Shown here: positions 1-64,000 of the stretch, piece after piece
How positions within the stretch are numbered: the first letter of the stretch is position 1
Layout of the letters: each line of letters begins with the position of its first letter
Origin: an uncultured Verrucomicrobiota bacterium
GTDB taxonomy: Bacteria; Verrucomicrobiota; Verrucomicrobiia; Limisphaerales; UBA9464
Assembly (NCBI GenBank): GCA_903907995.1
Contig: CAIVQH010000046.1
Coordinates: 62,001 to 126,000 of the forward strand
Direction of reading: 5' to 3'
DNA: 64,000 bases
The notes under the pieces: model-generated
The model's database searches: none
What the model saw: only the letters and a program-made list of their open reading frames with translations
Told to the model about the DNA's origin: nothing
Position numbers and translations under genes: made by a program

Positions 1-1041
1 CTGGGAAAGCGTCGAATAGGCGAGGATGCGCTTGATGTCGTTCTGCTGGATCGCAATCAGCGCGGCGAGCAACGCCGTGAAGCCGCCAATCACGGCGATG
101 ATGTCCAAGGCGGAAATGCTGCCCAGGAAGGAAAGTGGCGCAGGCCAGGCAGCCGGCACCTGATAGAGGAAGAACGTCCGGCAGAGCATGTAAACGCCGG
201 CGGCCACCATCGTCGCGGCATGGATAAGCGCGGATACGGGCGTGGGGCCTTCCATCGCGTCCGGCAACCAGACGTGCAGCGGGAACTGCGCGCTCTTGCC
301 CATGGCGCCGCAGAAGACCAGCAGACCGGCGATCGAAGCCATCGAACCGAGCGCGGTCGGGTCCGCCCCAAGCTTGTGCGCGATCCCGGCGAAGCTCACC
401 GAGCCGGTCGCCGCCCAGACCATGAGGATGCCGATCAGGAAGCCGAAGTCGCCGATGCGGTTCGTGAGAAAGGCCTTCTTCGCGGCGTCGCCGGCCGAGG
501 GTTTCTCGTACCAAAAGCCGATGAGCAGGTAGCTGGAGAGACCGACCAGCTCCCAGAACACGAACATCATCACGAAATTGTCCGCGAGCACGATGCCGAG
601 CATCGAGAAGGTGAAGAGGCTCAGGCTCGAAAAGAAGCGGCTGAAACTGCGGTCGCCGTGCATGTAGCCGGTGCTGTAGATCTGGACCAGGGCCGACACG
701 CCGGTGACCACGAGCAGCATGAGCACCGAAAGCCGGTCCACCGTCACCCCCAGGTTCACGTTCAGGTCGCCGACGTGGATCCAGGAGAATGGCGTTGTGA
801 CCGTAGCCTCGCCACCAATGCCGAAGGTGATGAACAGCCCGACGCTCAGGAAGAAAGCGGCCAGGACCGCCCCGATGGAGAACACGGCCGAGAGCACGTT
901 GCTCTTCCGAACGAAAAAGGCGATGCCCGCCGCGGCGATCAGCGGCAGCAGCAGAATGAACCAGGCCAGATCCTCCGGCCGGGAGCTGAAGGCCGGCGCG
1001 GCGGCGCTGATGGCGTTGTGGGCGTTATGGGCGTGTTCCAT
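1..1041 (-). CDS. nuoL: NADH-quinone oxidoreductase subunit L, C-terminus cut by window edge
   Basis: This is the first 347 codons of the large proton-pumping antiporter-like subunit of complex I; the rest lies beyond position 1. Translation from ATG 1041 gives a His-rich N-terminus (MEHAHNAHNAIS), successive membrane helices and the family signature around residues 240-270 (MGKSAQFPLHVWLPDAMEGP, followed by TPVSALIHAATMV), which carries the conserved Lys and His of the proton pathway. It begins 6 nt after the nuoK stop, as expected for the last part of a nuo operon. nuoM and nuoN would be expected outside the window. The identification is secure; only the C-terminus cannot be assessed. Confidence 0.96.
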   Translation of the reverse strand, partial: MEHAHNAHNAISAAAPAFSSRPEDLAWFILLLPLIAAAGIAFFVRKSNVLSAVFSIGAVLAAFFLSVGLFITFGIGGEATVTTPFSWIHVGDLNVNLGVTVDRLSVLMLLVVTGVSALVQIYSTGYMHGDRSFSRFFSSLSLFTFSMLGIVLADNFVMMFVFWELVGLSSYLLIGFWYEKPSAGDAAKKAFLTNRIGDFGFLIGILMVWAATGSVSFAGIAHKLGADPTALGSMASIAGLLVFCGAMGKSAQFPLHVWLPDAMEGPTPVSALIHAATMVAAGVYMLCRTFFLYQVPAAWPAPLSFLGSISALDIIAVIGGFTALLAALIAIQQNDIKRILAYSTLSQ

Positions 1042-1047
1042 CAGAAA

Positions 1048-1365
1048 TCAGTATTTCAGGCTGGTGAGATCCTCGACGTGGGCCGTGGAGCGCTTGCGGT
1101 AGAGCGCCACGATAAGCGCCAGGCCGACCGCGACCTCGGCGGCGGCGACGGTGATGATGAAGAACACCATCACCTGCCCGTTGAGATTGGCGTTGAAATG
1201 GGAAAAGGCGACGAGGGCGAGGTTCGCGGCGTTCAGCATGAGCTCCAGGCCCATGTAGATGACGATCAGATTGCGCCGCGCCAGCACGCCAAACAGCCCG
1301 AGGCTGAACAGCAGCACGCTGACGATGAGATAGTGTTGGAGACCGGCCTGGATCATGTCGCTCAT
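1048..1365 (-). CDS. nuoK: NADH-quinone oxidoreductase subunit K
   Basis: Small membrane subunit of complex I, 105 residues with three predicted helices, the usual size of NuoK. The conserved acidic residue lies in the second helix ([13 protein letters not shown]), the glutamate that takes part in proton translocation in this family. The ATG overlaps the nuoJ stop by 4 nt (ATGA), which implies translational coupling. It sits between nuoJ and nuoL in canonical order. Confidence 0.97.
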
Positions 1366-1868
1366 TTCAGCTCCTTCTTGCTCAGCAGGATCACGCCGAC
1401 CATCGCCACGAGCAGGAGGATGGACAGGATCTCGAACGGCAGCAGGTATTGGGTGAACAGGGCCACGCCGAGCGGCTTGGTGTTGCCCTCAACCGCCTTG
1501 CCCGCGGCCAGCGGCACCGCGCTAAGGGTCGCCTTGATGAGAATGCCCGCGATCGCGGCCACGGCGACGGCCCCGAGGCCGACCGTGAACTTGCGCAGCT
1601 TGCGGCGCTCCTCCTCCTTCAGGTCGAGGAGCATGATGACGAACAGGAACAGCACCATCACGGCACCCGCGTAAACGAGCACCTGGACGGCCGCGAGGAA
1701 GAAGGCGTGGAGCAGGATGAACAGGCCGGCCATCGAGATGATGGTCAGCACGAGGAACATCGCGCTGGTGACGGGGTTGCGGCTGAGCGGATTCGCAACG
1801 CACAGGAAGCCGAACAGCAGCGTCAGCGCGGCAAATCCGTAAAACAGCAGGTCGGTTAACTGGGGCAT
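1362..1868 (-). CDS. nuoJ: NADH-quinone oxidoreductase subunit J
   Basis: Membrane subunit of complex I, 168 residues with about five hydrophobic helices. The segment [20 protein letters not shown] matches the conserved NuoJ helix 3 that contains the pi-bulge. The C-terminal tail is short and basic (LLSKKELK). The start codon follows nuoI by 9 nt and the stop overlaps nuoK by 4 nt. Confidence 0.97.
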
Positions 1869-1877
1869 GGTCGTGGT

Positions 1878-2447
1878 CTATTCCGTGGCGACGGGAAACA
1901 CTTCCTGTTCCTTCGCCTCATCCAGCTTGTGCTTCCATTTCTGGATGCCGGCGTGGGTGCCGCCGAGCTTCAGGAGCTTTTCCTTGTTGAAAATCATCTC
2001 CGCACGGCTTTCGCCGGTGAGCGAATAGTCCTTTTGAAGGAAGATCGCCTCCTCCGGGCAGACTTCCTGGCAGAGGCCGCAGAAGATGCACCGGAGCATG
2101 TTGATCTCGAACTCCTGCGGCATCTTTTCAGCATTGGTCCGGTCGGCCTTCTGGCCATTGGGTCCGGGCGGCGTGATGCGGATGGCCTTGGGCGGGCAGA
2201 CGAACTCGCAGAGCTGGCAGCTCACGCACTTCGTCGCGCCTTCCTGGTCTTTCACCAGATAAGGCGCGCCGCGATAGCCCTCGGGCACGACCCACTTCTG
2301 CTCGGGATACTCCATCGTGACAGTCTTGCCCTTCACGAGGGTGTTCCAAGCGTGCCGGGTCGTGACCTTGAGACCGCCGAGCAGGGCGGGCAGGTACGTG
2401 CTCTCGTAAAATGTCAGCGGGGAACGATCGACAACCTTGGTGCTCAT
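1878..2447 (-). CDS. nuoI: NADH-quinone oxidoreductase subunit I (2x[4Fe-4S])
   Basis: Peripheral-arm ferredoxin-like subunit of complex I, 189 residues. Two CxxCxxCxxxCP motifs are visible, CVSCQLCEFVCP near residue 75 and CIFCGLCQEVCP near residue 120. They bind clusters N6a and N6b, which pass electrons towards the quinone site. The N-terminal amphipathic region precedes TMEYPEQKWVVPEGYRG, typical of NuoI. It lies 7 nt downstream of nuoH. Confidence 0.97.
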   Translation of the reverse strand: MSTKVVDRSPLTFYESTYLPALLGGLKVTTRHAWNTLVKGKTVTMEYPEQKWVVPEGYRGAPYLVKDQEGATKCVSCQLCEFVCPPKAIRITPPGPNGQKADRTNAEKMPQEFEINMLRCIFCGLCQEVCPEEAIFLQKDYSLTGESRAEMIFNKEKLLKLGGTHAGIQKWKHKLDEAKEQEVFPVATE

Positions 2448-2454
2448 TTGGTGC

Positions 2455-3537
2455 CTATTTGTTCGTGAACGCGACGACCAGGGCGGTGACGAGGATGTTC
2501 GCCAGCGCCAGCGGGATGAACCGCCGCCAGCCCAGGTCCATGAGCTGGTCGTAACGGAAGCGCGGCAGCATCCAGCGCACCCAGATGAAAATGACCATGA
2601 ACACGCCCATCTTGGCGCCGAAAATCACGATGTGCAGCAGCCCGCCCAACAGTGAACTGGCCGGGTCACTCAGGCCTGGCAGCGTCCAGCCGCCCAGGAA
2701 CAGCGTCACCATCATGGCCGAGGCCGCGATCATGGCGGCGTATTCGCCAAGGAAGAACAGCGCGAACTTCATCGAGCTGTATTCGGTGTGGTAGCCGCCG
2801 ACGAGTTCGGTTTCCGATTCCGGAAGGTCGAACGGCAGGCGGTTCGTCTCGGCGAACGCGGCGATGAGGAAGATGATGAAGGACACCGGCTGCTTGAGGA
2901 TGTTCCAGCCGTGGTCAGCCTGATAGGTGATGACCGACGAGAGGTTCAGATCACCGACCAGCATGAAGATCGGCACGACGCTCAAGCCCATCGCCAGCTC
3001 GTAGGAGATCATCTGCGCGCTGGAGCGGATGCTTCCGAGGAAGGGATATTTTGAGTTGCTCGCGTAACCCGCGAGTACGATGCCGTATACGCCGAGCGAC
3101 ACGATCCCGAACGTGTAGAGGATGCCGACATTGAGATCGGCGATGACCATCTTCTCGCCGCCAATCTGCGAGCCGAAGGGGATCACCGCCATCGTCAGCA
3201 GCGCCGGCACGCATGCGATGGCGGGCGCAACCCAGAAGTAGATCGTGCGGACATAACTCGGCGTGAAGTCTTCCTTGAGGATGAACTTCAGGCCGTCGGC
3301 CATCGGCTGGAAGATGCCCAACCGGGTGAGCCAAGGGCCAAGCACCGGGATGAACTGCACGAAAAACGGCGCGGTGCGATTCGGGCCGGGACGGTCCTGA
3401 ATCCACGCGGAGATCTTGCGCTCCACAAGCACGGCGTAGGCGACGGCGGTCATCGTCACACCGAACACGAAAACAATCTTCAGCACGCTGAAGAGGATGA
3501 ACTGGACCGAAGGGTCGAGATATTTGATGGCGTCCAT
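2455..3537 (-). CDS. nuoH: NADH-quinone oxidoreductase subunit H
   Basis: Membrane subunit at the junction of the peripheral and membrane arms, forming part of the quinone chamber; 360 residues with about eight helices. Conserved family segments include ERKISAWIQDRPGPNR near the N-terminus, the loop FAETNRLPFDLPESETELVG and the following GGYHTEYSSMKFALFFLGEY. Those two loops line the quinone tunnel in solved structures. It is immediately downstream of nuoG (6 nt). Confidence 0.97.
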   Translation of the reverse strand: MDAIKYLDPSVQFILFSVLKIVFVFGVTMTAVAYAVLVERKISAWIQDRPGPNRTAPFFVQFIPVLGPWLTRLGIFQPMADGLKFILKEDFTPSYVRTIYFWVAPAIACVPALLTMAVIPFGSQIGGEKMVIADLNVGILYTFGIVSLGVYGIVLAGYASNSKYPFLGSIRSSAQMISYELAMGLSVVPIFMLVGDLNLSSVITYQADHGWNILKQPVSFIIFLIAAFAETNRLPFDLPESETELVGGYHTEYSSMKFALFFLGEYAAMIAASAMMVTLFLGGWTLPGLSDPASSLLGGLLHIVIFGAKMGVFMVIFIWVRWMLPRFRYDQLMDLGWRRFIPLALANILVTALVVAFTNK

Positions 3538-3543
3538 GTCGCG

Positions 3544-5256
3544 TCAGATCGGAACGTTCACGCCGGTGTCGCCCACTTTGGCCCATTCGAGGCCGGCGAA
3601 CGCGGGCACTTCTTTCGCCATCTGGTTGAACAGGCCCTCAATGCTCACGAAGCCGTTCTGGCCGGTCACATTGAACACCAGCTCGTGCAGGAATTCCCAT
3701 TCGGCCCGGGCGTCGCCGGGCGCTTCGACCGCTTTCATGAACTTCTGGAGGCGGCCCTTCACATTCACAAAGGTGCCGCGCTTCTCGGCGTGCGCCGCAC
3801 CGGGCAGCACGTAGGTCGCCGCGGCGGTCGTGGCGTTCGGCAGGATTTCGCTGACGATCAGCGTGTCCAGCTTGGCCAGCAGATCCGCGCCCAAACCGTG
3901 CTTGGTGACGTCCTCGCCGAAGACGATGAGGGTCCTGATCGTGCCCTTGGCGATTCCATCGGCGATCTTGGGCAGGCTGAAACCGAACTCGGTGAAGGCG
4001 ATGCCGGTTAGGCGGGCGCCGTTGCTGTTCGGGTTCTTGTCGGCGTTGACCAGCAATTTGTCCCCTTCCCCTTCGCGGGCGATGGAATCGGTCAGCGCGC
4101 CGAGCTTGGTGGCGAGCTTCTTGAGCAGGAACAGCTCCTCGGTCGTCTGCCGGGCCGAGGCGATGATCGCCACACTCCCTGCCGGAGCAGCGGCGAGCTT
4201 CGCCGAAATCTCCCGTGTGGCCGTCGTCCAATCGGACTTCTGGCCACGGACAAGCACGTCCTTCAGGCGGTCGGCACGGCCGACCCACTTGTAATTCAAG
4301 CGGCCTTCGTCGCACATCCACGGGCCGTTCACGGCGTCGTTCTCGCGCGGTTCGTAGCGGTGGATGACGCCCTCGCGTGAACCGATCGTGATGCTGCAGC
4401 CGGTGCCGCAGCTGGTGCAGACGCTCTTGGTTTCCTTGAGGAACCAGACGCGCATCTTGAACCGGAAATCCTTCGACGTGAGCGCACCCACCGGGCACAG
4501 GTCCACGGTGTTGAGGGTGTAGTTGTTGTCGAACTTACCCTCCTGCCAGGCGGCGATGGTGTTGTAGGAACCGCGATTCACGATGCCGAGCGCGTCATCG
4601 CCGGCGATGTCCTTGGTGAAGCGGATGCAGCGGGTGCAGAGCACGCAGCGCTCGTCGTCGAGGACGATGCGCGGCCCGAGGTCAACTTCCTTGGGCTTGT
4701 GGACCTTCGCCTCAACAAACTTGCTGCCGGCCTGGCCGTGCTGCACCGAGTATTCCTGCAGCTTGCACTCGCCGGCCTGGTCACAGATCGGGCAGTCGAG
4801 CGGGTGGTTGATGAGCAGCGATTCCAGAACCGCCTCGCGCATCTGCTTGGTCGCCGGCGAATCGGCGTAAATCTCCATGCCCGGCGAAATGGGGGAAGCA
4901 CACGCAATCGCACCGCGCGGCGTGCCCGGCTCGTAGGGCAGCACGGACTTCGCGATCTTCGGCGAGCCGTCCTCGTTCAGCACCGGCTTGCGGTCCGGCC
5001 CCATCATGGGCGTGCCGAACTCGACGAGGCACATGCGGCAGTTGCCGGCGACCGGCAGCTTGTCGTGGTAGCAATAGTGCGGGATGTCCACGCCGGCAAA
5101 ACGGGCGGCCTGCAGCATCGTCGTGGGCTGCGGCTTGCCCTGCCAGTCGGGCATCGTCTTGGGCACCTGCAGGGTCTTGCCATTGACCTTCACGGTCATG
5201 GTCTCGACCGGCGGCGGGGCGGCGGGCGCGGGAGCTGGAGTCGCGGTGGCGGACAT
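3544..5256 (-). CDS. nuoG: NADH-quinone oxidoreductase subunit G, short form
   Basis: Iron-sulfur subunit of the complex I peripheral arm, 570 residues. From the N-terminus there is a Pro/Ala-rich leader, a [2Fe-2S] plant-ferredoxin domain (HYCYHDKLPVAGNCRMC), a CPICDQAGEC cluster region, two further cysteine groups (CVLCTRC and VDLCPVGA) and a CTSCGTGC cluster ahead of a molybdopterin-oxidoreductase-like domain. The C-terminal molybdopterin-like domain is shorter than in many NuoG proteins, which run to roughly 700-900 residues. This makes it a compact form, with no sign of truncation by mutation. It follows nuoF by 8 nt. Confidence 0.95.
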   Translation of the reverse strand: MSATATPAPAPAAPPPVETMTVKVNGKTLQVPKTMPDWQGKPQPTTMLQAARFAGVDIPHYCYHDKLPVAGNCRMCLVEFGTPMMGPDRKPVLNEDGSPKIAKSVLPYEPGTPRGAIACASPISPGMEIYADSPATKQMREAVLESLLINHPLDCPICDQAGECKLQEYSVQHGQAGSKFVEAKVHKPKEVDLGPRIVLDDERCVLCTRCIRFTKDIAGDDALGIVNRGSYNTIAAWQEGKFDNNYTLNTVDLCPVGALTSKDFRFKMRVWFLKETKSVCTSCGTGCSITIGSREGVIHRYEPRENDAVNGPWMCDEGRLNYKWVGRADRLKDVLVRGQKSDWTTATREISAKLAAAPAGSVAIIASARQTTEELFLLKKLATKLGALTDSIAREGEGDKLLVNADKNPNSNGARLTGIAFTEFGFSLPKIADGIAKGTIRTLIVFGEDVTKHGLGADLLAKLDTLIVSEILPNATTAAATYVLPGAAHAEKRGTFVNVKGRLQKFMKAVEAPGDARAEWEFLHELVFNVTGQNGFVSIEGLFNQMAKEVPAFAGLEWAKVGDTGVNVPI

Positions 5257-5264
5257 TGGCAGAA

Positions 5265-6698
<1,434 letters not shown>

Positions 6699-6749
6699 GG
6701 CAATGCTTGACTCAACGTTTCCAATGTCTAGCGTCTGCGCTCTTCGGTT

Positions 6750-6823
6750 TGCCCGATGGTGTAACGGTAGCACAGCAGATTCTGAATCTGCTTGTCATAG
6801 TTCAAATCTATGTCGGGCAACCA
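6750..6823 (+). tRNA. tRNA-Gln (anticodon CUG)
   Basis: A 74-nt cloverleaf folds here. The acceptor stem TGCCCGA pairs with TCGGGCA, the anticodon stem GCAGA/TCTGC encloses the loop TTCTGAA with anticodon CTG at its centre, and the T arm is CATAG-TTCAAAT-CTATG. Discriminator A is followed by a genome-encoded CCA. The gene is on the strand opposite to the surrounding nuo operon, filling the gap between nuoE (stop 6826) and nuoF (ATG 6698). Its promoter would have to lie within the start of nuoF. Confidence 0.96.
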
Positions 6824-6825
6824 CT

Positions 6826-7311
6826 TCATTTTCCCCCCGCCAAAATGGCGTCCGCTTTGGCGGTCGTCACCTGCTCGTGCAGGTTCTCATTTACCAGCAC
6901 CACCGGGGCGGTCCCACAGGCGGCGAGGCATTCCACAAATTCCACGGTAAACTTCCCGTCCGGCGTCGTCTGCGGCGTGTGGGCGTGCGGATCCAGCCCC
7001 AGCTTCTTGCAGAAGTGGTCGCGGATGCTCGCGCTGCCCGCGAGCGCGCAGCTCAGCGTCCGGCAGACCTTCACGTGCGTCTTGCCGAGCGGCTCCTGCC
7101 GGAACATCGGGTAGAACGTGACCAGCTCGTAAACGTTGATCGGCTGCAGGCCCAGCTTCTTCGCGGTCCATTCCACGGCCTCCGGAGAGATGTGGCCGAA
7201 CTCCTCCTGCAACGCGTGCAGGAACATCAGCGACGCGCTCCGTTTGACGGGATAGTGCGTCGTCAGCTCATCGAGCCGGGCTTCAAGTTGGGCGGAAACG
7301 GCAAAGCTCAT
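6826..7311 (-). CDS. nuoE: NADH-quinone oxidoreductase subunit E ([2Fe-2S])
   Basis: Thioredoxin-like [2Fe-2S] subunit of complex I, 161 residues from ATG 7311 (MSFAVSAQLEARLDEL). Cluster ligands are visible as CRTLSC in the first pair and CLAACGTAP in the second. An in-frame GTG at 7338 would overlap the nuoD stop and adds nine residues unlike the family, so the ATG is chosen. The stop codon lies only 2 nt from the 3' end of the opposing tRNA-Gln. Confidence 0.95.
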   Translation of the reverse strand: MSFAVSAQLEARLDELTTHYPVKRSASLMFLHALQEEFGHISPEAVEWTAKKLGLQPINVYELVTFYPMFRQEPLGKTHVKVCRTLSCALAGSASIRDHFCKKLGLDPHAHTPQTTPDGKFTVEFVECLAACGTAPVVLVNENLHEQVTTAKADAILAGGK

Positions 7312-7325
7312 CTTGAACAAATCAG

Positions 7326-8606
7326 TTAGCGGTCGCACTCACCCATCACGAAGTCCAGCGACCCCAGGATGGAGACGATGTCGCTCATCATGTGGCCCGG
7401 CAGGATCTCGGGCAGGATGCTCAGGTTCACGAACGATGGGGCGCGGATCTTCAGGCGGTAGGGCGTGCCGCCCCCGCGGCTGTTGATGTAGAAGCCCAGC
7501 TCACCCTTGGGATTCTCGGCTCCGAAATAGACTTCGCCCGGCGGGCAGTTCACGCCCTCGGTCACGAGCATGAACTGATGGATCAGCTCTTCCATGCTCG
7601 TCAGAACCCGGTCCTTCTTGGGCAGGATGATCTTGCCGTCGGCGACATTGACCGGCTCCTTGCTGGCGTTGTCAAAGCCACCGGGAATGCGGTCGAGGCA
7701 TTGCCGCAGGATGCGGACGCTCTGGCGCATCTCCTCCATGCGGACCAGATAGCGGTCGTAGCTGTCGCCCGTGGCGCCGATGGGGATGTCGAATTCGAGA
7801 TCGGAATAGCAGAGGTACGGCGTCGCCTTGCGCACGTCGTAATCCACGCCAGAACCCCGGAGGTTCGGGCCGGTGAGACCGTAATCAATCGCCTGCGCAC
7901 GGGAAATGATGCCGATGTCGCGCGTGCGATCCACGAAGATGCGGTTGCGCGTCAGCAGCTTGTCCGTGTCCTCCAGCGTGGCGAGCACTTCGCCGCAGAA
8001 CTGCTTCACGGCCGCGCACCAGCCCGGCGGGGTATCGCGCGACACGCCCCCGATGCGGGTGTAGCTCGTGGTGAAGCGCGCGCCGGTCAGGGATTCGTAA
8101 AAATTGTAGATCTTCTCACGTTCCGTGAACGTGTGCATGAACACGGTGAGCGCCCCGACATCCATCGCAAACGCACCCAGCCCAAGCAGATGCGCCGAAA
8201 TACGGGCCAACTCGCAGCAGATGACGCGGAGATACTGGCAGCGCGGGGGCAGCTTGTCATGGATGCCCAGCAGCTTCTCCACCGCCAGCGCGTAATGGAC
8301 GTTGTTGGCGATGGTGGCGAGGTAATCCAGCCGGTCCGTGTACGGGATGAACTGGGTCCACGTCATGTTCTCCGCGATCTTCTCGTCGCCGCGGTGAAGA
8401 TAGCCGACGTCGGGGATCGCCTTGGTGATCGTCTCGCCGTCGAGCTCGACCGCCAACCGCAGCACGCCGTGCGTGGCGGGATGCGAAGGGCCCATGTTGA
8501 GCACGAGCCTGTCGCCCTGCAGGTCCTGCAGTTCGTCGGAGGCCGCCGGCCGGGCTTCGGCCACGCGCAGGGCGGGATCTTTGAAGGTGATTTCCTGGAC
8601 TGCCAT
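7326..8606 (-). CDS. nuoD: NADH-quinone oxidoreductase subunit D
   Basis: 49-kDa subunit of complex I, 426 residues, related to the large subunit of NiFe hydrogenases and forming much of the quinone site. Recognisable segments are NMGPSHPATHGVLRL near the N-terminus (the quinone-head His lies here), YLHRGDEKIAEN, and the C-terminal YRLKIRAPSFVNL followed by DIVSILGSLDFVMGECDR, the invariant end of the family. It lies 6 nt downstream of nuoC. Confidence 0.97.
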   Translation of the reverse strand: MAVQEITFKDPALRVAEARPAASDELQDLQGDRLVLNMGPSHPATHGVLRLAVELDGETITKAIPDVGYLHRGDEKIAENMTWTQFIPYTDRLDYLATIANNVHYALAVEKLLGIHDKLPPRCQYLRVICCELARISAHLLGLGAFAMDVGALTVFMHTFTEREKIYNFYESLTGARFTTSYTRIGGVSRDTPPGWCAAVKQFCGEVLATLEDTDKLLTRNRIFVDRTRDIGIISRAQAIDYGLTGPNLRGSGVDYDVRKATPYLCYSDLEFDIPIGATGDSYDRYLVRMEEMRQSVRILRQCLDRIPGGFDNASKEPVNVADGKIILPKKDRVLTSMEELIHQFMLVTEGVNCPPGEVYFGAENPKGELGFYINSRGGGTPYRLKIRAPSFVNLSILPEILPGHMMSDIVSILGSLDFVMGECDR

Positions 8607-8612
8607 GAAAGC

Positions 8613-9194
8613 TCAGTTTTCCGGGTTGCGGGAGCGCGGTTCGCGGAGGGTTGCACCCTCAGTGCTCGTCGAGGTGATAAACGGGCCGCCTTCCAGCGGG
8701 GCGGAACGGGTGAAGGCCGACTCAGGCATGACACTCGGCTTGCCGGCCAGCGGGAAATCCTTCCGCAGCGGGAAGTACGGATAGCCATCCCACATCAGGA
8801 TGCGCCGCAGGTCGGGATGGCCGGAGAAACGGATGCCCATCATGTCGAACACCTCGCGCTCGTGCCAGTCGGCCGTGCGCCACACGCCACAGACGGTCGG
8901 CAGCTCGGATTTCTCCTCGCTGACGTCGGTTTTCAGGCGCAGATGGACGTTGCTGCCCAGACCGTAAAGCTCGTAAACCACCGTCCAACGCGGGTCATTC
9001 CCATAGTTGTCCACGCTACTGAGGTCCAAGAGCATGTCGAAGCCGAGCTTCGCCTTCGCGAAGCCGCAGACTTCGGCGATGCGTTCGGCATCGGCCACCA
9101 CGAGCGTGACTTCGCCCCGGAATTCGGTGGGAGCGGAAATCAGGTCCGGGAACTGGTCGCGAAGCTGGCTGGCGAGTTCGAGGGTTGTGGGCAC
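8613..9194 (-). CDS. nuoC: NADH-quinone oxidoreductase subunit C
   Basis: 30-kDa subunit of the complex I peripheral arm, 193 residues from a GTG start. The diagnostic motif region is VWRTADWHEREVFDMMGIRF followed by GHPDLRRILMWDGY, with PLRKDFPLAG just after. The last 35 or so residues, rich in Ser/Thr/Arg, extend past the usual end of the fold and look unstructured. NuoC is separate from NuoD here, unlike the fused E. coli form. Confidence 0.96.
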   Translation of the reverse strand: MPTTLELASQLRDQFPDLISAPTEFRGEVTLVVADAERIAEVCGFAKAKLGFDMLLDLSSVDNYGNDPRWTVVYELYGLGSNVHLRLKTDVSEEKSELPTVCGVWRTADWHEREVFDMMGIRFSGHPDLRRILMWDGYPYFPLRKDFPLAGKPSVMPESAFTRSAPLEGGPFITSTSTEGATLREPRSRNPEN

Positions 9195-9227
9195 GTCGGG
9201 ATCGAAAATGAGTTTAAATGGGTCAGT

Positions 9228-9818
9228 TCAGGAGGGCAGCACTTCGCCGCGTTCGCCCAGTTCCATGCCCAGGCTGCCGTATTTCTTGGGGGCGGCGTCC
9301 TTCTTCCATTCCTTGGTGAACGGTTCCCGGCCGACCTTGCCCTGCAGCTTGATCAGAGCGTCCAACAGCGCCTCCGGGCGCGGCGGACAGCCGGCGACAT
9401 ACACATCCACGGGCAAAATCTGGTCCACTCCCTGCAGCACGGCGTAGCTGCGGTACATGCCGCCGGTCGAGGCGCACGCGCCCATGGCGATGACCCACTT
9501 GGGCTCGGTCATCTGCTCGTAAATGCGCCGGACGGCGAGGGCCATCTTGTAAGTCACGGTGCCGGCCACGATCATCACATCGGACTGGCGCGGGGAAAAG
9601 CGCATCACCTCGGAGCCAAAGCGCGAAATGTCAAACCGGCTCGCGCCGACGGCCATCAGCTCGATGCCGCAGCAGGCCAGACCCATGGGCATGGGCCAGA
9701 GCGAGTTCTTGCGAAACCAGTTCAGCGCGGCGTCCACGGTGGTGTGGACGACCTCGCCCTCGATCTTCGAGTTGTAACCGAACTCAGTGGTGGTCGGTGC
9801 GGAGACGGTCGCGGACAT
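9228..9818 (-). CDS. nuoB: NADH-quinone oxidoreductase subunit B (cluster N2)
   Basis: Subunit carrying the terminal [4Fe-4S] cluster N2, 196 residues from ATG 9818. Ligands are visible as [16 protein letters not shown] and [11 protein letters not shown]. The next cistron, nuoC, follows after 33 nt. Longer in-frame starts exist up to a GTG at 9905, but that codon lies inside a palindromic operator-like sequence (9890-9907) and a 7-bp hairpin sits just before 9818, so those bases are better read as leader. nuoA is not adjacent, which makes this the first gene of the operon in this window. Confidence 0.95.
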
Positions 9819-9826
9819 AGGCTTGA

Positions 9827-9845
9827 GGCCGGCAATTTGCCGGCC
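9827..9845. promoter_or_regulatory. Palindrome in the nuoB leader
   Basis: GGCCGGCAATTTGCCGGCC is a near-perfect palindrome (GGCCGGC stem, 5-nt loop) lying 8 bp upstream of the chosen nuoB ATG. As RNA it would be a stable hairpin next to the ribosome-binding region; as DNA it could be a protein site. Its function is unknown. Confidence 0.45.
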
Positions 9846-9889
9846 GACGCGGAACATTGGAATCGGGGTTTCGGGGCTGCAAGCCGGAT

Positions 9890-9907
9890 TCGTGATTTTT
9901 TTCACAA
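9890..9907. promoter_or_regulatory. Rex-like operator upstream of the nuo operon
   Basis: Read towards nuoB the site is TTGTGAAAAAAATCACGA, close to the known Rex consensus TTGTGAA-N4-TTCACAA. Rex is the NADH/NAD+-sensing repressor that controls respiratory genes in many bacteria. The same 18-mer with two changes precedes atpB (23759-23776). No rex gene is in the window, so the assignment rests on motif match and on the logic of the two targets. Confidence 0.6.
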
Positions 9908-9961
9908 GGCCTGATGGCCCGTCATTAGCCCCATTCGTGCCCCGCCACAGTCAAACTGCTT

Positions 9962-10618
9962 TCAAGCGAAGCGGACCGGCAATTCCACCGCCTTGGCCAG
10001 TCGGCCCAGATATTCCTCACGGCTGATCTCCACCGCTCCCAAAGAACGCGTGACCGGCGTGACCATCTGCGTGTCGAACAGTGCAAAGCCCGCCGCCTGC
10101 AACCGGCGCATGAGATGGACGAGGGCCACCTTGGAGGCGTCGGAAACTCGGTGAAACATGGATTCACCAGCAAACAGCCCTCCCACCGTCACCCCATACA
10201 CGCCGCCGACCAGTTCACCCACCTGCCAGACTTCGACACTGTGCGCGTGGCCTGCCCGGTGCAATGCGGTGTAGGCGGCGATGAATTCCGGCGTGATCCA
10301 GGTCGCCTGATCCGCCCGGGGCACGGCGGAACACGCTTGGATGACCGCCGGGAAATCACGGTCAAACGTGACCTCGAAGCCGCCCCGACGCAGGGACCGC
10401 TCCAGGCTGCGCGACACATGAAAGCGCTCGTACTCGAACACCGCTCGCGGATCGGGTGACCACCAGGTGATTGGGGAGGCGGTCCAAGGAAAAATACCGG
10501 AACGGTAGCCGAGCAGCAGCCGCTCGACGGAAAAGTCACCGCCGATTGCCACCAATCCATCCCGTCGGGCACCACGGGGATCGGGAAACCACAGCCGCTC
10601 GTCGAGCCGCCTGATCAT
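9962..10618 (-). CDS. aat: Leucyl/phenylalanyl-tRNA--protein transferase
   Basis: Adds Leu or Phe from aminoacyl-tRNA to N-terminal Arg or Lys of proteins, making them N-end-rule substrates. The 218-residue product has the family landmarks WFPDP, GLVAIGGDFSVERLLLGYRSGIFPW, WWSPDPRAVF, a central GHAHSVEVW and GGVYGVTVGGLFAGESMFHR. Its ATG overlaps the preceding cistron by 4 nt. A clpS gene lies about 630 bp upstream in the same direction; ClpS delivers exactly these tagged proteins to ClpAP, so the cluster is a compact N-end-rule locus. Confidence 0.95.
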   Translation of the reverse strand: MIRRLDERLWFPDPRGARRDGLVAIGGDFSVERLLLGYRSGIFPWTASPITWWSPDPRAVFEYERFHVSRSLERSLRRGGFEVTFDRDFPAVIQACSAVPRADQATWITPEFIAAYTALHRAGHAHSVEVWQVGELVGGVYGVTVGGLFAGESMFHRVSDASKVALVHLMRRLQAAGFALFDTQMVTPVTRSLGAVEISREEYLGRLAKAVELPVRFA

Positions 10619-11100
10619 TCTTCGTTTTCGCCGGTCATCGCGGCCAGCAGGGTGCCCTGGAACATTTCACTGAGTTGAAACGCCCAGAGTGCGAGGAAGT
10701 TTTCCTGGTCCAGTTCGAGGTGCTGGCCGGCCTCAAAATCGGGCGCGCCCAGTTTTTCCCACGAACCGACGCGAATTTCGTTCAGCGCCTGCAGGAGCAT
10801 TTCCGCATCCGCATCGTTCAGGATCAGCCGCCAGCCGCTGCCGGGCTGCGCGGCACAGCGCGCCTCGTCGTTCATCAGCGCCTCCATGTCGGAAACCTGC
10901 TCGGTACGGTGCTGCTCCAGCGCGGCATCCAGATCCTTCTGGGCCGCCCGCAGGTTCTGGTCCGCATCGGCATCACTGGCGATGGACCGGGGGCGGCGCG
11001 GGAAGAGCGGCCTTAGCCGCAGCGTGGTCAGCAATGCCTCGTGATCCTGCTTGGAGAGGCGGAAAACAAGGCGGCCGGGTTCGCGCGAAAGAAGTTTCAC
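10615..11100 (-). CDS. Hypothetical protein between clpS and aat (DUF2017-like)
   Basis: 161 residues from GTG 11100 (KLLSREPGRLVFRLS), ending in an acidic GENEE tail. The C-terminal half (LILNDADAEMLLQALNEIRV) resembles the DUF2017 pattern of small proteins often found beside clpS; this is a resemblance only. Longer starts at 11121-11124 would run into a repeat element, so GTG 11100 is preferred. The stop overlaps aat (ATGA), which suggests co-translation. No catalytic motif is visible; a link to the ClpS/Aat pathway is inferred from position. Confidence 0.7.
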   Translation of the reverse strand: MKLLSREPGRLVFRLSKQDHEALLTTLRLRPLFPRRPRSIASDADADQNLRAAQKDLDAALEQHRTEQVSDMEALMNDEARCAAQPGSGWRLILNDADAEMLLQALNEIRVGSWEKLGAPDFEAGQHLELDQENFLALWAFQLSEMFQGTLLAAMTGENEE

Positions 11101-11105
11101 GGTTG

Positions 11106-11248
11106 GAAATGGTCCAAGCACCAAGTTCCAAGCACCGATGAAACTTCAAACTCCAAAGTTCCAAAGGCCGGAAGGTGGTTCGCCAACTGCTGTTGGTGCT
11201 TGGTCATTGGCTGTTCTCTGGAGGTTGGAGCTTGGTATTTGGAGCTTC
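11106..11248. repeat. Heptad-repeat hairpin, CCAAGCA family
   Basis: The left part is a run of degenerate 7-nt units such as CCAAGCA, CCAAGTT and AACTTCA. The right part is dominated by the reverse complement (GTGCTTGG, GAGCTTGG), so the whole could form a long imperfect hairpin. The segment containing ATGAAACTTCA matches the repeat at 59783-59905. It separates clpS from the next gene. Confidence 0.75.
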
Positions 11249-11251
11249 TGC

Positions 11252-11559
11252 TCATTCTTCCGGCTCCATGGTGGCTTGCAGGGAATACTTCTGGAGCTGG
11301 TGGACGTAGAACTCCGCCTTCTCGAAGCTTTCCTTCGTCAGCACGCTCTTGCCCAGCTCATGAACCTCCATCATGTGCTTCTGCGCTTTCGCCCGGTCCC
11401 AGCCAAACACCGCCTGGAAGGCATGCGTGACGTACTGCATCAGGTTCACCGGGCATTCCAGCAGATGACCAGATACCCCGGCGCACGGGCGCGTTTCGCC
11501 TCGTCCTTCGGTGTCGTGACTTCGCCCGGCTTCACGATCGGCTCGAGAATCTTCGGCAC
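11252..11559 (-). pseudogene. clpS: ATP-dependent Clp protease adaptor ClpS, one-base frameshift
   Basis: ClpS binds N-degron substrates and hands them to ClpA. From GTG 11559 the frame reads a normal N-terminus (MPKILEPIVKPGEVTTPKD) and then APGYLVICWN. The reading frame must then shift to continue into PVNLMQYVTHAFQAVFGW and the His-rich KHMMEVHELGKS core. At about 11455 the sequence TGGAATG-CCCGGTG lacks one base relative to the expected Trp-Asn-Asp-Pro codons. With that base restored the product is 102 residues, the usual ClpS length. Either the gene is inactive or the sequence has an error; the otherwise intact protein favours the latter or a very recent mutation. Confidence 0.85.
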
Positions 11560-11694
11560 AGGGGCGAAGCTAAGGGCGAAACCGCCATCTCACAAGGGCG
11601 GGCCGCAGCCGGCTCTCGTGGACATTTACACACGGCTTACACACGGGGCAAAAAGATGGCCTACGCTGGTTCCGAACTCGATCGGAACCATCGT

Positions 11695-14016
11695 ATGCAA
11701 ATTCTCCTCCGCCTCCTTGCCCTTGTCTCACTCCTGAGCGCCCTGCTGCCGGCCCGAGCCCAGATACGTGATGCCAATCGTTCCTCGTTCATTGTGCCCG
11801 AGGCGCGTCCATGGAATCACGCGCCGGCCATGGGCTCTGTCACGCTCACGGCCGCCGAGGCCCACGTGGAGGTCACCGGGCAGGTTGCCACCACCACGCT
11901 CGACTTCGCGCTGACCAATGCCTTCGCCACCCGCTTGGAATCCGAACTGGTCATCCCCATACCCGAAGGCGCGGTGCTGCGCGGCTTTGAGTTTCAGGGG
12001 CTGGCCAAAGAGCCGACCGCCAAGCTGCTGACCAAGGAGGAGGCCCGGCATACCTACGACACCGTCGTCGCCCAGATGCGTGATCCGGCGCTACTGGAGT
12101 TCATCGGCTGCAACCTCATTCGCAGCAGCGTCTTTCCGGTCGAACCGCGGGCCGGCCAGCGGGTGCGCGTGGTGTATGAACAGCTGCTGCCCGCCGACGG
12201 GGCCCGGGTGGACTACGCCCTGCCCCGCAGCGAATCGCTGGACTATCAGGTGCCGTGGAAAATCCAAGTGACGGTCCACGATTCCCAGGCCATCGCCACC
12301 GCGTACTCGCCCAGCCACAAGGTGGAGACCGAGCGTCTGGGCGAACGCGCTTTGAAAATCCGGCTCGCCCATGATGCCTGCGCCGAGCCGGGCCCGTTCC
12401 GGCTCTCCTGGCTGCGCGAAACCAAGGAAGTCACCGCATCGCTGCTCGCGTATCCGGATGCCAAGATCGGTGGCGGTTACTTCCTGCTGCTCGCCGGCAC
12501 GCCCGTGAAACCCCCGGTCGAACAGGCCAAACAGAAGCGCGAGGTCATCCTCGTCCTCGACCGCTCTGGCAGCATGGCCGGTGAGAAGCTGGACCAGGCC
12601 AAGGCCGCCGCGTTGCAGCTCATCGAAAGCCTGGAGGAAGGCGAGGCCTTCAATCTCATCATCTTCGCCGACACCGTCGAATCCTTCGCCCCGGCCCCGG
12701 TCATCAAGGACGCCCAGGTGATGAACGCCGCCCGGCAGTTCATCAAGACTCTCGGCACCCGGGGCGGCACCAACCTCCACGACGCGCTAGCCGAGGCGCT
12801 GCGCACGAAGCCGACGCCCGGCATGCTGCCGCTGGTGCTGTTCCTCACGGACGGTCTGCCTACCGTCGGCCAGACCAGTGAACGCGTCATCCGCGACTTG
12901 GCGCTGAAGGGGAACCCATACGAGCGCCGGCTGTTCACCTTCGGCGTCGGCACCGACGTCAACACGGCACTGCTCGACAAGCTCGCGCACTCGACCCGTG
13001 GGTCCGCCTCGTTCGTCCTGCCCGGCGAGAATGTGGAGTCGAAAGTCGGCGAGGTCTTCGCTCGGCTGCGTGGCCCGGTGCTCGCTTCGCCGGTTTTGCG
13101 GGAGGTTGACGGACGTGGAATGACAGAGGCCGAGCGCGCCCGAGCTGCCGTCCTCTCTTGCGCCATTGTACTGCCACGGCCCGACCCCGCCGACGCCGGC
13201 GCCCAAATCGGGATCAGTCAATACCTCCCCAGCCACCGGGTTCACGACCTGCTGCCGGCTCTCCTGCCCGACCTCTTCGAAGGCGACCAACTCGTCGTGC
13301 TCGGCCGATACACGGGCGACGCTCCGCTGAATTTCGAACTGGAAGGCCGATACTTCGGCCAGTTGCGCACGTTCAAGTTCACCTTCCCGCTCGAGAAGGC
13401 CACGATCCGAAATGCCTTCATTCCGCGCCTTTGGGCCAGCCGCGAAATCGCCCATCTCGACGACGCGATCCGCGACCTTGGTGTGGATGGCCAGAATGCC
13501 ACCAGCGACCCGCGTGCGAAGGAGCTGATTGATGAGATCGTGCGGCTGTCCAAGGAGTTTGGCATCCTTACGCCCTACACCTCCTTCCTCGCCAACGAGG
13601 GCAGCGAACTCAGCGCACCCGCCCTCACCTCCCAGGCGGAGCAAAGGTACCGGGACCCCGTGCTTGCCCGGCGCTACGGTCTGGCGTCCGTCAGCCAGGA
13701 GGTTAACCGTCGCGACCAGGGCGGACAGGCCTGGCTCAATTCGCAGAACACACACTACGACGCCCAGATGAACCGGGTGTCGGTGACGACCGTGCAGCAG
13801 GTCGCGAACGGCTCTTACTACCGCCGGGACAACCGCTGGGTAGATGCCGCCGCGTCCGAACAGTCCAAGGCCGCACCCAATCGCACGGTGGAAGTGGGCT
13901 CGGAGGAATTTAACCGCCTCGTCGAGCGGCTCGTGAAGGAGGGCCGTCAGAGCTGCTTCGCCATGCGCGGCGAACTGCTGCTCAAGGTCGGCGACGAAAC
14001 CGTGCTCGTGAAGTGA
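11695..14016 (+). CDS. Secreted VIT and von Willebrand A domain protein
   Basis: 773 residues from ATG 11695, which begins a clear signal peptide (MQILLRLLALVSLLSALLPA); an earlier ATG at 11656 would bury it. Residues about 40-170 form a VIT domain like those of inter-alpha-trypsin inhibitor heavy chains. A vWA domain follows with a complete metal-ion site: DRSGS at residue 289, the GGTNLHDAL threonine and FLTDGLPT. The C-terminal third contains DPVLARRYGL, a sequence repeated in the adjacent histidine kinase. No sortase or exosortase signal is visible at the C-terminus. The two-component pair directly downstream suggests dedicated regulation or surveillance. The exact role is unknown. Confidence 0.9.
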   Translation: MQILLRLLALVSLLSALLPARAQIRDANRSSFIVPEARPWNHAPAMGSVTLTAAEAHVEVTGQVATTTLDFALTNAFATRLESELVIPIPEGAVLRGFEFQGLAKEPTAKLLTKEEARHTYDTVVAQMRDPALLEFIGCNLIRSSVFPVEPRAGQRVRVVYEQLLPADGARVDYALPRSESLDYQVPWKIQVTVHDSQAIATAYSPSHKVETERLGERALKIRLAHDACAEPGPFRLSWLRETKEVTASLLAYPDAKIGGGYFLLLAGTPVKPPVEQAKQKREVILVLDRSGSMAGEKLDQAKAAALQLIESLEEGEAFNLIIFADTVESFAPAPVIKDAQVMNAARQFIKTLGTRGGTNLHDALAEALRTKPTPGMLPLVLFLTDGLPTVGQTSERVIRDLALKGNPYERRLFTFGVGTDVNTALLDKLAHSTRGSASFVLPGENVESKVGEVFARLRGPVLASPVLREVDGRGMTEAERARAAVLSCAIVLPRPDPADAGAQIGISQYLPSHRVHDLLPALLPDLFEGDQLVVLGRYTGDAPLNFELEGRYFGQLRTFKFTFPLEKATIRNAFIPRLWASREIAHLDDAIRDLGVDGQNATSDPRAKELIDEIVRLSKEFGILTPYTSFLANEGSELSAPALTSQAEQRYRDPVLARRYGLASVSQEVNRRDQGGQAWLNSQNTHYDAQMNRVSVTTVQQVANGSYYRRDNRWVDAAASEQSKAAPNRTVEVGSEEFNRLVERLVKEGRQSCFAMRGELLLKVGDETVLVK

Positions 14017-14040
14017 GGCGGGGCGTCGCAAACTCACGCC

Positions 14041-14736
14041 ATGAACGTCCGCCGCATCCTCGTCGTGGAAGACGACTCGGCCATCCGCCGGGGCATCGTG
14101 GACGCGCTCACCTTCGCCGGTTACGAAACCTTGCAGGCGGGCAACGGCACCGAGGGCCAGCGGCTCGCGCTGGCCTCGACGTTCGACCTGCTGCTGCTGG
14201 ATGTGGTGCTGCCCGGCACCGGCGGCTTTGAGATCCTGAAGGCCGTGCGGACGGCGCGCCCGACCCTCCCGGTCATCCTGCTCACCGCCCGCGGCGAGGA
14301 GGCCGACCGCGTAAATGGCCTGCGGCTCGGGGCGGACGACTACGTGGTGAAACCCTTCAGCGTGCGCGAGCTGCTCGCCCGGGTGGAGGCGGTGCTGCGC
14401 CGCTCGCCCGAACGCCCCGGAGTGGTCGAACACTTCGACTTCCCCGGCGGCAGCGCGGATCTCGCGCGGCGCGAGGTGCGCTTCACGGATGGCACCCGCG
14501 CCGAGCTGTCCGAACGCGAAGCCGACCTCCTCCGCTATCTCGCCACCAATTCCGGTCGCGCGGTCTCCCGCGACGAGATTCTTCAGCGTCTCTGGCGGCT
14601 CGACCCGAAGCACGTCGAGACCCGGACCATCGACATGCACATCGCAAACCTCCGCGCCAAACTGCGCGATCACGCCGGCGAACCACGCGTGGTGCTGACG
14701 GTTCGCGGCAAAGGCTACATGCTCGGCACCGCGTGA
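14041..14736 (+). CDS. OmpR/PhoB-family response regulator
   Basis: 231 residues. The receiver domain has the acidic pocket VVEDDS, the phospho-acceptor Asp54 (LLLLDVVLPG), the switch Thr in LLTARGEE and Lys in VVKPFSVREL. The C-terminal winged helix (LSEREADLLRYLATN, VSRDEILQRLW, TRTIDMHIANLRAKL) binds DNA. It begins 24 nt after the VIT/vWA gene and overlaps the kinase gene by 4 nt (GTGA), so the three are one operon. Confidence 0.95.
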   Translation: MNVRRILVVEDDSAIRRGIVDALTFAGYETLQAGNGTEGQRLALASTFDLLLLDVVLPGTGGFEILKAVRTARPTLPVILLTARGEEADRVNGLRLGADDYVVKPFSVRELLARVEAVLRRSPERPGVVEHFDFPGGSADLARREVRFTDGTRAELSEREADLLRYLATNSGRAVSRDEILQRLWRLDPKHVETRTIDMHIANLRAKLRDHAGEPRVVLTVRGKGYMLGTA

Positions 14737-16658
14737 ACCGACCACTCCACGTCTGGCTGCTCTTCTCGCTCTGCGCCGCGCTGATGCTGGCGACGCTCGG
14801 CTGGCTGACCGTCAACACGCTGCGTCTCGACCAGGCGCAACGCCGGGCCACGGAGGAAGCGGAAATCGAGGGTCGCGTGCGCCTCGCCCTGTGGCGGATG
14901 GACTCCGCCCTTGCCCTCCTGTTGGCACAGGAAAATGCCCGCCCGTGGTCGGACTACGACGCGTTTCATCCGGCCGAACGTGCCTTCACAAAAAGGCAGA
15001 CGGTCTTTCCGCCCGGCGAAGTCCTCGTGCCTTCACCGCTGCTGGGCAATGCCGTCAGCAATGTGCTGCTCCATTTCCAATTTGGGCCGGACGGAAGTTT
15101 TTCCTCACCCGAAATTCCCGCCCCCACGGAAGGCCGTCTCGCAGGGAACGTGACGTTGGCGGCCGGCTCGTCCGAGCTCTGGGCCGCACGGCTGCTCAAG
15201 CTGGAAGGATTGATGGCTCAGAGCGGTCAGGTGCCGAAACGTCCGGCGCTGGCCATGGACCCGGTATTGGCCCGCCGCTATGGGCTGGTGCCAAGTCCCG
15301 GCCCGCTGCTTTCAAACCGTGATCGTGTGGCCGAGACGGCCACCACCCAGTTGGCCCAGGACGCATCACCACCGGCGGAAAACACCTCCGTGGCCCCGCC
15401 GCGGCCCCAAGATCTCGCCAGCCAGAGCTATCTCAACAACAGCGAATGGCGGGCCCGCGCCTACGTGGTGCAAAACGGCCAGGGACAGGGCGGTCAAAAT
15501 GGCGCGCGCTACGGTTTCGATGGCCAAGTTGCAACCAACCGTGCCCAGTCCGCTTCCCGCACGAATGCAACCCGGACACTCCCCGCCCAACCGCGCGCCA
15601 TCGGCTCCTTTGCGGCGAACTGGCTGGGAGAAGAACTGGTGCTGACGCGCCGGGTCGAGTTTGCCGATACCTGGCGCATCCAGGGCTGCTGGCTCGACTG
15701 GCCTTCCCTCCGGGCTTCGCTGCTCGCCAACGTGCACGACCTCCTGCCCGGGGCCAGCCTCCAACCCGCGACTGATCCGACCAATCCTCCGGACGGCCGA
15801 CATCTGGTCGCGCTACCCTTGCGCCTGGAAACCGGGCCGCTCACCCCGGCCATTCCCGCCTCCTGGTCGCCGTTGCGGTTCACCTTGGTGCTGGCGTGGG
15901 TGGGGGCGTTTCTGGCGGCGCTGGCGGTCGCCCTCCTGCTCCACGGCACGCTCGCCCTGAGCGAGCGCCGCGCCGCGTTCGTCTCCGCGGTCACCCATGA
16001 GCTGCGCACGCCATTGACGACCTTCCATATGTATTCCGAGATGCTCGCCGAAGGCATGGTCGCCGACCCCGGCCAGCAGCGAAGCTATCTGGAAACGTTG
16101 CGCTCGGAAGCGTGCCGGCTCGGCCATCTCGTCGAAAACGTGCTTGCCTACGCGCGGCTGGAGCGCGGCCGCGCCCGGGGCCGGACGGAAACCCTCACCG
16201 TCACCGCCCTCCTCGAACACACGCGCGAGCGGCTGGCACCCCGGGCCGAACAGGCCGGCCTGACGCTGCTCGTGGAGGCCGGAACGGCGGCCGATCTTGC
16301 GGTGTGCACCGACGTCAGCGCGGTGGAGCAGATCCTGTTCAACCTCGTGGACAACGCCGCCAAATACGCCGCGCCCACGGCTTCCGAACCCACGCTGCAT
16401 CTCGAAGTGCTGCCGCCCGAACGGAAATTCGTCCGCCTCCGCGTCCGCGACCACGGCCCGGGAATCGAGGCCGGAGTCGCTGCGCGCCTGTTCCAGCCTT
16501 TCAGCAAATCCGCCCAGGAAGCGGCCCACAGTGCGCCCGGGGTTGGGCTCGGGCTCGCGCTCTGTCGCCGGCTGGCCCGGACTCTGGGCGGAGGACTGGT
16601 TCACGACAGCAGCGTCACGACGGGGACGGCTTTCATCCTAAAGCTGCCGCGCGCGTAA
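14733..16658 (+). CDS. Membrane sensor histidine kinase, partner of the preceding regulator
   Basis: 641 residues from a GTG that overlaps the regulator stop. One helix at about 8-28 and another at about 387-414 bracket a large periplasmic domain of roughly 360 residues; no HAMP domain is evident. The HisKA box has His422 (THELRTPLTTF), and the ATPase domain shows NLVDNAAKYA, DHGPGIEAG and GVGLGLALCRRLA. The periplasmic part contains DPVLARRYGL (15258-15287), identical to ten residues of the VIT/vWA protein encoded two genes upstream, followed by a low-complexity Gln/Asn/Gly stretch. The signal is unknown; the neighbouring secreted protein is a good candidate. Confidence 0.92.
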   Translation: MNRPLHVWLLFSLCAALMLATLGWLTVNTLRLDQAQRRATEEAEIEGRVRLALWRMDSALALLLAQENARPWSDYDAFHPAERAFTKRQTVFPPGEVLVPSPLLGNAVSNVLLHFQFGPDGSFSSPEIPAPTEGRLAGNVTLAAGSSELWAARLLKLEGLMAQSGQVPKRPALAMDPVLARRYGLVPSPGPLLSNRDRVAETATTQLAQDASPPAENTSVAPPRPQDLASQSYLNNSEWRARAYVVQNGQGQGGQNGARYGFDGQVATNRAQSASRTNATRTLPAQPRAIGSFAANWLGEELVLTRRVEFADTWRIQGCWLDWPSLRASLLANVHDLLPGASLQPATDPTNPPDGRHLVALPLRLETGPLTPAIPASWSPLRFTLVLAWVGAFLAALAVALLLHGTLALSERRAAFVSAVTHELRTPLTTFHMYSEMLAEGMVADPGQQRSYLETLRSEACRLGHLVENVLAYARLERGRARGRTETLTVTALLEHTRERLAPRAEQAGLTLLVEAGTAADLAVCTDVSAVEQILFNLVDNAAKYAAPTASEPTLHLEVLPPERKFVRLRVRDHGPGIEAGVAARLFQPFSKSAQEAAHSAPGVGLGLALCRRLARTLGGGLVHDSSVTTGTAFILKLPRA

Positions 16659-16678
16659 TGGTTGGCGGCCGGAGCGGC

Positions 16679-16790
16679 CGGGGCGCGGGTCTATGACCCG
16701 CAGCAACTTGCGAACTACAAGACGCTCCCGATGTTCCTGTTACCTCCCGGTAGCCGGATGTTGCTGCGGCTTGCAGAGCCGCGCCCCGCC
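16679..16790. repeat. Nested inverted repeat downstream of the kinase
   Basis: The left arm begins GGGGCGCGGGTCTATGACCC and the right arm ends GCAGAGCCGCGCCCC. They are inverted copies over about 32 bp with roughly 80% identity, and each arm also forms its own small hairpin (GCGGGTC-TAT-GACCCGC in the left arm). A further GCCCCGCCCG motif is repeated downstream at about 16861. No gene is supported in 16659-16882. Confidence 0.65.
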
Positions 16791-16882
16791 CGCATCAGAA
16801 CGCCGAACGTTTCCAAGTTGGAAGGAGCGAACGACACCGCCACGCGGCGCAACGCGTTTCGCCCCGCCCGTATGTTCTGCAA

Positions 16883-16920
16883 AAAACAAAAAAGGACGCC
16901 AGTGAGGGCGTCCTTTGCAA
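16883..16920 (-). terminator. Terminator of the ATP synthase operon
   Basis: A 10-bp stem, AAAGGACGCC pairing with GGCGTCCTTT around a 6-nt loop (16891-16916), is followed on the minus strand by a T-rich tract (TTTTTTGTTTTTTG) ending at about 16877. This is a classical intrinsic terminator for atpC. It may also stop plus-strand transcription from the kinase gene, though less strongly. Confidence 0.85.
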
Positions 16921-16938
16921 AGTTGTTGGTGCTCCGGA

Positions 16939-17346
16939 TCAGTGGTGCTGCCGGCGCTTCACCTTGAGCTGTGTCAGGGAGTTGAGGAGGGCGGCCTGAA
17001 CGGAGGCCAACTCTTCCTCGCCGAGCTTCTCGGCCAGGCGTGCCTCGGCGCGCTTGCGGGCCTCCTCGGCCTTCACCTCGTCGATGTTTTCCGCTCGGAT
17101 TGCCATGTCCGTGAGGATGGCCACCCGGTCGCCCGTGATCTGGACGAAGCCCTCGCCGACGGCGAGGAAGTGGTCCTGACCATTCTTGCGGGCACAAATC
17201 TCGCCGGCGGACACCTGGGTCATGAGCGGGATGTGCATCGGGTAGATGCCCAGCTCGCCCTCGGTGCCGGGGATGGTGACCATGTCCACATCCTCCGAGT
17301 AGATCTTGGCCTCGGGGGTGACGATTTCGAGTTTCAATGTGGCCAT
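16939..17346 (-). CDS. atpC: F1 ATP synthase epsilon subunit
   Basis: Rotor-stalk subunit that couples and inhibits F1, 135 residues from ATG 17346 (MATLKLEIVTPEAKIY). The N-terminal beta-sandwich includes TIPGTEGELGIYPMHIPL and VGEGFVQITGDRVAIL; the C-terminal helical hairpin is Ala/Glu-rich. An in-frame ATG at 17367 lies in a repeat element and is not used here. It is the last gene of the atp operon. Confidence 0.96.
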   Translation of the reverse strand: MATLKLEIVTPEAKIYSEDVDMVTIPGTEGELGIYPMHIPLMTQVSAGEICARKNGQDHFLAVGEGFVQITGDRVAILTDMAIRAENIDEVKAEEARKRAEARLAEKLGEEELASVQAALLNSLTQLKVKRRQHH

Positions 17347-17357
17347 GTTCGGGTGAT

Positions 17358-17455
17358 TCTTAATCATAATCTTAATCTTTCTCTTAATCTTTCCCGTGGT
17401 CCTGAAAAGACGACAGCGGGATTAAGATTATGATTATGATTAAGATTATGAAGGG
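17358..17455. repeat. Hexamer-repeat hairpin between atpD and atpC
   Basis: The right arm is a run of 6-nt units GATTAA and GATTAT; the left arm holds the complementary TTAATC and ATAATC units, with a central 40-nt spacer. The arms could form an AT-rich stem of about 28 bp in the polycistronic mRNA, in the only atp junction longer than 100 nt. Confidence 0.8.
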
Positions 17456-17458
17456 AAG

Positions 17459-18946
<1,488 letters not shown>

Positions 18947-19825
18947 TCAGCCCATCGCCATAGCGGCGCTGGTGATTTCGAGGAGTTCCTTGGTGATGTT
19001 CGCCTGGCGGAGCTTGTTGTACTCGAGGGTCAGGTCCTTGATGAGCTGCTTGGCGTTGTCGGTCGCGTTCTTCATGGCAACCATGCGCGCCGACTGTTCG
19101 GACGCCTTGGCCTCCTGCAGGAACTGGAACACCTGATAGTTCAGGTAATGCGGCAGCAGGTTGCCGAGGACGTTCGTCGGATCTGGCTCGAACAGGTATT
19201 CGCGGCTGGCGGCCCCGAGTTCCTGCGGCGCGTGCTGGCCGCTGACCCCGGCCTCCAGTGCGTGCAGCTTGCCGATGGGCAGGAGCTGCGACGCCTCGGG
19301 CTTCTGCACGAGGGTGGAGACGAAGTGGGTGACCATCACGTCCACCCGGTCCACCTTGCCGGAGAGGAACAGCTCCTGGGCGAACTTGGAGATGGCGCGG
19401 GCCTCGGCAAAGGCGGGCACGTCCTTGTAGGTGAACTCGGCGGCGAGCTCACGCTTCAGGCGGGCAATGAACTGCGCACCCTTGCGGCCGGCGCAGACAT
19501 ACACCGTGGTGTTCTTGTCGAACTTGGCCGCCTCGCGCAGCAGGTTCGTGTTGAGCGCGCCGCAAAGACCCTTGTCCGTGCTGATGAGGATGACGCCGCG
19601 CTTTTTGACCTCGCGCTGCTCCATCAACGGATGGCTGAAGTCACCCGCCCCGGCGGTCGTCGCGGCCAGCACCTCGTTCATCAGCGACGCGTAGGCACGC
19701 CCGGCGAGCGCGGCCTGCTGGGCCTTGCGCATCTTGGCCGACGCCACCATCTGCATCGCCTTGGTGATCTGGGCGGTGTTTTTGACCGACTTGATCCGGC
19801 GCCGAATGTCGCGTGTGCTGGGCAT
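18947..19825 (-). CDS. atpG: F1 ATP synthase gamma subunit
   Basis: Central rotor shaft, 292 residues. The N-terminal helix PSTRDIRRRIKSVKNTAQIT and the C-terminal helix region ending LEYNKLRQANITKELLEI (with SGAAMAMG-type end) are the two halves of the coiled coil. The central Rossmann-like part contains STDKGLCGALNTNLLR. It lies between atpA and atpD in canonical order. Confidence 0.97.
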   Translation of the reverse strand: MPSTRDIRRRIKSVKNTAQITKAMQMVASAKMRKAQQAALAGRAYASLMNEVLAATTAGAGDFSHPLMEQREVKKRGVILISTDKGLCGALNTNLLREAAKFDKNTTVYVCAGRKGAQFIARLKRELAAEFTYKDVPAFAEARAISKFAQELFLSGKVDRVDVMVTHFVSTLVQKPEASQLLPIGKLHALEAGVSGQHAPQELGAASREYLFEPDPTNVLGNLLPHYLNYQVFQFLQEAKASEQSARMVAMKNATDNAKQLIKDLTLEYNKLRQANITKELLEITSAAMAMG

Positions 19826-19860
19826 GAGCGGTTAGGTCTTCATTGCGGGCGAGGACGTTA

Positions 19861-21393
<1,533 letters not shown>

Positions 21394-21443
21394 CGGTTCA
21401 GTGGGATTGGAAAATTGAGGGAATGGGGGCTGCGTTCAGCCGT

Positions 21444-29320: not shown

Positions 29321-31041
29321 TCACTGCAACTTCAGCCGGAAGAACGCGCGGTCGGAACTGGCGGCGTTGGTCAGCACCCGGCTGTTCCCGACCAGACTCA
29401 CGCCATTGGTCACCGCCGCCCAGGTTTCCAGGGCGGGGTCGGTGATGGTCTCCAGCCCCGCGTTGTCCGGCAATGCGGGCCAGGAAAGCACGGTCGCGTC
29501 TCGCTCCGGGGTCGCCGTGATCTGCAGGGCCAGCGGCAGGGTCAGGGTGACGGCCTCGGAGCTGATTCCATTCACCACCACGACCAGCGAATACGTTCCA
29601 GCTGGGGGCAACGCCTTCGGCAGCGTAAATTCCGTCGTGGCGGGTTTGTCGCCCGTCCTCACGCTGGTGCTGCTCCAGTTGAAGGTTCGGGCATAATAGA
29701 CATTGCCGGCGGCATTCGACAGGCGGACCAGCGGATAGTTGCTGTCCATCTGGGCATCATCGCCATAGGCCGCGCCTTCGGAGATGCCGTTCAGCAGCGT
29801 GCCGGTCAGATGATACGAGCCGTCGGCATTTCCGGACACGCCGGTGATCGTGGGCCGGGCGGCCGCCATGGGCACACCATCCGGCTGATAGACCCGGACG
29901 ATTTTGTCGTAGCTCGAATAGAGCACCATGCCATTGGGGAGATCGAGCATGCAGGCTTCGTAAGAGGCGTAATCCGCGGTCAGACCGGTGGGCGCGCGCG
30001 TCCCGTTAAACTCGTTCGTCACGGGATCGAACTCGTAGAACGTCGTCGGCCCCGGATACTGCACCACATCCATCTCATCCTTGAAGAGTGGCGGACTGAA
30101 GGCGCAAAGGATCTTGCCGTTGGGCAGCATCGCAGCGGGCGCATCGGCCGCCACCAATCCATCGGGAATGTCCGGGCCAGCCGTCCAGGCACCAGCGGCG
30201 GTGGTGCCCGAGGGCGTGTAGAAGACGGTAGGCCGGTGGCACCGAAAAACATCGCCCGCCCATCGGGCAGGAGCACCGCCGCTCCGATCTCCACGCCGAC
30301 CGTGTCGTAGATCGGGACCGGCACGGTGGCATCATTGACCCATCGGTTTTGCGCCGGGATGTAGCGCTCGGAATGGATGCTGGCGGGATCGATCGTCAGG
30401 ATGCTGTCGTCGGGCAGTTTGACCCAGCTCGCCTCGCCCTGGTCCGGATAGCCGACCCGGAAGAATTTCGGCCCGCTCGTCCAGCTGCCGGAAAGAATGT
30501 TATAGATCATCGATCCGCCCGTGATGCTGGCCCCGACCGGGGCCACGATGACATTGCCATTGGGGAGGATCTTGCAGGGGGAATCGTAAAAGCCCTGTTT
30601 CTCGCCAACCTCCGGTGAGTCTTTGGCCGGATCGAGCAGGGACTTGGGCACGACGATTTGCGTCCACGTGTTGCTCAAGGGGTTGTAAATCTCCGACTTG
30701 GCCACACCGCTGCCAAATTCCCCACCGGCAACGAGAACCCGCCCGTCCTTCAGCACACAGGACGAATAGTAATGCCGGGTGTCATGCATGGAGGCCAACC
30801 TGCTCCACGTACCGTTCACATAGTTTCCGTGGATGTCCGGAGTAAGCCGGTACCAGCCGGAATTGGTGTCCGAATCGGCGGCCATGACGGTCCCGTCGGA
30901 GAGCAGGAGCATCAGCGATACCGGGCCGGGCGCGGAACGCGTCACCGGCTTCCAGGTCCCCACGGCATTGGCGGGCAAAGACCAGATCCAGGCCATGACG
31001 CAGAGTCGCCAGAGGCGAAAAAAGAATCGGGTAAACGTCAT
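29321..31041 (-). pseudogene. Secreted kelch / galactose-oxidase-like beta-propeller, frameshifted
   Basis: From ATG 31041 a signal peptide (LWRLCVMAWIWSLPANA) leads into kelch-like blades, for example MHDTRHYYSSCVLKDGRVLV and GSGVAKSEIYNPLSNTW. Near 30230 the frame breaks: one base is missing after the codons for MFFGATG, and the other frame then continues with TVFYTPSGTTAAGAW. That part carries an Ig-like fold and a C-terminal domain common in Verrucomicrobial exported proteins (ATVLSWPALPDNAGLETI). With one base restored the protein is about 573 residues. No copper-oxidase active site was confirmed. It may be a true pseudogene or a sequence error. Confidence 0.8.
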
Positions 31042-31126
31042 GGGAGGCTCTCCATCACCGGTTGGTAACAGGAGGGCAGCCCCTTTGCCAATCCCAACCC
31101 CCTTGGTTTCTCCATCCGCGATGAGC

Positions 31127-31561
31127 CTATCCCACCAACGACCGCCGCCACACGTTCTGAACCTTCGTCATGCGGAAGCCGAGGGCATCGTAGAAACGGT
31201 TGCCTTCCAACCGCTCCGTTCGGCAGCGCACGGTGAGCAGCTTTGCCCCCTGCCCTTGCGCCCAGCTTTCGGCAGCTGAGATGAGCCGGCGTCCCGCCCC
31301 GTGCCGCCGCGCTGACGGCGCGACGACCAATCCGCCAATCTCTGCCGAGAGGTCCGACTCCAGCAACGGCCGCAGAAAAACGTGGAGCCAGCCGACGACC
31401 ACGCCCTCGTCTTCGGCCACAAAGACGGCGTTTTCGGGCGTGTTCAGAATGCGTTCGAGCCGGGCACAGATCACGGCCGAGTCGGCGGGATAGCCCAAAA
31501 CTGCTGTCAGCGCGGCGAACACGCTTCCGTCAGCCAGAGTCGCGAGGCGTGCCTTCATCAC
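31127..31561 (-). CDS. GNAT-family N-acetyltransferase
   Basis: 144 residues. The acetyl-CoA-binding motif A is visible in IGGLVVAPSARRHGAGRRLI (R/Q-x-x-G-x-G/A type), followed by AESWAQGQGAKLLTVRC and NRFYDALGFRMTK. The start overlaps the gmhB stop by 4 nt, so it is the last gene of a heptose-biosynthesis operon. The substrate is unknown. Confidence 0.9.
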   Translation of the reverse strand: MMKARLATLADGSVFAALTAVLGYPADSAVICARLERILNTPENAVFVAEDEGVVVGWLHVFLRPLLESDLSAEIGGLVVAPSARRHGAGRRLISAAESWAQGQGAKLLTVRCRTERLEGNRFYDALGFRMTKVQNVWRRSLVG

Positions 31562-32103
31562 CCCTGAGCCAGAATCCAGTCCGCTGCCGCCACCAGGTCG
31601 TCCACGATGACTGCGCCCGCCAGCTTCGCAGCCTCCTTGCGCTCGGTCTCCGCGCCATAGCCGGTACGGACGAGCAGGCTGGCGGCACAGCTGGCATTCC
31701 TGCCGGTCTCCACGTCGATGAGCTTGTCGCCGATCATGTAGCTGCGGGACAGGTCCACGCCGAACTCATCGCGCGCCTCGAAGAGCGACTGCGGTGAGGG
31801 CTTGCGGTTGCGGCTCGGCTGCTCCGGTGCCTCGGGCGAAAAGTAGATCCGGACAAACTGGATTCCGTGAGCGGCCAGCTCGGCATTCATCCGGGCATTG
31901 ACTGCATGCATGTCCGCCTCGGTGTAATAACCCCGGCCGATCCCGGACTGATTGGTGACGATAAAGAGCAGGAAGCCTGCGTCGGACAGCCGCCGCAGCG
32001 CCGGGCCGATCCCGGGGAACAGCTCCAGCTTGGCCGGATCGCTGAGATAGTGACGGTCCACATTGATGGTACCGTCGCGGTCGAGGAAAACGGCGCGCTT
32101 CAC
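31558..32103 (-). CDS. gmhB: D-glycero-D-manno-heptose 1,7-bisphosphate phosphatase-like (HAD)
   Basis: 181 residues from GTG 32103, which overlaps the kinase stop (GTGA). The HAD motifs are FLDRDGTINV (nucleophile Asp), IVTNQSGIGRGYYTEADM and the late MIGDKLIDVETG. The loop that in GmhB holds the zinc ligands (three Cys and a His before RKP) here reads YFSPEAPEQPSRNRKPSP, so the zinc site is absent. Acting after the heptose-7-phosphate kinase encoded just upstream, it would give heptose 1-phosphate for LPS core. Confidence 0.85.
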   Translation of the reverse strand: MKRAVFLDRDGTINVDRHYLSDPAKLELFPGIGPALRRLSDAGFLLFIVTNQSGIGRGYYTEADMHAVNARMNAELAAHGIQFVRIYFSPEAPEQPSRNRKPSPQSLFEARDEFGVDLSRSYMIGDKLIDVETGRNASCAASLLVRTGYGAETERKEAAKLAGAVIVDDLVAAADWILAQG

Positions 32104-33113
32104 CGATGGCCTCCGAAGCTCGCGAGCAGTTCGTCCGGCGACACGGTGGCCGTTCCGACCTTGCCGACGACGACCCCGGCGGCGTGGTTCGAAAAAATGG
32201 CCGCCTCGATCGGCGACGCGCCCGCCGCGATGGCCAGCGTGAAGGTCGCGATCACCGTGTCTCCGGCGCCGGACACATCGAAAACCTCCTGCGCGACCGT
32301 CGGGATGTGGAAGGGCTTGGCCCCGCGCTGGCACAGCAGCAGGCCCAGTTCACCCAGCGTGATGAGGAGCAGCGCCGGCGCCAGCTCGGCGAGCAGTTTG
32401 TCGGCGACCTTCATCAGTTGGGCGTCGGCGAAGGGATCGGGATTGCGGGTTGAGTCGGAGAGCCCGGCCAGCTCGAAGGCTTCCTTGCGGTTCGGCGTGA
32501 TCAGCGAGAGACCCCGCAGGTCCAGCTTGTGAACCGGCTTGGGGTCCAGACTGAGCCACTTGCCCTGCGTCCGGCAGCGTTCCTTGAGCGCATCGATCAG
32601 CGCCTGGGTGACGACGCCCTTGCCGTAGTCGCCAACGCTCACGGCATCGACCTGAGGCAGCAATGCATCGATGCGGCGAAGCAGCGCGGCAGTGGCCCTC
32701 GCATCGAGCTCACCCCGGGTCTCACGGTCCACGCGCACCACCTGCTGCTGATGGGCGACAATACGGGTCTTCGTGGCGGTGAAGTAGGCGGGCACGGCCA
32801 GCAGGCCACAGCAGCCCACCTGCTGCGCCTCGAGCAGCTTGCTGAGATGCCCCGCATTGGCGTCCTTGCCCACCGCGCCGAACAGTTCCGCCTGGCCGCC
32901 AAGCGAAGTAAGGTTACGGGCGACATTGGCCGCGCCCCCGGGCATGAAACTCTCGCGCTCGAACTCGACCACGGGCACCGGCGCCTCGGGCGAGATGCGG
33001 GTGACCCGGCCCCAGATGAACTGGTCCAGCATCACGTCACCCACGACGAGGGTGCGTGTCTTGGGCGCGGCCTGGAGCAATTCCCGCACCCGTTTCAAAC
33101 TGAGCGAACTCAT
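32100..33113 (-). CDS. D-glycero-beta-D-manno-heptose-7-phosphate kinase
   Basis: 337 residues, PfkB/ribokinase fold equivalent to the N-terminal domain of E. coli HldE. Key segments are VVGDVMLDQFIWGRVTRISP, the substrate-side PGGAANVARNL and the catalytic DVSGAGDTVIATF with its general-base Asp. No nucleotidyltransferase domain is fused, so a separate RfaE2 must exist elsewhere. It starts a kinase-phosphatase-acetyltransferase operon with 4-nt overlaps. Confidence 0.93.
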   Translation of the reverse strand: MSSLSLKRVRELLQAAPKTRTLVVGDVMLDQFIWGRVTRISPEAPVPVVEFERESFMPGGAANVARNLTSLGGQAELFGAVGKDANAGHLSKLLEAQQVGCCGLLAVPAYFTATKTRIVAHQQQVVRVDRETRGELDARATAALLRRIDALLPQVDAVSVGDYGKGVVTQALIDALKERCRTQGKWLSLDPKPVHKLDLRGLSLITPNRKEAFELAGLSDSTRNPDPFADAQLMKVADKLLAELAPALLLITLGELGLLLCQRGAKPFHIPTVAQEVFDVSGAGDTVIATFTLAIAAGASPIEAAIFSNHAAGVVVGKVGTATVSPDELLASFGGHR

Positions 33114-33208
33114 GCGCCGCGGACGCTACCGGGCGAAGGCACTTGCGGGCCAGTTCAGAAACGTCACCAACCGAGAGTTCAGCCCAGACGCGCCGTGGTC
33201 CCACTCAA

Positions 33209-33354
33209 GCCGGGAGGGCGCGGTTCCACCCGCGCCGTATATGCCTTCGCGCCAGGCAGGCACTGATTATCCCGGTGGCGCGACCAACGTCTCCGGTTTC
33301 ACCCGTGCCCGGCGAAGAAGGATATGGGCGCGGGCGGAACCGCGCCCTCCCGGG
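33209..33354. repeat. Long inverted repeat
   Basis: The left arm starts CCGGGAGGGCGCGGTTCC (33210) and the right arm ends GGAACCGCGCCCTCCCGG. The outer 28 positions differ at one or two bases and weaker pairing continues inwards for about 20 more. It fills the 305-bp gap between the heptose kinase and the ankyrin gene (33114-33418), in which no coding sequence is supported. Confidence 0.8.
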
Positions 33355-33418
33355 CGTCAGGGTTCGCGGATCCCTAAAGCGAATACCCCGGCCACGTCCC
33401 TTCAAGATAAGGTCAGGC

Positions 33419-34108
33419 TTAGGCCGCATTGCCGGCTAGTAAGCTAATGATCCAGGCGCTCCTCGCGCAATCCGACACGGACTTACCTTTGCCGTCCTTG
33501 AGCGCCTGGCTCACGCCCCGCGTGAGGAACTCCTGGATGATCCGCCGTTGGGCATCGCGGGCTTCTTTAGCCCCCGAGCCGCCCCGACCGGTGTCCTGCA
33601 CGGCGAGGTGAAACGGGGTGGACCCGCTCTGGTTGGGTCGCGCCGGATCGCTGCCCGACTCCAGGAGAAACGCCACCGCATCAGCGCATCGCGTTCGAAC
33701 CGCGCGATGCAGGGGCGTGGCTCCATTCTTGTCCGGCGTGCAGAGGTCGGCCCCTGCGCGGAGCAGGTGGCGAATCGTGCTCACCTGCCGTTTCGCATTC
33801 CACTCGGGGCCGGTGATGATGCCATCCGAGGCGTAGTGCAGCGGGCCACTTCGGCGATGGTTCATCATGGCATTGGGGTCGGCTCCGGCGGCCAGCAAGA
33901 GGTCGATGATTTCAACGCGGTAACCGGCCGCCGCAAGGTGCAGCGCCTTGTCCCCCGCGTAGAGCCAGTGAAAGATGGAGCTCCGGTAAAGCTTGGGCTC
34001 AGTGACGGTGCTGGTCGCGAGCCCGGCATCCGTCGCGAGGAGCGCTTTGACCTTCGCGCGGTTGTCGTCAACGATTGCCGCAAGGAGATTGGCAAGCGAA
34101 GGCTTCAT
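33419..34108 (-). CDS. Ankyrin-repeat protein
   Basis: 229 residues with about four ankyrin repeats, for example KALHLAAAGYRVEIIDLLLA, GADPNAMMN, GATPLHRAVRTRCADAVAFL and GSTPFHLAVQDTG. No signal peptide or membrane segment is seen, so it is probably cytoplasmic and mediates protein contacts. No partner is apparent; the genes to its left belong to an accessory block. Confidence 0.88.
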   Translation of the reverse strand: MKPSLANLLAAIVDDNRAKVKALLATDAGLATSTVTEPKLYRSSIFHWLYAGDKALHLAAAGYRVEIIDLLLAAGADPNAMMNHRRSGPLHYASDGIITGPEWNAKRQVSTIRHLLRAGADLCTPDKNGATPLHRAVRTRCADAVAFLLESGSDPARPNQSGSTPFHLAVQDTGRGGSGAKEARDAQRRIIQEFLTRGVSQALKDGKGKSVSDCARSAWIISLLAGNAA

Positions 34109-34268
34109 GACAGCAGGGGTTACACCGACGGCTCAGCTCAGTAAAGCCGTGAGCGGGTTCGTCGCGCTGACGGGTGGCACTTGCCGAATCGGAAAAGCGA
34201 TTCACCCCTCGTCAGGCAGGGTATTTTCGATCTGCGGACGAGCCATGTGTCAGGCGGCAATAATCTCA

Positions 34269-34613
34269 TCAACCGGCTCTCCAAATCCAATTCCGCATCT
34301 CGGCTGCACCGAAGGCGAGCGCGATAGCTGCGATGTGCCAAACAAGAACGTGACAGGCGACCCGTCGAAGCCTGCCGTCTCGGACGGCGCGGGACAGAAT
34401 CCATCCGATAAGCGGGAAATAAACCAACCCGACGGCGAGGTCCGGATAACCAGCAGCGCCCAAAGAATCGTAAGGGTGCTGCCACTGGCGCATGAACATG
34501 ACCACGAGAGCCTGCGGACAAACGACCCAGGTAAATGACTGCTGATACAACAACCCCAGCAGGCAAACCGGAATCATCAAGAATCCGCCGACAAGAAGGC
34601 GCGTAGATTTCAT
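34269..34613 (-). CDS. Small membrane protein, unknown function
   Basis: 114 residues with three predicted membrane helices (LLVGGFLMIPVCLLGLLY, LAVGLVYFPLIGWILS, VLVWHIAAIALAFGAA). I recognise no family. It is the last of three small minus-strand genes (with those at 34959 and 35775) separated by attC-like sequences, so it may be a gene-cassette protein. The gap 34109-34268 shows no gene or site. Confidence 0.7.
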   Translation of the reverse strand: MKSTRLLVGGFLMIPVCLLGLLYQQSFTWVVCPQALVVMFMRQWQHPYDSLGAAGYPDLAVGLVYFPLIGWILSRAVRDGRLRRVACHVLVWHIAAIALAFGAAEMRNWIWRAG

Positions 34614-34846
34614 CGGGACGTTGGCGCCTAGAGCCTATTTCTAATGTCGAAAAGAGCGAGGATGACGGGTTCGGCGAACGTAGGTAAGAAGCCGCGTTGG
34701 CGGCCTCCCGGGCCATAAGGTTGTGGCGGGACGGATCACTCCGTCAACCAGTCAACCGGTAGGGCCTCATGAAGCCATCACCCACAAGTCCCATCGGTCT
34801 GGATCTCCACTTCGAAACGATCACCGTGGCCCTCTCCGATTCCACC

Positions 34847-34900
34847 GGCCAACGTCCAAGATCAGCGCACGGCGCCTTTGGCTCCAGCGCCTGGTTAGGC
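34847..34900 (-). other. attC-like site downstream of the 2H phosphoesterase gene
   Basis: On the minus strand the 54 bp begin with the core-like GCCTAAC and end with GTTGGCC, close to the integron core pattern RYYYAAC...GTTRRRY. Between them an imperfect stem, GGCGC pairing with GCGCC, encloses a short loop, followed by GCTGATCTTGGAC, a typical attC left-arm sequence. It lies about 60 bp beyond the stop of the minus-strand gene at 34959, where a cassette attC should be. The rest of the 345-bp gap (34614-34958) shows nothing recognisable. Confidence 0.5.
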
Positions 34901-34958
34901 AATATTTGGCGCGGCATACGCAAGCGGTATGCTCGGAGCGACAATCAACACTCAGTGC

Positions 34959-35450
34959 TCAGCCTCCATGCAATCGGACCTTTCGCAAAACTGACCAGCG
35001 ATCTCCAGATGAAGACTGCTCAATCAAGCTTAGCTCATCAACGACAAGCTCGAGCGGCAACAACGACTCCGGCAGTAGAAATGAGGAAACGCACGGATTC
35101 TGATTTCGAGGATGAGCCAAAGTGAGGTGCGCTTCCGATCTTCTCGATGACGACGTTGCAAGCAGAGTGGCGCGCAACAACTCGTAACCGCTTAGATTTC
35201 GAGAACAACACAACAACAGGCCGTACTCACCCACCCTCTCGATACGATCGAAGGTGAGCTTGAGCGGCTCGCACGCCGTCGCCCGCGCAGTGATGTCGCT
35301 CCAGCTAACACCCGTGATCTCATCTTCTCGGCAGATCGTCACGTGAGCTGCGATAATGCTGGACTGTACCGGATCCAACTGCCGGCGTAATCGTTCGATT
35401 TCGATTGTGCGATCTGACGCGAAAAAGCCGGTGAGCTGCTGTCTAGCCAT
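34959..35450 (-). CDS. 2'-5' RNA ligase-like 2H phosphoesterase
   Basis: 163 residues with the two HxT motifs of the superfamily, AAHVTIC near residue 35 and AHLTLAHPRN near residue 114, which form the paired catalytic His/Thr sites. Members act on cyclic or 2'-5' phosphodiesters in RNA. The substrate here is unknown. It is a lone gene flanked by attC-like sequences, which fits an integron cassette. Confidence 0.85.
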   Translation of the reverse strand: MARQQLTGFFASDRTIEIERLRRQLDPVQSSIIAAHVTICREDEITGVSWSDITARATACEPLKLTFDRIERVGEYGLLLCCSRNLSGYELLRATLLATSSSRRSEAHLTLAHPRNQNPCVSSFLLPESLLPLELVVDELSLIEQSSSGDRWSVLRKVRLHGG

Positions 35451-35654
35451 GGGTCTATGCGCCTATCGTCGCGGGTGAGCCACCGCCAGCAACTGAAGGT
35501 GGTCTGGAAACTGCAAGCTCATGGCAATTGGCTCGAACCGATGGTTAGGCAGCGTGGCTCAGAATACGTGATGAAAGAATCCGCCAACCATGGCTAAACC
35601 AAATAACCGGAAAGCTGCTCGAGATGGGATTGTAGTTTTCATAATTCTTGATGT

Positions 35655-35730
35655 CGCCAACGCCCCAAGCTCAACGAGCCTGCGCACGGGAGGTGTTTAT
35701 TGCAACTGCGGCGCTCCCGCCGGGTTAGCT
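35655..35730 (-). other. Second attC-like site, downstream of the DUF1428 gene
   Basis: On the plus strand this reads CGCCAACGCCCCAAGCTCAA at one end and GGGTTAGCTG at the other, the same pattern as 34847-34900 (GGCCAACGTCCAAGATCAGC ... GGTTAGGC). It lies 45 bp beyond the stop of the minus-strand DUF1428 gene. The end boxes deviate from consensus, so recombination competence is doubtful. A further GGTTAGGC occurs at 35543-35550. The gap 35451-35774 holds no supported gene. Confidence 0.4.
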
Positions 35731-35774
35731 GCAGCGCAGGGTCGGACGCTGCGGTCATTCGTATTCCCTGCGGC

Positions 35775-36137
35775 TCAAACGTGAACCAGCGCCTTGAAGC
35801 CACCATAAGCCATGCGCTTGCAGTCGAAGAGGGCACCGGATGCGCCGCACATCGCGGCGAGTCGCGGGTCGGCCATGATCTTTTTGTTCACGGCGTCCCG
35901 GTGCTTGCGCGACTCGAAGACGACGTAGGCGAAGATGACGACCTCGCCCGGTTTCGACTTTGCCAGCTTGGGGAAAGCGACCATGCCCTTCACCTCCATG
36001 TCCTCGCCCACACATTCGCAGTATTCGAGCGCGCCGTGTTCGCGCCAGATTTTGCCGGCCTTGGTGGCGAGCTTCTTGTAGGCGGCGAGTTTGTCCTTTG
36101 TAACGGAGAGGACGAATCCATCAACGTATTGGCTCAT
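35775..36137 (-). CDS. DUF1428 family protein
   Basis: 120 residues starting MSQYVDGFVLSVTKDKLAAY. The pattern IWREHGALEYCECVGED, VFESRKHRDAVNKKIM and the end MAYGGFKALVHV match the DUF1428 family of dimeric alpha/beta-barrel (ferredoxin-like) proteins, whose biochemical role is not established. It is monocistronic, 56 bp from thiG, at the border of the accessory block. Confidence 0.88.
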   Translation of the reverse strand: MSQYVDGFVLSVTKDKLAAYKKLATKAGKIWREHGALEYCECVGEDMEVKGMVAFPKLAKSKPGEVVIFAYVVFESRKHRDAVNKKIMADPRLAAMCGASGALFDCKRMAYGGFKALVHV

Positions 36138-36193
36138 CGGGTGTGGGCTGGTTGTTTGATGCGGTACAGCAGTGAGGTTGCCGTGCTGGTGGC

Positions 36194-36976
36194 TCAGCCA
36201 AGGAAAGCCGTCAACGGGCTGGTCGGACTGGCGTGGTCAAGTGGTGCCCCCAGACCCAGCTCCCATGCCGTACGCCCTGCTTCCACAGCCTGCTTGAAGG
36301 CCACGGCCATGCGGTTGGCATCGCTCGCGACGGCGATGGCGGTATTTACGAGCACGGCGTCCGCGCCGAGTTCCATGGCCTCGGCGGCGTGGCTGGGCGC
36401 ACCGATGCCGGCATCCACCACCACCGGCACCGTGGCCTGCTCCAGGATGATGCGGATCTGGTCGCGTGTCTGGATGCCCCGGTGCGAACCGATGGGGGAG
36501 CCCAGCGGCATCACCGTGGCGCAGCCGGCTTCCTGGAGCCGCTTGGCCAGCACAGGATCGGCATTGATGTAGGGCAGCACCACAAAGCCCTCCTTCACGA
36601 GAATTTCGGCCGCCTTGAGCGTCTCGATGGGATCGGGCAGCAGGTAACGCGGGTCGGGGTGGATCTCCAGCTTCATCCACTTGGGCAGGCCGGCGGCCAC
36701 GGCGAGGCGGGCGAGGCGGACGGCTTCCTCGGCATTCATCGCGCCGCTGGTGTTCGGCAACAGCAGGTATTTCGCAGGATCGACGAACTCCAGGATGTTG
36801 GCGAAGGGATCCTTCTTGCCGCTCAGGTCGGCACGGCGCAGGGCCACGGTGACCATCTGCGTGCCGCTGGCGGCGAGGGCATCCCGCATGGCCTCGGGCG
36901 AGGGAAATTTCCCCGTGCCCAGAAACAGGCGGGATGTGAACTCGCGGCCGGCGATGACAAGCGGTCGTGCAGACAT
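36194..36976 (-). CDS. thiG: Thiazole synthase
   Basis: 260 residues from ATG 36976 ([20 protein letters not shown]); an upstream in-frame start adds seven atypical residues. ThiG condenses deoxyxylulose 5-phosphate, dehydroglycine and ThiS-thiocarboxylate to the thiamin thiazole. Typical segments are [14 protein letters not shown], the Schiff-base lysine region [32 protein letters not shown] and [20 protein letters not shown]. No other thi gene is adjacent, so it stands alone in this genome region. Confidence 0.95.
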
Positions 36977-37032
36977 GTGGCGGGAATTGAACAGCAAAGG
37001 CGCGAAGACGCGAAGAAGAACAATGGGGCGCG

Positions 37033-37116
37033 ATGAGCCAGTGAGCCAATGAGTGGGAAAGTGGGAGGGAGGGTGAAGCTCGGTGTTTCTCCCACCTGCT
37101 CAATCACTGGCTTACA
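37033..37116. repeat. Heptad-repeat hairpin between thiG and the U32 gene
   Basis: Tandem degenerate units built on TGAGCCA and GTGAGCC on the left meet an inverted copy on the right (CTCCCACC, then CACTGGCTTAC). TRAGCCAGTGA is shared by the two arms. It lies in the 255-bp gap between divergent genes (36977-37231). A run of CGCGAAG-type units lies just before it at 37002-37020. Confidence 0.6.
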
Positions 37117-37231
37117 CTTACTAAGCCGCCCGCCGCTGCCTCGTGAATAACCGCAACGCGTTCCACTTGGTGGTGGCGCGTTTTTGTTGTCTATTCCCCT
37201 CTGCTTGAGCACCGAAGCGTCCAACGTCGCC

Positions 37232-39952
37232 GTGAAGCTGCCCGAACTCCTCGCCCCCGCCGGGGACTGGGAGTGCGCCCGCGCGGCCGTCGAGAACGGC
37301 GCGGACGCCATCTACTTCGGGCTCGACCGCTTCAACGCGCGGATGCGCGCCCACAATTTCACCGAGGCCGACCTGCCCGGCCTGATGGCCTTTCTCCACC
37401 GTCGTGGCGTGAAGGGCTACGTGACCTTCAACACGCTGGTCTTTGCCGACGAACTGCCGGCGGCCGAGGAATACCTGCGCGCGATCATCGCCGCCGGGGT
37501 CGATGCCGCGATCGTGCAGGACATTGGCATCTGCCGGCTCATCCGGAAACTGTCGCCCGATTTCCCGATCCACGGCTCGACCCAGATGACGGTAACCAGC
37601 GCCGCCGGCGTGGAATTTGTCCGCGGCCTCGGCGCCAACCTCGTCGTGCTCGCGCGCGAGAATTCGATCAAGGAAATCAACGCGATCCAGCAGGAGCAGG
37701 GAGTAATCAGTAAAACAGTAAACAGTGAGACTGTGAGCAGTGAACAGTCGGCCGAGAGCGTGGCGCAGACTGCTTTACTGAATACTGACCCACTGATTAC
37801 TGATCACTCTCCCCTCCCGCTCGAAGTGTTCGTCCACGGCGCGCTCTGCGTTGCCTACTCCGGGCAGTGCCTCACGAGCGAGTCGCTCGGAGGGCGCAGC
37901 GCCAATCGCGGCGAGTGCGCGCAGGCGTGCCGGATGCCTTACGACCTCATTTCCGACGGCCAGCAGGTGCCGCTCGGTGACAAGCGTTACCTGCTGTCGC
38001 CGCAGGATCTCGCCGGGCTGGACGTGCTGCCCGAACTGGTGAAGTCCGGCGTGGCGTCGCTCAAGATCGAGGGACGGTTGAAAGCGCCCGAATACGTCGC
38101 AAGCATCACGCGGATTTACCGGCAGGCCCTCGATCGTATCGGAGGGAAGCAGCCGGCGGTGGCTTCTGCTGCGGCTTCGACTCCGGGCAACGCGAACCTC
38201 GGCAGTGACCAGTATGCCCTGGAGATGGCCTTCTCGCGCGGCCTCTACACCGGTTGGTTTCGCGGCATCAACAATCAGGAGCTCGCCCATGCCCGCTTCG
38301 GCAAGAAGCGCGGCGTGTACCTCGGCAAGGTCGAGCGCATCGACCGTGACCGCGTGTGGGCACGGCTCGAAGGGCGGCTCAAGCCGGGTGACGGCATCGT
38401 CTTCGACGCGGGCCGGCCCGATGAGAAGGAAGAGGGCGGCCGCATTTACACCCTTGATGATCGGAACGGATTTACCGCGCTTGGCTTCGGCACCGGGGCG
38501 GTCGATTTCAGCCGCATCCTGCCCGGCCAGCTGCTGTGGAAAACCAATGACCCCGCACTCGACCGCGATGTGCGGAAGACCTTCGAAGGCGACGCGCCCA
38601 AGTTCACGCGGCCGGTCGTCGTCGAGGTTCACGGCCACGCGGGCGCGCCCCTGACGCTCATTCTTCGCGACGAGGCCGGGAATATGGTTCAGCTCACCTC
38701 GACGGTGCCGCTGGCGAAGGCGGAGAAGCGTCCGCTCACGGGCGATTCGTTGCGCGACCAGCTCGGCCGCCTCGGCGGCACGCCCTTTCACCTGGGCGAA
38801 CTGCGCAACCGGCTCGAGGGTGAAGTAATCCTGCCCATCAGCGAACTCAACCGTCTCCGCCGCGAAGCCGCCGCCCAGCTCGACGCGCTACGGACGCAGC
38901 CAAAGCGGTGGCAAGTGTCGGGTCTGGGGTCAGCGGCGCTGGGTCTAGGATCTGGGGTTTTGGGTCTCGGCTCTGGCAGTACCACTTCTAGCGAGGGCAT
39001 CCTGACTGAAACCCCAGATCCCAAAACCAAGACCCAAGACCCCGCCCTTTTGGTGCTCGTGCGGAATCTGGCGCAGCTCGACGCGGCGTTGGCGTGCGGG
39101 ATCGAGACCATTTACTGCGAATTCGAGGATCCGAAGAAATACCGCGAGGCGGTCACGACCTTCCATACCGCGCGCAGTTGCCGGGCGTCGAATCCGGCGA
39201 ATGCGGAGCCGCCTTCCATCTGGGTCGCGCCGCCGCGCATCACCAAGCCGGGCGAGGAATGGATTCTCAAGCAGGTCCGCTCCGCCAATGCCGACGGCTA
39301 CCTCGTCCGCAATTACGACCACCTGAAGTTCTTCGCGGACTCCCGGCGCATCGGCGACTTCTCGCTGAACGTGGCCAACGGGCTGACCGCCGAATACTTC
39401 ATGCGGCAGCACGGCCTGGAGCGGCTCACCGCGAGCTACGATCTGAACGCGGCTCAGCTCGAGGCGCTGCTCACGTCCGCGCCGCCGGAGTGGTTCGAGG
39501 TGACCATCCACCAGCACATGCCGATGTTTCACATGGAGCACTGCGTGTTCTGCGCCTTCCTCTCAACCGGCACAGACTTCACCAACTGCGGCCGGCCCTG
39601 CGACAAGCACGACGTACGGTTGCGCGACCGCGTGGGCATGGAGCATCCCCTCAAGGCCGATGCCGGCTGCCGCAACACCGTCTTCAACGCGCGGGCGCAG
39701 ACCGGCGCCGAATCCGTGGACCGCCTGCTCGCACTGGGCGTGCGGAAGTTCCGCATCGAGTTCGTCAACGAGTCGTCCGAGGAAGTGACCACGACCATCA
39801 CCCGCTACCGGGCGCTGCTGCGCGGCGAACTCACCGGCAACCAGCTCTGGAAAGAGCTGAAGCTGCACAGCCAGCTCGGTGTCACGCGCGGCCAGATGGA
39901 ACAGAGCGGCGCCCGGAAGGTGTTTCCCAAGGCAGTTCAGCCGGTTGCGTGA
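37232..39952 (+). CDS. U32-family peptidase / RlhA-like protein with two repeat-derived inserts
   Basis: 906 residues from GTG 37232 (MKLPELLAPAGDWECARAAV). U32 proteins such as RlhA act in rRNA hydroxylation despite their peptidase name. The signature LEVFVHGALCVAYSGQC is intact, with SLGGRSANRGECAQACRMPY, and a DUF3656-like domain follows. The conserved fold is interrupted twice in frame: about 37 residues (VISKTVNSETVSSEQ...) encoded by the repeat at 37702-37808, and about 43 residues (VSGLGSAALGLGSGVLGLGS...) encoded by the repeat at 38915-39043. Both inserts keep the frame and contain no stop, so the protein is probably made with two low-complexity loops. Confidence 0.9.
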   Translation: MKLPELLAPAGDWECARAAVENGADAIYFGLDRFNARMRAHNFTEADLPGLMAFLHRRGVKGYVTFNTLVFADELPAAEEYLRAIIAAGVDAAIVQDIGICRLIRKLSPDFPIHGSTQMTVTSAAGVEFVRGLGANLVVLARENSIKEINAIQQEQGVISKTVNSETVSSEQSAESVAQTALLNTDPLITDHSPLPLEVFVHGALCVAYSGQCLTSESLGGRSANRGECAQACRMPYDLISDGQQVPLGDKRYLLSPQDLAGLDVLPELVKSGVASLKIEGRLKAPEYVASITRIYRQALDRIGGKQPAVASAAASTPGNANLGSDQYALEMAFSRGLYTGWFRGINNQELAHARFGKKRGVYLGKVERIDRDRVWARLEGRLKPGDGIVFDAGRPDEKEEGGRIYTLDDRNGFTALGFGTGAVDFSRILPGQLLWKTNDPALDRDVRKTFEGDAPKFTRPVVVEVHGHAGAPLTLILRDEAGNMVQLTSTVPLAKAEKRPLTGDSLRDQLGRLGGTPFHLGELRNRLEGEVILPISELNRLRREAAAQLDALRTQPKRWQVSGLGSAALGLGSGVLGLGSGSTTSSEGILTETPDPKTKTQDPALLVLVRNLAQLDAALACGIETIYCEFEDPKKYREAVTTFHTARSCRASNPANAEPPSIWVAPPRITKPGEEWILKQVRSANADGYLVRNYDHLKFFADSRRIGDFSLNVANGLTAEYFMRQHGLERLTASYDLNAAQLEALLTSAPPEWFEVTIHQHMPMFHMEHCVFCAFLSTGTDFTNCGRPCDKHDVRLRDRVGMEHPLKADAGCRNTVFNARAQTGAESVDRLLALGVRKFRIEFVNESSEEVTTTITRYRALLRGELTGNQLWKELKLHSQLGVTRGQMEQSGARKVFPKAVQPVA
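37702..37808. repeat. Heptad-repeat hairpin inside the U32 gene (AATCAGT family)
   Basis: The left arm repeats AGTAATC, AGTAAAA and CAGTAAA; the right arm repeats ACTGAAT, ACTGATT and ACTGATC, the inverted sequence, around a short GC-rich centre. The unit ACTGATC also makes up the array at 45025-45059. The array is in frame and free of stops in the coding frame. Confidence 0.85.
38915..39043. repeat. Heptad-repeat hairpin inside the U32 gene (TCTGGGG family)
   Basis: Nine consecutive degenerate 7-nt units on the left (TCTGGGG, TCTAGGA, TTTTGGG, TCTCGGC and similar) are followed, after a 30-nt centre, by complementary units (ACCCCAG, ATCCCAA, ACCCAAG). It is a different sequence family from the array 1.1 kb upstream in the same gene, but with the same period and inverted layout. 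Confidence 0.85.
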
Positions 39953-39998
39953 ACGATCGGGCGCTCCCGTACGAATTCACGCTTCACTCAGGCTTCAT

Positions 39999-40826
39999 TC
40001 ACACTTTCGTTGGCGGTGGCGGTTCGCTGCAGGGCCAGCGGGCGAGGAAGGCGAGTTGCGCGGCACGGTCGGGGATGTCGTCCAGCTTAGGGTCGTTCAG
40101 GAAGCGCGGGGGATAGGCGGCGTCCAGCGCGATGACAGTCACGGTCGAGCCCTCGACCGTGAAGAAGGCCCGCCACGCGCCACAGCCGATTTCCAGATGT
40201 TCACCCTGTCGTTGCCGGATGCGCCGGGTGCGGTGTGGTGAGGGGTCGCGCGACAGCAGCTCGACCAGGCGCGCCCGATAATCTATGCCCCAGGTGGTCA
40301 GCAGCCATTCGCCCTGCTCTTCGGCAAGCGAGGAGAATTGCACCTTGAACTGCGGCGGCGTACTGAGCGCGGCGTCCACCTCGTCGTGCCAGCCCGCCGC
40401 CGCGTCGGGAAAGGAATCGTAAGTGGGGATGTAGGGCTTAATGTCGAAGACCGGGGTACCCTCCACCAGGTCGCACGCACCCAGAATGAGGCGGCGTCCC
40501 TCGACCCCAAGCAGTTGCACGGGCGTCAGGCCCAGGGGATTGGGCCGGTGCGGCGAACGCGTCGCGAAGACACCCCGCCGCCGGGCCGGGCCGCGCGGCG
40601 GCAGCACGAGCGGACGCCAGGTGGCGTTGCGGTGAAACCACCAGACGAGCCACACGCGGGAGAAGCCGGCGAGATCACGCACGGCCATCTCGTAGTTCGC
40701 GCCCGGAAGGAGTTCGAGCACGTTGCGCTCAGCTTCCGTTTCCAGTGGCTGATGACGCGCCTGAAACTTTACGTGCTTGCCCGAACGGATGAAGCCAATC
40801 GGGCGTAAGGTGAGCGCCAGTTCCAT
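39999..40826 (-). CDS. trmO: tRNA (N6-threonylcarbamoyladenosine(37)-N6)-methyltransferase
   Basis: 275 residues. TrmO/YaeB proteins methylate t6A37 of certain tRNAs using S-adenosylmethionine bound in a beta-barrel. The diagnostic motif FATRSPHRPNPLGLTPVQLL is present, preceded by the SAM-side segment FSRVWLVWWFH and followed by DIKPYIPTYDSF. The C-terminal domain includes DPSPHRTR. It is convergent with the U32 gene. Confidence 0.93.
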   Translation of the reverse strand: MELALTLRPIGFIRSGKHVKFQARHQPLETEAERNVLELLPGANYEMAVRDLAGFSRVWLVWWFHRNATWRPLVLPPRGPARRRGVFATRSPHRPNPLGLTPVQLLGVEGRRLILGACDLVEGTPVFDIKPYIPTYDSFPDAAAGWHDEVDAALSTPPQFKVQFSSLAEEQGEWLLTTWGIDYRARLVELLSRDPSPHRTRRIRQRQGEHLEIGCGAWRAFFTVEGSTVTVIALDAAYPPRFLNDPKLDDIPDRAAQLAFLARWPCSEPPPPTKV

Positions 40827-40853
40827 GCGGTTTTGGAGCGAGGCCGAAGCGGC

Positions 40854-41243
40854 TTAGCCGCCGGCCATCACGGGACGGAAGCCCGCTTCCGCAAGGATAC
40901 GGGCCACCTCGGGCCGCTGGTCACCCTGAATTTCGATGCGGCCCTCTTTCACGGTGCCGCCGGTGCCGCACGACTGCTGCATCGCCTTCGCCAGCTTTTC
41001 CTTCTCCGGCAGTCCAATGCCGACAAAGCCGGTCACAACCGTGACGGTCTTTCCGCCGCGCCCAGCCTTCGACCGGATGATGTCCACGCGTCCGCGATAC
41101 TTTTTGGGCGGCTCGGCGATGGGAGCCGCGTTCGGGTCCACGACGGGACCTGGGGGCAATCCGTCGCTGCTGAGGGCCGCGAAGGGATTTTGTCCGAGAC
41201 CCGCTCCGCCATCGGTCGGGATGCGCTGATTGCTACGACTCAT
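40854..41243 (-). CDS. SUI1/eIF1-like translation factor (YciH type)
   Basis: 129 residues. A disordered N-terminal third (GGAGLGQNPFAALSSDGLPP) precedes the SUI1 fold with RSKAGRGGKTVTVVTGF, KAMQQSCGTGGTVKEG and IEIQGDQR, the conserved ribosome-contacting blocks. It lies upstream of trmO on the same strand with a 27-nt gap, so the two translation-related genes may be co-transcribed. Confidence 0.93.
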   Translation of the reverse strand: MSRSNQRIPTDGGAGLGQNPFAALSSDGLPPGPVVDPNAAPIAEPPKKYRGRVDIIRSKAGRGGKTVTVVTGFVGIGLPEKEKLAKAMQQSCGTGGTVKEGRIEIQGDQRPEVARILAEAGFRPVMAGG

Positions 41244-41325
41244 GCCTTTGTGGGTGTCGCCGTGTTCGGCGGACGTGCGGGAAACTTAGTAGGACGAAGG
41301 AGGGAGTCGAGCCCTGCTTGCAGGG

Positions 41326-42624
41326 GTGCAGGGGGGAAAGGGTGCGGCGGTGCCGGGGGAGCACCTGACCAAACAGCATTGCACCGCACGGGCACGCCTG
41401 TTTCGATTCGGCATCAAAATCGCGGTCATTGGGGGCGGTCCGGCCGGGCTGCGCGCGGCGGAAGTAGCCGCCACGGGCCGGGCCGAGGTCACGCTCTTCG
41501 ACGCCAAACCATCGGTCGGACGCAAGTTCCTCGTGGCCGGCCGGGGCGGACTGAACCTCACCCACTCGGAACCGCGCGACCGCTTCGTCACGCGCTACGG
41601 CGGCCCCGGAACGCCCGAGGGATTCTGGCCGGCCCTGTTGGCTGATTTCGATGCCGATGCCCTGCGGGGCTGGTCGGCCGAACTAGGCGTCGAGACCTTC
41701 GTCGGCACCAGCGGCCGTGTCTTCCCGCGCGAGATGAAGGCCGCCCCGCTGCTGCGTCGCTGGGTGGAGCGCTTGCGGCGGCAGGGAGTTCACTTCGCGC
41801 TGCGTCATCGCTGGACCGGCCTGCGCCCCTGCACTCCGGTGCAATTGGATTTCCTAACAGAGGGCGAGTCCCGCCTCTACGTGGCCGACGCCGTCATCCT
41901 CGCCCTTGGTGGCGGTTCTTGGCCGGACACCGGATCCGACGGCACCTGGGTCGAACGCTTTCAGCAGCTCGGCGTCGCGGTCACGCCGCTGGCACCGGCG
42001 AATTGCGGCTGGAAGGTTGCCTGGCCGCCCACGCTGCTGGCGGCGGCCGAAGGTCTCGCATTGAAGAACATCACCGCGCACGCCGGCACGAAGACGATCT
42101 CGGGCGAACTGCTCATCACCCGCTACGGACTCGAAGGCGGCGCGATCTACCAGCTCGGCGCGGCATTGCGCGCGATGGGGGAACCGGAACTCGTCCTCGA
42201 TCTCAAACCCACCTTCACCGTCGAGCAACTCGTCGCGAAGCTGGGAACGTTGCGGCGGAACTTCCTCGCCGAGTCCCGTTCACGCTGGCGCCTGAGCGAT
42301 GCCGCCTTTGCGCTGCTCAGCCATCTTTCGCCACCGGAAGGCTTCGCCTCAGCGGCGGCGCTTGCCGCCGCGACGAAGGAGTGCCACGTGCGACTCACGG
42401 GGCCGCAGCCGATCGCCGAGGCGATCTCCTCGGCGGGCGGCGTCGCTTGGAGCGGACTCGAGCCGACGTTGATGTTACGCAAGTTGCCGGGCGTCTTCGT
42501 CGCAGGCGAGATGATTGATTGGGAGGCACCAACGGGCGGCTACCTCATGCAGGGCTGTTTTGCCACCGCCACGCGGGCTGCACGCGGCGCGCTGGATTGG
42601 GTCACCCGGCAACCACCGGCGTAA
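41326..42624 (+). CDS. HI0933-family FAD-dependent flavoprotein (TIGR03862-like)
   Basis: 432 residues if translated from GTG 41326; another GTG at 41350 is equally possible, and the conserved fold starts near residue 29 with IKIAVIGGGPAGLRAAEVAA, an FAD dinucleotide-binding motif. Family blocks GRKFLVAGRGGLNLTHSE, LALGGGSWPDTGSDG and the C-terminal VFVAGEMIDWEAPTGGYLMQ are present. These proteins are predicted oxidoreductases of unknown substrate. It faces the DUF1552 gene convergently. Confidence 0.9.
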   Translation: MQGGKGAAVPGEHLTKQHCTARARLFRFGIKIAVIGGGPAGLRAAEVAATGRAEVTLFDAKPSVGRKFLVAGRGGLNLTHSEPRDRFVTRYGGPGTPEGFWPALLADFDADALRGWSAELGVETFVGTSGRVFPREMKAAPLLRRWVERLRRQGVHFALRHRWTGLRPCTPVQLDFLTEGESRLYVADAVILALGGGSWPDTGSDGTWVERFQQLGVAVTPLAPANCGWKVAWPPTLLAAAEGLALKNITAHAGTKTISGELLITRYGLEGGAIYQLGAALRAMGEPELVLDLKPTFTVEQLVAKLGTLRRNFLAESRSRWRLSDAAFALLSHLSPPEGFASAAALAAATKECHVRLTGPQPIAEAISSAGGVAWSGLEPTLMLRKLPGVFVAGEMIDWEAPTGGYLMQGCFATATRAARGALDWVTRQPPA

Positions 42625-42626
42625 AT

Positions 42627-43934
42627 TCAGACCTCTTCGAGCGCCTTCGTCGCGTCGCCGAACTTCGGCAGGCGGACGTTCATTTTGTCCATCATCGACA
42701 GATAGAGGCGGCACATCTGGCGCTCCGGCTTCTCTTTGTAGTCGAGCACGCGGCCGCCCTGGATACGACCGCCACCGCCACCGATCACGATGACCGGGAG
42801 CTGATCGTTGTTGTGATTGCCCGTCATCATGCTGGAGCAATACATCAGCATCGTGTTCTCGAGGAGGGTGCGCGGGCCTTCCTGGATGCCGTCGAGCTTG
42901 CGCGCGATGTAGGCCACCTGCTGGAGGAAGAACTGGTTCACCTTGAGCCAGTCCGCCGTGTCGCTGTGCGAGAGCAGATGGTGGATCATGTAGTCCACGC
43001 CGAGATTCGGGAAACGCAGCGAGCTGTGGTCGTTGTTCAGCTTGAGCGTCGTGACGCGGGTGGTGTCGGTCTGGAAGCCAAGCACGAGGATGTCGCACAT
43101 CAGCTTCATGTGCTCCGCGATGTCCTGCGGGATGCCATCGGCTGGACGCGGGATGTTCGGCGCGCTCAGCGTCGGCCGCCAGCCCTGTAGCTCACCCTTC
43201 TTGCCGGCGTTCTCGATGCGCAACTCCACGTCACGCACGGAATCAAGATACTCGTCGAGCTTGTGCTGGTCGTTCGAGCTGATGTGGCGACGGAGGTCGG
43301 TCGCGTCGGACAGCACGGCGTCGAGCACACTCTTGTCGCCTTTGCTCACCTCGTCCTTGAACAGCCGGTCGAAGGCGAGCGCGGGATAGATCTCCAGCGG
43401 CGTCGGCGTGGTCGGCGAGCTCCACGAGATGTGGGAGCTGTAGAGCATCGAGTAGTTCTTATGGACGGACGGGTTCGACTTCTCGCAGCCCAGCACGAGG
43501 CTCGGCACTTTGGTCGAACTGCCGTACCGCTGCGCCAGCAACTGGTCGATGCTCGTGCCCGACCGGATCTCCCCGCCCGAGGCCAGCGGCGCGCCGGAAA
43601 GCAGGTTGCCCGTCTGCGAGCTGTGGATGTTGCCCTTCGTCGCCTCGTCGTTGTAGAGGCCGCGGATGAAGAGCGTCTTCTCCCGGAAGTCATTGAGCGG
43701 GGCCAGCACCTGGCCCAGCTCCATGCCTTTGCCCTCGCCCTTGGCCCACCATTCCTTGCTGTGAAAGCCGTTGCCCGAGAAGAGCACCGCCAGCCGCACC
43801 GGCGCCTCGCTCGCAGGCTTCACCCCGGCGGGCGGCGTGTCACCCCAGACGGTGAGCGATTCCATCCACGGCAGCGCCATCGTGACGCCGACGCCCCGGA
43901 GAAAAGTGCGACGGGAAAATTGGTACGGGTTCAT
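42627..43934 (-). CDS. DUF1552 protein with Tat signal
   Basis: 435 residues. A twin-arginine signal (FSRRTFLRGVGVTMALPWME) predicts folded export. DUF1552 features include LFSGNGFHSKEWWAKGEG, SIDQLLAQRYGSSTKVPSLV and YCSSMMTGNHNNDQLPVIVI. In planctomycetes and verrucomicrobia DUF1552 genes pair with DUF1592-type cytochrome genes. That partner lies upstream at 45076, but the two are separated by a transposase and repeats. The enzymatic role is not known. Confidence 0.93.
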   Translation of the reverse strand: MNPYQFSRRTFLRGVGVTMALPWMESLTVWGDTPPAGVKPASEAPVRLAVLFSGNGFHSKEWWAKGEGKGMELGQVLAPLNDFREKTLFIRGLYNDEATKGNIHSSQTGNLLSGAPLASGGEIRSGTSIDQLLAQRYGSSTKVPSLVLGCEKSNPSVHKNYSMLYSSHISWSSPTTPTPLEIYPALAFDRLFKDEVSKGDKSVLDAVLSDATDLRRHISSNDQHKLDEYLDSVRDVELRIENAGKKGELQGWRPTLSAPNIPRPADGIPQDIAEHMKLMCDILVLGFQTDTTRVTTLKLNNDHSSLRFPNLGVDYMIHHLLSHSDTADWLKVNQFFLQQVAYIARKLDGIQEGPRTLLENTMLMYCSSMMTGNHNNDQLPVIVIGGGGGRIQGGRVLDYKEKPERQMCRLYLSMMDKMNVRLPKFGDATKALEEV

Positions 43935-44060
43935 GGCAGGCTTATTTCAGGAAGGAGTTAGCAGGGCGGCGGTGAATCGGAAAGAAGGGTTTCAGGGCAT
44001 GGCCGTGGTGCCCAAGAACCAAGGCGGGAACACGAACCATGACCGGAGCGAATGCGTTCT

Positions 44061-44144
44061 CGTCGCGGAGCGACGATGTGACAGTAGACACGTGGGTCTC
44101 GACCCACGTTTTGCGGTGGTAAGGGAATTCGTCGCGTAGCGACG
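44061..44144 (-). repeat. Three-hairpin REP-like element, copy B
   Basis: Three palindromes in 84 bp: CGTCGCGGAGCGACG (44061), CGTGGGTC-TC-GACCCACG (44091-44108) and CGTCGCGTAGCGACG (44130). It is in inverted orientation relative to copies A and C. The linker CTACTGTCA (minus strand) is shared with them, but the middle palindrome has a different sequence. Confidence 0.88.
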
Positions 44145-44181
44145 ATTGAATGGTCGCCTTGTAGAGGACGTGAAATTTCAA

Positions 44182-44265
44182 GCGTCGCTACGCGACGCAC
44201 GCCCTCTTTACCAGCAAACCATGGGCAAATGCCCATGGCTACTGTCACCCCGTCGCTCCGCGACG
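44182..44265 (+). repeat. Three-hairpin REP-like element, copy A
   Basis: Three palindromes in 84 bp: GCGTCGC-TAC-GCGACGC, CCATGGGCA-AA-TGCCCATGG (44219-44238) and CGTCGCTCCGCGACG, with the linker CTACTGTCA before the last. It sits 50 bp downstream of the transposase gene, back to back with copy B. No gene is present in 43935-44315. Confidence 0.9.
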
Positions 44266-44315
44266 AAACGACACCTTTGACATCACGCGGCTTACGGCGT
44301 TTGTGAGAATTGATT

Positions 44316-44768
44316 TCAACCAAAGACATACTCCTCCTTGTAATCGACTTCGTGTCGGTCGAGAAACGCGCGGTACTCCTCCTCAAAGCTTTTCACCCGA
44401 TGGTGTTCACGTTGGCCGCGGATGTATTCCTCGACATCTGGGACTTGGGATTTGCTGACGGTGAAGGCGGCATAGCCGTCCTGCCATGCGAACCCGCCCA
44501 GGCCCAGGAAGTTCTGTTTGATCCAGGTCGAAGAACCGCTTTTGAGGAGTTGGATTACCTGGCTGAGTGACAGTTTCGGAGGAATGCCCAGTAGCAAGTG
44601 CACGTGATTTTCTATGCCTCCGACCAGCAAGGCCTTCATCTCGTTCTCGCGGGCGATGCCGCCGACGTAGGTCCAGACGCGTTGTTCAATGTCCTCGTGA
44701 ATCCACGGCTCACGATTTTTCGTACTGAACACGATGTGGTATTGGAGCGAGGTGAAGGTATTGGCCAT
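44316..44768 (-). mobile_element. Y1 (IS200/REP-associated) transposase
   Basis: 150 residues from ATG 44768 (MANTFTSLQYHIVFSTKNRE). The HUH motif is ENHVHLLLG and the likely nucleophile Tyr is in VEEYIRGQREHH, giving the single-strand DNA transposase fold. No TnpB gene accompanies it. Three-hairpin repeats lie on both sides (copies A and B downstream, C upstream), the usual setting of RAYT proteins, which are thought to spread or process such repeats. It is inserted between the DUF1592 and DUF1552 genes. Confidence 0.92.
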
Positions 44769-44849
44769 GGCGTTAGGCGCGAAGGGAAACGCGAGGGGCG
44801 GCCGAGAGCATGGAATTGGTGAACAACGTAAGACAATTCGAGCATTCAA

Positions 44850-44934
44850 GCGTCGCTACGCGACGCACGGCGTTTCGGGGCGATAAACCATGGGCCTTGC
44901 CCATGGCTACTGTCATAGCGTCGCTCTGCGACGC
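44850..44934 (+). repeat. Three-hairpin REP-like element, copy C
   Basis: Same order and orientation as copy A: GCGTCGCTACGCGACGC, CCATGGGC-CTT-GCCCATGG (44888-44906), linker CTACTGTCA, then GCGTCGCTCTGCGACGC. Preceded, like copy A, by TTCAA. It lies about 80 bp upstream of the transposase start, in the 307-bp gap 44769-45075. Confidence 0.9.
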
Positions 44935-45024
44935 CAAAACGCCCACGTCACCAACGACGCCAAAATCGCCGAGATGGCTGCGAGGGGTCTTGGATGTCGT
45001 AAAACTCATTCGTTTTCGGATTCC

Positions 45025-45059
45025 GATCACTGATCACTGACGACTCATTACTGAAAACT
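45025..45059. repeat. Heptad array of the GATCACT family
   Basis: Five exact-length 7-nt units in tandem (GATCACT twice, then GACGACT, CATTACT, GAAAACT). The same core occurs in the U32 gene array at 37702-37808. It lies just beyond the stop of the DUF1592 gene; no inverted partner is seen nearby. Confidence 0.75.
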
Positions 45060-45075
45060 CGCTCCAAGCCATTCG

Positions 45076-48000
45076 TCACTCGTCCATGGCCATCTCCTTC
45101 CCGCGGATCTCGCGGAACTGACGGCTCTTCACGATGGTCTCCACGGCGGCGCCGACGCGGTAGCCGTTCGCCTTGAGTTGCGCGCGCATCTCGGTGATCA
45201 GCGGACCGTCGGAGAGCTGCACGGAGCGGCCGAGCGAGTAGCCGAGGAGCTTGCGGCAGAACTGCTTCTCGAAGGCATCGCGCCGCTTGGTGAGGAGGTA
45301 GTCGCGCAGGCCATCGAGGCCTTCGAACTGCGAGCCGTCCATTGTTTTGCCATGAGTGTCGATGGGGCGGTCGCCCAGATCGCGGTCGCGGTGGCGACCG
45401 ATCGCGTCGAAGCCCTCCAGCGAAAAACCGAAGCCATCGATGCGGATGTGGCAGGTCGCGCAACGCGGATCGCTGCTATGCTTCTCGGTGAGCTGGCGGA
45501 CAGTCAGCGTCTCGGTCGCCTCATCCTCGGGCAGGCGCGGCACATCCTTGGGCGGACGCGGCAGCTTCTCGCCGAGGATGACTTCGCTCAGCCAGTTGCC
45601 GCGCAGGATCGGGCTCGTACGCGATGCCCCGGACTGCTTCGAGAGCGTGGTGGCCTGCGCGAGGATGCCGCCACGGGAGAACTGCTTCACACCATCCACC
45701 CGCTGCCAGTCGTTGCTGCCCGCAAATTTCACGCCGGTCATGCCGTAGTGTTTGGCCAGGGGTTCATTCACGAAGGCGTAGTCGGCATTCAGGATGTTCG
45801 GCACCGGGCGATCGGACTGGAAGAAGTCCGTGAAGAAACGGATCGACTCCTCGTACATGTCGCCGCGCAACGCCGTGAAGGTGGGAAAGTGCCGCTCGCT
45901 CTTCTCGCTGAGCTGGTCGAAGTCATAGATGTGCAGCCAGGCGCAGGCGAATTCCGTTGCGAGGCGGCGCACCTGCGGCGACCGGAGCAGCCGGCGGGTC
46001 TGAGTCGCGAGGACTTCGGGATCGTGCAGCCGGCCCTGGGCGGCCAGCGCGCGCAATTCCGCATCGGGTGCCGTGGACCACAGGAAGTAGCTCAGGCGGC
46101 TGGCCAGTTCGTGATCGCTGATGGGTACCTGTTCCACGCCCGGTCCTGGCTTCTCGGCGTGATATAGAAATGCCGGGGCCACCAACACCCGGGCGAGCAG
46201 CAGCCGGATCGCCTCGTCATGCGGCATCCCCTCCTGGCGCAAAGTGCCATAAAGCCCCTTCAGCTCGCCTTTTTCGGCGTCGCTTAGCGGATGCCGGTAG
46301 GCGCGATCGGCAAACTCCAGCACCGCGTCGAGGTGGCGCGGCTGGGCATTCGTCAGCGTCTGCCGGAATGCGGCCGCGCGCTGCTTGATCGGTTCGCGCA
46401 AGGGTTCGAAAACCTTGGGGTCGGCATCCTGCGTGGCGAACTGCCAGAGCTGCTCGAAGGCATCCACGAGGGCGAAGGCATCCTGGCTGACGAAGTGCAG
46501 TTCGTCCCAGAGACGATTGAGCTTGGCCTGCTCGGCGTCGTTCAGCATCAAGCGCGCGAGTTGGTCGTCTTCGCGGTAATACAGGGTGAGCGTGACCGCC
46601 TCATCGACCGGCACGATCTTGGTGTAGCACAGCGCGGCGGGGAACAACTGACGATAGCCATCCAAGGCGGCCTCGATGCGTTTACGCGCGGCACTGCCGT
46701 CGTTCACCACGATGGGTGCGGCGTAGCTGACCGGCTTATCGGGATCAGTCCAAACGCCCTTGCCGACCTGCTTGGTCGCGACGCTCGCCACCAGGGAATT
46801 GGTTCCTACGGGTTTGGCCGTAAGCACCTGGAGCTGGACACTGCCTTCGGCTCCCGCCTGTGCGTCCAGCCGGCCCGTCGTGACAAACTCGTAGCCAGCC
46901 ACGAGGTCAGCGGGCAGCTCGATTTCAAGGGCTGCCGGAGCCCGCATGGCGAGGCTGGCGGCATCAATCGGCTGGCCACCGGGGTTCTTGCCAAAGAGTG
47001 CAGGATCAAGTCCGGGCATGGCTGGCGCTGCAGGCAGGCCTCCGTTGCTGCCAGTTTTCTTGCGCTTGGAGGCTTTGGTCGGTTCGACAGCCTTGTCCGG
47101 TTTCGCGGAGATCACGGCGGTCGTACGCGGCACCGCGCTCAGAAGCGGTCCACCGAGCGAAGCGAGTTGCCGGTAGAGCGCGGCATCCGGCGAATCCTTC
47201 GCCAGTCCGGCTCCGCCACTGAGCAGCAACTGTTGCACGGCGGCGGCGAGCTTGTGCTTCGCTTCCCCGCTCGCGGCGGTACGCCATTGCGCTAGCAGCG
47301 AACCGATCGGGACGACCGGTCCAAACTCGGGGCCGCCCTTGTCGGGCTCGGTGTAGAAATGCCAGATGTTCGCGGTGCCGAAGCGGTCGGCGTGCGGATT
47401 GCCCGCCAGCACGTCGGGCGAAACATCCTGCGAAAGATCCCATTCGCGACCGTCACCGCCGATCGTGGTGAGCGTGAGGTCCACGGCGGTCGTGTCGCAC
47501 GAGTGATTGCCGTCGCGCGGCCCGATGACCACCGAAATCAGATCGCCGGGGCGCACGGTCACGTTTTCAAACGGCCCCACATTGACCAGCCGACCGCCCT
47601 CCGAGATCCCGGCGGCCAACCGCTGGCGGTTCGAGCCCCGACGAAGCTCGAGCGACCAGGTCACGCCGTTGCCGCATTCCGGATGCGCGTGTTGCACCTT
47701 GGCCACCACCCGCATCGTGGCGGTCACCGGACTCCGCCAGCCGACCACGGCATCCAGCGTGGGTGACGGATGCACCACGATCCCGTGCGCTTTCACATTC
47801 TGGGGGATGCGGAGATTCTGATCAGAGGCATTCGCCAGCAGCAGCGGCGTGTCAGAGCTGCCCCAGCCATTCACGTAGTCCCTGTCGGTTACCTTCGTCA
47901 GCTTGGTGGTGAAGTACCCCTTGATCGCCACCGGCTCGGTCGCGCCGATTCCGAGATAGGTCAGCCACGCCGTGAGGTCGTCAGCGGCGACACCATGTTG

Positions 48001-49416
48001 GCGGGCCAAGGCCGCGACATCGCCGCCAGTGGCGGAGGCTTCCAGTTCGGCCGCCGCATCCAATGCGTGTGCGGTGGTAGAAAACATCTGGGCGCGACGC
48101 TCGGTCAGTTCATGAGCGACGGCCCGGACATCCCGCAGCAGCAGGTCGGGACGTCCGGATGCCACGAAGCGCGGCTGGTCCCAGACCACGAAGTCATGGT
48201 CGCTGCCGTCACCCGCATCGGAGGCGACGAGGTAGAGCGAGACGTCTTTGCCCTCAGGCGGCACCGGCAGCTTGAGCCGCACTTCCTGCTTCGCGGCGAT
48301 GGGGCTGACCGGCTCCATCCACGTCTTGGGTCCGCCAGCCTTGCCGATGTGGCCGACGGTGCTGAATTTCCAGAGCGCCTTCTGCCAGTCGGCGATGCCG
48401 GCGGCGAGGGCGGCAACGTCGTTCGTGGTCGCCACCTTCCAGCGGGTGCGAACGGGATCGAGTACAAGCGACGGCTCGGGGCTGGTCAGGGCGGCCCACA
48501 AGGTGCCGAGATATTTGGGCGACAAGCCGTGCGCGGCGGACACCGAGGCAATCGCCGCTTCGCGAGCCTGTCGACGAGCTGCTTCGCCACCGGTCTTGGG
48601 GGCATGTCGCAGCGCGTCGCGCAGTTCCAGCGTCGCCGTCAGGTACTTCTCCAGCGGCACGCGACCGCCTTCGTTCGTCTCGAAGACGATGCCTTGAAGG
48701 TTCACCTTATCACCACCACGTGGGTCGGTGTACTGACGGTAAAAGCCGCGAATCTCGGTGAGCAGATCTTCGGTCCAATCACGCCGGGAGGCTTTCGGTG
48801 AGAAGCGGATGCCATCGGGCAGAAGCACTGCGTGGCTGGCGACACTCTTGCCTGCGTCGAGGTACTTCGTGATCAACGACGGCGACATCACGAGCGAGTT
48901 GCCTACGTTCATGAACCCCTCGCCCGAGGCTCCATCCACGGGAAACTCGCGGACGGGATCGAGCGAGTCCACGCCTGTCAGGTCACGAATGGTGTAGGTG
49001 TATTCGGCGTTCGACAGCCGGCGCAGCACGACCGGGCCGGGATCGCCGGCACGCTCACGAGCAATGTCGTCGAGCGCAGCATTGACCCAGGCCAGAAGCT
49101 GCTCCCGCTGTTGCGCCGTCGGCTGGGGCTTTTCCTTCGGCGGCATTTCGCCGGTCGAAACCTGCTCCACCACGCCCTGCCAGATCTTGGGATGCTTTCG
49201 CACCGCCTCCAGCGACGTGAACGACTCCAGATCGAGGTCGCCCTTGTGCTTCTCGGTCGAGTGGCACTTGAGACAGTACTCGGTGAGCAGGGGCTTCACC
49301 TCCCGCTCAAACACCGCCGAACCGCCCGCCTCGGACTCCGCCCCAAGCGTCGCCGGGAGCCACCAGGGCACCGACAGCAGCAGGGTTCGCAGGGCGCGAG
49401 GAAGGGCGTATGTCAT
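45076..49416 (-). CDS. DUF1587/1592/1588/1585/1595 multidomain cytochrome-type exported protein
   Basis: 1446 residues with an N-terminal signal (LRTLLLSVPWWLPATLGAES). A c-type heme site (CLKCH) lies near residue 48 in the planctomycete cytochrome domain. DUF1587 (VVLRRLSNAEYTYTIRDLTG) follows, then a long beta-rich middle section. The C-terminal third holds the DUF1595 region, DUF1592 (DHELASRLSYFLWSTAPDAE), DUF1588 (RTSPILRGNWLSEVILGEKL) with a second CATCH heme site, and DUF1585 (SDGPLITEMRAQLKANGYRV). These proteins are suspected redox or polymer-degradation enzymes in Planctomycetes and Verrucomicrobia; function unproven. The usual partner, DUF1552, is downstream past a transposase. Confidence 0.93.
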   Translation of the reverse strand: MTYALPRALRTLLLSVPWWLPATLGAESEAGGSAVFEREVKPLLTEYCLKCHSTEKHKGDLDLESFTSLEAVRKHPKIWQGVVEQVSTGEMPPKEKPQPTAQQREQLLAWVNAALDDIARERAGDPGPVVLRRLSNAEYTYTIRDLTGVDSLDPVREFPVDGASGEGFMNVGNSLVMSPSLITKYLDAGKSVASHAVLLPDGIRFSPKASRRDWTEDLLTEIRGFYRQYTDPRGGDKVNLQGIVFETNEGGRVPLEKYLTATLELRDALRHAPKTGGEAARRQAREAAIASVSAAHGLSPKYLGTLWAALTSPEPSLVLDPVRTRWKVATTNDVAALAAGIADWQKALWKFSTVGHIGKAGGPKTWMEPVSPIAAKQEVRLKLPVPPEGKDVSLYLVASDAGDGSDHDFVVWDQPRFVASGRPDLLLRDVRAVAHELTERRAQMFSTTAHALDAAAELEASATGGDVAALARQHGVAADDLTAWLTYLGIGATEPVAIKGYFTTKLTKVTDRDYVNGWGSSDTPLLLANASDQNLRIPQNVKAHGIVVHPSPTLDAVVGWRSPVTATMRVVAKVQHAHPECGNGVTWSLELRRGSNRQRLAAGISEGGRLVNVGPFENVTVRPGDLISVVIGPRDGNHSCDTTAVDLTLTTIGGDGREWDLSQDVSPDVLAGNPHADRFGTANIWHFYTEPDKGGPEFGPVVPIGSLLAQWRTAASGEAKHKLAAAVQQLLLSGGAGLAKDSPDAALYRQLASLGGPLLSAVPRTTAVISAKPDKAVEPTKASKRKKTGSNGGLPAAPAMPGLDPALFGKNPGGQPIDAASLAMRAPAALEIELPADLVAGYEFVTTGRLDAQAGAEGSVQLQVLTAKPVGTNSLVASVATKQVGKGVWTDPDKPVSYAAPIVVNDGSAARKRIEAALDGYRQLFPAALCYTKIVPVDEAVTLTLYYREDDQLARLMLNDAEQAKLNRLWDELHFVSQDAFALVDAFEQLWQFATQDADPKVFEPLREPIKQRAAAFRQTLTNAQPRHLDAVLEFADRAYRHPLSDAEKGELKGLYGTLRQEGMPHDEAIRLLLARVLVAPAFLYHAEKPGPGVEQVPISDHELASRLSYFLWSTAPDAELRALAAQGRLHDPEVLATQTRRLLRSPQVRRLATEFACAWLHIYDFDQLSEKSERHFPTFTALRGDMYEESIRFFTDFFQSDRPVPNILNADYAFVNEPLAKHYGMTGVKFAGSNDWQRVDGVKQFSRGGILAQATTLSKQSGASRTSPILRGNWLSEVILGEKLPRPPKDVPRLPEDEATETLTVRQLTEKHSSDPRCATCHIRIDGFGFSLEGFDAIGRHRDRDLGDRPIDTHGKTMDGSQFEGLDGLRDYLLTKRRDAFEKQFCRKLLGYSLGRSVQLSDGPLITEMRAQLKANGYRVGAAVETIVKSRQFREIRGKEMAMDE

Positions 49417-49519
49417 GAGGTTCAGCGGCTCGACGTGATCTGTGGGAGGACGGCGAAGTTCCTATTCCGTCCCCGCGATCCCGTCGAGCCACTCTCCGAC
49501 GACCAGCCCGGTCAATTAA

Positions 49520-49918
49520 TCATTTTGTTTTCGCCGCGGCCCGCCGCAGTTCGCTCCCGCGGACCATTTCGCCAAGGTCGGCCGCCGGGCGGATCTCGAA
49601 GGGCCCGACTTTCACCCCGGGATGTTTCGACATGAGCTGGATCGCATGATTCAGATCCCGGGCTTCCAGGATCAGGATTCCGCCCAGCTGTTCCTTGGTC
49701 TCAGCATAAGGCCCGTCCGTGACGGAGGCCTTGCCCTCCTGCCACCGCAGGGTCGCGGCTGATTGCGGGCCCTGTAGCGCTTCGCCCCCCGCAAAGTGGC
49801 CGTTCTTCCGCAACTCGTCGTCGTAGGTGCAACACTCGTCCATCAGCGCGTTGCGCTCGGTTTCAGCCAGGTTCTCAAACTTGCCCGGCTCAATGTATCC
49901 CAAACAGATGTATTTCAT
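49520..49918 (-). CDS. YCII-related (DGPF domain) protein
   Basis: 132 residues from ATG 49918 ([17 protein letters not shown]). The DGPF-type motif reads [14 protein letters not shown], within a ferredoxin-like fold. Proteins of this kind are encoded next to ECF42-group sigma factors, one of which lies upstream. Their biochemical role is unresolved. The gene is the third of a sigma-DGPF-DGPF operon, 31 nt after the second. Confidence 0.9.
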
Positions 49919-49949
49919 GATCGGTTCCTTTTGCCATTGTTGGCGGTGC

Positions 49950-50363
49950 TCAGCTTTTCGAGACTCCGCAAGGGGCATCCGACGGGTCGAACATCTGCCG
50001 GACCTCGAGGGTGCCTTGGTACGAGGCCCCCAGCACTTCCAGGTGAAGCCCCATAAACGCCCTTCCCAGTTCGACCGCCTCCTCCTTCGACTTCGCCTCC
50101 AGAATCGCGTAGCCGCCGACGATTTCCTTCGATTCAATGAAAGGGCCATCGGTCACGGTCATCTTGCCTCCCGCCACCCGCACCCGCGCACCGTTGGCAA
50201 GCGGGTGCAATCCTGCAGTCGCGACCAAAGCGCCGCGTCGGGTGATTTCTTCAACGTGCCGGCCCATCGCCTCCATAAACTTCGGGTCCGGGGGTGTCCC
50301 CTTCTCGTAGTTCCGAGCCTCCTCGGAGTCCCTGTCGATGATCACCATTGCCAAGTATTTCAT
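49950..50363 (-). CDS. YCII-related (DGPF domain) protein, second copy
   Basis: 137 residues, [20 protein letters not shown] at the start and the canonical motif [20 protein letters not shown]. It is about as far from its neighbour at 49520 as separate family members usually are, so the pair is an old duplication. It lies about 100 nt downstream of the sigma factor gene. Confidence 0.92.
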
Positions 50364-50466
50364 GTTTTATGTTCCTGATGCTTGATTGACCGTGTTGGTC
50401 GAATCTTCACGAACTGGTCGGTTGGGCTTTCGCGAATTCGACACCTGTCCTCACTTTTTTCGAAAA

Positions 50467-51735
50467 CTATTTCACGCCCGATCCTACCCCCAGCTCCCGG
50501 AGCCGCTTCTCGAGGAACCGCCGTTCCGGTTCCAGGCGCGTGAGCGTCAGGGCCCGTTCGTACGCGGAACGGGCCTCGGCGGTCCGGCCCAGCCGCCGGC
50601 ACAAATCGGCCCGGGCCGAGTGGGCGAGGTGATAATTCTCCAGGTCGCCGCGCGCGAGCAAGGCGTCGATCAGCGTCAGCCCTGCCTCCGGACCGTCGCG
50701 CATCGCCACGGCCACGGCACGGTTCAACTCCACGATTGGCGACGGCGCGGCCTGCATCAGGGCGCCATAGAGCGCGACAATTTGCGGCCAGTCGGTGGCC
50801 CCGGAATCAACGGCTTCGGAATGCACCGCCGCCATCGCCGCCTGCAACGTGTAGGGCCCGAACCGCCGCGACGACAGGGCCCGCTCGACCAGCTGGACGC
50901 CTTCCGCGATTTGCAGCCGGTTCCAGAGCGAGCGGTTCTGCTGCTCCAGGAGAACCAGTTCACCGGTGGGGGAAGTTCGGGCTGCGCGCCGCGATTCCTG
51001 CAGGAGCATCAGTGCGAGCAAGCCCATCACCTCCGGTTCCGGCAGGAGTTCCACCAGCAGGCGTCCCAGCCGGATGGCTTCCGCCGAAAGGTCGGCCCGA
51101 GTCAACGACGCACCCGAAGACGCGGAATACCCCTCGTTGAACACCAGATAGACCACTTGCAACACCGCCCCTATCCTTTCGGGCAGTTCCTCCGGCGACG
51201 GCACCTGGTAAGGAATGCGTGCCTCGCGGATCTTGGTTTTGGCCCGCACGATCCGCTGGGCCAGCGTGGGTGCGCCCGTGAGGAAGGCGCGGGCGATTTC
51301 CTCCGTCGTCAGCCCGCAGACTTCGCGCAAGGTCAACGCCACGCGGGCCTCGGCTGCGAGTGCCGGATGACAGCAGGTGAAAATCAGCCGCAACCGATCG
51401 TCTTCGACACTCCCGTCCTCCCCCACCACCCCATCGGGCGGTTCGGTTTCGAGCTGTTCGGCGATCTTTTCCTGCGAGGCATCGAAGCGGGCGCGGCGGC
51501 GCAGCGTGTCGATGGCCTTGAATCGTCCGGTGGACACCAGCCAGGCGCGGGGGTTGGCCGGCACGCCGTCCTGCGGCCAGCGATCAAGCGCCGCTGCGAA
51601 GGCATCCTGCATGGCGTCCTCGGCCAGATCGAAATCACTCAACAGGCGGATGAGCGTGGCCAGAATGCGGCCGGACTCCGCGCGATAGAGGGCATCCAGA
51701 CTTTCCCGCACCTGTTCGATGGCGCTTTCCGGCAT
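50467..51735 (-). CDS. ECF42-group RNA polymerase sigma factor with C-terminal extension
   Basis: 422 residues from ATG 51735 ([20 protein letters not shown]). Region 2 spans [20 protein letters not shown] and the -10-recognising [20 protein letters not shown]; region 4 includes [20 protein letters not shown] helical SnoaL-free C-terminal extension of about 230 residues (DUF6596/TPR-like, [20 protein letters not shown]) is typical of ECF42. In this group the extension, not an anti-sigma factor, is thought to set activity, and the neighbouring DGPF genes are usual targets. Confidence 0.93.
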
Positions 51736-51986
51736 CGGCGAAAGGATATTCGCGGCCCGGATCACAACCAATGCGAAAGCCGGCCTCGCCGGTGAATGGC
51801 AACAAGTCCGAATCTTCGCGCACTTCGCCCGAGCCTCAGTATGGTTACATCCACGCTCTACTCAGGTTCCCACACACCATTGCCGTACCGCCCTCAGGGA
51901 GTCACTGTGTCCGCCAATGCTTCCTGGCTCCTAGACCGACGCTTGTTGTCTTTTGCAACCCCTCCCACGAATCCTTTCCTACAGCC

Positions 51987-53015
51987 ATGCCTTTCACCGC
52001 CGCTCAGATTGCCGAACACGTCCGGGGCGAAGTCCTCGGTGACGCCGCCGTTCTCATCACCGGACTGGCCGCCGCCGATCAGGCGCAAGCCGGCGACCTG
52101 ACCTTTGCCGAAAAGGAGACTTACTTTGCTGCCGCCGAGCAGAGCGCCGCCGCCGCCATTCTTGTCTCGGGCCCATTCACCTCGGCGACCAAGGTCGTCA
52201 TCCGCGTGGCGAATGCCCGCATCGCCGTCGCCCGGCTGCTGCCGCTGTTTCATCCGGCGGAACCGGCAGTCGCCGGCATCCACCCCAGCGCGGTCGTGGC
52301 GGCCTCGGCCCAGGTGGACCCGACCGCCCACGTCGGGCCGGGCTGCGTGCTGGCCGAAGGCGTCCGCGTCGGGGCGCGTTCTGTGCTGATGGGCGGTAAC
52401 CACCTCGGTCGGAACGCGGTGGTAGGTGAGGACACGACGCTGTTCCCCAACGTCGTCCTGTATTCCCGCACTCAGATCGGCAATCGCGTGAGCATCCACG
52501 CCGGCACGGTGATCGGATCGGATGGCTACGGGTATGTCTTCGACGAGGGCCGGCACCGCAAGGTGCTCCAGGTTGGCAATGTGGTCATCCATGACGACGT
52601 CGAAATCGGGGCCAACGCCGCCGTGGATCGCGCGGCGCTCGGCTCCACCGTCATCGGCCAGGGTACCAAGATCGACAACCTGGTCCACGTCGCCCACAAC
52701 GTTGCAATCGGCAGGCACTGCCTGGCCATGGGGCAGAGCGGCATTGCGGGCAGCACCCGGCTGGGTGACTACTGCGTGATCGCCTCCCAGTCGGGCATCG
52801 CCGGCCACCTCAAACTCGGCCCCCAGGCAACCGTTGGTGCGCAATCCGGCGTGATGCGCGACGTGGGCCCCGGTGAGACGGTGCTCGGCAGCCCCGCCAT
52901 GCCCGACAAGCAGACCAAACGCCAATGGGTCGCCGCCATGCAGCTGCCCGACATGCTGCGTCGCCTGCGGGAACTCGAAAAGCAGGTGGCGGAACTGGCG
53001 GCAAAGGCGGGTTGA
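51987..53015 (+). CDS. lpxD: UDP-3-O-acylglucosamine N-acyltransferase
   Basis: 342 residues from ATG 51987 ([18 protein letters not shown]). LpxD adds the N-linked acyl chain to lipid A precursor. An N-terminal uridine-binding domain is followed by a left-handed beta-helix of hexapeptide repeats with the catalytic His in [14 protein letters not shown], and a C-terminal helix ([19 protein letters not shown]). It shows the organism makes lipid A. The 251-bp gap to the divergent sigma gene (51736-51986) probably holds both promoters; nothing is recognised in 53016-53187. Confidence 0.96.
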
Positions 53016-53187
53016 GTATCCGCCCCGTGCGAGACGCGGTGATATGTCTTCAATTCCTCCCGCCATCGGCACAGGAAAGCGGCAGGACGAACGAGGGCGT
53101 CCAGCCTCAGAAGCGAGTACCGCAGGCACGACCAACAACCATGCTGTCTATCCGATGTCGGGGAGATAGCGCGGACCTAGGGCGGTG

Positions 53188-54219
53188 TTACGGTTTGTAA
53201 ATCTGGTCGAACACGCCGCCGTCATTGAAGTGGATCTTCTGCGCGGCCGCCCAGCCGCCGAAGGTTTCGTCCACGGTGAGCAGCTGCAGCTCAGGGAACT
53301 GCTCCTTATGGCGCGCGAGCACGTCGCGGTTGCTGGGGCGGAAATAAAATTTCGCCGCCAGCTCCTGGCCTGGCTCGCTGTAAAGAAATTCGAGATAGGC
53401 CCGGGCCACCCTCGCCGTGTTGTGCCTGGTGACCACCTTGTCCACCCAGACCACCGGATTCTCCGCGAGAATGCTGACGGAGGGCACGACGACTTCAAAC
53501 GCGTCGCTGCCGAATTCCTTGCGGATGGCGGCCACTTCACTCTCGAAAGTCAGCAGGACGTCGCCAATGCCGCGCTGAAGGAAGGTCGTCGTCGCGCCGC
53601 GTCCGCCGGTGTCCAGCACGGGCACGTTCTTGAACAGCGCGGTGACAAACTCCTTCGCTTTGGTTTCGTCTCCTCCGGGCTGTTTGAGCGCGTAGCCCCA
53701 GGCGGCCAAATAGCTGTAACGGCCGTTGCCGGAGGTCTTCGGGTTGGGGATGACCCCCGAGACCCGTGGTCGCACGAGGTCCGGCCAGTCGCGGATGCCC
53801 TTCGGGTTCCCTTTGCGCACGATGAACAGGATCGTGGAGGTCGAGGGGGCGCTGTTGTGCGGCAGGCGCTGTGCCCAGTCTTTGGGGATGAGCCGCCCCT
53901 TCTCGAACAGCATGTCGATGTCGAGCGACTGGTTCATCGTCACCACGTCGGCGTCGAGCCCATCGATCACCGAGCGGGCCTGTTTGCTCGAGCCGCCATG
54001 GGATTGGCGGATGGTGACCTTCTCCTTCGCGGTCTCAAGCCAGTGCCGCGCGAAGAGCCCGTTGTACTCCTGGTAAAACTCCCGCGTGACGTCGTACGAA
54101 ACGTTCAGGATCGTGACTTCCGCGGAGAGGCTGCCGGGCAGCAGCAGGCCGGCAAAAACCAGCAGCAACAGGACGAAGCGGACGGGGATTTTCGTACTCA
54201 TGCTCTTGCTCATGGTCAT
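53188..54219 (-). CDS. Sulfate ABC transporter substrate-binding protein
   Basis: 343 residues with a signal peptide (VRFVLLLLVFAGLLLPGSLS). Family blocks are LNVSYDVTREFYQEYN, QSHGGSSKQARSVIDGLDAD, NPKTSGNGRYSYLAAWGYAL and DVLLTFESEV, typical of CysP/Sbp. The sulfate permease and ATPase genes are not in the window, so the partner transporter is elsewhere. It follows the porin gene by 30 nt on the same strand, and both lie downstream of a palindromic operator. Confidence 0.94.
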   Translation of the reverse strand: MTMSKSMSTKIPVRFVLLLLVFAGLLLPGSLSAEVTILNVSYDVTREFYQEYNGLFARHWLETAKEKVTIRQSHGGSSKQARSVIDGLDADVVTMNQSLDIDMLFEKGRLIPKDWAQRLPHNSAPSTSTILFIVRKGNPKGIRDWPDLVRPRVSGVIPNPKTSGNGRYSYLAAWGYALKQPGGDETKAKEFVTALFKNVPVLDTGGRGATTTFLQRGIGDVLLTFESEVAAIRKEFGSDAFEVVVPSVSILAENPVVWVDKVVTRHNTARVARAYLEFLYSEPGQELAAKFYFRPSNRDVLARHKEQFPELQLLTVDETFGGWAAAQKIHFNDGGVFDQIYKP

Positions 54220-54249
54220 GCGAACAAAATTGAGGCGAAGGAATCGCGC

Positions 54250-55830
54250 CTAGAAGGATACCTGCGCCCGCGTGAGCACGGCCTTCTCGCCTTTCAGCAA
54301 GAGCGGACTGACGGGCACGCTGATGCCGGCTCCCGGGGACGCATCGGAGAGGTCAAAGCGGGTCTGCTCGTAATTCAGACTGATCTTGATGTTGCGGTTC
54401 AGGTACCAGTTGACGCCCACACCCCACGAAAACGCGCCGGCCGCCGAGACACTGGGATGCGCGTAGCCGAGGCTGAAGACATCCTTGTCCACATCGAGTC
54501 CGCCGGCGCGGGCGGCGAATTCCCAGGCACCCCAGCCAGTGTCGCCCAGGGTGAATGGCTGGCGCGGAACGAGCGGATTGAAGGAGTTGTCCTCGCCGCT
54601 CAGGATGTAGGAGCCGGCCACCTGCCAGGCCGTATTGCGAAATGTGGCCGCGCTGGAGGCGGTGATGAGGCCGTTGTTGTCAATCAGGTCGCGCCGGTTG
54701 GCCTGCTGGGAAAACACGTATTCGCCGAAGAGCCCGAAAGGCCCCCAGTAGTAGCAGGCCTGGGGCGCGAGACGCCAATGCCCGCCATCGGCGACGACAT
54801 TGACGAGCGGCAGGCCGTAGAGGGTGGAGAGAGTATCCGATTTCCCGGAGCGGTAGTTGAAGATCTGCTGCTGGCCCGGGGAGGAGAACACCCGGAGGGC
54901 ACCTTCCTGGTTGCCCGTGGTGCCGGCCACGCCGACCCCCAGTCCGCGCAGTCCCTCGATGGAGCTGTTCTTGAAGGGATGGGAAAACACCCGGGCGGCG
55001 ATGTCTTTGTCGTTGTCCGCGGTATCCACGTCTCCGCTGGCTCCGTCCGCCACGCCGTTGAAGACGCCGACCTGATAGTTGAGGAGCCCTTCCCGGATGC
55101 TGCCGTGTAGTTGCAGGCCGACATCCCGGTTGGGCACCAGCTGGGTCGGGTAGCCGCGCTCGATGAAGAGCAGATTGTTCCCGGATTGCAGGCGTTCCAG
55201 CCCGACCGGCTCCTTGAACTTGCCCGCCTGGATCTGGAATTCCGGGTAGAGCCGGGCATTGAGGTAGGCATCCTGCACGAAACTGTTGTTGGCCGCGCTC
55301 GAGGTGATGCCCGAGGCAAAATCCAGCATCACACGGAAGTCATACTTCCCGTACACCGTCCCTTCGATGATTGGGCGTACCCGGCGCATCAGGAAGGTGT
55401 CGTTGGCCGTTCCCGCCGAGTTGTTGTCGGGAAAGAACCGGGCGTCGGCCTGGACGTAACCCCGGAACCGGATCACGAAATTGGTGTCGGCCGACCGGAA
55501 CTGGAACCCGCCGGGTCCGGCGGAAAGCACCGGGGCGGTCTTTGCTTTCTCCACGGCGGCTTCCGAGGCCAGCTCGCTCTTCCGCTCGATGACGCGGATT
55601 TTCTGCTCCACGTCCTCCAGGCGCACCGCGTTGTAGTCCGGGTCGATCTTCACCTGGGGCAACGCCGTCTTCCGCAGCTCCTTCACCTCCTGCTCCAGCT
55701 GCTCCAGGCGCTTCAACAGTCGCTGATTGATTTCCCCCTGGCTCTCCTCGGCCGCAAGACCGGTGGGCAGGGCCGCACCCAAAGCCAGCAGGGCAATCAA
55801 TCGGGGGAGACGGATCGGCGAATTGTTCAT
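54250..55830 (-). CDS. OprO/OprP-type outer-membrane porin
   Basis: 526 residues. A signal peptide (LIALLALGAALPTGLAAEES) is followed by a coiled-coil anchor (LLKRLEQLEQEVKELRK) and a 16-strand-type beta-barrel with alternating hydrophobic strands, ending in Phe (AQVSF), the outer-membrane sorting signature. FRGYVQADARFFPD and QIQAGKFKEPVGLERLQS match phosphate/anion-selective porins. Together with the sulfate-binding protein it suggests an anion, probably sulfate, uptake route. Confidence 0.92.
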   Translation of the reverse strand: MNNSPIRLPRLIALLALGAALPTGLAAEESQGEINQRLLKRLEQLEQEVKELRKTALPQVKIDPDYNAVRLEDVEQKIRVIERKSELASEAAVEKAKTAPVLSAGPGGFQFRSADTNFVIRFRGYVQADARFFPDNNSAGTANDTFLMRRVRPIIEGTVYGKYDFRVMLDFASGITSSAANNSFVQDAYLNARLYPEFQIQAGKFKEPVGLERLQSGNNLLFIERGYPTQLVPNRDVGLQLHGSIREGLLNYQVGVFNGVADGASGDVDTADNDKDIAARVFSHPFKNSSIEGLRGLGVGVAGTTGNQEGALRVFSSPGQQQIFNYRSGKSDTLSTLYGLPLVNVVADGGHWRLAPQACYYWGPFGLFGEYVFSQQANRRDLIDNNGLITASSAATFRNTAWQVAGSYILSGEDNSFNPLVPRQPFTLGDTGWGAWEFAARAGGLDVDKDVFSLGYAHPSVSAAGAFSWGVGVNWYLNRNIKISLNYEQTRFDLSDASPGAGISVPVSPLLLKGEKAVLTRAQVSF

Positions 55831-55964
55831 GCAGCGTAAACTCGGTATCTGAGTTTTGAATGATTTACGGAACGGCAGGACATCTCCTTCAAGGTCGGCG
55901 GTTGCCGGCAGCCGGAGAGCCCACGCGCTTTGGCGCGTTCAGCTCAGGCAAGATTTAGAATTAA

Positions 55965-55983
55965 CTCTATATAGTCAATAGAG
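55965..55983 (-). promoter_or_regulatory. Palindromic operator overlapping the porin-operon promoter
   Basis: CTCTAT-N7-ATAGAG is an exact inverted repeat; on the minus strand it contains TTGACT, a good -35 box facing the porin gene. A nearly identical site precedes yezD at 56826-56844. An Rrf2-family regulator gene lies between the two. The rest of the gap 55831-56180 shows no gene. Confidence 0.65.
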
Positions 55984-56180
55984 ATTTAGTTTTAAACGCC
56001 AACAATCCCGGAGCAATTGCCGCTGGGAGCAGGAAAGAAAGCTCCGCCAAACGGGTTGGAGCATGGTTGGCCCAGCGACTGGTTGCTGGTCCGGGCGCGT
56101 CACCCAGGCTCAGGGGTCGGCCTGCGATGGTTCCCTAGCAATCGAGTGTGGAATTGTTCAGCCTGGGTGAGCTGAACCGC

Positions 56181-56639
56181 TCAGATGCTGAAATCGATGC
56201 CGGCAACGCCTTGGGCGAGTTTGTTCTGCTGGTCCAGCAGATCGGCAAAGGTGGTTTCGTCGAGGATCGCGGCGGTGGCGTCGCGGACCTGCTTCATGAT
56301 CGCGCGGATGGTGCAGGTCTTTTCGTCCAGGCATTCCCGGCAGGGCGCGTAGGCAGTCTGGCTGACACAGGGAATGGGAGCCAAAGGGCCGTCAATCAGA
56401 CGGATGACGCGGCCCAGAGTAATGGATTTGGCCGGCCGGTTCAGCGTGTAGCCGCCGCCTTTGCCCGGTCGGCTGTGGAGAATTCCCGCACTCTTCAGCT
56501 CGAGCAAAATGGCTTCCAGGAACTTCTTGGGCAGCCTTTCCTTCTCCGCGATATCGCGAATCAGCACCGGCGAACCCTGGCCGTGCTGGGCAAGGTACAG
56601 CAGCGCCCGGATTCCGTACTTGGCCTTTTGCGAAAGCAT
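56181..56639 (-). CDS. Rrf2-family transcriptional regulator
   Basis: 152 residues with an N-terminal winged helix (MLSQKAKYGIRALLYLAQHG, then RDIAEKERLPKKFLEAILLE and GGGYTLNRPA). Cysteines at APCRECLDEKTC match in part the Fe-S ligand region of IscR-type members, so sensing by a cluster or by thiols is possible. CymR, in the same family, represses sulfur-assimilation genes in Gram-positives. Here the neighbours are a sulfate-binding protein, an anion porin and YezD, so a sulfur role is inferred. Confidence 0.92.
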   Translation of the reverse strand: MLSQKAKYGIRALLYLAQHGQGSPVLIRDIAEKERLPKKFLEAILLELKSAGILHSRPGKGGGYTLNRPAKSITLGRVIRLIDGPLAPIPCVSQTAYAPCRECLDEKTCTIRAIMKQVRDATAAILDETTFADLLDQQNKLAQGVAGIDFSI

Positions 56640-56825
56640 TCTGAGAGCAGTCTAGCGATCCGGTGCAGAAATTGGCAGGAAAAAGCGCTTTCGCAATGCC
56701 AATGGGGACCGGCCGTTTGCAGGCAGGAAGCTGACTTCGCGGCACGTTGCATCCCACCGGCTGGCAACCCGATCGCAGCCTTCAATCCGTTACGCTCGAA
56801 TGCTTAGACTGATTTTTTATTTAAA

Positions 56826-56844
56826 ATCTATTGACTTGATAGAG
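56826..56844 (+). promoter_or_regulatory. Palindromic operator upstream of yezD
   Basis: ATCTAT-N7-ATAGAG, with TTGACT embedded on the plus strand. Aligned in the direction of the downstream gene, it shares TCTATTGACT-N2-ATAGAGTT with the porin-operon site. It lies 90 bp upstream of the yezD start in an AT-rich island within GC-rich DNA. The remaining part of 56640-56933 shows no gene. Confidence 0.65.
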
Positions 56845-56933
56845 TTTAAAATTGAAAACTCTGTACACACGCCGCTCGCGTTGAGTGTGGAACTGCCATC
56901 AGGTAAGTCAGCAAACCCAACCCTGCATCACCC

Positions 56934-57170
56934 TTGAGTACATCTTTAGCCAACGAAGGCCGGGCAACGGTCCTGCCGTCCCATTCCACCTCCCTGCGCC
57001 CTGAAGAGGTGCTCCCGAAAGAGATCTCCAGCCTGGTCGCCGCCGCCATTGCCGGACTTGAATTTGGGTCGGTCGAAATCACCGTCCACAATTCGCGCGT
57101 CGTGCAGATCGAACGCCACGAACGCATCCGCCTTGCGTCACCGGGCGAAGGGAAAAAAGGAGGAATTTGA
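56934..57170 (+). CDS. YezD/DUF2292 family small protein
   Basis: 78 residues from a TTG start. The conserved part is AIAGLEFGSVEITVHNSRVV followed by QIERHERIRL, the DUF2292/YezD signature. Members are usually encoded beside sulfate or sulfonate assimilation genes; their role is unknown. The start codon is uncertain because the N-terminal 25 residues are poorly conserved. The matching operator upstream puts it in the same predicted regulon as the porin and sulfate-binding protein. Confidence 0.85.
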   Translation: MSTSLANEGRATVLPSHSTSLRPEEVLPKEISSLVAAAIAGLEFGSVEITVHNSRVVQIERHERIRLASPGEGKKGGI

Positions 57171-57180
57171 GATTCAGAGG

Positions 57181-57403
57181 CAGGGCTGAAAGCCAGTCCG
57201 AAGGATGCCTGGGGTGAAGCAAGCTAGGCGAGCGGAGCCCCAGGTTGCCCAGCCAAACAAGGTCGAGCGCTGTAAGTGCGAAAGGTCGGCCTCCCTTTGG
57301 GTCAGGCCTTCAGCCCTCGAACGGATCACGAGCGCTTGCCCTGGGGCTGCGCTCGCGCGGCTCGCTCCACCGCAGGCATTATTGGGACAGGCTTTCAGCC
57401 CTG
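57181..57403. repeat. Long inverted-repeat element (GGGCTGAAAGCC type)
   Basis: Left arm 57181-57243 begins CAGGGCTGAAAGCCAGTC and right arm 57340-57403 ends GGCTTTCAGCCCTG. The arms match as inverted copies along about 64 bp, with clusters of mismatches. The 96-bp centre contains a further CCTTCAGCCCTCG. No transposase is present, so it may be a non-autonomous element. Confidence 0.75.
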
Positions 57404-58012
57404 ACCATGAGGGCAGTCCTCCTCTCCACTCTCGGGAGCGGACGAATCGTTGGCCGCCGACCGGTGCATGCCAGGCGCAGGAAGGGCTGGGCTTCTTCTT
57501 TGTTTTTTGGTTGTTAACTCCAATGCCGCTTCTGCAATCGGACAAAAAAAGTCACAGCCATCTTGCAAATTCCCTACAGTGCGCCCGCGACCCCTGTTTG
57601 GCGAAGCGCAGCCCTAGGCATCGCGGCATCTCATTTCAGAGACTCAAATAGCACCCGGCCGGCCCGGCTTCGGGCCGATGGTTCCGCGTCGGCGCTGACC
57701 GGGCCGAGAGTACTTCGGCAGCAGGCCACCGATCGGAAGCAGAGAAATGACAGGGCCTCCTGACGTCGTCTCCTGCCTCGTCGATTCTCGCGACAATGTA
57801 AGGAGGCTCAAACTTCGTTCCCCAGCCATGGGCCTCATTCGCTTCTGAATGCAACCTGCGCGCCGTGCTCGTCACTCCTCATTCGTCACTCCTCATTCGT
57901 CACTTGTCACTCGCCCACACTCTTCTTCGAATGCCTTTTCCCGCGAACGCGTCAACGGCCCGCGTTTGACAGCGCCACCGGTTGCGCCGCTACTCTCCGC
58001 CAACAAGTTCAC
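57404..58012. other. Non-coding stretch
   Basis: About 600 bp with no supported gene. It contains the heptad array at 57870-57918. Short open frames here show no homology to families I know and no ribosome-binding sites. A CTTTGTTTTTTGGTTGTT run at about 57498-57515 resembles one arm of the hairpin at 62692-62752. Confidence 0.6.
57870..57918. repeat. Heptad array of the CGTCACT family
   Basis: Six or seven consecutive 7-nt units: CGTCACT and CCTCATT alternate twice, then CGTCACT, TGTCACT and CGCCCAC. The two 14-nt pairs are perfect copies. It ends about 95 bp before the start of the cytochrome/SUMF1 gene; no inverted partner is seen. Confidence 0.85.
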
Positions 58013-59770
58013 ATGAACCGTATCTTTGCCGTCACCCTCACCGCGCTGGCCGTCGCCGGCAGCACCGCCTTTGCCGCCGACCCGGTGGACTTCAAGAAGC
58101 AGGTCAAACCCATCCTGGAGGTCAACTGTCTCAAGTGCCACGGCCCGGAGAAGCCCAAGGGCAAGCTCTCGCTCGTGAGCCTCGCCGATGCGCTCAAGGG
58201 CGGCGAGAATGGCGCGGCCCTTGTGCCGAAAGATCCCGCCAAGTCGCCGCTCTACACGAGCACCACCCTGCCCAAAGACGACGACAAGGCCATGCCCCCG
58301 AAGGGTGACCGCCTCAGCGCCGCGCAGCAGGCCACGCTGAAAACCTGGATCGAACAGGGCGCGCCCTGGCCCGGCGACGTCAAGCTGGCGCAGGCCGAGA
58401 AGGTGGATTTCGTGAAGCAGATCCAGCCGATCTTCGAGGTCAACTGCGTCGGCTGCCATCACGAGGGCCACGCGAAGGGTGATCTGCGAATGGATTCGAA
58501 GGCCGAGTTCTTCAAGTCCAAGGACATCGTCCCCGGCGATGCGGCCGCGTCGAAGGTTTTCACCTCCACCGCCCTTCCCGCCGATCACGACGACCTGATG
58601 CCGCCGAAGAAAAAGGGCGGTCCGCTGCAACCGCCTCAGATTGAGCTCATCCGCAACTGGATCAACCAGGGTGCCGAGTGGCCCGATGGCGTGGCGCTTT
58701 CCCAGAAGGAGGCCGCCGCCACCACGACGCGTGACATGGCCGCCGTCTATGCGGCAATCCACGCGCTGCTGGTGAAGAACAGCACGGTCGCCCCCGGCAC
58801 GAAGCTCGAGAACTTCTCCGAGACCATTCCCGGCACGCCGGGCACCTTCGACATGGTTGCGATCCCGGGCGGCGAGTTCCTGATGGGCAGCCCCGACAGC
58901 GAGGCCGGTCGCAAGCCCGACGAGAAACAGCACAAGGTGAAGATCGATCCCTTCTGGATGGGCAAGACCGAGGTGACCTGGAACGAGTACGAGCTGTTCC
59001 AGTTCCCCGCCTTCGAGAAGGGCACGAACGTCAGCACCGAGCGCGTGGACCGCGAGCTGATGATCTTCCTCAACTTCCCGCCCCCGGCGGATGGCGGCAA
59101 TCCCTACGTCGGCAAGGAAGCCGACGCCGTCAGCCGGCCCACGACGCCCTACGTCGAGATGAGCTTCGGCATGGGCAAGGATGGATTCCCGGCCATCAGC
59201 ATGACGCACATGGCGGCGCTGTATTACTGCCGCTGGCTCTCGGCCAAGACCGGCCATTTCTACCGCCTGGCCACCGAGGCCGAGTGGGAGTACGCCGCCC
59301 GCGCCGGCACCACGACGAAGTACTTCTGGGGCGATGATCCGAAGCAGGCCGGCGACTACGCCTGGTTCTCCGACAATTCCGACGGCAAGTACCAGAAGGT
59401 CGGCAAGAAGAAGCCGAACCCCTGGGGTCTCTACGACATGATCGGCAACGTGTCCGAGTGGACCATGGACGGCTACAAGGCCGACGCCTACACCACCCTG
59501 CCTTCGGATAATCCATGGCTGCCCGGCTTCGCGGAATACCCGCACGTCGCCCGCGGCGGCTCCTGGGACGACGACATCGACGGGCTCCGCATCGCCGCGC
59601 GCAAGCCGAGCGACAAGGACTGGAAGATGCGCGATCCGCAGCTCCCGAAGTCCAAGTGGTACCTCACCGACGCCCAATTCCTCGGCTGGCGCGTGGTGCG
59701 CCCGCTGAAGGTCCCGGCCACGCCGGAGGAACTGGCCAAGGTCTGGACCAGCTTCCCGCCGAAGAAGTAG
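58013..59770 (+). CDS. Exported protein with two cytochrome-c domains and a SUMF1-like domain
   Basis: 585 residues with a signal peptide (MNRIFAVTLTALAVAGSTAF). Two planctomycete cytochrome-type domains carry heme sites CLKCH (about residue 40) and CVGCH (about 146). From about 275 an FGE-sulfatase (SUMF1) domain follows: MVAIPGGEFLMGSPDSEAGR, YRLATEAEWEYAARAG, GNVSEWTMDGY and ARGGSWDDDIDGLRIAARKP. The active-site cysteines that catalytic formylglycine enzymes have after RGGSW are absent, so this is a binding or structural version. Monocistronic; probably periplasmic or surface-exposed. Confidence 0.92.
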   Translation: MNRIFAVTLTALAVAGSTAFAADPVDFKKQVKPILEVNCLKCHGPEKPKGKLSLVSLADALKGGENGAALVPKDPAKSPLYTSTTLPKDDDKAMPPKGDRLSAAQQATLKTWIEQGAPWPGDVKLAQAEKVDFVKQIQPIFEVNCVGCHHEGHAKGDLRMDSKAEFFKSKDIVPGDAAASKVFTSTALPADHDDLMPPKKKGGPLQPPQIELIRNWINQGAEWPDGVALSQKEAAATTTRDMAAVYAAIHALLVKNSTVAPGTKLENFSETIPGTPGTFDMVAIPGGEFLMGSPDSEAGRKPDEKQHKVKIDPFWMGKTEVTWNEYELFQFPAFEKGTNVSTERVDRELMIFLNFPPPADGGNPYVGKEADAVSRPTTPYVEMSFGMGKDGFPAISMTHMAALYYCRWLSAKTGHFYRLATEAEWEYAARAGTTTKYFWGDDPKQAGDYAWFSDNSDGKYQKVGKKKPNPWGLYDMIGNVSEWTMDGYKADAYTTLPSDNPWLPGFAEYPHVARGGSWDDDIDGLRIAARKPSDKDWKMRDPQLPKSKWYLTDAQFLGWRVVRPLKVPATPEELAKVWTSFPPKK

Positions 59771-59782
59771 GCGCGGAGAGAA

Positions 59783-59905
59783 GCACCAAGGACCAAGCTC
59801 CAAGCCCCAATGAAACTTCAGCGCCAAGCTTCAATGCTTCGGCGCCATTGGGGCTCGCAGGTTGAAGTTTCTCTGGCGCTTGGAGCTTGTTGATTGGTGC
59901 TTCAA
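59783..59905. repeat. Heptad-repeat hairpin, CCAAGCT family
   Basis: Left arm units AGCACCA, AGGACCA, AGCTCCA, AGCCCCA and ATGAAAC continue in register; the right arm is their inverted copy (TTGGTGC, TTGGAGC). The arms align over about 58 bp with a majority of identical positions. It lies between convergent genes, where it may act as a terminator, and shares the ATGAAACTTCA core with the repeat at 11106-11248. Confidence 0.88.
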
Positions 59906-59909
59906 TTGC

Positions 59910-61367
59910 TCACGCCGACGCCGAAATGTCCTTCAGATCGGCGCGCACGCTCTGGTAACTCGTGCTGAAGGCCATGGCGTCGGGCTGCGGGGTGACACCG
60001 TTCTGCGAGCAATACTGCGCGTAGGTGTCGGGCCACCAGTTGCGGTGCTGGGTCAGTCCCTGCTGCCGCCACTCCTCCCAGCCCATCAGCACCTTGCTCC
60101 AGCAGCGGTCGCCATAGGCCACGGCCTCGTGCGCGCTGGGCATGTCGCTCACGTACCAGTCACGGCCCACCCGGGCGTGCAGCACCTCGTCGGCCCAGTC
60201 GAAATCCTGGAACGTGGCCGCCAGCGGATTCTTTGACATCACACCAACTTCCCACTCGTGGCGTTTGCCGGTTTTCGGCATGAGACCCTGCTCGATGAAG
60301 TACAGCACGGCGTGGCGTTCCTTCGGAGTGAGCTGCGTGTTGAGCCCGAGCGACCAGGTGAAATTGACCATGACGTTGCGCGGCCAGTCCACACCCACGC
60401 TGGCGAAGCCGACCTCGCCCATCATGGCGTGGCGGGCCTCGTCCCAGAGCTGGCGCGTCAGGTCGCGGTAGTAGCCCCACGGCTTGTCGGGCGTTTCGGC
60501 GAGGATGCTGGCCATCATCTCCGGCACGTCGATCTCGCGCAGCCGCTTGTAGAACATCAGCAGCACCTTGCCATCGAGGGGCTGCTTTTCGTCGTAAAGA
60601 AATACTTCCGCGTTGACCCCCATGTTGTACGGGTCGGGAAAACGTTCGTCGCGTCGCGGCTTGCCGTCGAAGCGGAACGGTTTTGCCGAATTCCGCCGCG
60701 TCGGGAGCGCGCTGGCGGCGGGTTCCGCGCCCGGTTCGGGAACGCTGGCCAGGGCGGCACAGAGAACCGCCAGCCCGTCCAGCGCCTGGGCCCGGTCGTC
60801 GGGCGAAACCAGCGCGCTGATCGCCTGGCGTCCGTAGGCGAGCATCTCTTCGACTTCGGTCAGCGCGAAGCGCAGCAGACGCCGCGTCGGCTGGTCGGCC
60901 AGCACGTGCGTGATATCTTGGTGCCGCTGCAACCCATCCCGCAACTCCGGCAGCGCGAGCTCGTAGAGGCCGAGCAGCAGCTCCGCCGTGGTGGGTGCGC
61001 CGAGGATTTCATCGAACAGCAACTCCAGCCCCGGATGGGGAACCTTCTCGAGCCCCAGGGGCGGTTCGCGCATTTCGCCCACGCGGGCGCGGAGCGCCGT
61101 GACATGCTCGGCACACAGGTGGGCGTGATAGCTGAACGCCATCTTCAGCTCGTAAATCGGCTCCGCCGTAAGTCGGGCGATGAAAATCTGGTGCAGCCGC
61201 CTTAGGGCATAGTGGTGGACCTTGAGGCAACGGACGCTCTCCTCGACGGACAGCCCCGGATTCACCGCCTCCGTGAAGGAACCGAGCCCGGCGAGCGCGG
61301 GGAGATTGCGGTAGGTTGCATAGCCGGCGGCGAACTGGCGGGCGGTTTCGGAGGCGGGAGCAGGCAT
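59910..61367 (-). CDS. Ferritin-like diiron protein, unknown substrate
   Basis: 485 residues from ATG 61367 (MPAPASETARQFAAGYATYR). Repeated helix signatures with acidic/His ligands are seen: AEPIYELKMAFSYHAHLCAE, LTEVEEMLAYGR, RQLWDEARHAMMGE and WADEVLHARVGRDW. DEARH and DE-x-x-H are typical of ferritin-like diiron folds such as those of the DUF455 group. No signal peptide is present. The function, perhaps an oxygenase or oxidase, cannot be assigned; no partner gene is evident. Confidence 0.75.
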   Translation of the reverse strand: MPAPASETARQFAAGYATYRNLPALAGLGSFTEAVNPGLSVEESVRCLKVHHYALRRLHQIFIARLTAEPIYELKMAFSYHAHLCAEHVTALRARVGEMREPPLGLEKVPHPGLELLFDEILGAPTTAELLLGLYELALPELRDGLQRHQDITHVLADQPTRRLLRFALTEVEEMLAYGRQAISALVSPDDRAQALDGLAVLCAALASVPEPGAEPAASALPTRRNSAKPFRFDGKPRRDERFPDPYNMGVNAEVFLYDEKQPLDGKVLLMFYKRLREIDVPEMMASILAETPDKPWGYYRDLTRQLWDEARHAMMGEVGFASVGVDWPRNVMVNFTWSLGLNTQLTPKERHAVLYFIEQGLMPKTGKRHEWEVGVMSKNPLAATFQDFDWADEVLHARVGRDWYVSDMPSAHEAVAYGDRCWSKVLMGWEEWRQQGLTQHRNWWPDTYAQYCSQNGVTPQPDAMAFSTSYQSVRADLKDISASA

Positions 61368-61548
61368 ATTGTATGGCCTTTGGTTAACGCATCTGGCGCG
61401 CAAGGCAATCTTGGTTATGCCGGCCCGGCGGCCAGTTTTGCCACAACGGGTTTCTCACGTCTGACAGTGGCCAGCCCCATGCTTTTTCTCATTCCCGTCC
61501 GGTTGTGTTGAGTGGCGCGTTGCAGTGTTTACCTAACCTCTCATTCCC

Positions 61549-62640
61549 ATGAAGGCTCTCACCAGTCACAAGCACATCCTCATTGCGGCGGCATCGCTCG
61601 CGCTCGGAAGTTCCGTTCACGCGCAGTTCATGACGCTGATCAATGACTTCAACAATCCCGCCAACAAGGGCACCGCCGACATCGACTTCGGCACGCGCTT
61701 CCTCGCCGCCGGCGGCGGTGCGGCCACGGTGTTCAACGACAACGGCGTCAACAATGCCGGCGTCAACGGCCAGTACGGCCGCCTGGTTGATCCGGGCAAT
61801 CCCATCGCGAACGGCGCGAACTTCAAGCAGACGGCCGGCTGGGTCGGCGGTGTGCCCGTGAACAACACGGTCGGCGCGCTGAACCCCGGCGTGCTCACCC
61901 ACTTCGAACCGCGGCAGGCCTCACCGGACGGCACGCTGAACAACTTCGGCGCGGGCCGCATGAGCGTGTTCGCCAACAACAACGGCATCTGGCTGGGCAA
62001 CAACTGGTCGCTCTCCGATCCCAAGAACACCGTGGGCCAGGCGCGCGGTACCGACGGCTCGGTGATCGAGATGGAGACCACCGGCAGCTGGACAGCCAAC
62101 CAGGGCCTGAACGGCCTGACCTTCGGACTCGGAGCCGGGTTCGCCGTCAATCTCAAGGCGGCGGGCAACTACGTCGCGCTCTCCATCACCGGCGCCTACC
62201 GCGTGAACGGCGGCGCGTGGAGCTTCTTCAACCCGATCGTCTTCGCGGCGGACGGGGCGGGCGGTCAGCCGGATTTCCTCTCGGCTGATTTCAGCAAACC
62301 GGGCCAGGCATGGTTGAAGGACGGCGTGGCGGGAAATGATGTGACCGCCGGGTACACCACCTGGGGCCTGAGCACCAAGGTGATCGGCCAGGCGGGCAAC
62401 CCGGCCGTCAATGTCGGCAACCGTGTGGACTTCAAGGCGTACTTCACCGCGATTGTCGATCCCGACGCGGATGCCGATTTCGCCGACATCCCGGCGAGCG
62501 AAGCGCCCGCCTACGATTTCGGCAGCGAGTTCCAGCCGGTGCCGGAACCGTCGGAATACGCGGCCGTCGCCGCGCTGGGGCTGGTGGGCTTCGGAGCTTG
62601 GCGGAAGCTGAAGGCGCGCCAATCCGCAGCCAGTGCATAA
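61549..62640 (+). CDS. PEP-CTERM sorted secreted protein
   Basis: 363 residues with an N-terminal signal (HILIAAASLALGSSVHA) and a C-terminal VPEPSEYAAVAALGLVGFGA followed by WRKLKARQ. That Pro-Glu-Pro motif, helix and basic tail form the exosortase sorting signal. The body is rich in Gly and Asn with no recognised enzymatic motif, so it is probably a surface or matrix protein. No exosortase gene is in the window. Confidence 0.9.
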   Translation: MKALTSHKHILIAAASLALGSSVHAQFMTLINDFNNPANKGTADIDFGTRFLAAGGGAATVFNDNGVNNAGVNGQYGRLVDPGNPIANGANFKQTAGWVGGVPVNNTVGALNPGVLTHFEPRQASPDGTLNNFGAGRMSVFANNNGIWLGNNWSLSDPKNTVGQARGTDGSVIEMETTGSWTANQGLNGLTFGLGAGFAVNLKAAGNYVALSITGAYRVNGGAWSFFNPIVFAADGAGGQPDFLSADFSKPGQAWLKDGVAGNDVTAGYTTWGLSTKVIGQAGNPAVNVGNRVDFKAYFTAIVDPDADADFADIPASEAPAYDFGSEFQPVPEPSEYAAVAALGLVGFGAWRKLKARQSAASA

Positions 62641-62655
62641 CCGGATGAAACCGGG

Positions 62656-62683
62656 GCCGCGCCCGAACGGGGCGCGGCTTTTT
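62656..62683 (+). terminator. Terminator of the PEP-CTERM gene
   Basis: GCCGCGCCC-GAAC-GGGGCGCGGC forms a GC-rich stem with a tetra/penta-loop followed directly by TTTTT. It ends 43 bp after the stop codon and is a standard intrinsic terminator. Confidence 0.9.
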
Positions 62684-62691
62684 AAATCCCT

Positions 62692-62752
62692 CTTTGTTCC
62701 TTCGTTTCTTGGTTGTTCAAAAACAAAACCACCAAAAAAAATAGGAACAAAG
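62692..62752. repeat. Heptad-type hairpin, CTTTGTT family
   Basis: CTTTGTTCC at the left pairs with GGAACAAAG at the right, with further pairing of TTGG/CCAA and TGTT/AACA inside. Units CTTTGTT, CCTTCGT and TTCTTGG have a 7-nt period. It lies between two convergent genes just after the terminator. Confidence 0.65.
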
Positions 62753-62772
62753 TCAGGGCTTGAACTTGCGGC

Positions 62773-63702
62773 TCACGACGGGAACAGGTTTTTCGCCAGC
62801 GTGCCCGTCACCGTGACCTGTGGGGTGTTCACGACCTGGCTGAGCCGCAGGTCCAGCGCGACGGAGCAGAGCGAGTAGGCGAGCTCGGGCGTCAGGCCGA
62901 ACTTCGCGACGAGAAAATCAATTGCGTGGTTCACGACGTTGCGGACGGCGTCCATGGTCTGCGGAGCGCTCGCGATGAAGGCCCAGCTTCCTCGGTCGGG
63001 CAGCAGCGCGGGACGCGCGGGCGGCAGTTCGGCGAACGGCTCGTCGAGCTTCAGGTCCTTGCGCACCGTCAGCCGGAACTCCGCCTGCATCGGGCACTCG
63101 ATGCCGTTGATGCAGACCTCGCCGTTGCCCTGCGCGGCATGGCCATCGCCGGCCGAGAACAGCGCGCCCTCGTTGAAGACGGGCAGATAAAGCGTGGTGC
63201 CCGGCACCAGGTCGCGCACGTCGAGATTGCCGCCGAACGATCCGGGCGGCCGCGTGCGGTGCTCGCCCGGCTCCGGCGGGCACACGCCGACGATACCGAG
63301 GAACGGCGCCAGCGGCAGCGTCACCGGCGCGAGCGAGGTTGAGAAATCGCCGTCGAGCTTCCAGATGAAGAGGTGCGGATTCGTAAAGCGGTCTGGCAGC
63401 GAGCCGAGCCCGTTCACCAGGCTGGTCCAGCCCCAGCCACGGTGCTCGATGCGCCGGATTTCAATCTCCAGCACATCACCGGGCTTCGCATCCTTGACGA
63501 AGACAGGGCCGGTGATCGTGTGGACCTTCGTCCGGTCAATCTTGAGGTAGTCGGTGAGCGTGGAGGTCGGCGTGACCTGCGCACCGCTTGAATCCAGGCA
63601 GTCCATGACCACCACGTCGCCGCTCGCGACTTCGAGGGCGGGCTTGAGCGCCTTGTTCCAGCGATCGTGCGTGTGCGGCGGGGCAAGGTGATGAGTGGGC
63701 AT
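62773..63702 (-). CDS. Acetamidase/formamidase family protein
   Basis: 309 residues from ATG 63702 (MPTHHLAPPHTHDRW); longer in-frame starts run into the upstream RidA gene. Family blocks include VVVMDCLDSSGAQV, DVLEIEIRRIEHRGWGW, FGGNLDVRDLVPGTTLYLPV, SAGDGHAAQGNGEVC and AYSLCSVALDLRLSQVVN. These enzymes hydrolyse small amides such as formamide. It is 5 nt downstream of the RidA gene, so the two form an operon probably handling reactive amides or enamines. Confidence 0.93.
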   Translation of the reverse strand: MPTHHLAPPHTHDRWNKALKPALEVASGDVVVMDCLDSSGAQVTPTSTLTDYLKIDRTKVHTITGPVFVKDAKPGDVLEIEIRRIEHRGWGWTSLVNGLGSLPDRFTNPHLFIWKLDGDFSTSLAPVTLPLAPFLGIVGVCPPEPGEHRTRPPGSFGGNLDVRDLVPGTTLYLPVFNEGALFSAGDGHAAQGNGEVCINGIECPMQAEFRLTVRKDLKLDEPFAELPPARPALLPDRGSWAFIASAPQTMDAVRNVVNHAIDFLVAKFGLTPELAYSLCSVALDLRLSQVVNTPQVTVTGTLAKNLFPS

Positions 63703-63707
63703 GGGAT

Positions 63708-64000
63708 TCAGTTCAGTTCGACCAGCATCTGCACTTCCACCGCGGCGTTGAGCGGCAGGCCAGCCACCCCGATGGCGGCGCGCACATGCCGGCCAGCCTC
63801 GCCATAGAGGGCGACGAGAAGATCGCTCGCGCCGTTGATCACCTTGGGGGAGTCGGCAAAGCCGGCGACGCAGTTCACGTAGCCATTCACGCTCACCACC
63901 TGCTTCACCGAGTCCAGCGAACCAGTGGCCGCATGGACACACGCGAGCAGGTTCAATGTGCACAGCTTGGCCGCCTCATAGCCCTGCTCAATCGTGAGTT
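63708..64000 (-). CDS. RidA/YjgF-family protein, N-terminus cut by window edge
   Basis: The 97 codons visible are the C-terminal part. LTIEQGYEAAKLCTLNLLAC, VVSVNGYVNCVAGFADSPKV and the end RAAIGVAGLPLNAAVEVQML match the RidA/YjgF family, which hydrolyses reactive enamine/imine intermediates. The active-site Arg (VRAAIGV) is present. The N-terminal residues lie beyond 64000. It is transcribed ahead of the formamidase gene. Confidence 0.9.
   Translation of the reverse strand, partial: LTIEQGYEAAKLCTLNLLACVHAATGSLDSVKQVVSVNGYVNCVAGFADSPKVINGASDLLVALYGEAGRHVRAAIGVAGLPLNAAVEVQMLVELN

Follow-up and report, generated by a model that had tools for sequence, protein, structure and literature searches.

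REP-like three-hairpin units beside a subclass 1.2-like Y1 transposase in a Verrucomicrobiota genome, and their overlap with the Acido-Lenti-1 RNA family

The window analysed here, a 64-kb stretch of DNA from an uncultured Verrucomicrobiota bacterium (contig C46:62001-126000 of genome G000, which comprises 5.1 Mb), contains a short gene for a transposase, tnpA, with hairpin-rich repeat units on both sides. Each unit possesses two outer hairpins, h1 and h3, and a central hairpin with a four-letter tag at its foot. The units correspond to copies B (U1), A (U2) and C (U3) of an earlier, sequence-only reading of this DNA; their bit scores refer to our covariance model R1:

43997-45075 (approximate ends): region missing from the congeners G005 and G007, between DUF1552 and PSD/cytochrome genes
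44061-44144, + strand: unit U1 (83.9 bits, E 1.7e-15), with h1 at 44060-44076, GTAG at 44084-44087, central hairpin at 44090-44109 and h3 at 44129-44145
44183-44265, - strand: unit U2 (86.9 bits), with h3 at 44182-44198, central hairpin at 44219-44238, GTAG (- strand) at 44239-44242 and h1 at 44251-44265
44061-44265, both strands: REPIN-like inverted pair of U1 and U2, with six hairpins and a 38-nt centre
44316-44768, - strand: tnpA, IS200-like Y1 (HUH) transposase, subclass 1.2-like, 150 aa from ATG
44851-44933, - strand: unit U3, upstream of tnpA (80.8 bits), with h3 at 44850-44866, central hairpin at 44888-44906, tag at 44907-44910 and h1 at 44918-44934
44888-44933, + strand: full-length, sub-threshold match to RF01687 at 21.6 bits (E 0.025; gathering score 37), comprising central hairpin, CTAC and h1 as read on the opposite strand

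The three units are 83-84 bp long. In single-stranded DNA folding each of them gives three hairpins, and the z-scores against dinucleotide shuffles are -3.5 (U1), -5.6 (U2) and -5.4 (U3). Read on one strand, the order is h1 (CGTCGC-nnn-GCGACG), a linker ending in TGACAGTAG, the central hairpin, a spacer, and h3 (CGTCGC-GTA-GCGACG). The linker TGACAGTAG (= CTACTGTCA) is identical in all three units, and GTCGCnnnGCGAC has six exact matches in the 64-kb window, all of them inside the U1-U3 area. The last four letters of the linker, GTAG, stand at the 5' base of the middle hairpin, a detail overlooked by the sequence-only reading; this tag abuts the central hairpin on its 5' side in U2 and U3, and lies 2 nt off in U1. 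GTAG directly 5' of a hairpin is the position of the tag in REP elements. The central stem is ACGTGGGT/ACCCACGT in U1 and CCATGGGC/GCCCATGG in U2 and U3: three of the eight pairs are changed on both sides, and pairing is kept in all. U1 and U2 make up an inverted pair on the downstream side of tnpA, and U3 stands on its upstream side. Our data thus bear out what had been read from the letters at this locus, namely three units of three hairpins each, a common linker, a compensatory change in the middle palindrome, and the layout of the copies around the transposase. Elsewhere in the window, a perfect 11-bp hairpin at 25468-25492 (GGGGGGTGGCAAATTGCCACCCCCC) is probably an unrelated terminator, and a perfect 10-bp hairpin at 40139-40162 (TCACGGTCGAGCCCTCGACCGTGA) is found within a TrmO-like gene (39999-40826, - strand; PF01980). 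Rfam matches to SECIS_4 and MIR6136 had chance-level scores and were rejected.

The tnpA reading frame is intact, with an alternative TTG start at 44849, and its product matches PF01797 (E 9.2e-30) and the NCBIfam IS200 model (E 3.7e-24). Its closest solved relatives by sequence are the TnpA proteins of ISDra2 and IS608, and a Foldseek search with its AlphaFold model (mean pLDDT 89) likewise recovered IS608/ISDra2 TnpA at E about 1e-9, together with the E. coli TnpAREP-hairpin complex 4er8 at 5.8e-5. Invariant across 22 homologues (numbering of alignment A3) are H54, H56, W94, Q95, Y114, Q118, H121 and H122, with Y114 as the catalytic tyrosine, and a C-terminal tail is common to the homologues when compared within A3. 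The window protein possesses the HUH, WQ and Y---Q--HH motifs and lacks the Y---NP motif of class 2 (RAYT/TnpAREP). WQ, Y---Q--HH and a length of about 148 aa are the signature of TnpA_Y1 subclass 1.2 (Quentin et al. 2018, PMC6006769). With the same motifs and about 150 aa, the window TnpA therefore belongs with this subclass, and not with the classical RAYTs. The earlier designation 'RAYT/REP-type' consequently stands in its second half (REP-like, with a longer unit of three stems) and falls in its first. For subclass 1.2, the published table entry is 'REP: no', and IS200 end structures are described as generally absent (PMC6006769).

Scanning genome contigs with protein alignment alone, a sampling that favours close relatives of the query, yielded at least 80 loci. 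The titles of the 80 loci listed name Verrucomicrobiota, Planctomycetota, Acidobacteriota, Bacteroidota, Chloroflexi, Calditrichaceae, Nitrospirae, Geotalea, Hydrogenedentota and others, and some of their MAG labels (Klebsiella, Akkermansia) look doubtful. The encoded proteins, among these listed loci, have a median length of 149 aa, with WQ in 80/80 and a Y[IV]--Q--HH-type motif in 76/80. Around the 80 listed genes, perfect hairpins (stem of 7 or more) occur within 200 bp at 6.3/kb upstream and 7.2/kb downstream and beyond 600 bp at about 0.6/kb, and they stand on both sides of the gene in 64 loci. In the same 80 loci TAG is found at the 5' foot of 144 of the 276 hairpins near the gene versus 25 of the 173 far from it, mainly as GTAG, ATAG and TTAG. 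Tagged hairpins, present in 59 of the 80 loci listed, mostly point forward upstream of the gene (53:13) and backward downstream of it (62:15), and tnpA is therefore bracketed by inverted copies. Both outer hairpins flank 109 of the 144 tagged hairpins in the listed loci, as against 2.7 in shuffles, and the full three-hairpin unit lies within 400 bp of tnpA in 51 of the 80. Full units amount to 2.81/kb in non-coding DNA near tnpA (51 loci) and to 0.18/kb in other non-coding DNA (6 loci), a 15-fold difference. Among the 80 loci listed, the published subclass 1.2 trait 'no REP' fails, given the 51 loci with full units. One locus (L090, 1129-1843; G067:C140) has direct tandem units, spaced at about 204 bp, upstream of tnpA, in contrast to the inverted pairs of other sites. 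In another (L010, 1215-1307; G088:C99) an outer hairpin stands alone in series (GCGTCGCggcGCGACGC repeated) beside full units, which looks as if h1/h3 can multiply alone.

The general unit consists of h1, about 9 nt, NTAG, a central hairpin of 7-8 bp, 20-27 nt (about 23), and h3; the distance from the end of h1 to TAG is 8-10 nt in 113 of 126 cases. The outer loops are mostly GNA triloops (GGA, GTA, GAA), closed by C-G in 93/98 cases for h1 and 78/87 for h3, and their G...A form appears on the NTAG strand (h1 75/98, h3 63/87), the counts on the opposite strand being 0 and 1. DNA mini-hairpins are exceptionally stable when a G-C stem carries a GNA or GNNA loop, GCGAAGC melting at 78 C (PMC4686876). 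The restriction of GNA loops to the NTAG strand, together with their stability as DNA, therefore indicates that this strand is built for folding as single-stranded DNA. Cut-site choice in REP and IS200/IS605 systems is guided by a tetranucleotide that precedes the hairpin on its 5' side, GTAG in relatives (PMC8266576), and by analogy the NTAG strand would be the one expected from these systems.

Covariation was assessed on 20 pairs in 58 covariance-model hits from many genomes. In these hits 98.4% of the cells pair, versus 27-46% when partners are slid, a percentage that is somewhat favoured by the fitting of the alignment to the model and by a choice of seeds made partly on hairpins; this does not account for the double changes. 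Changes on both sides occur in 17 of the 20 pairs, all three helices contributing, and double-change cells number 140, whereas shuffles give 31.5 and slid partners no more than 22. By type, 1100 cells are Watson-Crick, 22 are G-T (about 2%) and 18 are mismatched; the G-T frequency and the loop polarity were our basis for judging between an RNA and a DNA reading. The extraction of units for A1 and A2 favoured paired stems, while the model hits of A4 were unfiltered for pairing; two rows of A1 were offset by one column in the central stem, and the counts were repeated on A4. Selection on the folded structure of the units, proposed earlier from three copies, is thus supported well beyond them.

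The sequence-only reading had further called for a covariance-model search for dispersed copies, and had named their absence as evidence against it; such copies exist. Model R1, built from 17 units and applied at a cut-off of E below 1e-7, detects 16 units at dispersed sites in G000: seven inverted pairs on C60, C46 (two), C38, C9, C47 and C40, and two singles, one on C31 plus U3. The pair on C40 was found although it is outside the seeds of R1. The pairs have h3 facing inward, a centre of 34-38 nt and an overall length of about 200 bp, and the U1+U2 layout of about 205 bp is present at six further sites in G000 (DNA search and R1). The units thus show the short dispersed palindromes and inverted pairs by which REPs and REPINs are recognized, with an intergenic placement taken from rough ORF calls, and, as is expected beside RAYT genes, flanking hairpins with a GT[AG]G tag (GTAG in U1-U3) are repeated elsewhere in the genome as 16 dispersed units. 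A genome-wide search with the exact pattern CTACTGTCA..GTCGC yielded only the window copies and L001, which is without a matching hairpin and was judged a chance match; diverged copies, seen by the covariance model, escape exact patterns.

Three more inverted pairs are found in the congener G003. Its pair on C42 shares 83% identity over 216 bp with the pair on C60 of G000, and the flanks are unrelated; the block therefore occupies different sites in the two genomes. A close relative of the window tnpA was not found in G003, whose pairs are therefore orphan repeats. G005 and G007 have 53-60 bp between the same DUF1552 and PSD/cytochrome genes, and the whole 43997-45075 region is absent from them. 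A clean empty site with exact ends was sought in the congeners and not found, given that G005 and G007 are without the region and that other DNA separates the DUF1552 and PSD genes of G003, namely an insertion some 1.9 kb long that differs from that of G000 and includes other coding sequence (L087, 1262-3170; G003:C30). To describe the system as active, as the sequence-only reading did, or as recently active in this genome, goes further than the data: tnpA is intact, but the copies in G000 are diverged.

At least five further three-hairpin families are present in G000, three of them beside a tnpA of their own (L006, L007, L008), and the four tnpA genes of this genome adjoin four different unit families. 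Cognate tnpA genes were not found in G000 for the family CCCAGCCA..TGGCTGGG (L038 and L057, on C40 and C49), which matches a family beside tnpA in G070 (L013), or for the family GCCCAGGGC..GCCCTGGGC (L041/L053, on C26). Across 55 loci, protein similarity correlates with similarity of the central stem (Mantel r 0.19, p 2e-4), of the h1 stem (r 0.16, p 0.004) and of the tag (r 0.11, p 0.003), a significant but weak signal of co-evolution between protein and unit.

The Acido-Lenti-1 family (RF01687) has been noted near group II introns. It is called probably RNA in its discovery paper (Weinberg 2010) and classed as 'Gene; sRNA' in Rfam; it appears without further remark in a 2023 Vibrio paper, and a 2026 paper describes its function as little known and suggests regulation. 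Our data reveal that the 46-nt RF01687 model spans the central hairpin, CTAN and h1 of the unit, the Rfam strand being opposite to the NTAG strand: the RF01687 'RNA' is one half of the three-hairpin DNA unit, modelled on the opposite strand. The match to U3 in the window has 21.6 bits and falls outside the family under the 37-bit gathering score, and the top scores are 41.6 bits in other units of G000 and 62.6 in relatives. RF01687 matches 43 places in G000 (E below 1), three of them above the gathering score; among the places are some next to two of the three remaining tnpA homologues. Forty of the loci found through the protein were scanned with the model, which gave 54 hits above gathering in 23 of the 40 and none in 17; 48 of the 54 are no more than 400 bp away from tnpA, in a zone that makes up 13.7% of the sequence. 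Of 96 related genomes, 53 have a tnpA relative and 43 lack one; RF01687 (E 1e-4) is present in 45 of the former and 18 of the latter (Fisher p 1.2e-5), and ten or more copies are found in 22 versus 3 genomes, respectively. Many copies with identical scores occur in G017, G070 and G085. In six relatives with five or more RF01687 copies (G024 and G030 have about 50 each), a subclass 1.2 tnpA was searched for and not found, and a PF01797 search in RF01687-rich genomes without a close tnpA returned mostly longer, other Y1 proteins or nothing. The link between repeat and transposase is therefore not one to one. The repeat-rich G024 and G030 possess other, longer Y1 proteins.

We consider it probable, at roughly 0.78, that the units are REP-type recognition sites in single-stranded DNA for the subclass 1.2 TnpA encoded between them, and that they are dispersed as inverted pairs. 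Whenever the NTAG strand is single-stranded, e.g. as lagging-strand template, h1 and h3 would snap into very stable C(GNA)G mini-hairpins, which may act as clamps that frame or position the central hairpin. The target bound by TnpA would be this hairpin together with its tag, NTAG serving as putative guide to the cut site in the manner of REP and IS200/IS605 elements; by cutting and rejoining single strands the enzyme could spread the units at low frequency, for the most part as inverted pairs about 200 bp long.

Other explanations of the same hairpins have to be considered. The units might be the ends of an ordinary IS200 insertion sequence that moves whole with tnpA, the dispersed copies being decayed ends. 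The nearest solved structures, those of IS608 and ISDra2 TnpA, and the congeners without tnpA at the window site agree with this, but the same three-hairpin unit is found on both flanks, and neither distinct left and right ends nor mobility of a whole element was seen. The element is single-copy: no near-identical multicopy element is present in G000, tnpB does not adjoin the window tnpA, and the other three tnpA genes of the genome, only 34-42% identical to it, are no recent copies. Moreover, units are dispersed without tnpA, in inverted pairs with a constant centre of 34-38 nt, and Y---Q--HH is the motif of the low-copy subclass 1.2 and not of the IS200 subclass 1.1. We therefore regard insertion sequence ends as an unlikely explanation.

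Slightly more doubtful still is that the units are genes for a structured sRNA, Acido-Lenti-1, which would be either a chance neighbour of the transposase or an RNA regulator of tnpA and other genes. Such a view could draw on the Rfam class and on the wording of Weinberg (2010), and on the regulatory role suggested in the 2026 paper, and covariation of pairs is also expected of an RNA. It is opposed by the Rfam strand, which is not the one with NTAG and GNA loops, by the scarcity of G-T pairs (just about 2% of cells), and by the symmetry of the inverted pairs and of the inverted copies that bracket tnpA; the high copy numbers with identical scores in G017, G070 and G085 resemble repeats and not genes. 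Ordinary bidirectional terminators or mRNA-stabilising stem-loops would likewise be GC-rich intergenic hairpins, and the downstream copies do come after a gene. However, among the 80 loci listed hairpin density upstream of tnpA equals that downstream, and the fixed spacing of three hairpins, the NTAG tag and a density 15 times that of the remaining non-coding DNA in these loci make this very improbable as the main role, with a secondary role in termination being possible.

As REP-type sites of a subclass 1.2 TnpA, the units invite comparison with several known systems. REP/REPIN/BIME sequences with their RAYT (TnpAREP, class 2) likewise have a short GC-rich hairpin with GTAG at its 5' base, are dispersed as intergenic inverted pairs, and form families beside their own HUH-Y1 gene (REPtron). 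In contrast, the transposase here is of class 1, subclass 1.2 (Y---Q--HH, where RAYTs have Y---NP), the unit adds two GNA-loop hairpins at fixed spacing, and the first base of the tag is free (GTAG, ATAG, TTAG). With published subclass 1.2 proteins the window TnpA shares a length of about 150 aa, [DN]H[VI]H, WQ, Y---Q--HH and a low copy number; however, those were described (PMC6006769) as mostly from Cyanobacteria and Bacteroidetes, without REP and generally without IS200 ends, whereas the relatives found here come from many more phyla and are nearly always flanked by hairpins. Above-threshold Acido-Lenti-1 hits adjoin the same transposases and the model covers half of the unit, but Rfam, in the accessible part of its entry, has an sRNA on the opposite strand, without the third hairpin or a link to a transposase. 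IS200/IS605 elements (IS608, ISDra2) share the HUH-Y1 fold and a single-stranded DNA hairpin with a 5' guide tetranucleotide; unlike them, the present system shows no distinction of left and right ends and has no adjoining tnpB, and its units multiply apart from the gene. Di Nocera et al. (2013, PMC3733652) describe GTAG-tagged palindromes from Verrucomicrobia and Planctomycetes, among them the repeats of Opitutus terrae, and TIRYT elements, in which some tyrosine transposases, in Acidobacteria too, have other inverted repeats on their flanks. In the accessible part of that paper, these are single palindromes of 20-40 bp or TIRs with GGGGWSAS, and three-hairpin units are not described.

It appears likely that these units represent a widespread, undescribed REP-type class, with three hairpins and GNA clamps, that serves as substrate of subclass 1.2 TnpA across many phyla, and that the Acido-Lenti-1 'RNA' is a misread half of it. 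This would provide a candidate substrate for a transposase subclass published as having none, and suggests what an Rfam RNA family may be, one to which no function has been assigned since 2010 and which is still read as regulatory RNA in genome papers. The REP architecture itself, with its fixed three-hairpin spacing and one-strand GNA clamps, amounts to a testable claim on how HUH enzymes recognize folded single-stranded DNA, and pipelines that report Acido-Lenti-1 as an sRNA may be reporting mobile-repeat DNA.
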